A DNA stretch of 35,544 bases from a virus. Positions 1 to 35,544 of this stretch are shown here, one piece after another (position 1 is the first letter of the stretch; each line of letters opens with the position of its first letter). The stretch spans positions 1 through 35,544 of IMG/VR virus record IMGVR_UViG_3300030333_003248; one strand, 5' to 3'. The notes under the pieces are model-generated. The model made no database searches and was not told the origin of the DNA. It worked only from the letters and a program-made list of their open reading frames with translations. Position numbers and translations under genes: made by a program.

Positions 1-30
1 CAAAAAAAAATCAAATTTTCAACGTAAACG

Positions 31-86
31 CGAGGGGGCAAGGGGCTGACATTTGCGGGGGTGTGTGTAAAAAAAGAGGTACACGC
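31..86. other. G-rich patch and small hairpin
   Basis: Three runs of four or five G (about 35-39, 43-46 and 57-61) lie within 30 bases in an otherwise AT-rich genome. They are followed by an imperfect 7-bp hairpin (63-69 with 80-86, loop AAAAAAGAGG). The patch lies just downstream of the stop codon of the leftward gene. It may be a transcription-ending or DNA-structure element. There is no U-tract on the leftward transcript after the hairpin, so it is not a classic terminator. Confidence 0.3.
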
Positions 87-95
87 ATTCTAATA

Positions 96-338
96 TTATT
101 TTTGTAATTTTGCTCTTTTTCTCCAATATTTTTTTCTAACCTTTTTTTTCAATTTTGTATCTGTTTTTCTATATGGGCGTAATACCCATTCGTTATTTAT
201 TTTGTATGTAAAAAAATCAGCTTTTTCCCATTGGAGGCGATTGTATTTTGCTTTAGGATTAGGTCTAGGGTTATTTATATTCCATTGTTCATCAATGGCT
301 GTGGTTAGTAGTACTACTATATAACATTTTAATATCAT
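96..338 (-). CDS. Small basic protein of unknown function
   Basis: An 80-residue leftward gene. The start is supported by AAAGGA about 8 bases upstream of the ATG. The N-terminus is hydrophobic (MILKCYIVVLLTT) and the rest is basic and aromatic, ending in a Lys/Arg-rich stretch (KKKVRKKYWRKRAK). The first part could be a short membrane anchor or a non-cleaved signal. The middle (WNINNPRPNPKAKYNRLQW, WVLRPYRK) looks like a folded or nucleic-acid-binding segment rather than random translation. It is transcribed away from the packaging genes, so it probably closes the neighbouring leftward operon. No family was recognised. An over-prediction is possible because the region is AT-rich, but the ribosome binding site argues for a real gene. 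Confidence 0.55.
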   Translation of the reverse strand: MILKCYIVVLLTTAIDEQWNINNPRPNPKAKYNRLQWEKADFFTYKINNEWVLRPYRKTDTKLKKKVRKKYWRKRAKLQK

Positions 339-635
339 ATTTCAGTTCCTTTGGTGAGTTTTAGATAGAGACCATCTATTCCCCCTGCGGTTAAACAGGA
401 GGAGTAGCCTCTATTACAGTTCCTTCGGAGCCGTTTCGCTTGATAGGACAATCGTTTTGGTAACTAAGCTCAATTGTCTTCGACTTGCTTTGTGGCTGTT
501 GTTACAAATCCCCTTTTAGTAGCCGTTGTTTCTTACTGTACCCTAAAAGCGTTTAGCCAACCGATACAGCGGACTAAATATATTATGGATATTTATGTAA
601 TGCAATATTTATTTTTATTTTGTATATTAATTTAT
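339..635. promoter_or_regulatory. Divergent intergenic region with tandem hairpins
   Basis: About 300 bases without a convincing gene lie between the leftward small gene and the rightward terminase small subunit. Three inverted repeats are visible: 364-369 with 375-380 (6 bp, loop GACCA); 381-387 with 396-402 (CCTG/CAGG core with one mismatch, then CC/GG); and 448-453 with 474-479 (6 bp, loop 20). The frame entering the terminase small subunit is open from 474, but its residues look unlike a protein start. The region probably holds the divergent promoters and perhaps a packaging signal. No clear -35/-10 pair or tRNA was found. Confidence 0.35.
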
Positions 636-1403
636 ATGGATTCAAAGACAATTAAAGGCAAAGAACATATTCTTTATGATAATATGAAGGAGTTTATGGC
701 GTTTAATCCAATGTTAAAGCCAACTGGCGACTGGCGACGCGGCAAGGAGGACGACTGGGTCTATACAGATGACCTGCATGTATGTCAAATCCTGCGCGTT
801 TTTTTTGTTACAGTCCCTTCTACAGGTAAAAAGCAGAAATGTGTGCGTACAGTCTGCGGTTCTTACGTTGTTGGGCAGGAAAATCTAAAGATGTTAGGCG
901 AAAACGGCGTTGCAGAGAACATTTACACGTTTTCTAGCACGTATAACACGATAAAAGAGGTTAGAGAGAAGAAAGTATCGTCTAAAAAGTTTTTATTTGC
1001 GCAATACGTAGCTGCAGGAATGGATTCAAGTGAGGCATATAGTAAAGTCTACCCAAAGGCCAAGGACACAACGTATATCAAGACTGCAGCTAACAAATTA
1101 TTACAACAGAAAAAGGTACAACAGATGGTAAAAGAAGAAATCAAGGAAGTTTTAGCCGCTGAAGGCGTTACTCCTGAGTTTATTATCCGATTATACAAAG
1201 ATATTGCTGATATATCAGAGCGGGACTCTGATAGGCTGCGTAGCTTAGACGCGCTTGCAAAAATATCAGGATTGTTTGATACGGACAAAAAACAGGAACA
1301 ACTAACCGTTTGGAGCGGATTTACGCCTGAACAGCTGGAGGCTATCAAGAGTGAACAAAACAACGTCAAAGTACTCGCGCACGCAGAAAAAGAAGGAGAG
1401 TAG
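636..1403 (+). CDS. terS: Terminase small subunit
   Basis: The terminase small subunit recognises phage DNA for packaging and recruits the large subunit. The C-terminal half fits the family: a helix-turn-helix-like segment (KKVSSKKFLFAQYVAAG, then SSEAYSKVYPKA), helices with KLLQQKKVQQMVKEE, and a C-terminal helical part (LRSLDALAKISGLF, GFTPEQLEAI). An extra N-terminal region of roughly 100 residues with conserved-looking DDWVYTDDLHVCQIL and CVRTVCGSYVV precedes it. The start is uncertain. The ATG at 636 gives 255 residues but lacks a ribosome binding site. ATG 696 has AAGGAG only 3 bases before it. The open frame reaches back to 474, but those residues look spurious. The large subunit lies 1.3 kb downstream, with four small genes between. 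Confidence 0.8.
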   Translation: MDSKTIKGKEHILYDNMKEFMAFNPMLKPTGDWRRGKEDDWVYTDDLHVCQILRVFFVTVPSTGKKQKCVRTVCGSYVVGQENLKMLGENGVAENIYTFSSTYNTIKEVREKKVSSKKFLFAQYVAAGMDSSEAYSKVYPKAKDTTYIKTAANKLLQQKKVQQMVKEEIKEVLAAEGVTPEFIIRLYKDIADISERDSDRLRSLDALAKISGLFDTDKKQEQLTVWSGFTPEQLEAIKSEQNNVKVLAHAEKEGE

Positions 1404-1593
1404 TGCAAAAGACCCTTGTGTAGTTTGCGAAAAAGACTTATATTACGACGATGAAGTAACGCAAAGAATTGGTATGATAGAGTCTGATGGCAACATTAAA
1501 TCATGGAAATGCCCGTTTTGTGCGTCTGAGTTTGATTTAGACGATAATATTCTGTATATATACGGAGAAGACAATGCTAAAGGATTAACTTGA
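1351..1593 (+). CDS. Zinc-ribbon protein, unknown role
   Basis: An 80-residue protein with two CxxC knuckles: CVVC at residues about 23-26 and CPFC about 54-57, spaced as in a zinc ribbon. The linker between them is acidic (LYYDDEVTQRIGMIESDG). The N-terminus is basic (KKKESSAKDP). The start is a GTG preceded by TGGAGG 9 bases upstream, which places it 53 bases inside the end of the terminase small subunit in a different frame, so the two are probably translationally coupled. Such small ribbons often bind nucleic acid or protein. A role next to packaging (terminase accessory or HNH-nuclease-like helper) is a guess. No nuclease motif is present. Confidence 0.7.
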   Translation: MNKTTSKYSRTQKKKESSAKDPCVVCEKDLYYDDEVTQRIGMIESDGNIKSWKCPFCASEFDLDDNILYIYGEDNAKGLT

Positions 1594-1655
1594 AAAAAAA
1601 TTGAATTGAAAGAGAACTTGCAAATATCCCAGTTAGGGACGCTCGAGATAGAGAT

Positions 1656-1949
1656 TTGCCGCAATTTAAAGAAGGCGGAAGAACACCAGCGTGGCAACGC
1701 AAAGAAGGTAAAGACCCTAAAGGGGGTTTAAACCGTAAAGGCGTTGAATCTTACCGTAGGGAGAATCCTGGCTCTAAATTACAGACTGCTGTTACTACAA
1801 AACCAAGTAAATTAAAAAAAGGCAGTAAAGCTGCAAAAAGACGTAAATCATTTTGTGCTAGAATGAAGGGTATGAGAAAAAGGCAAAAACCTAGTAATAA
1901 CACAGGTAAAGATAGATTATCTTTATCGCTAAAGAAATGGAATTGTTAA
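1656..1949 (+). CDS. DUF6321-like small basic protein
   Basis: A 97-residue Lys/Arg-rich protein with the family-type string AWQRKEGKDPKGGLNRKG, then SYRRENPGSKLQTAV, GSKAAKRRKSFCARMKGM and a terminal LSLKKWNC. I recognise this pattern from marine phage and virus proteins annotated as a domain of unknown function (DUF6321, from memory). The tabulated start is TTG at 1656, with no good ribosome binding site. The frame is open back to 1605 (IERELANIPVRDARDRD), so an unusual start codon upstream, such as ATT at 1605, is possible. It sits between the zinc-ribbon gene and the endolysin gene. It may bind DNA or be a minor virion protein; function is unknown. Confidence 0.75.
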   Translation: MPQFKEGGRTPAWQRKEGKDPKGGLNRKGVESYRRENPGSKLQTAVTTKPSKLKKGSKAAKRRKSFCARMKGMRKRQKPSNNTGKDRLSLSLKKWNC

Positions 1950-2348
1950 ATGCCAAAATTTGGAAGTAAATCAAGAAAAAACTTAGCAACCTGCCACGAA
2001 GACCTGCAGGACTTATTTAATGAAGTAATCAAGCATGTTGACTGCAGCGTCATTGAAGGCCATCGTAGTCAAGAAAGGCAGGATAAGTTGTATGAGGAAG
2101 GAAAAACCAAGCTCAAGTACCCAAAGGGCCGTCACAATGCTAGCCCTAGTCGTGCTGTCGACGTTGTCCCTTACCCTGTTGACTGGAATGATAGAGAGCG
2201 TTTTCACTTATTTGCAGGCTTTGTTTTAGGCGTTGCGCAGTCAATGGAGATAAATATTCGCTGGGGAGGCGATTGGAATAAGAATTTTGAAGTAGATGAT
2301 AACCAGTTCGATGATTTTCCTCATTTTGAACTATTAAAGGATTTTTAA
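1950..2348 (+). CDS. Endolysin, M15-family peptidoglycan peptidase
   Basis: A 132-residue cell-wall peptidase of the M15 (VanY/L-alanyl-D-glutamate endopeptidase) type, cutting peptide crosslinks in peptidoglycan at lysis. Visible motifs are EGHRSQERQDKLYEEG (residues 36-51, substrate-groove motif), H62, the SxAxD pattern S67-R-A-V-D71, WGGDW near 105, and DFPHFE with H125. H62, D71 and H125 are the expected zinc ligands and D122 a candidate catalytic residue. There is no signal peptide, so it needs a holin to reach the wall. Unusually, it lies in the packaging block about 16 kb from the small membrane proteins that look like holins. The length is normal for single-domain phage M15 lysins. 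Confidence 0.85.
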   Translation: MPKFGSKSRKNLATCHEDLQDLFNEVIKHVDCSVIEGHRSQERQDKLYEEGKTKLKYPKGRHNASPSRAVDVVPYPVDWNDRERFHLFAGFVLGVAQSMEINIRWGGDWNKNFEVDDNQFDDFPHFELLKDF

Positions 2349-2717
2349 ATGGCAGAAGAATATGTAGACCCAAGAGCTTTTGGAACGCAAATATTAGATT
2401 ATTTAACAGCTGGAACCTCTCCATCTGAATTTAGAGGCGCGCATGAAGATATTGATAAAATAATTGCCAATGCAGATGCAAAAACTGAATATGCTAAATT
2501 ATTTGATATTGACTATGGTACAGATAAAATGGCATATTTTAGACATCTTAACCCTTCAGATAGCACCGTTACTATTCTTACAGGCCTAATTAACTCTTTA
2601 GCTCCATCAATGATGAGTGATAATGAAAGATTATTAATGGATGCGAAAAGAACTAAAGACAATCCAACTACAGTTGTACAAGCAGCAAGGGCATTAGCTG
2701 AACTACGCAATAGATAA
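2349..2717 (+). CDS. Conserved-looking phage protein, unknown
   Basis: A 122-residue soluble, acidic protein that starts right after the endolysin stop, with AAAGG 8 bases before its ATG. The sequence is helical in character (GTQILDYLTAG, HEDIDKIIANADAK, LINSLAPSMMSDNERLLMDAKR, VVQAARALAELRNR). It ends 5 bases before the terminase large subunit. It could be a packaging accessory protein. No motif or family was recognised, and the placement is the only clue. Confidence 0.6.
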   Translation: MAEEYVDPRAFGTQILDYLTAGTSPSEFRGAHEDIDKIIANADAKTEYAKLFDIDYGTDKMAYFRHLNPSDSTVTILTGLINSLAPSMMSDNERLLMDAKRTKDNPTTVVQAARALAELRNR

Positions 2718-2722
2718 AAATA

Positions 2723-4285
2723 ATGGCTAATTTAAACCTTAATGGTAATGTTTCAAAGAATGAAGAAACGCTCCATTTAGCGTACAATGATTTAATTACA
2801 TTTGGCAAGATGTTTAGTCCACAGGACTTTTTAGCATCTGCTACCCCAGATTTTCACAGAGATGTCGGAAGTCTTCTTATAGACCGAACAAAACAGCAAT
2901 TAGCACTAGTTATGCCTAGAGACCATGCTAAATCCACTTTAGCGGCCTGTGCTGTGCTTCACAGGTTTCTATTTGCTACAAAAGATAATCCAGAGTTTAT
3001 TGCATGGATTGGTGAAGCTCAAGACCAGGCAAGGGATAACCTCGCATGGATACAGAACCACATATATGATAATCCAGCTATACATTACTATTTTGGTGAT
3101 TTAGAAGGAGATAAATGGACAAAAGACGAATTTACACTAAGAAACGGCTGCCGAATGATTGGCAAGGGTACTTCACAAAGATTAAGAGGGAAAAGACAGA
3201 ACTCGACAAGATACACAGGAATTATACTTGATGACTTTGAATCAGAGTTAAATACTAAAACTCCTGATTCTAGGAGACAAATTAAAGAATGGGTGACTGC
3301 TGCAGTATATCCAGCGATTGATTTTGACAAACAAGGATTTTTATGGTGCAATGGAACTATTGTACATTATGACAGTTTTTTAAATGGCTTAGTAAATAAA
3401 CACCGAGAGGCGGTAAAAACGGGCGAAGATTTTGCTTGGTCGGTTTATACTAAAAAAGCAATCGAAGATGGCGTTCCTATTTGGCCTTCACGTTGGCCAA
3501 TGAAAAAATTAGAAGAGCGTAAGCAATTTTATATTGATTCGGGTACCCCAGCTAAATTCTATCAAGAGTATATGAACCAGGCAAAGTCGCCCGAAGACCA
3601 GATATTTAGTGAGGAGGATATTAATAATGCGCTCTATAAAGGAAATGCAAGATATGATGCAGAGTATGACTCATGGTACATCAAAATGGACGATGGTCGA
3701 AAAGAGTATGTTAATATTTACATTGGCGTTGACCCTGCTTCAACACTTGGCCAGCGTAACGATTATTCTGTTATTATGGTTATTGGCGTTACTTCAGAGT
3801 TTGATTACTATGTTATTGAATACTGGCAAGAACGAGTCTTACCTATGGACTGTGCAGACAAAATATTTGAAATTACAAAACGATATAGCCCGATACGAAG
3901 AATCAACATAGAAACTGTAGCTTATCAAGAAATGCTTAGAGACTATGTTATGAAGCGTAGTAAGAGTGAAGGAGTGTTTCTACCAGGAATTGAAAAAGGA
4001 ATTAAGAATTACAATCAAAAAAAGAAAGATAGATTGTTTGAAGGGCTACAACCAATGTTTAAAGCTGGTGCTGTTCATCTTAAAAAAGAAATGCATGAGT
4101 TTATTGGCGAACTTCTTGATTTTCCTAAAGGTAGTCACGATGATACTATCGATGCATTTTGGTTAGCAACGCAATATGCTAGAGGAAATCCTAAAGCAGG
4201 AAACACTAAAAAAAGAAAAAATAAAAAAGGAAAATGGCATAAACCTAAAAAAATGTATAATTGGATGACAGGTGCTCGAAAATAG
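2723..4285 (+). CDS. terL: Terminase large subunit
   Basis: The motor and nuclease that pumps DNA into the prohead and cuts it. The 520 residues have the complete two-domain layout. The ATPase part has a Walker A variant PRDHAKST (residues 65-72), Walker B IILDD (167-171) followed by E173, and a coupling-like segment LWCNGTIVHYDS (207-218). The RNase-H-fold nuclease part has IGVDPAS with D337, INIETVA with E397, and GSHDDTIDAFW with D473/D474, the expected metal-binding acids. The C-terminus is a basic tail (KKRKNKKGKWHKPKK) that may contact the portal or DNA. The ribosome binding site is weak, so translation is probably coupled to the gene before it. Confidence 0.95.
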   Translation: MANLNLNGNVSKNEETLHLAYNDLITFGKMFSPQDFLASATPDFHRDVGSLLIDRTKQQLALVMPRDHAKSTLAACAVLHRFLFATKDNPEFIAWIGEAQDQARDNLAWIQNHIYDNPAIHYYFGDLEGDKWTKDEFTLRNGCRMIGKGTSQRLRGKRQNSTRYTGIILDDFESELNTKTPDSRRQIKEWVTAAVYPAIDFDKQGFLWCNGTIVHYDSFLNGLVNKHREAVKTGEDFAWSVYTKKAIEDGVPIWPSRWPMKKLEERKQFYIDSGTPAKFYQEYMNQAKSPEDQIFSEEDINNALYKGNARYDAEYDSWYIKMDDGRKEYVNIYIGVDPASTLGQRNDYSVIMVIGVTSEFDYYVIEYWQERVLPMDCADKIFEITKRYSPIRRINIETVAYQEMLRDYVMKRSKSEGVFLPGIEKGIKNYNQKKKDRLFEGLQPMFKAGAVHLKKEMHEFIGELLDFPKGSHDDTIDAFWLATQYARGNPKAGNTKKRKNKKGKWHKPKKMYNWMTGARK

Positions 4286-4324
4286 CTGTTGTTTATGTCG
4301 ATAAATAAGCTTATATTATGAGTT

Positions 4325-6358
4325 ATGATACGAGAAGATATTAGAGTAAAAGAAATAAGAGAGCTGTTTGATAAATGGCAAAAAGCTCGTGTCGATTGGG
4401 ATACTGCGGCTAGAGAAGATATTGACTTCTATTTAGGTAATCATTTTTCTGAAGATGAGGTAAGTGAGCTTGATTCGAGAAATCAGTCTTCAATGCCAAT
4501 CGATAGGTTGTATTCTGCTATAGAACAGTTTAAAGCTATCGTTACTTCTAAAACCCCCAAGTTTTCTGCAATTGGCAGAGAAGATTCTGATAATAAGCTT
4601 ACAAATGTATGGCGTACTATACTTGAGTATATATGGGATATATCTGATGGTAATGAGATATTTAAACAAGTTGTTCATGATTACGCTGTTACAGGCTTGG
4701 GTTATTTTTATGCATATCTTGATAGAGATGCAGATTATGGTCGAGGTGAGGTTAAATTAACATATGTAGACCCATTTCGTGTATACGTAGACCCAAATGC
4801 AAGAAGTAGATATTTTGATGATGCGTCAGGCATTATTGTATCAAGTATACTTACAAAACAACAACTTATTGATTTATATCCACAGCTTTCACAGCCTGTT
4901 GATGAAAATAGCGACAAACTACTTATTGACCAAATTGAAGCGTTAAGCGGAGATGAAGATTATCCTAATGCTACTAATAAGACCACAATGCAGTCATTTA
5001 CGCCAGATAATATAAAAGATAAGGATTATGATGTAAATAAGTATAGATTGCTTGAATACTACCGAAAAGTACGCATACCGTACTATAGAGTGTTAGATAC
5101 AAGAAGTGGTGATGAGCGTATTATGACACAAGAAGATTTTGCACAAATGGCAGAAGATAAAGATTTTGCAATGGCTATACAGCAAAAACTTATTGATTTT
5201 GTAGAAGTTACTCAAACAAGAATTAAATTAACATGTACAGTTGGACAAATTGTATTATATGAAATGATATGTGATACAGATGTATATCCAATAGTTCCAG
5301 TTCCAAATATATGGACAAATACTCCATATCCAATGAGCGATGTTAGAAAAAATAAAGCATTTCAAAGGTTCCTCAATAAGACAGTGTCACTAATCACATC
5401 CCATGCCCAAGCGTCAGCTGGATTAAAGCTACTCGTACCCCAGGGTAGTGTTAGCGATATAGAAGAACTCGAAAGAGATTGGTCTAATCCTAATGCTACT
5501 ATCGAATATGACCCTTCTTTTGGGGAACCGCATTTTCCTGCTCCACAACCATTATCAAGTTCTATTATGTCTCTTCCTAAGATGATTGAAGGATATATTG
5601 ATTTAAATATTGGTATATTTGAAATGATGCAAGGAAGTAGTGAAGCTGCACCTAGAACATATAGTGCAACAATGATGATGGAGGATGTAGGTCAAAGACG
5701 GTCTAAGTCTAAGCTAAGAGATATTGAAGGTTCACTACGAAGAGTTGGACAAGTATGTTATAATATGGCAAAACAACATTATAACTTTAAGAAAACATTT
5801 AGAATTGTACAGCCAAATAACGATATAAATGAATATACAATTAATAAAAGATTATATGACGATAAAAGTCAGCAATTAATTCAAATTGAAAACGACGTAT
5901 CTGTTGGACAATTTGATATAAGAATTATAGGAAGTTCTACTTTACCTTCTAATAAATGGGGTGAATGGCAAATATATATGGAAGCATATCAAGCTGGTCT
6001 TATTGATAGGGTTGAAGCTCTTAAAAAGACAGAGATATTTGACAAAGAAGGTGTATTATCAAGAACAGATGAAGTGCAAAGATTACAAGGAATGTTACAG
6101 CAAGCTCAAGAGCAACTTAAACGTGTAAGCGGTGACTTGCAAACTGCTCAAAGAGAATCTGTATCATCAAGACAGCGTACTGAAGTAGAGAAATTTAAAG
6201 GTAGGCTGAAAGAACAAGAATTAGATAGCAAGACAAAAGGTAAGCTGCAATTAGGCAGATTACAAGATGCGGTTAAACTCGAATCCGAGAAATTACGTAT
6301 GAATACACGTAGTCAAACTCAACTAGGAAAAGAGAAATCGCAGGAAGGAGCTAAATAA
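4325..6358 (+). CDS. Portal protein, P22-like
   Basis: The dodecameric portal through which DNA enters and leaves the head. At 677 residues it is in the size range of P22-type portals and larger than the T7 type. The N-terminus (DKWQKARVDWDTAAREDIDFYLG) and the central motifs (VVHDYAVTGLGYFYAYLD, YVDPFRVYVDPNAR) match this group. A middle part (PAPQPLSSSIMSLPKMIEGYIDLNIGIFEMMQG, APRTYSATMMMEDVGQRR) corresponds to the wing/clip region. The last roughly 85 residues are Gln/Lys/Glu-rich and helical, like the P22 barrel. An in-frame TGA at 4319 fixes the start at ATG 4325. The stop overlaps the scaffold ATG by one base (TAATG). Confidence 0.9.
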   Translation: MIREDIRVKEIRELFDKWQKARVDWDTAAREDIDFYLGNHFSEDEVSELDSRNQSSMPIDRLYSAIEQFKAIVTSKTPKFSAIGREDSDNKLTNVWRTILEYIWDISDGNEIFKQVVHDYAVTGLGYFYAYLDRDADYGRGEVKLTYVDPFRVYVDPNARSRYFDDASGIIVSSILTKQQLIDLYPQLSQPVDENSDKLLIDQIEALSGDEDYPNATNKTTMQSFTPDNIKDKDYDVNKYRLLEYYRKVRIPYYRVLDTRSGDERIMTQEDFAQMAEDKDFAMAIQQKLIDFVEVTQTRIKLTCTVGQIVLYEMICDTDVYPIVPVPNIWTNTPYPMSDVRKNKAFQRFLNKTVSLITSHAQASAGLKLLVPQGSVSDIEELERDWSNPNATIEYDPSFGEPHFPAPQPLSSSIMSLPKMIEGYIDLNIGIFEMMQGSSEAAPRTYSATMMMEDVGQRRSKSKLRDIEGSLRRVGQVCYNMAKQHYNFKKTFRIVQPNNDINEYTINKRLYDDKSQQLIQIENDVSVGQFDIRIIGSSTLPSNKWGEWQIYMEAYQAGLIDRVEALKKTEIFDKEGVLSRTDEVQRLQGMLQQAQEQLKRVSGDLQTAQRESVSSRQRTEVEKFKGRLKEQELDSKTKGKLQLGRLQDAVKLESEKLRMNTRSQTQLGKEKSQEGAK

Positions 6359-7089
6359 TGGATAACGCATTAGAAACTGGACATCTAGAAGGTGAAGCCG
6401 TCGATAATGTAGGGCAAGACGAAGCAGTCAATACGCAAGAGAGTTCTACAAACTGGGAAGACCAAGCAAAGTATTTCCAAAGTGAAAAGGATAAACTCGC
6501 AGCGGAAAACTCAAAACTACAGCAATATGAAAAAATTGGAAAATTATTGGAATCACGACCAGATATAGCAAATGCAGTAGCTGGTATGGTGCAAGGCGCA
6601 CCGAGTGGTCAACCAACAACTCCACAACGTATTACTTTAGGAAAAGATGAATTTGACCCATGGGAAGCCTATAATGACCCGCAGTCTAAATCGTACAAGT
6701 TCAGACAACAAGAACTACAAGACTCTATTAATGGAGCCGTACAACAACAAGTTGAAGGATTACAAAAAAGCCAAGGCGAAATGCAATTAAAGACCGAACT
6801 ACAGCAACGAGGGCTTACTCCCGCAGAAGTAGACTCTTTTATGAATTTTGCAGGTCAGAATCCAGCAGAGTATGGTGTTGATGGTGCTATTAAAATGTGG
6901 AGAGCTGTAGCTGAGTCTGAACCCAGCAATCAAGTTCCAAATCCACTAGATGATGTAAGGCAGACACAAGGTGGCCCAGCTCAAGGCGGGATACTCCAAG
7001 GTCAACCTGCACAATCTCCTAAAACAGATGATGATACTATGTGGGAAGGCATTATGAGTGCTGGAAGTAGAAGTGATGTTTTAAAATAA
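6358..7089 (+). CDS. Capsid scaffolding protein
   Basis: A 243-residue acidic protein between portal and major capsid genes, the usual position of the scaffold. A coiled-coil-like stretch covers residues about 35-70 (YFQSEKDKLAAENSKLQQYEKIGKLL). It is followed by a Gln/Pro/Gly-rich flexible region and a helical part (QELQDSINGAVQQQVEGLQKSQGEMQ). The C-terminus is short and mixed in charge (SAGSRSDVLK). No protease motif is seen, so the scaffold probably leaves intact rather than by self-cleavage. The assignment rests on position and composition, since scaffolds diverge quickly in sequence. Confidence 0.8.
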   Translation: MDNALETGHLEGEAVDNVGQDEAVNTQESSTNWEDQAKYFQSEKDKLAAENSKLQQYEKIGKLLESRPDIANAVAGMVQGAPSGQPTTPQRITLGKDEFDPWEAYNDPQSKSYKFRQQELQDSINGAVQQQVEGLQKSQGEMQLKTELQQRGLTPAEVDSFMNFAGQNPAEYGVDGAIKMWRAVAESEPSNQVPNPLDDVRQTQGGPAQGGILQGQPAQSPKTDDDTMWEGIMSAGSRSDVLK

Positions 7090-7106
7090 ACTAAGGAGAA
7101 AATAAA

Positions 7107-8456
7107 ATGTCTGAGAAATTTAACTCAGGACAAGTAAAATTTGGAACTCCAGGTTCACAAACAGCACTATCTCTATCAAATGCGTCAAGACGATTATATG
7201 ACTTTAGTGATAGAGTAGCTGATTTAGCACCAGAGGAGTCTCCATTTTTTGTCTATTTGTCAAAAGTAGCTAAAGTTCCAACGTCGGATAGTCAGTTCCG
7301 ATTTTTGGAAGATAGAACTAAGGTTCATATGACTGACAGAAGCTTTTTGCTAAAAGGTGCAACAACTCTTGTAGCTGAAGGCTCATCTATGGATGTAACA
7401 TTTGATACATCAGGTGCAGCATCTGTAGATTTTTTATTGCCAGGAATGGTAGTAGCAATTGGAGATATTGATGGTAATTCAGTACCAACAACTGCAAATG
7501 TAAGAATAAATACTGTAAATCATGGAAGTAACGAAACTGTATGTAATATAACATCTATTTCACATGTTGCTGGTGCAAGTACTCTTGCTTTAGCAGATGA
7601 TTCAAAATCTACTGTTGTTGGTACATCTTTTGAGCAAGGTTCTGGTTCACCAGATGTATTTTCTCAAGAGCTAGACCATGACTTAGGTTACACACAGATA
7701 TTTAAAACTGCGTGTGAAATGACTAACACTGCACGAGCAACTATCTACAGAGGCTATGCTGATGAGTTCCAAAGAATTTGGAATCTTAAATTAAGAGAGC
7801 ATAAAGTAGATATTGAGCGAGCAATGTTATTTGGCCAAAAAGGTACTCAAGGTGGTATACAGTACACAGATGGTATTGTAGGCTCAACTATTAGAAATGG
7901 ATACGCTAATGTTGTAAATGACGGTGACCAACTTTCTTACAATGCTGGTGTTCCTTATTACAAATCTAATACTGCAGCTGAGTTAACATATGATGATATC
8001 TTATCTGATTTTGAAGTAATCTTTGACCCTGCAAGGGGTGGAGGAAGAAGTAAACTTGCTTTAGCTTCACGACCAGTTATATCTCATTTTAACAAACTAG
8101 GTTCAACTGGTTTTGTTGGAGGTTCTTTAACTGATGGAGACCAAAGATATAACTTCCCTGCTAGCCAAGGTCAGTTTGGTCACTTAATAACAAAAGTAGA
8201 TACAATACATGGTGATATTTCAATGGTAGCTGAGTCTCTATTTAGAGGTTTTGCTGCAGGATTCATGATGATGGTTGATTTAGACCACGTATCATACAGA
8301 CCTCTTGTAGGAAATGGCCTTAACAGAGACACATCTATTACAACTAATGTGCAACAGGCTGATGAAGATTTACGTAAAGATATGATTCTAACAGAAGCAG
8401 GTCTTGAAGTATCTCTTCCTGAAACTCACGCACTTATTAATTTGGAGGGTGTGTAA
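7107..8456 (+). CDS. Major capsid protein, HK97 fold, SU10-like
   Basis: A 449-residue protein that follows the scaffold with a strong ribosome binding site (AAGGAGAAAATAAAATG). The sequence resembles SU10-type capsid proteins: RVADLAPEESPFFVYLSK near the N-terminus, then DLGYTQIFKTACEMTNTA and LKLREHKVDIERAMLFGQKG in the spine-helix area, and a C-terminal KDMILTEAGLEVSLPETHALI. The T/D/G-rich segment at about residues 95-175 looks like an inserted beta domain. The HK97 fold is inferred, not directly seen. The strong ribosome binding site fits very high expression. Confidence 0.88.
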   Translation: MSEKFNSGQVKFGTPGSQTALSLSNASRRLYDFSDRVADLAPEESPFFVYLSKVAKVPTSDSQFRFLEDRTKVHMTDRSFLLKGATTLVAEGSSMDVTFDTSGAASVDFLLPGMVVAIGDIDGNSVPTTANVRINTVNHGSNETVCNITSISHVAGASTLALADDSKSTVVGTSFEQGSGSPDVFSQELDHDLGYTQIFKTACEMTNTARATIYRGYADEFQRIWNLKLREHKVDIERAMLFGQKGTQGGIQYTDGIVGSTIRNGYANVVNDGDQLSYNAGVPYYKSNTAAELTYDDILSDFEVIFDPARGGGRSKLALASRPVISHFNKLGSTGFVGGSLTDGDQRYNFPASQGQFGHLITKVDTIHGDISMVAESLFRGFAAGFMMMVDLDHVSYRPLVGNGLNRDTSITTNVQQADEDLRKDMILTEAGLEVSLPETHALINLEGV

Positions 8457-8457
8457 A

Positions 8458-8910
8458 ATGAGAAGTGATTATTTAAATGAAAACATAATGAGCAATAGCG
8501 GACACAAGAAAAAAGTAAAAGTTCTTTCTACTGCTTCAACTCTTGCAGAATCTGATTCAGGGTCAATATTTTTATTAAACTCTACTGCAGAATTTGCTAC
8601 AACACTACCAGCAGTTGCTACTGCAGGAGCTGGTTGGTATTGTAAAATTGTTGTAGAAGCTGCACCATCTGGTGCATCTTATACAGTAATTGAAGGTGAA
8701 GGTTCTGACGCTAATGTTATTATCGTTAATGGTATAAACGAGCTTGAAGTTGACACTAGTGATGATGGTGTATCAAGCACAGGATGTTCAACAATTACTT
8801 TTGCAGATGGCGTAGCTATTAAAGGTGATTTTATTGATATCTGGTGTGATGGTTCAAACTATTATGTTTCAGGTCAAACTAAAGCTGATGGTGGTATATC
8901 AGTAGGATAA
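8458..8910 (+). CDS. Capsid decoration-like protein
   Basis: A 150-residue, mostly beta, Ser/Thr/Ala/Gly-rich protein. The start at ATG 8458 is chosen because GGAGG lies 10 bases upstream, inside the capsid gene end; the open frame extends further but without such support. Sequence features are DSGSIFLLNSTAEFATTLPAVATAGAGWYCKIVVEAA and repeated short beta strands to the end. This pattern (a gap-filling 'LTSADSG..F.LN....ITLPA' type) is common in phage head-decoration and fibre-cap proteins. The position right after the major capsid gene favours a decoration or cement protein. There is no membrane segment or enzyme motif. Confidence 0.65.
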   Translation: MRSDYLNENIMSNSGHKKKVKVLSTASTLAESDSGSIFLLNSTAEFATTLPAVATAGAGWYCKIVVEAAPSGASYTVIEGEGSDANVIIVNGINELEVDTSDDGVSSTGCSTITFADGVAIKGDFIDIWCDGSNYYVSGQTKADGGISVG

Positions 8911-8925
8911 TCCAAAATCATAAGG

Positions 8926-8995
8926 GTTAACAGTTTTGTAGGACTGTGCAGGGTATCGTATAAAGGGTACCCTGCGAACCTACTAAAATTTTAAC
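8926..8995 (+). other. Long RNA hairpin after capsid genes
   Basis: A nearly continuous stem-loop of 70 bases. The inner stem is GCAGGGTA (8948-8955) with TACCCTGC (8968-8975), 12-base loop. The middle stem is GTAGG (8938-8942) with CCTAC (8979-8983), followed by TTTT with AAAA across a one-base bulge. The outer stem is GTTAA (8926-8930) with TTAAC (8991-8995). No U-run follows, so it is not a standard terminator. It may shield the capsid mRNA end, be an RNase cut site, or weaken read-through to later genes. Confidence 0.7.
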
Positions 8996-9049
8996 AGTAC
9001 GTTCACGCTCTAGCCAAGAGCTTAAAGTACACTCACAAAGGAGAATAAA

Positions 9050-9568
9050 ATGGCAGAAACAAATATACATGATTTTACCGTTCAAGAACGATTAGGTAAA
9101 ATGGCAGTTGATTTAATTGACGTAACATTAACAACTGATGCAGAAGCACATGCAGACAATGATGTAATCGCACAATCTATAGAAATACCAAACGCAGTTG
9201 CAGTTAATGGAGGTGCAGCAATAATTCAATCTATTATGGTATTAGATGAAGATGATGAAGCTCCTGCTATTGAATTATTATTTTCACAAGTAAATACAGC
9301 GATAACAGATGACGAAGGTGAAGCTATAGGTAATAGTGTAAGTGATTTAGATGCGACTTTTAGAAGTTTTTTGGGTGCAGTAACTGTATCTAATTATAGT
9401 GATTTAGTTGATGCTCAAATAGGAATTAAATCAAATATTGGACTCGTTGTAAAAGCAGCATCTAATTCAAGAAGCATATATGTACACGCAATAAATAGAA
9501 GTGGTGGAACATATACACCTGCTGCAACAACAGACTTAAAACTTCGTATAGGAATAGTAAAAGACTAA
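9050..9568 (+). CDS. Virion structural protein, beta-rich
   Basis: A 172-residue acidic protein with a strong ribosome binding site (AAAGGAGAATAAAATG). The N-terminus (MAETNIHDFTVQERLGKMAVDLIDVTLTTD) and alternating strands (AAIIQSIMVLDEDDEAPAIELLFSQ, KLRIGIVKD) fit a beta sandwich. It lies between the capsid genes and the LamG fibre gene, so a head-vertex or fibre-base role is plausible. I recall similar proteins in marine phage virions but cannot name a family. The stop overlaps the next ATG by one base. Confidence 0.65.
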   Translation: MAETNIHDFTVQERLGKMAVDLIDVTLTTDAEAHADNDVIAQSIEIPNAVAVNGGAAIIQSIMVLDEDDEAPAIELLFSQVNTAITDDEGEAIGNSVSDLDATFRSFLGAVTVSNYSDLVDAQIGIKSNIGLVVKAASNSRSIYVHAINRSGGTYTPAATTDLKLRIGIVKD

Positions 9569-10779
9569 TGTTTCCGACACGTAGAATAATAACAAGTAGT
9601 GGCGATAAGTTTAGAGATGAGTTCTCTTTAGCGTTTGATGGTACTAATGATTATATAGCAACTGGAGGTAAGCCAGTTGATACAGCAGATGCTACGTATG
9701 TTTTTTGGACTAAATCAAGTGTTAGTGGTAGTAGTAATAGAGCAATATTTGCGCATGGTAATGATAGAGTAGGTGAATTTAGTTTAGCTTATGATAGTGG
9801 TGGTAAGGCATTATTATATTTACATTCAAGTTTATATCAATATTGGGATGATGGGGCAGGAAATTCTCATGTAAGCGATGGAAAATGGCATCATGTTGCA
9901 GTAGTAGTAGATATTGATAGTATGCCTGATTGCAAATTATATATTGATGGAGTGGAGATGCCTCAAGGGGCTCGTTCTACAAGTGCAACTGCAACAGCTT
10001 ATGGTAATATGGAAATAGGCAGGGCAAATTCTACAACAGAATTTGAAGGCAGTATTTCAGAACTTGCAGTATATGACAAACATTTGTCGATATCAGAAGT
10101 AAAGACACTATATAATGGCAGAGAGCCTTATAACCACAAAGAAGGCGTATGCTCATCTAACTTACAAGCGTGGTGGCGTATGGGTGATGGGGTATTTGAT
10201 GGATTTCCTATTGTACAAGACCAAACAAATACAAATATAGGTAGTAATCTTGTTTCTAATCCAACATTTGACACAAACACTACTGGTTGGGAACAATATG
10301 CAGGTGGAAGTGGCGATGACAATACAATATCAAGAGAAACATCTATAGTACACTCAGGTAGTGGCTCATTGAAAATAACACACGCGGCAGGTAATAATGG
10401 ATATGGTGCAAAATTGGTTGGTAATCCACTTACAGGTACAGCAAACAAACTTATGATAATCGAAGGATATGTATATATTCCATCAGGCTCATATAGTGGT
10501 GGTAACCCTATTTTAACAGATGGTGGAGCGTTTAGCAGTGCATCATCACATAGTAGAATTGAAGCTGATGCAAGTATTACTAACCAATGGCAATACGTAA
10601 GAACAGTTCAAATATTAGATTCTGATGTAACAGGTACTATATTTTTATTTACAACAGGAGATGACCCAAGTGCAGGAGATATATTGTATTGGGATGACAT
10701 AAGTGTTCGCATGTTAGAAGGTAACGCAGGGCAAATGTATAATATGGATGCAGATACTTTTAAAGGAGATACACCATAA
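9568..10779 (+). CDS. LamG-domain virion fibre or adhesin
   Basis: A 403-residue protein. Residues about 15-195 form a laminin-G/concanavalin-A-like jelly roll: FSLAFDGTNDYIATGG at the start, GKWHHVAVVVDIDSMPDCKLYIDGVE in the middle, and FEGSISELAVYDKHLSISEVKTLYNG at the end. Residues about 235-395 look like a second, carbohydrate-binding-module-like sandwich (NPTFDTNTTGWEQY, HSGSGSLKITHAAG, YWDDISVRMLEG). Such domains bind sugars. The protein probably sits on the head or neck and contacts host or particle surface glycans. The position among head genes, away from the main tail fibre, favours a capsid fibre. No signal peptide. Confidence 0.8.
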   Translation: MFPTRRIITSSGDKFRDEFSLAFDGTNDYIATGGKPVDTADATYVFWTKSSVSGSSNRAIFAHGNDRVGEFSLAYDSGGKALLYLHSSLYQYWDDGAGNSHVSDGKWHHVAVVVDIDSMPDCKLYIDGVEMPQGARSTSATATAYGNMEIGRANSTTEFEGSISELAVYDKHLSISEVKTLYNGREPYNHKEGVCSSNLQAWWRMGDGVFDGFPIVQDQTNTNIGSNLVSNPTFDTNTTGWEQYAGGSGDDNTISRETSIVHSGSGSLKITHAAGNNGYGAKLVGNPLTGTANKLMIIEGYVYIPSGSYSGGNPILTDGGAFSSASSHSRIEADASITNQWQYVRTVQILDSDVTGTIFLFTTGDDPSAGDILYWDDISVRMLEGNAGQMYNMDADTFKGDTP

Positions 10780-11012
10780 TGGCTTTTGAAAATAGAAAAT
10801 GGGTTATTGTAAGCGTATCTGATATAACAGATGAAATGATAAGTAGTGCAATACAATCATCTATGAATACATTAAGAAAAACATTAGATGGCACTCAAGC
10901 AATACTTAAATGGGATGGCAACACACCTACTTGCTTTGATGGTATGACAACTTATAACCATAGCGAAATATTAGCAGAACTTGCTAAATCAACTTGGACA
11001 GAAAATGAGTAA
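10779..11012 (+). CDS. Small protein of unknown function
   Basis: A 77-residue protein whose ATG overlaps the LamG gene stop by one base, so the two are probably coupled. It shows a short beta start (KWVIVSVSDITDEMISSAI), a helix (QSSMNTLRKTLDGTQAIL) and a Trp/Asp-containing end (LKWDGNTPTCFDGMTTYNHSE). It may be a small fibre-tip or assembly helper for the preceding protein. Its end overlaps the next gene by 8 bases. No family was recognised. Confidence 0.65.
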   Translation: MAFENRKWVIVSVSDITDEMISSAIQSSMNTLRKTLDGTQAILKWDGNTPTCFDGMTTYNHSEILAELAKSTWTENE

Positions 11013-11658
11013 AAAAAGCACAGTTAATAAAGCAGGCAATTACACAAAGCCAACAATGCGTAAGCGTTTATTCCAAAGTATAAAAGCTGGTTCTAAAGGT
11101 GGGCCTCCAGGGGTATGGTCGGCTCGTAAAGCGCAACTTCTTGCTAAACGATATAAGTCATCTGGTGGTGGCTACAAAAAAGATGGTGGTATAGTTAGGC
11201 CTAAATATGCTAGTGGAGGTAAAGCAGAATCTCAAAGGTCTCTTGACCAATGGACATCAGAAGAATGGGATAATGTTTCAGGTAAAAAAGGAGATAGATA
11301 TCTTCCTAAAAAAGTTCGTGAAGGAATGAGCTCAGGGCAAAAAGCTGCAGAGAATAGAAAGAAAAGAAAAGCTAGTAAATCTGGTAAAGTAAAAGCTAAA
11401 TATTCAGATAGTTTAAAAAAGAGTATGCGAAGCAAAGGCGTGTACTTAAAAGGCGGAAAACTAGAAGGCCCATCGCATAAAGAAGGTGGTATTCCTATAG
11501 AGGTAGAAGGTGGTGAGTACATCATCAAAAAGGATTCGGTAAATGATAAAACTTTACCTATATTACAAGAGATAAATAACACAGGTCAATACACAGGTGC
11601 TGATAAAAATTACGACTTTCCTGTTTTTGACGCTAGAGAAAGGTCAGAAAAAAAATGA
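11005..11658 (+). CDS. Basic three-part virion-associated protein
   Basis: A 217-residue, strongly basic protein. The start at ATG 11005 is preferred over an upstream one because MSKKST begins the conserved-looking part. Three blocks are visible. One: NYTKPTMRKRLFQSIK then GGPPGVWSARKAQLLAKRY (residues about 10-50), a string frequent in marine phage proteins. Two: SLDQWTSEEWDNVSGKKGDRYLPKK and AAENRKKRKASKSG (about 72-130), which resembles a DUF seen in large and marine viruses (possibly DUF5872; recalled, not verified). Three: GPSHKEGGIPIEVEGGEYII (about 158-178), also recurrent in phages. Function is unknown. High charge suggests DNA or capsid-interior binding. Confidence 0.7.
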   Translation: MSKKSTVNKAGNYTKPTMRKRLFQSIKAGSKGGPPGVWSARKAQLLAKRYKSSGGGYKKDGGIVRPKYASGGKAESQRSLDQWTSEEWDNVSGKKGDRYLPKKVREGMSSGQKAAENRKKRKASKSGKVKAKYSDSLKKSMRSKGVYLKGGKLEGPSHKEGGIPIEVEGGEYIIKKDSVNDKTLPILQEINNTGQYTGADKNYDFPVFDARERSEKK

Positions 11659-12131
11659 AAAAAGATGATATGATGAAAAACGTAAAAGAGTTTGCAGCTG
11701 GCGGAATGACTGATGGTAGAGAAAGAAGTGAACAGATGTACGCAGGTGGCGGCAAAACAGGTTACAATAAAATTGGAATGATGAAACATGGTGGCATGTA
11801 CGGTGAGAAGAAGATGATGCATGGTGGCGTTATGATGGAAGATAAAAAAATGATGGGTCATGGTGGAAAGATGAAAGATAAAATGATGTATAAGCATGGT
11901 GGAAAAGCTATGAAGCCAGTTGATTCATCTAAAAATCCAGGTCTTGCAAAATTACCAACAGAAGTTAGAAATAAAATGGGATACATGAAACATGGTGGTA
12001 GTGCTGCTAAAATGAAAGCTCATTCAAAGGGTCATTCTAAGGCTCATATGGATTCAATGAATAAAGATATGCATAAAGGTGATAGTTTTGATGCAGCTCA
12101 TAAAAAAGCTATGAAAAAGGTAGGAAAATAA
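11655..12131 (+). CDS. Met/His/Gly-rich HGG-repeat protein
   Basis: A 158-residue low-complexity basic protein with five HGG motifs, mostly in the forms MKHGGM, MMHGGV, MGHGGK, YKHGGK and MKHGGS. Met, Lys, Gly and His dominate. The C-terminal quarter is different and helical (KAHSKGHSKAHMDSMNKDMHKG, SFDAAHKKAMKKVGK). Its ATG overlaps the previous stop (ATGA). Met and His spacing could bind copper or other metals, or the repeats could serve as flexible DNA-binding or capsid-lining material. Similar Met/Gly/His/Lys repeats occur in marine phage proteins of unknown role. The function is not known. Confidence 0.75.
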   Translation: MKKDDMMKNVKEFAAGGMTDGRERSEQMYAGGGKTGYNKIGMMKHGGMYGEKKMMHGGVMMEDKKMMGHGGKMKDKMMYKHGGKAMKPVDSSKNPGLAKLPTEVRNKMGYMKHGGSAAKMKAHSKGHSKAHMDSMNKDMHKGDSFDAAHKKAMKKVGK

Positions 12132-12133
12132 AT

Positions 12134-12322
12134 ATGGCTAGCAGATATTGGAAGCGAAACAATGAAGGAAAACTTGTAGAGTTTTTTCCTAATCAAAGAA
12201 GTTTTGCAGATGGCCCTGTTAGTAATCATGTGAATATGAGAAAAACTTGGAGTGGCACAACTAAAATAGAATTTAGTCAAACTACTATGGACAAAGATAT
12301 AGCTGATAGGAATAATAGATAA
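12134..12322 (+). CDS. Small protein of unknown function
   Basis: A 62-residue protein that begins 2 bases after the HGG-repeat gene and ends by sharing a base with the next ATG (TAATG). Sequence features are MASRYWKRNNEGKLVEFFPNQRSF, then SNHVNMRKTWSGTTKIEFSQ. It is hydrophilic with no membrane segment. The tight spacing on both sides supports it as a real gene of the virion operon. No family was recognised. Confidence 0.65.
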   Translation: MASRYWKRNNEGKLVEFFPNQRSFADGPVSNHVNMRKTWSGTTKIEFSQTTMDKDIADRNNR

Positions 12323-13980
12323 TGGCAAATTTTGATGCACAAATACAAGCATTAGCAGGAACAGCAAATAATACTGAAATGAATGATTGGGCAGCTGATG
12401 GAGCAAAGGAGATAATTAATATTTTGCCTCCTGATTTAAAAGCAAAATGCACAACATTTACTTTACTAAATGCAAGTTCTACTACTTTAGATTTAGATAC
12501 TATAGGTGAAATAATGCATGTAACAAGGGAAAATGCTGATTCTGGGTATTATGTTCCATGCAGAAAGATTCTAGCAATGTATGGAGATATGTCAAATGAT
12601 TCTGGAAGTATGATGTATTATGCAACTGCTACTGACCCAGTATATTGGATAGACAGCAATGGTAGTGATGCTGCAACATTATTTGTAAAACCAACACCTA
12701 CTGATGCTCAACCTGCAAAAGCATATCATATTTCATATCCTTCTATTACATGTAGTGATGTAAGTACAATACCAAACTTTCCAGATGAAGCAGAATATTT
12801 AGTAGTATTATATGTAGCTATAAAAGTATTGCATAATAAAATGAATGAAATGAACTCTAACACAGCTATTGATACAACTTCTTTTGGAGCCATAACAACT
12901 GAATTAAATAAAGTAGACGATGTAATTGTTGAAGCAAGTAATAAAATAGATGCTTTTTATACTTCAATTGGAGATATTGATGATACTAATGAACTTTTTG
13001 ATAATACAAATAAAAGATTTACAGTAGTAAGAGATGCTCTGCTTTTAGCGCAAAATTTAATTGATGGTGACCAACCTAATTCAGCTTATGATGCATATGC
13101 AAATTTATCAGATATTGATAGTGCTATGGGTGCAATAGATGCTCATTTAAGTGATGGAGAAACTGTATTAGGAGCAAATCCATCATCAAGTGAAATAAAT
13201 ACAGCAATAGGTTTAGTAAAAACTGCAGTAGACCAAGCTGCAACAGCAGCAGGAAAATTTTTAGCTTCTGAATCTGATTCTGTTTTTGGAGATGAAGATA
13301 CATTTGAAACAGCAACCTCATCTATAGCTGGAGCACGAAATGCATTAACTAAAGCTCAATCTTTAATTGATGAATCAACTATAGGTGGTGATACAGAACC
13401 AGAATCTGCTCAGTATTGGCTTAATGATGAAGATGCTGAAATGGTAAATGCAACTATTAGCGTTGCAAGAACTGAAATATTAAGAGCAGAAACTGAAATA
13501 GCTCATTGGGTATCTATAGGAGATATGCGGGTAAAAGAAGTTCAGGTTGCATTGCAAGAAGCTGATGGCTATGCAAATGAAGTTCAAGCAAGATTATCTT
13601 ACGCTAAAGCATATGCAGATGCTGCTAGAGCTAGAAGAGCAGAGGGAGAGGGTCGTATTGCTCAATTAAACGCTACAGTTTCTGTTGCCAATCAAGAACT
13701 TCAAAGAGCTCAAGTTGCGATTGCAGAAATAAATAGTTTAATGGCATCTTATAAATTAGAATTAGATGGTGTTCCATTATATTTTCAAGAAGCATCAAGT
13801 TATATTAGTCAAGCTCAAGGATATATAGCAGAATCACAAATTAGAATGGAAAGAGAAGGCCAAAAATATAATTGGTATCAATCACAACAAGAAAAATTAC
13901 AACAAGATTATGACAAAGGCATACAGATGCTTATTGCTTCAAATATGCCTGCTGAAAATACAAAAAGAGAACAGGAGTAA
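12322..13980 (+). CDS. Neck/adaptor-like structural protein with coiled coil
   Basis: A 552-residue protein in two parts. Residues about 1-185 resemble head-tail adaptor or neck proteins (MANFDAQIQALAGTANNTEM, DWAADGAKEIINILPPDLKA, YVPCRKILAMYGDM, IPNFPDEAEYLVVLYVAIKVL). The rest is a very long, Ala/Gln/Glu-rich helical region with coiled-coil character (VNATISVARTEILRAETEIAH, VQARLSYAKAYADAARARRA, YISQAQGYIAESQIRMEREG), ending in WYQSQQEKLQQDYDKGIQML. It could join the portal to the tail and extend as a long fibre or needle. It is not a P22 needle by sequence. Adaptor function is inferred from N-terminal similarity and position. Confidence 0.6.
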   Translation: MANFDAQIQALAGTANNTEMNDWAADGAKEIINILPPDLKAKCTTFTLLNASSTTLDLDTIGEIMHVTRENADSGYYVPCRKILAMYGDMSNDSGSMMYYATATDPVYWIDSNGSDAATLFVKPTPTDAQPAKAYHISYPSITCSDVSTIPNFPDEAEYLVVLYVAIKVLHNKMNEMNSNTAIDTTSFGAITTELNKVDDVIVEASNKIDAFYTSIGDIDDTNELFDNTNKRFTVVRDALLLAQNLIDGDQPNSAYDAYANLSDIDSAMGAIDAHLSDGETVLGANPSSSEINTAIGLVKTAVDQAATAAGKFLASESDSVFGDEDTFETATSSIAGARNALTKAQSLIDESTIGGDTEPESAQYWLNDEDAEMVNATISVARTEILRAETEIAHWVSIGDMRVKEVQVALQEADGYANEVQARLSYAKAYADAARARRAEGEGRIAQLNATVSVANQELQRAQVAIAEINSLMASYKLELDGVPLYFQEASSYISQAQGYIAESQIRMEREGQKYNWYQSQQEKLQQDYDKGIQMLIASNMPAENTKREQE

Positions 13981-13982
13981 AA

Positions 13983-14447
13983 ATGGCAAGTACACTGACA
14001 GCCGCAACACTAACATCAACAATATCAGAGTCAATAACTTTAAATGGAAAAAATCAAGGTGGTACTACTACTGTGAGTATCCCCGACATTAAAAGTGTAT
14101 ACAAGCGAATTATTACATGTCCAGCAAATCAAACAACGACAATAGCTACTTTTGCAAGCACTGTACATGCTTCGGCTGGTGCAATAGACGTAGAAGATGC
14201 TAGATATATACGTGTTACAAATTTAGATGCAACGGCTCCAATAACATTGGCAGTTGTAGGAGCAGCGACATTATATCAAGTTTCATTGGAGTTTGGAAGA
14301 AGTCATGTTTTATCTACACCTGATGGTTTAATGCTGGCAGAAGAAGATACTAGTCCAAGTTTTGGCACAAAAGCAGATATAGCCAGTCTTCAAATAAATC
14401 CTGCTGGAAACACAGTAGATATAGAAATAATGGTAGCAAGCGTATAG
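13983..14447 (+). CDS. Virion structural protein, beta-rich
   Basis: A 154-residue Thr/Ala/Ser-rich protein with many beta strands (TSTISESITLNG, RIITCPANQTTTIATFAS, YIRVTNLDATAPITLAVVG, FGRSHVLSTPDGLMLAEED). It has the look of a small tail or neck adaptor or a decoration-type sandwich. It is placed between the adaptor-like protein and the split neck gene. The stop is followed at once by GAGATTAAATG, so the stop TAG is part of the next ribosome binding site. Confidence 0.65.
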   Translation: MASTLTAATLTSTISESITLNGKNQGGTTTVSIPDIKSVYKRIITCPANQTTTIATFASTVHASAGAIDVEDARYIRVTNLDATAPITLAVVGAATLYQVSLEFGRSHVLSTPDGLMLAEEDTSPSFGTKADIASLQINPAGNTVDIEIMVASV

Positions 14448-14455
14448 GAGATTAA

Positions 14456-14764
14456 ATGACTGTTAAAGATATAGTAGGGCAAATAGAACATTTATTTGGC
14501 AGGCAGCCAGAGCAATATATGTATCAACTAATTAATGATGGATTATTAGATATTGCATCTACAGTTCAACATTTTAGTGCTGTTGCTAGAACAGATTTGA
14601 CTTCATATCAACGATGGTATGATTTGGATGATTCTGCAGTTATAGATGTATTTAGGGTAGAAATACTTGATAATAATAATAGGTATGTAATGATTCCTAA
14701 ATTAGCAGATTCACACAAACTACTTAAAGAAGACAGTGATGTTGAAATTAACACAAAAACTTAG
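14456..14764 (+). CDS. Neck/tail adaptor protein, N-terminal part
   Basis: A 102-residue protein that appears to be the front half of a head-tail adaptor (neck) family of about 220-250 residues: helix-rich start (IVGQIEHLFGRQPEQYMYQLINDGLLDI), then a beta core (YQRWYDLDDSAVIDVFRVEIL, YVMIPKLADSHKLL). It stops at TAG (14762-14764). After GAG TAT ATA, the same frame continues with the ATG of the next gene. The family pattern 'RYY-L-..I-..-IP-L-..-NDRL-IV' runs across both. Either the gene has split into two subunits, or the TAG is read through at some rate. Confidence 0.7.
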   Translation: MTVKDIVGQIEHLFGRQPEQYMYQLINDGLLDIASTVQHFSAVARTDLTSYQRWYDLDDSAVIDVFRVEILDNNNRYVMIPKLADSHKLLKEDSDVEINTKT

Positions 14765-14773
14765 GAGTATATA

Positions 14774-15172
14774 ATGGCTACTAATAAACGAAGTTTCCCT
14801 AATGATTATTTTGCATGGTATAATGATGATAATCGATTAGCTGTAGTTTGTAGAGTATTGTCATCAGATAGCACTGCAACAGTTGATGATAAATTTGATA
14901 CATATACAGGAGATGACGTTACAAGTGGAATTAGAATGCATTATCATGCTAAGTATACTCCAGTAACATCTTTAACTCAAGATTTAACATCAAACTCAGG
15001 TCTTGATTCAGGTCTACATTCAGCGTTAGTTGACTATGTAAAATCAAGATTATTAGAAGATGCAGGTGATTTACAGCGAGCATCTTATTTTAAGGCAAAA
15101 TACGATAAACACATCAAGCAATACCCACACCGAAAAACAGGCGTAAGACAATTAGCTGTGCCAAAGCTATAA
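14774..15172 (+). CDS. Neck/tail adaptor protein, C-terminal part
   Basis: A 132-residue protein in the same frame as the preceding gene, separated from its TAG stop by 9 bases. The ribosome binding site TAGGAG (14762-14767) includes the stop codon, with 6 bases to the ATG. The sequence completes a neck-protein pattern: YFAWYNDDNRLAVVCRVL, then IRMHYHAKYTPVTSLTQDL, then the helix LHSALVDYVKSRLLEDAG-DLQRASYFKAKY and a basic end with VRQLAVPKL. It should work with the N-terminal part in the collar under the portal. The good ribosome binding site shows that separate translation is possible. Confidence 0.7.
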   Translation: MATNKRSFPNDYFAWYNDDNRLAVVCRVLSSDSTATVDDKFDTYTGDDVTSGIRMHYHAKYTPVTSLTQDLTSNSGLDSGLHSALVDYVKSRLLEDAGDLQRASYFKAKYDKHIKQYPHRKTGVRQLAVPKL

Positions 15173-15181
15173 GGAGAATAA

Positions 15182-17716
15182 ATGGCAACAAATTGGATAG
15201 TAGAGACAATATCAACTGCGGTAAGCGATACAGGTAATAAGACTGCATACTTAGCAGATAGTAGCGGTTTTAATATAAATGATTCTAGTGACAGTGCAAC
15301 TATATTTAAAGTATTAAATGATTCTAGTGATTATTATAGCATGGCAATATATGGGCATGAGGGTCAATCAGCTAAGTTTTATTTAGTTGCAGATAATGGT
15401 GATGACCAAGCAGATGCATGGTTATGGCAGGTAGCAGATGGTGGTACAATGTCATGGAAAGCGCGTTCATCAGGTACAGGTGACCCTCAAGGAGATACAT
15501 ATGCTAACACTACAATGTCTCTTGATACTAGTGGTAATCTTACGACATTAGGAAATGTAACAACTGGTACGAGAATAAGAGCAGTAGCAGGTGAAGGTGG
15601 AAATGCGCAGATTGAACTATGGGCAGATGAAGGTGATGACAATGTAGATAAATGGGCAATAGGTTCCTTTGCCTCTAACAACTATCTTTATTTTTGGAAT
15701 TTTATTGATGGCACATGGGGCCCAAAATTATACTTAACTACTTCAGGAGATGCAGTTGTAGCAGGAACTCTTGATGTAGCAGGTGCTTCAGTTAATATTG
15801 GTGCAAATTCTTATTTAACGCTAACAGAAAATGAAATTGATGTTTCAAGTGGAAATTTAACATTAGATGTTTCTGGTGATATTGAATTAAATGCTGATGG
15901 TGGAGATATTCAATTTAAAGATGATACTGCGCTATTAGGCTCAATTTCAAATGCAAATAAAAGTCAAACTTTAGGATTACACGCTGGAAATGCAATTGCT
16001 AGTGATTTGATGTCTACTGCAATAGGATATGAAGCTTTAAAAACTGAAGATGGAGCAGTTGGTAATATTGCTATAGGTCATCAAGCATTAAAGTTATCAA
16101 ATGATGATGATGCTGATTATAATATTGCAATTGGATTTGAAGCAATGGAAAATGGTACTGCTCCAGGTCAAAAAAACATTGCAATAGGATATGAATGTTT
16201 AACAGCTGCTGGATTCTCAGGAAGCTTTAATGTATCTATTGGAGGCCTTTCATTAACTGCTTGTGAAGAAGGTGCTAGAAATGTAGCATTAGGTCATTCT
16301 GCGCTTGCAAGCGCAGTAGAAGATTCACGAAATATTGCAATTGGATATGAAGCCTTAACTACTCAAAATGCAGGTGGAAGTGATAACGCAGCAACATCGA
16401 CATATAATACTGCCGTAGGATATAATTCAGGCAAATCTATAACAACAGGAATGAATAATACTTTATATGGTGCTTTGTCTGCAGATGCATTAACATCAGG
16501 AACTAATAATGTTGCAATTGGAATTAATAGTATGGGAGTAGCTCAAGATGTTGATAATTTAATAGCCATAGGGACAAATGCATTGAATTCATGTAATAGT
16601 AGTGATTCAGATGGGACTGTTGCTATTGGATATTATGCATTAAGTGAGAATATTGATGGTCGATATAATACCGCGCTAGGATATAATGCATTAAAAGAAA
16701 ATGTAGATGGAGATGGAAATACAGCTGTTGGATATCAAGCATTACAAAACTTTGAAGCAGACTCTAATGGACATGGAAATAATACGGGATTAGGAGAACA
16801 TGCTGGTCGATTTGTATCTACGGGAACAGGAAATACAGCTCTTGGAGCTAGTGCTTTACAAGGAGGCTCGGGTTCACAAATAACTGGAGATAAAAATACT
16901 TGCGTTGGACTTAATACTGGCCTTGTAATAGAAGGAGCAGCATCAAATAATACGTTAATAGGAGCTAGCGCAGGCGATGCAATAACTACAGGAAGTAGCA
17001 ATACCGTTGTAGGACACAACGCATTAACAGAAAATTCTACTTCTGATAACAATGTTGCAATAGGAAGAGAAGCAGGCAAGTTATGTACTTCTACACAAAA
17101 TGTATTTTTAGGAGCTTTAGCAGGCAATGCAGTTACTAGTGGAAGAGATAATGTTATAATTGGATACGGCTCAGATGGAGCTTTAGATAAAGATAATCAA
17201 ATTGCAATTGGACACAATGCTACAGGTGCTGAAGATAATACAATTGTTATTGGAGATGGAATTACTAATAGCACTACTGATACATTTGCATTTGGGAAAG
17301 CAAGTAATATTGCAACTTCTAGTGCATTTACAAACTCAGGTTCTTGCACTTTTGCATTTTCTTCAGATAGAAGAAAAAAACAAAATATTAAAGATGGTGA
17401 ACTAGGATTAGAATTTATTAATAAACTTCAATATCGCACTTTTAATTGGAAACCATCAAATGAATTTCCAAAAGAATGGAATGATTATAATGAAGAAAAT
17501 ACAATGAATTTAGATAAAGTTCATCATGGTTTTATTGCACAGGAAGTAAAAGAAGTATTAGATGAATATGGAGTAGCAGATGAAATGGATGTATGGTCTG
17601 AAGATGCAGATGGAATGCAAAGATTAGCAGAAACTAAATTAATAACTCCACTTATTAAAGCTGTTCAAGAATTATCAAAAGAAGTAGAAGAATTAAAAAA
17701 TAAAGTAGGAGAATAA
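15182..17716 (+). CDS. Tail fibre with beta-roll repeats and S74 chaperone
   Basis: An 844-residue host-recognition fibre. The N-terminal part (residues about 1-265) has short beta repeats with LTLDVSGDIELNADGGDIQFKDD. Residues about 275-715 carry many repeats of the type IAIGxxAL..., as in trimeric adhesin head (YadA-like) beta rolls, for example NVAIGREAGKL and NTAVGYQALQN. From about residue 725 an S74-type intramolecular chaperone begins, with S728-D729 in FSSDRRKKQNIKDG, TFNWKPS and HGFIAQEVKEVL. Its usual autocleavage would be just before S728. A C-terminal coiled coil ends the protein. It follows the neck genes with a strong ribosome binding site (TAAGGAGAATAAATG). Confidence 0.9.
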   Translation: MATNWIVETISTAVSDTGNKTAYLADSSGFNINDSSDSATIFKVLNDSSDYYSMAIYGHEGQSAKFYLVADNGDDQADAWLWQVADGGTMSWKARSSGTGDPQGDTYANTTMSLDTSGNLTTLGNVTTGTRIRAVAGEGGNAQIELWADEGDDNVDKWAIGSFASNNYLYFWNFIDGTWGPKLYLTTSGDAVVAGTLDVAGASVNIGANSYLTLTENEIDVSSGNLTLDVSGDIELNADGGDIQFKDDTALLGSISNANKSQTLGLHAGNAIASDLMSTAIGYEALKTEDGAVGNIAIGHQALKLSNDDDADYNIAIGFEAMENGTAPGQKNIAIGYECLTAAGFSGSFNVSIGGLSLTACEEGARNVALGHSALASAVEDSRNIAIGYEALTTQNAGGSDNAATSTYNTAVGYNSGKSITTGMNNTLYGALSADALTSGTNNVAIGINSMGVAQDVDNLIAIGTNALNSCNSSDSDGTVAIGYYALSENIDGRYNTALGYNALKENVDGDGNTAVGYQALQNFEADSNGHGNNTGLGEHAGRFVSTGTGNTALGASALQGGSGSQITGDKNTCVGLNTGLVIEGAASNNTLIGASAGDAITTGSSNTVVGHNALTENSTSDNNVAIGREAGKLCTSTQNVFLGALAGNAVTSGRDNVIIGYGSDGALDKDNQIAIGHNATGAEDNTIVIGDGITNSTTDTFAFGKASNIATSSAFTNSGSCTFAFSSDRRKKQNIKDGELGLEFINKLQYRTFNWKPSNEFPKEWNDYNEENTMNLDKVHHGFIAQEVKEVLDEYGVADEMDVWSEDADGMQRLAETKLITPLIKAVQELSKEVEELKNKVGE

Positions 17717-17721
17717 TAGTA

Positions 17722-17982
17722 ATGAGAGTAAAAGATTATAGCACTTTGAAATCAGCATCTAAAGTTGCTTTCTCTAAAGAAACGGTTGATGGAGTTGATG
17801 TTATTAAATTGACTGAAAAAAGATTTAATTCAAGTACTGGTGAAGCTCTTTCTGATGTAGTAAGAGAGGTTGAGCTATCTAGTTATGAGCTTGAAAAATC
17901 ATCTTTAGAGGCAGAAAAATTAAAAATTGAAGCTGATATTGCAGAATTAGATAAAATTATAATTGATATAAAAGCATTATAA
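17722..17982 (+). CDS. Small acidic protein, likely coiled coil
   Basis: An 86-residue protein with a beta N-terminus (FSKETVDGVDVIKLTEKRFNSSTGEAL) and a helical, heptad-like C-terminal half (YELEKSSLEAEKLKIEADIAELDKIIIDIKAL). It begins 5 bases after the tail fibre stop with AGGAGA upstream. It may be a fibre assembly chaperone or a small tail part. Similar proteins paired with the following coiled-coil gene often lie next to fibre genes, but no family was recognised. Confidence 0.65.
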   Translation: MRVKDYSTLKSASKVAFSKETVDGVDVIKLTEKRFNSSTGEALSDVVREVELSSYELEKSSLEAEKLKIEADIAELDKIIIDIKAL

Positions 17983-17999
17983 ACAGGAGAAGTAGTAAA

Positions 18000-18200
18000 A
18001 TGGCAGGGAAGAATGGGGAAAATCTAGCTAACGAAGAAAAATTACAATCTCTTCAAGAGCAATTAACAGAAGTAATAACTAAAAGAGAAGAGTTGTCAAC
18101 TGAATTAAATAGATTGACGACAATTGCTCTAAAACTTCAAGGCGCAGTTGAAGTATTGCAAGGGATACAAGAAGAATCAGAAACAAAGGAGGAGAAATAG
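18000..18200 (+). CDS. Small coiled-coil protein
   Basis: A 66-residue hydrophilic protein that is almost entirely one predicted helix with heptad spacing (EKLQSLQEQLTEVITKREELSTELNRLTTIALKLQGAVEVLQGI). The start has AGGAG 10 bases upstream. The stop TAG shares its G with the GTG of the next gene (TAGTG). It could pair with the neighbouring coiled-coil protein, or act in the lysis cluster as a soluble regulator. Function unknown. Confidence 0.7.
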   Translation: MAGKNGENLANEEKLQSLQEQLTEVITKREELSTELNRLTTIALKLQGAVEVLQGIQEESETKEEK

Positions 18201-18346
18201 TGCTAGATACACTAAAAACTTCATGCTGTGGCTTAGGCGGCCTAGCTTTAACATTTATGGAAGCAATTCCAGATGTGCTTAGAGTATTAATCGCTGCGGT
18301 TACACTTGCCTATATGGTAGTGAAGTTACGCAAAGAAATGAAATAA
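18200..18346 (+). CDS. Putative holin-like small membrane protein
   Basis: A 48-residue protein starting at GTG 18200, with a strong ribosome binding site AAGGAGGAG 5 bases before. A hydrophobic segment (CCGLGGLALTFM) is followed by a break (EAIPD) and a clear membrane helix (VLRVLIAAVTLAYMVV). It ends in a basic tail (KLRKEMK). This layout fits small class II or III holin-type proteins that make holes in the inner membrane for the endolysin. Two cysteines in a row (CC) sit in the first segment. The gene is coupled to its neighbours by overlapping stop/start. Holin role is inferred from size, topology and context. Confidence 0.7.
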   Translation: MLDTLKTSCCGLGGLALTFMEAIPDVLRVLIAAVTLAYMVVKLRKEMK

Positions 18347-19126
18347 ATGGCTAGAAAGTCTAAAGGGGTGGTGAAGCGTGCTATCGTCACCCCTGACAAA
18401 CATTTTCCTTTGGCTGATATGTCAGCGATTAGCTGCTTAAAACAGGCAATCGAAATAGTCAAACCAGATATATATATAGATTTAGGAGATGTTGGCGAAT
18501 GGCACGGAGCATCTCATTGGCAATGGAAAAGAAAGAAACGTCCTCCACTAGAGTATCAATTACCTTTTATTGACCAAGATATAGCAGAGGTAAATGCAGG
18601 GATGGACTGGATAGATGAATCGTTAGACAAAGTAAATTGTAAGACAAAACACATGATAGAAGGTAATCATGATGATTGGATGAACAAGTTTGTAGATGAA
18701 CATCCATTTTTAAAAGGATATAGGTTTAAAGAATGCGTAAAATTAAAAGAAAGAGGTTACAAGTATCATCCAGCGGGAAAGTTTCTAAAAGTTGGGAATC
18801 TTCATTTCTACCATGGCCATCATTTCGCGGGAACTCATCATGCTCGAAATCACTTAATGCGTCTTGGTGCAAATGTAATGTACGGTCATCATCACGATTT
18901 ACAGCAATCGTCAGTAACGCACATGGATGGGGTGAAGTCAGCGTGGAGTATAGGTTGCCTCAAGGATATGACAGAGGAGCAAAATGACTGGCTTGGAGGT
19001 AGAAAAATTAATTGGTCTCACGCTTTTGCTATTGTGGATTTCTTTGATAAAGGAAATTTTTCTGTTAATATCGTACAGATTGTCAACGGAAAAGCATCAT
19101 TATGGGGAGAGTTAATTAAAGGATGA
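18347..19126 (+). CDS. Metallophosphoesterase
   Basis: A 259-residue calcineurin-like phosphoesterase with all the family motifs: TPDKHF (D17, H19), LGDVGEWH (D48), GNHDD (N107, H108), YHGHH (about H156-H159) and YGHHHD (H181-H183). These residues hold two metal ions and cut phosphate mono- or diester bonds. Its substrate cannot be read from the sequence; DNA ends, RNA or nucleotide signals are all possible. It sits between two small membrane-protein genes, so it may be part of a lysis or host-takeover set. The ATG directly follows the holin-like stop, and its TGA overlaps the next ATG (ATGA). Confidence 0.85.
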   Translation: MARKSKGVVKRAIVTPDKHFPLADMSAISCLKQAIEIVKPDIYIDLGDVGEWHGASHWQWKRKKRPPLEYQLPFIDQDIAEVNAGMDWIDESLDKVNCKTKHMIEGNHDDWMNKFVDEHPFLKGYRFKECVKLKERGYKYHPAGKFLKVGNLHFYHGHHFAGTHHARNHLMRLGANVMYGHHHDLQQSSVTHMDGVKSAWSIGCLKDMTEEQNDWLGGRKINWSHAFAIVDFFDKGNFSVNIVQIVNGKASLWGELIKG

Positions 19127-19212
19127 GTAGTTGGTTAATAGGATTTTGTTTTTTTATTATTTTTGTTATTTATGTTGCAAGCATAATAGTCGAAATAAAA
19201 AGGAATAAATAA
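19123..19212 (+). CDS. Tiny single-span membrane peptide
   Basis: A 29-residue peptide whose ATG overlaps the phosphoesterase stop (ATGA), so it is likely translated by coupling. Residues about 4-23 (WLIGFCFFIIFVIYVASIIV) form one hydrophobic membrane span, ending in a short charged tail (EIKRNK). It could be a lysis accessory, pinholin-like or antiholin peptide. The tight overlap and a sensible hydrophobic profile support it. Its size alone would not. Confidence 0.55.
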   Translation: MSSWLIGFCFFIIFVIYVASIIVEIKRNK

Positions 19213-19214
19213 TA

Positions 19215-19520
19215 ATGGAGATGTTTGATTTACTTGAACGTTTTGGTTTACCAGTTATGATGGTTATAGCTCTCGGTTTATACGCAAAATCTCAAACGGC
19301 TTGGATTCAGGATGAATTGCAAAAAGAGCTACGAGAATCTTTTGAAAGGCTTGAAGGAATAACTATTAAGCTTATAGACGCTCAAAAACAGTCTTTAATG
19401 GAAACAAAAGAGATTAAGGCTAGTTACCACGCTATTGTAGAAATACTTGCTAGTTTAAGCGGAAATGGTCTTAAAGAGAAATTTGTAACAAAAAAGAGAA
19501 GAAACAACAATGAATGGTAA
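19215..19520 (+). CDS. Holin of the BhlA/UviB type
   Basis: A 101-residue protein with an N-terminal membrane helix (ERFGLPVMMVIALGLYAKS, residues about 8-26) and a following cytoplasmic coiled coil (WIQDELQKELRESFERLEGITIKLIDAQKQ). This layout matches BhlA/UviB-type holin-like proteins (membrane helix, then a helix of charged residues). It ends in a basic tail (KKRRNNNEW). It probably works with the 48-residue membrane protein upstream. Family membership is by pattern, not verified. The next tiny gene starts inside its end, in another frame. Confidence 0.7.
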   Translation: MEMFDLLERFGLPVMMVIALGLYAKSQTAWIQDELQKELRESFERLEGITIKLIDAQKQSLMETKEIKASYHAIVEILASLSGNGLKEKFVTKKRRNNNEW

Positions 19521-19641
19521 AGGTGACAAGCAAAGAGTTAGATGGTCAAAAGATTTTGCTAAAAGATTTAATTTAATATTTAACAACAAGGAGAAAAAAA
19601 CTCATGGTAGACATGATAATAACTTACTTAAAAAGCAATAA
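19510..19641 (+). CDS. Small NGKGDK-type phage protein
   Basis: A 43-residue basic protein that overlaps the holin-like gene end by 11 bases. It starts MNGKGDKQRVRWSKDFAKRF and continues to NKEKKTHGRHDNN. The opening MNGKGDK.R followed by a short helix with an (I)F motif is a pattern I recognise in many unrelated phage micro-proteins, usually annotated as hypothetical. It has no membrane segment. Function unknown. Its last 38 bases overlap the next gene in another frame. Confidence 0.65.
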   Translation: MNGKGDKQRVRWSKDFAKRFNLIFNNKEKKTHGRHDNNLLKKQ

Positions 19642-19777
19642 AGAAGAAATTGTAGATGGAATCAACAAAAAAGTAAACATTCCTCTAGTCTCAGAAGCAA
19701 AAGAAGAAGAAATATTTGATTCTTTATTTGATGCTGTAATGGAAGTTTTAGAAGCAGTTTTAAGTAAAAAGAAATAG
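19604..19777 (+). CDS. Small acidic helical protein
   Basis: A 57-residue protein with AAGGAG about 10 bases before the ATG. The sequence MVDMIITYLKSNKEEIVDG, then EEEIFDSLFDAVMEVLEAVL-SKKK, suggests two amphipathic helices and a short basic tail. Its stop TAG shares a base with the GTG of the next gene. The frame overlaps the 43-residue gene by 38 bases. It may be a structural helper or an antiholin-like regulator. No family was recognised. Confidence 0.65.
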   Translation: MVDMIITYLKSNKEEIVDGINKKVNIPLVSEAKEEEIFDSLFDAVMEVLEAVLSKKK

Positions 19778-22700
19778 TGCCAAAAGAAATATATAAAATA
19801 GAAGCGTTCGAGGGTGGGATAAATCAAAAAGCCGACCCTCGTGATATTGCAGACAATCAACTAGAAGAAGCATTTAATGTAGATGTTTCAAATCCTGGTC
19901 GTATAACAATGACAGGAGATGGAACTTCTCCGTATGTTAATATAAATGCTAAAAGCAAACAAGTTTCTCCATCAGAAGATTCAAGTTCTTTATTAATAAA
20001 TAATTCAAATTTAACAAACGGATATGGGTTATTTACTTTTTCACATGACTATAATATGGCTGATACTCCTAGTGAGGTAGCTTCAGATTTTATATGTATT
20101 AATGATGGAGCAAAAATTCATATATGGGATTCGTGTTATGATTCTGTAGCTGGAACAGACCAATGGCTTCTTTCTAAAATTAATTTAGGTGAATCTAATT
20201 TTAATGGTAATGGCGATGAATGGATAGAAAAAGTAAAACCTATTTATTATAAGGCTGATAATGGACTAAGAGTATGTGATGGTCAATTTTGCAGTCAAGA
20301 CACAGGAGCTTTAACTAATGATGCTTCATTTCTTTCTAGTGACACTTCATTTACTTCTGACACTATCACGTTATTAGAAGGTCAATACATTAAGATTAAT
20401 AATGAAATTATGCAAGTGGTTAGCAGCGTAACAAATGGAACAAATGTGTCTGTTAAGCGAGCCCAATTTGGGACTATAGCATCTTCTCACGATGATAATT
20501 CAAGAATACGTACTATTAATCTACCTAAAGTATTGTCGCATATTAAAAGACCAGTGCTAGAAAAAGCACGGCTATATACTAATGAAACTACTTATACAAA
20601 TGCATCTGCAAATATAGAAATTAATACATGGAAAGAAGATGTCCAATGCTTAGAGCCTGCTAATAATTATGCAGCAAGTGGTCAATCTCATGGATTAGTT
20701 GTTTATGATGGCAAAGTTACAGGTATGGCTACTACAGGGACAACAGGAGGGACGCCATTAGATGAAATGATAGTAGAGCCTGATGCTCCAGAAAAAGTTT
20801 TATTTAGTATTCATGAAAGCAATAGTGCTAATGATAATGTCCAAGATATAACAGGAGTAGAAGATGGTGATGTTATAAATGGAAATAATGCAACAACTTT
20901 AATTGCGGACAGTTCAATAAATTTCCCTGAAGAAGGGTTTACAGTCGGGAAACATGTAATAGTTACAGGCTCTACTAACTATGATGGTTTAGCAGAAATT
21001 GTTGCAATAGGGTCTACAGCTAATAAAATTAAAGTAGCTATAGGTTTTGTTGATGGAAGTCAAGATTCTGGATTTAAAGTGCGTTTAGAAGAAAATAGAA
21101 TTGATGAAAATTTACAAAATAAATATATATTTGGAATGTCATTTGTATATGATGGAGGCGGTAGTGAAAAGCAGGAATCTCCTGTAAAAGCAGGATACGT
21201 TCATTCTGGTCTAATAGCTCATGATGCATCTATTGGCAAAACTAATAGTGGTTGGAAAACACATAATGCTGCTCAAGACACTTTAGCTGATTTGGCGATA
21301 GAAGATGATGATGGCTCAGGTTATAGCACTTGGATATTAAATGATGGAACATTTTTCTTTCATGACAGCGCAAGCGCAGTTAATGAAAGTACATATTTAA
21401 TATACGACGGCAACTCGTTGGCTGACGGAGATTATAAAATTGCTATTGATGTAGCTGAGGTAGGACAATTAAGAATATACCCTCCTGGGGAAAACGCCAC
21501 TTCTTTAGGAGGGACTGTGGGTGATGGTTCTGGAGATAGTGTATTTGTGACAATTAATACTCCAGGAGTATATTTATTTCATGCTAAAAAACATACTACT
21601 TCAGAAACTGATACATTCAATTTTGTGTGTCAAGGGGTTAATGTTTCAGGGGATATTAGAATTAATAGTGTACAAGTATTTAAAGAGACTCCCGTAGAAA
21701 TGGATGCTAATAATGCAATAGATATGAGGGGATTTGAAGGTATTCCTAAAATGTTTTCTAGTTTTAATATGAATACAAGTTCACAATATAAATGGAACGA
21801 ACGAATAATTGGTTATAGAATATATATGAAGCAAGTAGATTCTGCAACTACTACTTTGTCAGATGAATGGCTTTTAGCTTTAGACGTTAATTTACAATCA
21901 GGTGAATATATTAATTATGCAAATGAAGCAGCAGAACAATATTTGCATTTAGGTCAAAATTGGAAAAGTGATGATACTGGGGTAACAGATACATTTTCTG
22001 ATTCTTTTGTTTGTACTGAAAAATTAGGTGGAAATAGTACTGGACGTTCTAATATGGACACTCTTAGGAATATTCCTCTTAGAACGTATGAATCAGAGAA
22101 TGGCTATAAAGCAGATACTAATACAGCTGCTATGTACAAAACAGCAACAATAGTAGACAGAAAAGTTTTTATAGGTAATTTAAAAATAGGAGAAAAAACA
22201 TATCCTGATAGAATGATTGAAGCTCCTGTAGATAGGTTTGATACATTCCCAGACGATGGATTGCATTATATAGATATTGCTGTAGGTGATGGCGATGAAA
22301 TTGTTAAGCTAGAGTCAATAGGAAACAAGCTTATACAATTTAAAAAGAAACATGCATATTTGATAGAAGTGTCTTCTGAAGGTGTCGACGTACTAGAAAC
22401 ATGGGCGCATAAAGGAATAAAATCTGCAGCACAATCTATTCTTGCTGGTAATGGAGTTGTATGGGTTAATGATAGTGGATTATATTATTATAATGGCACC
22501 GATTTAAAAACAATTACTAGTGATTCATTTCAGTCTGATTCATGGCAAATAGGCGAAAATCCAGCTAAACCTACTATACTTGGATATGATGAATCTTCTA
22601 ATAAAGTAATAATATTAACTATGAATGTTGAGTCAAAAAATAGCGGCGGATATATTTATGATATACAAAATGCATCATTAACTGAATGTCAAAATTTATT

Positions 22701-23622
22701 TAATTCATATCCTATTTCTTTAGAAAATGCAATGATAGATGCAAATGAAGATGACAATTACGATATATTAGATATTATTAATATGCAAAATGAAGGTTCA
22801 CTTAATCAAGATAATGCAGATTTAATACTACCTGGGTATATTTATGGAGAAAATATTCCTATTGTTCCTGATGAAATATTTAGAAGTAACATGATAACTA
22901 CAAAAGATAGAAAACTTTTACTGGCAACTAACACTTCTACAGGGCCTACGCATGTAGGATTTACAGTATGGACTAATAATGCAAGACCATTATATAATTT
23001 TAATTCATCTGCAAATAGTTTTCTTTTACAAACTAAAGATATTGATTTTGGCAATATAGCAAGAAGAAAAAAAGTACATAGTATTTATGTATCATTTAAA
23101 GCACAATCATTTATGTCAGGAGTTATTGTTAAGTATGCAACAAATGGTTCTAATAATTTTAATGGCGAATTTAGCAATACTACATATTATAGTAAGACTA
23201 AAGGTTTTGATGCGTATAACGCAGGAACGTCTAGCAATGAATGGATAACAGTAAAATTAAAACCAGAAAATTCTATTAATAATATACATTCAATGCAATT
23301 ACAATTTAGTTTTGCAAATGCTGGAGATTTAGATAATTTAGAAGCAATAAGTGCATCTGGAGCAAACACTGTTACGTTAGCTTCAAATGCTTCTGCATCT
23401 GACGATAATTATAATGGGATGCCTATATATTTTTATCACGGCCCTGGACATTCCTATTATGGAAAAATTACTGATTACAACGGAACAACAAAAGTTGCTA
23501 CAATATCTCCAGTTCTTAGTGCTGCCGTAGACACTACTACAACTTATGATATTGGCTTTATTCCAAAACGATTTGCAATTAATGATATTGCTATTGTATA
23601 TAGAGAAAAGTCTGTTAAATAA
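19777..23622 (+). CDS. Large tail hub or nozzle-like protein
   Basis: A 1281-residue protein. The N-terminus (KIEAFEGGINQKADPRDIADNQL, then NVDVSNPGRITM) matches a group of podovirus tail proteins that form a beta-propeller nozzle or hub. The centre holds propeller-like blades (RKVFIGNLKIGEKTYPDRM, FDTFPDDGLHYIDIAVGDGDEI, FKKKHAYLIEVSSEGVDVL, GVVWVNDSGLYYYNGTDLK). The middle part (residues about 430-640) holds inserted beta domains. It starts at GTG sharing its G with the previous stop. It probably forms the tail tube under the neck and carries the fibres. It is larger than the usual 800-900 residues. Confidence 0.72.
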   Translation: MPKEIYKIEAFEGGINQKADPRDIADNQLEEAFNVDVSNPGRITMTGDGTSPYVNINAKSKQVSPSEDSSSLLINNSNLTNGYGLFTFSHDYNMADTPSEVASDFICINDGAKIHIWDSCYDSVAGTDQWLLSKINLGESNFNGNGDEWIEKVKPIYYKADNGLRVCDGQFCSQDTGALTNDASFLSSDTSFTSDTITLLEGQYIKINNEIMQVVSSVTNGTNVSVKRAQFGTIASSHDDNSRIRTINLPKVLSHIKRPVLEKARLYTNETTYTNASANIEINTWKEDVQCLEPANNYAASGQSHGLVVYDGKVTGMATTGTTGGTPLDEMIVEPDAPEKVLFSIHESNSANDNVQDITGVEDGDVINGNNATTLIADSSINFPEEGFTVGKHVIVTGSTNYDGLAEIVAIGSTANKIKVAIGFVDGSQDSGFKVRLEENRIDENLQNKYIFGMSFVYDGGGSEKQESPVKAGYVHSGLIAHDASIGKTNSGWKTHNAAQDTLADLAIEDDDGSGYSTWILNDGTFFFHDSASAVNESTYLIYDGNSLADGDYKIAIDVAEVGQLRIYPPGENATSLGGTVGDGSGDSVFVTINTPGVYLFHAKKHTTSETDTFNFVCQGVNVSGDIRINSVQVFKETPVEMDANNAIDMRGFEGIPKMFSSFNMNTSSQYKWNERIIGYRIYMKQVDSATTTLSDEWLLALDVNLQSGEYINYANEAAEQYLHLGQNWKSDDTGVTDTFSDSFVCTEKLGGNSTGRSNMDTLRNIPLRTYESENGYKADTNTAAMYKTATIVDRKVFIGNLKIGEKTYPDRMIEAPVDRFDTFPDDGLHYIDIAVGDGDEIVKLESIGNKLIQFKKKHAYLIEVSSEGVDVLETWAHKGIKSAAQSILAGNGVVWVNDSGLYYYNGTDLKTITSDSFQSDSWQIGENPAKPTILGYDESSNKVIILTMNVESKNSGGYIYDIQNASLTECQNLFNSYPISLENAMIDANEDDNYDILDIINMQNEGSLNQDNADLILPGYIYGENIPIVPDEIFRSNMITTKDRKLLLATNTSTGPTHVGFTVWTNNARPLYNFNSSANSFLLQTKDIDFGNIARRKKVHSIYVSFKAQSFMSGVIVKYATNGSNNFNGEFSNTTYYSKTKGFDAYNAGTSSNEWITVKLKPENSINNIHSMQLQFSFANAGDLDNLEAISASGANTVTLASNASASDDNYNGMPIYFYHGPGHSYYGKITDYNGTTKVATISPVLSAAVDTTTTYDIGFIPKRFAINDIAIVYREKSVK

Positions 23623-25352
23623 TGTCTAAACGACCATCAAGAGGAGTAACAAGTGGCGTAGGAACTCCTACTAAAATGACTGGTAGGGATGGCGATTTAA
23701 CAATAAGAAAAACTAGAGAAGGTAAAATTTTATATGTTAAAGAGCACGGTTCTTGGCATCCTATCAATACAGGCGTAGATACAGTTCAATTAAAAAAAAA
23801 TGTAGATAAGCTTATACGTTCTGTAAATACTATTAGAAACGATAATAGTCCATTTTTAACCATAGATACTCTTAATGTTAGAAGAGATACGATTAAGCTT
23901 GGTACAAGCGGTACAGGTTTACAAATTAAAAATAATAGTGCAGATTTTGAAATTGTATTTGATGATAACAATAAAAAAATAATAGGTGGTTCAAGTAGTA
24001 AAGTTGTAAGAGATGTAAATGATGGCAATCCTTCATGGCAAATAGGCTCATCTGATACAGAAAATTTTAAAATACAAACTACATATGCATCAGGTGCAAA
24101 AGGCCTTGATAAAGTTTCTATTAATACTAATACTGCTAGTAGCTTAATAAATCACGGTCAAATATCTTTAAATGTAGATGGTGAAGATAAATTAATTTTA
24201 AATGATTCAGCTCATGAAATTTTAGTAGATGGAGTAACTGCTTCTGATGTAGATGCAAATAGCCAGCCAGTAGGGATACATATTAAAAATAAAGCTAGTC
24301 ATGCATCTAATACGAATACACGAAGTTCAATACGTTTTTCACAAAAAATGTCGAATACAGTAAGCGAAACTTTTGATGAAGTTGCATCAATTGTTTCTGG
24401 TTCAGAAGGAACATATAATAGTTTAGCTTCAACTGCAGATGGATATTTATCATTACAAACTGCATTAAATGGGACTTTAACTGAAAGATTAAAAATAGCT
24501 TCTAATGGAGATGTTACTATAAATGATAAAATAATTACAAGTGGTTCATTTACTTTAGATTCAGGCTCAAATATTGAACTTAATGCTGATGGCGGTTTAG
24601 TTAACTTTAAAGATGATTCAGTAAGTATGGCTCAAATTAGTTCAGGTAAAATAGAATTGTATCCTACTGATGCAGATGACTATATGAGACTTGCTGCAAG
24701 CACTAATGGAGCTACAACTCTTTTTACTAATGATGATTCTGGAGGCAATAATGCTGATTTTACTTTAAATATTGCTGGAGATATTTGTTTAGATTCAGCA
24801 AATGGTAATTTTATAGCAAAATATAATGGCACAGAATTTAGTGCAGCAAATAGTGCTTATGCTGGCATGATACTTGGATATACTTGCTTGAGAGGCGATG
24901 GCACAAATATAAGTTCTTTTGAAATACAAAATTCTTTAACGGTAGAAGATGCTACACATAAAGTTAGTTTTAAAACACCTCCAAGCGAAAAGGTAGAAAT
25001 AGAAGCAATATTTTTAGTTAATGCAAGCAGTACAGATACAAGGATAGCTGTTGGATTAAGCGATAGCGACACATATAATTCAGTAGGTCAAATACATGAA
25101 TACGATGGTAATGCAGTTTGGTTTACTGACGATGAAGTAGATGATAGTCTAATAACTGTAAAATTTGTATTAACTTCTACTGAACTTGCATCTATTGGTT
25201 CTGATAATACATTTTGGATTGGAATATCGACCGATGGTGTAACAAAAACTGCTTATTTAACTTATGGATTAAGGTCATCTCATGGAGTAGGAGAACATCC
25301 ATTTGTAATTAAGGCAACAGCATTGCCAGCTACTATATATGATGGCACATAA
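23622..25352 (+). CDS. Second tail fibre or appendage protein
   Basis: A 576-residue protein. The start (SGVGTPTKMTGRDGDLTIRK, then GKILYVKEHGSWHPI) is a recurrent marine-phage fibre N-terminus that should attach to the tail. A short coiled coil (LKKNVDKLIRSVNTI) follows. The middle has beta-repeat modules (DTIKLGTSGTGLQIKNN, SGSNIELNADGGLVNFKDD), one of which is shared with the fibre at 15182-17716. The C-terminal roughly 170 residues form a separate globular beta domain (MILGYTCLRGDGTNISSF, YLTYGLRSSHGVGEHPF). There is no S74 chaperone. It starts by overlapping the hub gene by one base. Confidence 0.75.
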   Translation: MSKRPSRGVTSGVGTPTKMTGRDGDLTIRKTREGKILYVKEHGSWHPINTGVDTVQLKKNVDKLIRSVNTIRNDNSPFLTIDTLNVRRDTIKLGTSGTGLQIKNNSADFEIVFDDNNKKIIGGSSSKVVRDVNDGNPSWQIGSSDTENFKIQTTYASGAKGLDKVSINTNTASSLINHGQISLNVDGEDKLILNDSAHEILVDGVTASDVDANSQPVGIHIKNKASHASNTNTRSSIRFSQKMSNTVSETFDEVASIVSGSEGTYNSLASTADGYLSLQTALNGTLTERLKIASNGDVTINDKIITSGSFTLDSGSNIELNADGGLVNFKDDSVSMAQISSGKIELYPTDADDYMRLAASTNGATTLFTNDDSGGNNADFTLNIAGDICLDSANGNFIAKYNGTEFSAANSAYAGMILGYTCLRGDGTNISSFEIQNSLTVEDATHKVSFKTPPSEKVEIEAIFLVNASSTDTRIAVGLSDSDTYNSVGQIHEYDGNAVWFTDDEVDDSLITVKFVLTSTELASIGSDNTFWIGISTDGVTKTAYLTYGLRSSHGVGEHPFVIKATALPATIYDGT

Positions 25353-25414
25353 TTTTACACTATGAATAAACAAAAAAATTACATAAATTACTAGTTAAGC
25401 TAGAGGAGAAATAC

Positions 25415-26161
25415 ATGACGATACAAGAATTGGCAAGATTAGCAAACGTAGGAGGAAATATACGTCGTCAGCGTATGAATCGAGAACGTAGAGCTAAAGC
25501 AGAAAAACTACTTAGTGAACGTACTGACCAAGCAAAAGAATTATCAAAAAAAGAAATGAAGGGTGGAAAGTTTTTAGATGCAATTAAGTTTGGAGCTAGT
25601 TTTTTTGGCCCTACTGGTCAAGCTGTTAGTGCGGCTCTTAGTCTTGTTGATGCATTTGCAACTGCAAAAGCTTTAGATAAATTTAAAAGTGAGTTTGATA
25701 CTAATATTCCTAAAGAATTAAAAGGCACTCCATATGAAAGTATATTAAAAAGTCAAATCGGTGGGCTTGAAGAACAGCTTGAAGGAGCATTGACATCAAG
25801 AAAACAAGCTAATACATTACAAGAATTATTGACAGCTGGATTAAAACTTGGTAGTGCTAAAATACCTGTTAAAGAGCCTACTGGATATGGATTTTCTGTG
25901 CCATCAGGTTCGACTACACTGTTTGACAGGTTTTTGCCTAAAGACAAAATGTCTAGTAAATTTTTAGAAAAAGCAATTCCTGGCTTAGGAACTGGTAGAA
26001 CGATAGCATCTACAAATCTTGGCGATACTTCTTCTACAGTACTAGATTTAGGATTATTTGGCAAATCATTTTTAGAAGATTTACTCGATAAAGATTCTAC
26101 TGCTACATCTCCTGAAATTCCACTTGCACCAATTGCATCAACTAGAAGGAGGATTAGATAA
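25415..26161 (+). CDS. Probable ejection protein, small
   Basis: A 248-residue protein with AGAGGAG about 9 bases upstream. It begins with a basic helix (NIRRQRMNRERRAKAEKLL), then a Gly/Ala/Phe-rich segment (FLDAIKFGASFFGPTGQAVSAALSLVDAFATAKALD) that could enter or cross a membrane, then helices and a Ser/Thr/Pro-rich end. This fits internal virion proteins that leave the particle and form a channel in the host envelope. It heads a block of four such genes, where each has a start next to or overlapping the previous stop. Confidence 0.65.
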   Translation: MTIQELARLANVGGNIRRQRMNRERRAKAEKLLSERTDQAKELSKKEMKGGKFLDAIKFGASFFGPTGQAVSAALSLVDAFATAKALDKFKSEFDTNIPKELKGTPYESILKSQIGGLEEQLEGALTSRKQANTLQELLTAGLKLGSAKIPVKEPTGYGFSVPSGSTTLFDRFLPKDKMSSKFLEKAIPGLGTGRTIASTNLGDTSSTVLDLGLFGKSFLEDLLDKDSTATSPEIPLAPIASTRRRIR

Positions 26162-26886
26162 TGGCTAGTTATTTAACGCCAGATTTTTTATTATCAGATA
26201 TTAATGAATTATTAAGGACATCTAGTTTGACTCAAGATGAATTTGAAGATAGATATTTAAGTGGAGATATTAATCCTGCTTTTGGTGGAAGAACTCGATA
26301 TTATTATGATTTTGATTTTGGCGACGCATACAGCGGGGAATATTACGATGAAGGTGGTAGTGCTTTTGCAGCTGATAGGACTTTAAAGGGAGCTAGATTT
26401 TACAGTAAAGACGATGCTTACGAAGCTTATTTAGATTCTCTTAAAGCACGAGATGATGTAACTCTTGATAGTGAGCGTGATAGTGTTGATAATCAAATTT
26501 TTGGCGTACAAAAAGCTAATATATTTGACCCTCAATCGCTTGCAGAAGGAATATTAAAGGCAAGAGGAGATGAGCCATCATCGCAAACTGGTGTTGGACT
26601 TACTGCATTTACTCCTAAAATGTTTAAAAGATTACGTACAGAATATTATCAACCTGAGATTGAACAAAGAAGAGGTTCTTTAGTGGACAGACTAATTTCA
26701 AAGCAGAGGATGGCTAAATCTATAGGAACAGGGATAGCTGGTTATGGAGGTAGAAGTCGTGCTCAACAAGCTGTAAGCGAGCAATTTGAAACAGGAGTAG
26801 AAGATATTTTTTCTGATATTCAAAAAGAAAAAGCTGGAGCTTTGCAAGATATATATGATGTTCTATCACAATACGAGGCAATTTAA
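26161..26886 (+). CDS. Probable ejection or internal virion protein
   Basis: A 241-residue protein whose ATG overlaps the previous stop. It is Tyr/Asp-rich in the first half (FGGRTRYYYDFDFGDAYSGEYYDEGG). The C-terminal half has a helical pattern typical of internal virion proteins (RRGSLVDRLISKQRMAKSIG, GRSRAQQAVSEQFETGVEDIFSDIQKEKAGALQDIYDVL). There is no membrane helix. It sits in the ejection block between two larger proteins. Specific function unknown. Confidence 0.65.
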   Translation: MASYLTPDFLLSDINELLRTSSLTQDEFEDRYLSGDINPAFGGRTRYYYDFDFGDAYSGEYYDEGGSAFAADRTLKGARFYSKDDAYEAYLDSLKARDDVTLDSERDSVDNQIFGVQKANIFDPQSLAEGILKARGDEPSSQTGVGLTAFTPKMFKRLRTEYYQPEIEQRRGSLVDRLISKQRMAKSIGTGIAGYGGRSRAQQAVSEQFETGVEDIFSDIQKEKAGALQDIYDVLSQYEAI

Positions 26887-28496
26887 TGGCTAAAATAGTA
26901 CCACAGGGATACGCAAATATAGGCGCATATAATGAAAAAGATAGGTTTATTGAGCTACTAAGAACTATTGACAGTATAGGTCAATCATACACAGCAGCTC
27001 AACAACAACAAGAGGCTTCTGATATTAGTGCCATGCAGGCATTATATCAAACTATTGACAATTATAATACTCCAGCAGAATTAGATAGATTAAATAACTT
27101 GAGAAAAAATATAGCTTCAGATAATAGAATTTTTGATAATGAAATAGGGAATGTATTAAATGAAACATTTGATTTTGCTATTTCTAAAAAACGTAGTAAT
27201 TATACCGATGTAAAAAATCAAGCAAGTCAACTAGCAACTGAGCTTATGAGCTCTAATAATGTTTTAGGGACACCGTTATATGAACTAACTGAAGCAGATT
27301 TAGTTCGTTCTTTTACTGATAATATTGCTAAAGAAAAGAAAGAAGGTGGATATCTTGCTAGTATTGCTGAAAGAAGAATGCAAGCTGCAGGGTTTAATTC
27401 ATTAATTCAAAATTTTGTAGGCGTAGATGGTCGTGGAAATTTGAGGACAATACCTTCAATGAAAATCCCTTACACAAGAGATGATGGGAGTACAGGAGAA
27501 ATGTCTTTAGCAGAGTTAATCAAAAGACAAGCTAGGCATGATGAAGTTTTACAAGGTGTATTTTCAGGGGCAGCCATTGATGGAGTTATATCTCCAGAGC
27601 AAGCTTCAGTAATCGTATCATTAACTGGAGAAGAAGGTTTTGATATTGATGCTTTTATAAAAACTGGAGAAAATCAGAGAAAAATGTTTACAAACGAGTT
27701 GAAATTCAGAAGAGGCTCAAATAAAGACGCTATTACTAAATTAAGTTCAATACTTAGAACTTATAAAGAAGGTCAAATTAATGAAGCAGCATATGTAAAA
27801 AATGTTAAGGATTTTGCTAACAATGAAGACGTGCAATCTGTAAATCCAGTTGCTTTAACTGGAGACCCAGAAAAAGATACTGAAGAATTTTTTAAACAAC
27901 TTCAATCAGGAAATATAGACAAAGGTTTATTTACAGTAATGCTAAATGACCTTATAGAAAAAAATGATGCAGGTATTAAGAGAGCTATACGAGGGTTAGA
28001 AGCTTGGGATGTAAAAGGTATTTATGGTAATATAGAACCAGCTGATGAAGATAAAACTCCAAAGCTACCAACTAAAGATAAAACTCCAAAGCCATCAACA
28101 CAAGATATGACTTCTAAAGTTGACGAGATGAAAGATACTATGGAGACCACAATTGATTCTTTTAGAAAAGATTTGGCTGATGATGCAGGAAGCATTGATA
28201 TTTCTGACTTAGATGTAGGTGGCTTTGCAGTTAACACCGAAGAATCTACAGAAAACAAAGAATCAAAAGTCGACAAACAAAAAAATGCTACAGAAAATAA
28301 GTTTGATAGTTTCTTGTCTGGCTTAAATCTTGATTCTAATCAATTGTCAAAAAACGAAAGAGATTATATTGTTAGTAAGTCTTCTAGTGGTTTTACTACA
28401 AATCAATTGCTAAATCTTGTAAAAAGATATAAAACTGAAAAAAATCCTAGTAAGCGTGCAGTAATACAAGAATATATTGAACAATATATTAAATAA
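26886..28496 (+). CDS. Probable ejection or internal virion protein
   Basis: A 536-residue protein, mostly helical, coupled to the previous gene by a TAATG overlap. The start (YNEKDRFIELLRTIDSIGQSYTAAQQQQEA) and long helices (SALF-like linkers absent) fit an internal protein. Residues about 389-412 hold a 9-residue tandem repeat, DKTPKLPTK then DKTPKPSTQ, in a Pro/Lys/Thr-rich linker. After it come an acidic stretch and a short helical C-terminal domain (NERDYIVSKSSSGFTTNQLLNLVKRYKTEK). It may be cleaved or flexible at the linker. No enzyme motif was seen. Confidence 0.65.
   Translation: MAKIVPQGYANIGAYNEKDRFIELLRTIDSIGQSYTAAQQQQEASDISAMQALYQTIDNYNTPAELDRLNNLRKNIASDNRIFDNEIGNVLNETFDFAISKKRSNYTDVKNQASQLATELMSSNNVLGTPLYELTEADLVRSFTDNIAKEKKEGGYLASIAERRMQAAGFNSLIQNFVGVDGRGNLRTIPSMKIPYTRDDGSTGEMSLAELIKRQARHDEVLQGVFSGAAIDGVISPEQASVIVSLTGEEGFDIDAFIKTGENQRKMFTNELKFRRGSNKDAITKLSSILRTYKEGQINEAAYVKNVKDFANNEDVQSVNPVALTGDPEKDTEEFFKQLQSGNIDKGLFTVMLNDLIEKNDAGIKRAIRGLEAWDVKGIYGNIEPADEDKTPKLPTKDKTPKPSTQDMTSKVDEMKDTMETTIDSFRKDLADDAGSIDISDLDVGGFAVNTEESTENKESKVDKQKNATENKFDSFLSGLNLDSNQLSKNERDYIVSKSSSGFTTNQLLNLVKRYKTEKNPSKRAVIQEYIEQYIK
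28050..28119 (+). repeat. 27-base tandem repeat inside a coding region
   Basis: Two adjacent near-identical 27-base units starting GATAAAACTCCAAAGC (28050-28076 and 28077-28103) and a diverged start of a third (28104-28119). They encode the 9-residue units DKTPKLPTK, DKTPKPSTQ and DMTSKV. The repeat is in frame and makes a Pro/Lys/Thr linker, so copy number could vary without breaking the protein. Confidence 0.85.
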
Positions 28497-28504
28497 AATA
28501 TATA

Positions 28505-31500
28505 ATGACAGTAAATAATCAAGACGATTTAATACAATATTTTAGAAATAAACGACCACAATTCACTCAAGACATGAGTGATTTAGACGTTTATACTTAT
28601 GGGAAAAATTTACTTTTTGAATCTCAAGGTGTAGAAGTCCCTGATTACGAACCCCCTGCAAATAAAATAGAACCTGAGCAAAATGCTCCAATGTTAAGCA
28701 ATCGATATCAAGATGTTGATGTTTCTCCAGATGCGTCAAAAGGATTTTTAGAGTCTGTATATCAAATAGGTTTAAGTGGAGCGTCTGAGATGTTTACAGA
28801 TTCAGGTATTCCTATATTAGGTATTTCTCCAGAATTTTTTAGAAAGTCTTATAATCAATCTTTAGTTGGCCTTGCATATCAAGCAACGTATGGTAAGCCA
28901 AAATATGATATAGGTGATTATGACCCAGGATGGGGAGCAGAAGTAGGTAGTTTTATTACAGGTATGGCTTCTCCTATGGAAATTGCTTTATATGTTTCTG
29001 GGGCAGGATTAGGAGCAAAGGCAGCACAAGCATCTACCGCTGTAGCGAAAGCAACAGGAGTTAAATCTTTAGTTAAAACTGCAGCCCCTAAAAACAAATT
29101 ATTAGCCAAGCAATTAGTAGAATCTGGCATACAAGATGGTACTGCGTTTGGAATGATATCTTCTGCTTATGCAGCCACAGCCTCTGCGGCAAATCAAAAA
29201 TCTGAAAAGGGCAGTATTGATGTGTCTCAAGTAATGTCAGATGCTGGAGATGGATTCTTAGAGTCATTTCTTATAGGTTTCCCTGCGGGTGTTGTAGGTA
29301 GAGGGTTACTAGGGTCTAAGTATGCAATGAAAGTAAATGCTGCAAAAGAGGGTGGAGAAACTTTATCTGCATCACAAAAAGCATTATATGGACTACCTGG
29401 ACAAGCATCTGTAGAGACCGTAGCGTTCGCTACACTACCTTCATTCTACAAAGAGATTGGATTAAATAATTTTAAAGACTATCCTATGATAGGTTCTGAT
29501 GAGTGGTTTACAAATGTAGCTGCTGATGGTTCGATGGTTGCATCGTTGTTTGCTGGTGGTAAAATTTTATCTAAATATAATATGTCAAAAGTTGCTGCTA
29601 AAATAGAAGACATAAATATAGAAGAAGGGCAAATGAATAATGATATGCTCGTTAGAGTTCGTCAAAATTTAAAGAACCCTGAGCTATCAAGAGAAGTTAT
29701 TGAAGAGTTAAATTTACAAGACGTAAATCTTTTTGATGATATTAAAAGTTTAAAAGATTTTAAAGAACGTTCAACGAAGTTAGAGAAGATTGCAAATAAA
29801 TATACTGATGAGCAGATACAAGCTAATAAAGTATCTAAAGAAGATGCAAGATGGATGGCAGAAGATGGAGCTAGAACGCTTAATGAGACTAGAATTATAC
29901 TTGATAGTGTAGCTAAAGATAACGTTAAATTAAAATCTGCTTTTGAATCAATGACAGATAAGCCTTTAACTGACAAACAATTTTCTACAATGAAAAATGA
30001 TTTAAATACAAGCATAGGTCAAATAGTAGATGTGTTTGATGATGTTAATTATCAGTTAACAGGTATACCAAAAACTGATGTTCAGCAACAATCTTTATTT
30101 CAAAAAACTACTAAGGGTGATATAGAGCCTGTAAAGCCTGTTTCTGAGAAGAAAATAAAACTTATAGAGGATACGCAGGCTAAATATAAATCGTTTGTAA
30201 AACAGCCTAAAAAGAAAGTAAGTGCTTTACAGTCAAAACAAATAACAGAGTTTGTTGCGACTCGAGCTGGCATAAAAAATCCTGCTAAATTTAAATTAAA
30301 TGACCCTAATACAACACAGGCTGACATTAACAGATTTTCTAAACAACTTGATATAGATTCTTCTAAAAACTTAATGAAGCTATCTAATAAAGCAAATGAA
30401 TTAAGAACAATGGCAAGGGTTGACAAACTAAAAGATACTGTGCTTAGTAAGACGCAAAGCAACAAAGTATTAACAGCACTAGGTGTCCCTAACGGAGATA
30501 TTGTGCGTGCTAATAGCAGACAGCTTGCTGAGTTTGAATATACTATTAAAGAGCCTGCAAAAGATATTCCTATTGACAATGAACAATATTTATATGATGC
30601 AAAAGTAGAGAGTGACGCATCAAAGTTTAAAAAGATAAAAAAGCTTGAAGGTATAATGGGTAGTGTAGCTAAATCTTTTATACCAGTATGGGAAGTCGTT
30701 GAAATGCTTGGGGAAAAAGAATTAAGTAAAAAATTACTAACAAGAGCAAGCATTGAATCCAATCATTATGCAAAGTTTCTTACATTTCAAGATAAATTTA
30801 ATTCATTATATAAAGTCAATAAAATTGAACTTAATAATGTTAAAAATTCTTTATATCTAATGGATATTGAACGACACTTAGAGCGATTAAATAAAAATAT
30901 ATTAAAACCATATGAGCGCAAGTTTATTAAAAATACTTTTGAAAGTGATTATGCTATTGTTGAAAAAGATAAATTTAAATTCAATAATAAAAAATATAAG
31001 CGTGTTATAGATGCTGTAAAGAAGAACAAAGATGGCAAGCCTGCTACAAGAGAAGCAGAAATAGCGTTAATGTGGGATGACTACAGACAATATAATAAAG
31101 ATGCAATTAATGTAATTATTAAAGCAGCGTTTAAATCCGAATCGGAATACAAAGAATTTTTAAAAAATCATCCCATCAATTGGATAGAAGACAATGTATA
31201 TCTTACTCGTACTACAACAAAAGAATTTAGAGAGCTATTTGATGAGTCAAATGGCGGGAAGTATTATCATAAACTTGTAGAAGAGCCTAAGAATAAATTA
31301 GCGAAAAGGCTTGCACAAGAAAAATACAAAAAGAAAGATGTAACAAAAGAACAGATAGCGGAGTTTGATGAGATTGCTAGAATGGAAGTAGAAGCTTCTC
31401 TTAATGATATGTTTAAATTCTCAAGAGCAAAAGCAACGTCTAGTGCATTAAAAACAAGACACATTAAATTACCAGAAGTTATAGAAATTAATGGTGAGAA

Positions 31501-33367
31501 TGTTAAGGTATATGAAACTAATTTTGATAGATATATACAGCCATACGCTGCAGGGATGTCAAAGTTTTTGGCTAATGGTGAAATATTTCCAGATATGGTT
31601 AAGTTAAAAGATACAAACATTAAAGGCAGGCAAACAGAAGCCCTAATAGGCTCGTTAAAATTAAAAAATAAACAATGGGGTAATTGGTTAGAAGTTCAAG
31701 TAGATAAAGAGCTTGGTATCAATAAAAGATTGTATGGAGATAATGGTGTTATTGTTGCAGCAGCAAATAGTATGGCAGGAATCTATTCTAAGACTGCGCT
31801 AGGTTTTATAACCGCTGGTGCTAAAAACTTATTTTTAGGTCAAAATATTAATATGTCATCATTTTATTTGCGAGATTATATGAGAGGCCTTGTTTTATCG
31901 ATGTCAAAAGATTTTAGGAATGATGTTAGGATGACTCTTGATACTTCTGTTGGTGTGGGGCATATTACTGATATAAGAACTAATAAGATATGGGATGCTA
32001 TGTTTGCACTCGGAGGTATGAAGCCTACAGAGAATGCGAATAGAATTATTGCAATAGCTAGTGCTAAATATGATGCGGCTAGGTTGGTAAAAATACTTCA
32101 ATCTTCAGGCTCGTCAGAAAAAGCTATTAGAAATGCAACAGATAGATTAAAAGAATTTTATCACATGAGTGATAGACAAGTTGGTCTATTTAAAAAGTAT
32201 GGTCTAAATGGGGTTAATGGACATTCTTTTAAAAACTCTTTTGAAAAATCAAAAATAAAAAGAGAATTAGAAGTAATGTCTAATCAAATCAATACTTATG
32301 CACATATAAACACTCAAGGCTCTGCTCAAGGATTATTTATGCCAGATTACTGGGATAAAGGTATGGTTAAGCCAATGCTTTTATTTAAAAAGATGGCGTA
32401 TCAGTTTAACAGAAATCAATTAAGAAACTTTCAATTAGCAAAAAAGAATAATGATTATATAAAAATTGCAATGATGGGTCTTGCTCCTATTGCTACAGGG
32501 CAAGCATTAATATCAATGTATAGCTATCTTTTACAGTCAAATGTCCCAGAGGAAAATTCTAACTGGGATACTTATATGAAAACATTGCTTGTAAGAGGTG
32601 AAACATTTGGACTTGCCACCGATGTGCTTAGAATGATGGACGGAGAAGGTGCAGATATGACTGTATATCCTGCTTTATATGAATGGGGTAAAGCGTTTGT
32701 AACTGCTCTTAGAGCCCCTATAGAAGGAACTAAAACTAAAAGTCAATCATTAGAAGACCTTTTAAAGAACACATCTTCAGCTTATAGAGCGTACTTATCT
32801 AATATAAGAAAGCGAGGAGAGAAAAACGCTCTTAATAAAGGCTCGTCTAAATACAGAGCATTATATTACGAGTTTAAAAATGAAGTTATGCCTGATAGGC
32901 CTGATTTTGGAGACAAGATACTAACCACTAGACAACCATTTTACAGAGAATTAAAAGAAGTTTTTCTTATGGGAACTCCAGATGAAGCGGCCAGACAATA
33001 TGCAATAACTGTATATGGGGTTGCAACAGAATTTTATAGGAATGATGTCGATAAAAATGGAGAGCATACAAACTATGGAGGGCCCAATGGATATGCTGAA
33101 GCTGTAAAAAAGGCAGTTTCACAAGTAAAAGGACTAATTACTAGAATGAATCCTAATATTTTATCTCCAGTTAAGAAAAAGCCTGAACTAACTGCTAAAT
33201 GGGTGAAATGGCTTAATAAAGATGAAAAAAGAGGCAAAGTATATATGTATGAACTCAGGAAATTAGAGGGTCAATACTTTACAAAAGTAGATGAAATGGA
33301 AAAGTTAATACATAAATATTTACGAGACCCAGAGGCAGTAAAGTTAATAAAAAAAGCGTTAAAATAG
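28505..33367 (+). CDS. Giant ejection (internal virion) protein
   Basis: A 1620-residue protein, the largest in the window, at the end of the ejection block. It has a soluble N-terminus. A Gly/Ala-rich, partly hydrophobic region follows at residues about 135-290 (EIALYVSGAGLGAKAAQASTAV, AFGMISSAYAATASAAN, GFPAGVVGRGLLG). Long coiled-coil parts run over about 360-960, and a C-terminal half has further hydrophobic helices (IAMMGLAPIATGQALISMYSYLL). The size and layout match large podovirus ejection proteins (T7 gp16-like role). No lytic transglycosylase or other wall-cutting motif is visible at the N-terminus. It probably forms the channel that carries DNA across the host envelope. Confidence 0.75.
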   Translation: MTVNNQDDLIQYFRNKRPQFTQDMSDLDVYTYGKNLLFESQGVEVPDYEPPANKIEPEQNAPMLSNRYQDVDVSPDASKGFLESVYQIGLSGASEMFTDSGIPILGISPEFFRKSYNQSLVGLAYQATYGKPKYDIGDYDPGWGAEVGSFITGMASPMEIALYVSGAGLGAKAAQASTAVAKATGVKSLVKTAAPKNKLLAKQLVESGIQDGTAFGMISSAYAATASAANQKSEKGSIDVSQVMSDAGDGFLESFLIGFPAGVVGRGLLGSKYAMKVNAAKEGGETLSASQKALYGLPGQASVETVAFATLPSFYKEIGLNNFKDYPMIGSDEWFTNVAADGSMVASLFAGGKILSKYNMSKVAAKIEDINIEEGQMNNDMLVRVRQNLKNPELSREVIEELNLQDVNLFDDIKSLKDFKERSTKLEKIANKYTDEQIQANKVSKEDARWMAEDGARTLNETRIILDSVAKDNVKLKSAFESMTDKPLTDKQFSTMKNDLNTSIGQIVDVFDDVNYQLTGIPKTDVQQQSLFQKTTKGDIEPVKPVSEKKIKLIEDTQAKYKSFVKQPKKKVSALQSKQITEFVATRAGIKNPAKFKLNDPNTTQADINRFSKQLDIDSSKNLMKLSNKANELRTMARVDKLKDTVLSKTQSNKVLTALGVPNGDIVRANSRQLAEFEYTIKEPAKDIPIDNEQYLYDAKVESDASKFKKIKKLEGIMGSVAKSFIPVWEVVEMLGEKELSKKLLTRASIESNHYAKFLTFQDKFNSLYKVNKIELNNVKNSLYLMDIERHLERLNKNILKPYERKFIKNTFESDYAIVEKDKFKFNNKKYKRVIDAVKKNKDGKPATREAEIALMWDDYRQYNKDAINVIIKAAFKSESEYKEFLKNHPINWIEDNVYLTRTTTKEFRELFDESNGGKYYHKLVEEPKNKLAKRLAQEKYKKKDVTKEQIAEFDEIARMEVEASLNDMFKFSRAKATSSALKTRHIKLPEVIEINGENVKVYETNFDRYIQPYAAGMSKFLANGEIFPDMVKLKDTNIKGRQTEALIGSLKLKNKQWGNWLEVQVDKELGINKRLYGDNGVIVAAANSMAGIYSKTALGFITAGAKNLFLGQNINMSSFYLRDYMRGLVLSMSKDFRNDVRMTLDTSVGVGHITDIRTNKIWDAMFALGGMKPTENANRIIAIASAKYDAARLVKILQSSGSSEKAIRNATDRLKEFYHMSDRQVGLFKKYGLNGVNGHSFKNSFEKSKIKRELEVMSNQINTYAHINTQGSAQGLFMPDYWDKGMVKPMLLFKKMAYQFNRNQLRNFQLAKKNNDYIKIAMMGLAPIATGQALISMYSYLLQSNVPEENSNWDTYMKTLLVRGETFGLATDVLRMMDGEGADMTVYPALYEWGKAFVTALRAPIEGTKTKSQSLEDLLKNTSSAYRAYLSNIRKRGEKNALNKGSSKYRALYYEFKNEVMPDRPDFGDKILTTRQPFYRELKEVFLMGTPDEAARQYAITVYGVATEFYRNDVDKNGEHTNYGGPNGYAEAVKKAVSQVKGLITRMNPNILSPVKKKPELTAKWVKWLNKDEKRGKVYMYELRKLEGQYFTKVDEMEKLIHKYLRDPEAVKLIKKALK

Positions 33368-33823
33368 TTCTTTAATTGGTAGCAATACCATCTGACTAGA
33401 GTCAAAATCTCCACCCATTACAAGCCTAGCTTTTTCTTCTTTTAACAATCTTCTAATCTTATCTTTCAAATCATCTACTGAAAATATAAATCCACCCTCT
33501 ATCTTATTATTATAACTCAGTAAATGTATCCAAACTGCAGAGCCTGTAGTAGAAATACCTGATGGAACGCCATTGCATCTAACCTCTACAGCTATATTGC
33601 CTGTAGTTTTCCATATATCGCGTTCTGTCTTAACTTCTATCATGGTGTTGCCATTCTGCATGTCTTGGACAAAATCCTCTCCAATTTTGCCAAACTCTAA
33701 GTCTAAATCAAACTTCTTCATTTCTTCGTATGTTATGCCCACTAGTTTGCCTCCTTCAGCTACTCGTTTTAGTTCTCCAAATACTTCTGCTATGTCACTT
33801 AATTTTAGCAATGTTCTTTCCAT
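33359..33823 (-). CDS. PD-(D/E)XK-type nuclease-like protein
   Basis: A 154-residue leftward protein. A nuclease-like core is visible: GKIGEDFV (residues about 45-52, with E49), NTMIEVKTE (E63-V-K65, the (D/E)XK pair) and GNIAVEVRCNGVPSGISTTGSAVWIHLL (about 75-102). The last string, with PSGISTT followed by W, recurs in phage nuclease-like proteins. A role in DNA repair, end processing or host DNA breakdown fits the adjacent resolvase and helicase. Its start overlaps the end of the resolvase gene by 29 bases in another frame. The end overlaps the 1620-residue gene tail to tail. Confidence 0.75.
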   Translation of the reverse strand: MERTLLKLSDIAEVFGELKRVAEGGKLVGITYEEMKKFDLDLEFGKIGEDFVQDMQNGNTMIEVKTERDIWKTTGNIAVEVRCNGVPSGISTTGSAVWIHLLSYNNKIEGGFIFSVDDLKDKIRRLLKEEKARLVMGGDFDSSQMVLLPIKELF

Positions 33824-34277
33824 AGTCTGCTAGAAGCACAGCGTCTGCTGTTGCTAATATGATTTTCTTAGCTACCTTTGGATATTTTTTCTTTGCCAGT
33901 TCTTTTAGATAGTTCTTGCGGTCTTTTTTGGAAAGCTTAGGAGGGCACCCCATGGATTTTATCCATGTTTGAGGAGTCACGTAATATGTTTTTATTTCGT
34001 GAGAAGAAACGATACCCTCCCAATTTCCATAGTTTTGTGCAAAGGTAAATATAGATGCTTTGCCATCTGTAGGTCGTGCCCAGACTTTTTCAAGAATCAC
34101 ACGGATGTTACTAGGAGGAGTGTCGCCTATGAGTAACGCGAATATCATAGACATATCATCGACTGTTCCTGGGCACTTATTGACCTTCATTGTTTTACCT
34201 TGTAGCGTTGCTATACCCCCACTCTTACCAGGGTCTATACCTATATATTTAATTAATTTTGAGTTGCTCTTTGGCAT
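33795..34277 (-). CDS. RuvC-like Holliday junction resolvase
   Basis: A 160-residue RNase-H-fold endonuclease that would cut branched DNA during recombination or before packaging. The start at ATG 34277 is chosen because IKYIGIDPGKSGG (D15) then lies near the N-terminus as in RuvC. The frame is open further upstream but overlaps the helicase. Other motifs are RVILEKVWARP (E63) and TADAVLLADYG (D145). A basic stretch lies between them (KLSKKDRKNYLKELAKKKYPK). The gene overlaps the helicase end by 29 bases, in a different frame. RuvC-like enzymes of this length are common in phages. The third metal-binding acid is less certain than the first two. Confidence 0.85.
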   Translation of the reverse strand: MPKSNSKLIKYIGIDPGKSGGIATLQGKTMKVNKCPGTVDDMSMIFALLIGDTPPSNIRVILEKVWARPTDGKASIFTFAQNYGNWEGIVSSHEIKTYYVTPQTWIKSMGCPPKLSKKDRKNYLKELAKKKYPKVAKKIILATADAVLLADYGKNIAKIK

Positions 34278-35418
34278 AATTTGCTCCATATACAGGTATT
34301 GGCAGTTCATCGTATATCGTACAGATATCTCCATGGTAACCAAGCGTAACCTCGCCAGTCTCACCATAACGTACTTTACTGGCAACAAGATGTAACTCAT
34401 TTTGACTTGCAGTTGCAGGGTCTACTTTATATTTATTATATATAAAGAATACGTTCTCTGCTACTTGTTCTATAGCTCCAGACTCTGCAAGGTCAGAAAG
34501 TTGTGGTCTTTTAGCCTCGCCACCTCTTGTTTCTAAATACCTGTTAAGTTGTGATGCTAGGATTACAGATGCATTACTTTCTTTAGCAAGCCATTTATAT
34601 GCATTACAAATCTCCTCAAGCTGTAGACGTCTTGTATCTTGTCTTGTTGAAGGGGTTATAAGCTGTATATAATCATCTATAATAACATCGGGTTTAAACT
34701 TCTTTACTTCTGATGCAGTTTTAGGAAAGTCTCTGACATCATCAAACATAATAAACTTGTCTTCGCTGTACTTAGATGTAATCTTTTTTTGAGATTGTCT
34801 CAGAAGTTCTACAGTTTTCTCTGAGAATATTCCACGCCTCACATCTCTATAGTTTAGTTTAGGTTCTTCTATACATATTAATTTTTTAAGCACCTCTGTA
34901 TTAGGTAGCTCTCTATTAAACACCGCGACTTTAAACCCTTTCCCCACAAGTGATGCAAGTAGATTTACAAGGAACGTAGTTTTACCATGACCTGGTCTGC
35001 CACCTACAATCGTAATCTCTCCTCTTGTAAGACCACCTGCGAAGCTATCTATCTTTGGATACCCAGTACGTATCATTCTTTTATCGCCACTACCCATGCT
35101 TTTAACTGTCTCTGACATCGCCTCGTCAATGCTAAATTTCATGCCTGGTCTAACTTTTATAAGTTCTCCCATAAGCGTATGTGCATCACCAATTAACTCA
35201 TATACATCTGTACCATAATGTAATACATCATGCTTTATTTTATCAGACTCTTGTACGATTCTACGCAAAAGATATTTCTCATATATTTGATTTGCATAAA
35301 ACTCTGCTGCTCCTGGTGCAGTCTCGCTGCTTGTGCATTTGGTTACATAATAAGAGGTTAATCCAATTTTGGTATCATGTGCATTTAAAGCTGAACAAAC
35401 ACTTAACATATCAATCAA
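34249..35418 (-). CDS. DnaB-like replicative helicase, N-terminus uncertain
   Basis: A 389-residue hexameric helicase that unwinds DNA at the phage fork. The start used is TTG 35418; ATG 35409 is the alternative. The C-terminal RecA-like domain is complete: Walker A GGRPGHGKTTF (residues about 139-149), Walker B DVIIDDYIQLI, a sensor-like LASQLNR, and SDLAESGAIEQVAENVFFIYN. Residues about 20-90 match the second half of the DnaB N-terminal domain (LTSYYVTKCTS, FYANQIYEKYLLRRIV). The same frame upstream of TTG reads FYQDKARKLWYKI, which continues the DnaB pattern, until a TGA at 35485-35487. The N-terminal domain is thus cut short or disrupted. Confidence 0.88.
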   Translation of the reverse strand: MIDMLSVCSALNAHDTKIGLTSYYVTKCTSSETAPGAAEFYANQIYEKYLLRRIVQESDKIKHDVLHYGTDVYELIGDAHTLMGELIKVRPGMKFSIDEAMSETVKSMGSGDKRMIRTGYPKIDSFAGGLTRGEITIVGGRPGHGKTTFLVNLLASLVGKGFKVAVFNRELPNTEVLKKLICIEEPKLNYRDVRRGIFSEKTVELLRQSQKKITSKYSEDKFIMFDDVRDFPKTASEVKKFKPDVIIDDYIQLITPSTRQDTRRLQLEEICNAYKWLAKESNASVILASQLNRYLETRGGEAKRPQLSDLAESGAIEQVAENVFFIYNKYKVDPATASQNELHLVASKVRYGETGEVTLGYHGDICTIYDELPIPVYGANYAKEQLKIN

Positions 35419-35484
35419 TTGATTAGCTCTTTTAAGTTCAGTTATTTTATACCAAAGTTTTCTTGCTTTGTCTTGATAAAATCT

Positions 35485-35544
35485 TCAAAGTTCAAGATTA
35501 TTTTCCTTTGCTATGCGTGATATTGCCTTTCTAAGTCCCTCTAG
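35485..35544 (-). CDS. C-terminal fragment of upstream gene, cut by window
   Basis: Nineteen codons (LEGLRKAISRIAKENNLEL) lead to TGA at 35485-35487 on the minus strand, in the same frame as the helicase. The fragment is basic and helical. It could be the tail of a separate replication gene or the true front part of the DnaB gene interrupted by the TGA. The window ends here, so the two cannot be told apart. Confidence 0.4.
   Translation of the reverse strand, partial: LEGLRKAISRIAKENNLEL

Follow-up and report, generated by a model that had tools for sequence, protein, structure and literature searches.

The head-tail adaptors, small ring proteins that connect the head of a tailed virus to its tail, rank with the most conserved of its structural components. 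In the record of an uncultured virus (35,544 bases, 35% G+C), analysed here over its whole length (the window), adaptor-like sequence is interrupted by a single in-frame amber codon, and the question raised by this locus is whether that codon breaks one gene or separates two. A first-pass annotation had left three readings side by side, a true split into two subunits, partial read-through of the TAG, and a recent nonsense mutation; the first of these proves to be the correct one. The two parts, p1 and p2, are separate genes that co-occur obligately, match complementary portions of one protein family profile and give one predicted fold. Most likely, an adaptor paralogue was divided long ago into two chains that co-fold, and the whole family shares this division.

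The window contains genes for a terminase, a P22-type portal, an SU10-type capsid protein and a fibre, as well as replication genes. Its structural genes follow the order portal (4325), SU10_MCP (7107), an intact adaptor gene designated adap (12322), p1 and p2 (14456-15172), and fibre (15182), and the p1/p2 pair is therefore found where a podophage adaptor is expected, within the structural module and between the capsid and fibre genes. The forward-strand gene p1 (14456-14764) encodes 102 residues, assigned to the N-terminal half of a split SU10-type adaptor, and ends with TAG at 14762-14764; p2 (14774-15172, forward strand) starts with ATG at 14774 and encodes 132 residues assigned to the C-terminal half. 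Both are open in one shared frame, with TAG GAG TAT ATA between them, as the first-pass annotation had described. That annotation had also proposed that TAGGAG serves both as stop and as ribosome-binding site for the second ATG, and that the preceding junction (14445-14456) shares this design. Both points hold in the sequence: at TAGGAG (14762-14767, forward strand) the p1 stop codon overlaps the Shine-Dalgarno (SD) sequence of p2, and the junction at 14445, upstream of p1, has an identical stop-over-SD design. Such junctions are usual in the operon of the window and in the family. The junction of p2 with the fibre gene (15182; TAAGGAGAATAAATG) is likewise in frame with a 9-base gap, and these two genes are unrelated. 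Thus, the in-frame state of p1 and p2 in the window is unremarkable against chance, and the amber codon of p1 acts as a normal stop, its final bases doubling as part of the p2 ribosome-binding site. The fibre/spike gene that adjoins the split adaptor (15182-17716, forward strand) matches the tail spike family PHROG_4636 (2.2e-72) and carries a C-terminal Peptidase_S74 domain (4.4e-13).

The assignment of p1 and p2 to an adaptor comes from profile and fold comparisons of the joined chain. Against SU10_adaptor (PF24175; profile length 194, curated cut-off 27 bits), the joined p1+p2 frame scores 38.4 bits over profile positions 1-185 of 194, which places it within the family. SU10_adaptor is one polypeptide, whereas there are two open reading frames in the window and in every relative. 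An AlphaFold model of the joined frame as one linked chain, with the TAG read as Q and with 93 related rows, mostly single halves, folds as one adaptor (pLDDT 86.2, pTM 0.75). The least confident stretch, at about 50, is residues 90-110, within which the junction lies; the C terminus and a small number of further loops are moderate (66-73). In this model p1 is laid out as helix-helix-four strands followed by a short helix (H3-14, H19-37, E41-48, E54-56, E62-71, E77-79), and p2 as three strands followed by two long helices (E119-123, E127-133, E155-165, H185-203, H206-222 in joined numbering). The predicted fold is the four-helix bundle with a beta fibre-dock that characterizes podophage adaptors, and Foldseek agrees with it: 16 PDB matches have E <= 1e-3, and the top ones are adaptor chains of tail or portal-tail structures from cyanophage A4, SU10, KHP30, N4, B2, DEV, GP4 and crAss001, all of them distant (8-13% identity). 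In BFVD, 121 matches have E <= 1e-3, several of them named head-to-tail adaptor; the best, A0A516ML74, has 427 residues, aligns end to end with the joined chain and possibly contains an insertion that separates the halves. The first-pass annotation had suggested modelling both parts together, with two independent complete folds counting against a divided adaptor; the linked chain gives a single adaptor fold. By its topology, compared with the adaptors of SU10 and P-SCSP1u, the p1/p2 split would run through a flexible loop of the fibre-dock region. AlphaFold may unite the known halves of an adaptor when they are presented in a linked chain, and the model is no proof that the free chains associate.

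Relatives were collected by searching IMG/VR with each half, with their alignments and with divergent members; 200 loci were tallied, and a few distant ones were added later. Wherever the flanking sequence suffices, p1 occurs with p2 (96/96), p2 with p1 (133/133), and p1 with adap upstream (131/131). The divergence of p1 follows that of p2 (Spearman 0.58; partial 0.53 given adap; 0 of 500 permutations as high); its difference from the p1-adap correlation of 0.42 has a bootstrap interval (-0.04 to 0.43) that includes zero, and the p1-p2 coupling is not clearly above the p1-adap coupling. These data bear on the most durable alternative, namely that p1 and p2 derive from an adaptor and are now independent small virion proteins acting at different places or steps. 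That they are separate genes, can be parted by one or two others and can be reordered is in its favor. Against it, neither half by itself would close the helix bundle or the sheet, the two always co-occur, and the model of the joined chain has good confidence to either side of the junction. We regard independent proteins as unlikely and favor two chains of one adaptor.

It is considerably less probable that p1 and p2 are unrelated neighbours whose likeness to an adaptor arose by chance. Taken by itself, p1 of the window gives no significant Pfam match, p2 alone reaches 22.6 bits, under the cut-off, and searches of PDB sequences with either half gave weak matches only, none of them convincing. 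Among these, B2 Gp50, a real adaptor, appeared at E 0.12-0.28; Psb27, at E ~0.01, is regarded as a chance match. In the scan against 24,736 Pfam families, however, 46 of 56 p1 members and 35 of 55 p2 members match this same family at complementary positions: those p1 members for which details were listed align with profile 1-79, one of them (from locus L073) scoring 32.2 bits alone, and p2 members, that of the window included, align with 115-185. The fold search agrees with an adaptor as well. The annotation's proposal that an adaptor pattern spans the junction is thus upheld by the complementary PF24175 matches, the end-to-end match of the joined frame and the single predicted fold. Because the window p1 has no Pfam match and p2 falls below the cut-off, annotation misses this neck protein.

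Partial amber read-through, yielding a long fused form alongside two short ones, would be marked by conservation of an in-frame stop and of an open frame beyond it. In the window the frames are in register and the joined chain folds well, as read-through would have it. Among 122 distinct junctions, however, 112 are out of frame, 10 are in frame and none is fused, and some have TAA. In the closest relatives (L001 and L002, 79-83% identical), the gap is 8 bases and out of frame, so that reading through the TAG would end in the wrong frame and then at a stop. Elsewhere the gaps are -1, 2, 3, 6, 7, 8, 9 or 10 bases, or several hundred, and most relatives have the stop-over-SD layout whatever the frame. 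At about 32 loci p1 and p2 are separated by 'up', the gene ahead of p1 in the window, present there once or twice, and at a single locus (L200, 2299-3092) p2 precedes p1. The split extends to distant relatives whose p1 is about 39% identical (L202, L204, L205 and L207), where most junctions are of the overlapping TAATG type. When profiles of both halves were run on all open frames of the relatives, no reading frame carrying both p1 and p2 was found among the 200 IMG/VR loci, nor was a fused relative found in GTDB genomes searched with the p2 alignment; p1, p2 and the joined chain had no tblastn match among 50,697 phage records. No tRNA gene, and thus no suppressor tRNA, was found within the window. 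Since the junctions are unfused and mostly out of frame, with other genes inserted at many loci and the order reversed at one, p1 and p2 are two genes family-wide, and read-through and recent nonsense mutation are excluded as general explanations. The first-pass annotation had named unlinked or reordered relatives as a refutation; such relatives exist, and they speak against one gene with a stop in it. For the window itself we consider read-through, which that annotation had left open, highly improbable. Least probable of all is its other suggestion, that a recent nonsense mutation, or else a sequencing error, disrupted what is one gene in this genome: one in-frame stop does divide two parts of one domain, but all relatives are split, mostly out of frame, and p2 is equipped with a start codon and a ribosome-binding site of its own. 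An in-frame stop between two matching halves, then, need not imply read-through.

A second adaptor gene upstream of p1 offers an undivided counterpart. The product of adap (12322-13980, forward strand) has an intact SU10-type adaptor domain (residues ~1-180 and C-terminal helices) with a long helical insert, and matches PF24175 with 36.7 bits over residues 15-180. The topology of its model equals that of p1+p2 element by element (H H E E E E h / E E E H H), and the p1/p2 break maps to an adap loop between residues ~92 and 107. Its best PDB fold match is a chain of the GP4 portal-tail structure (8jov_2, E 4e-3), the remaining matches reflecting its coiled coil. Profile-profile comparison of p1, p2 or the joined chain with the adap family was not significant. 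The insert, of about 320 residues, is helical, is predicted to form a coiled coil and lies between the conserved adaptor domain and a conserved C-terminal helix. Relatives of adap range from 199 to 763 codons (among them those at L002, L030, L037, L047, L051, L070 and L093), so that the insert comes and goes.

We propose that the two separately translated genes encode the N- and C-terminal halves of one SU10-type head-tail adaptor, and that this split adaptor is a paralogue of the intact adap product. In such a subunit p1 would contribute the first two helices of the bundle and the first strands of the fibre-dock, and p2 the remaining dock strands and the last two helices, the chains co-folding after translation. 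The two-chain subunits would then assemble as a neck ring, probably the ring on which the fibres dock. The split, in a loop of the dock region, would be old, and once it had occurred the halves would no longer need to be adjacent, allowing other genes to move between them. Here we infer the physical association of p1 with p2, the ring and its stoichiometry, the docking of fibres and which adaptor contacts the portal. We lean somewhat towards a virus family with two adaptor rings, one made of the intact adaptor with its variable coiled-coil extension and the other of subunits that are each a heterodimer of two rearrangeable halves from separate genes. If so, a neck ring that is normally built from a single chain would be a two-component assembly.

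The adaptors of SU10 and P-SCSP1u have a helix bundle, a fibre-dock domain and an embracing element, each in one chain present in twelve copies (PMC9509320, PMC10575957). SU10 gp11 (PF24175; PDB 7z47) resembles joined p1+p2 in its profile, end to end, and in the predicted helix-bundle and dock fold; gp11 precedes gp12 in SU10, and p1 and p2 likewise lie upstream of the fibre gene. Whereas gp11 is one chain, the phage of the window has two genes and a second, intact adaptor gene besides. The best fold matches, with TM of ~0.5-0.64, are the adaptors of cyanophage A4, KHP30, N4 and GP4 (PDB 9k09, 7wmp, 9lc0 and 8jov; two chains match in 8jov), which are single chains of ~195-240 residues with 11-13% identity to joined p1+p2. 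The helix bundle, fibre dock and embracing element are also the likeness to T7 gp11 and P-SCSP1u gp22 (PMC10575957, PMC9509320), although these are single chains and only weak Foldseek matches (E ~0.2-1.2). In the part of the literature that was covered, no description of an adaptor encoded by two genes was found, and within that coverage the two-gene adaptor appears to be previously undescribed. As judged from sequence, it is real that an entire family of uncultured microbial viruses divides an adaptor between two genes. If this stable mid-fold split, with other genes moving into the gap, is what it seems, strong constraint on assembly does not keep a ring protein from being broken and passed on in that state.

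Several features of the window and its relatives lie outside this argument. Between the major capsid gene and the next gene clearly led by an SD sequence are 593 bases (8457-9049); an open reading frame at 8404-8910, or from an internal ATG, overlaps the end of the capsid gene and has no family match. The p1 of L200 has an N-terminal extension of ~27 residues resembling the start of fibre genes. Longer p2 homologues of ~189-212 codons occur in L075-L080 and L185, with the insertion after conserved N-terminal residues 1-52, that is, inside the dock region. The gene 'up' (13983-14447, forward strand), for which no Pfam or PHROG assignment was obtained, encodes a beta-rich, virion-type product and is mobile, as judged from homology and the gene-order table. 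It may be a mobile module for virion decoration or fibre attachment. Relatives carry it at different positions around adap, p1 and p2, whether ahead of p1, flanked by the two halves or beyond p2, and in some it is tandemly duplicated (L009, L015, L055 and L185 are examples of moving or duplicated 'up').
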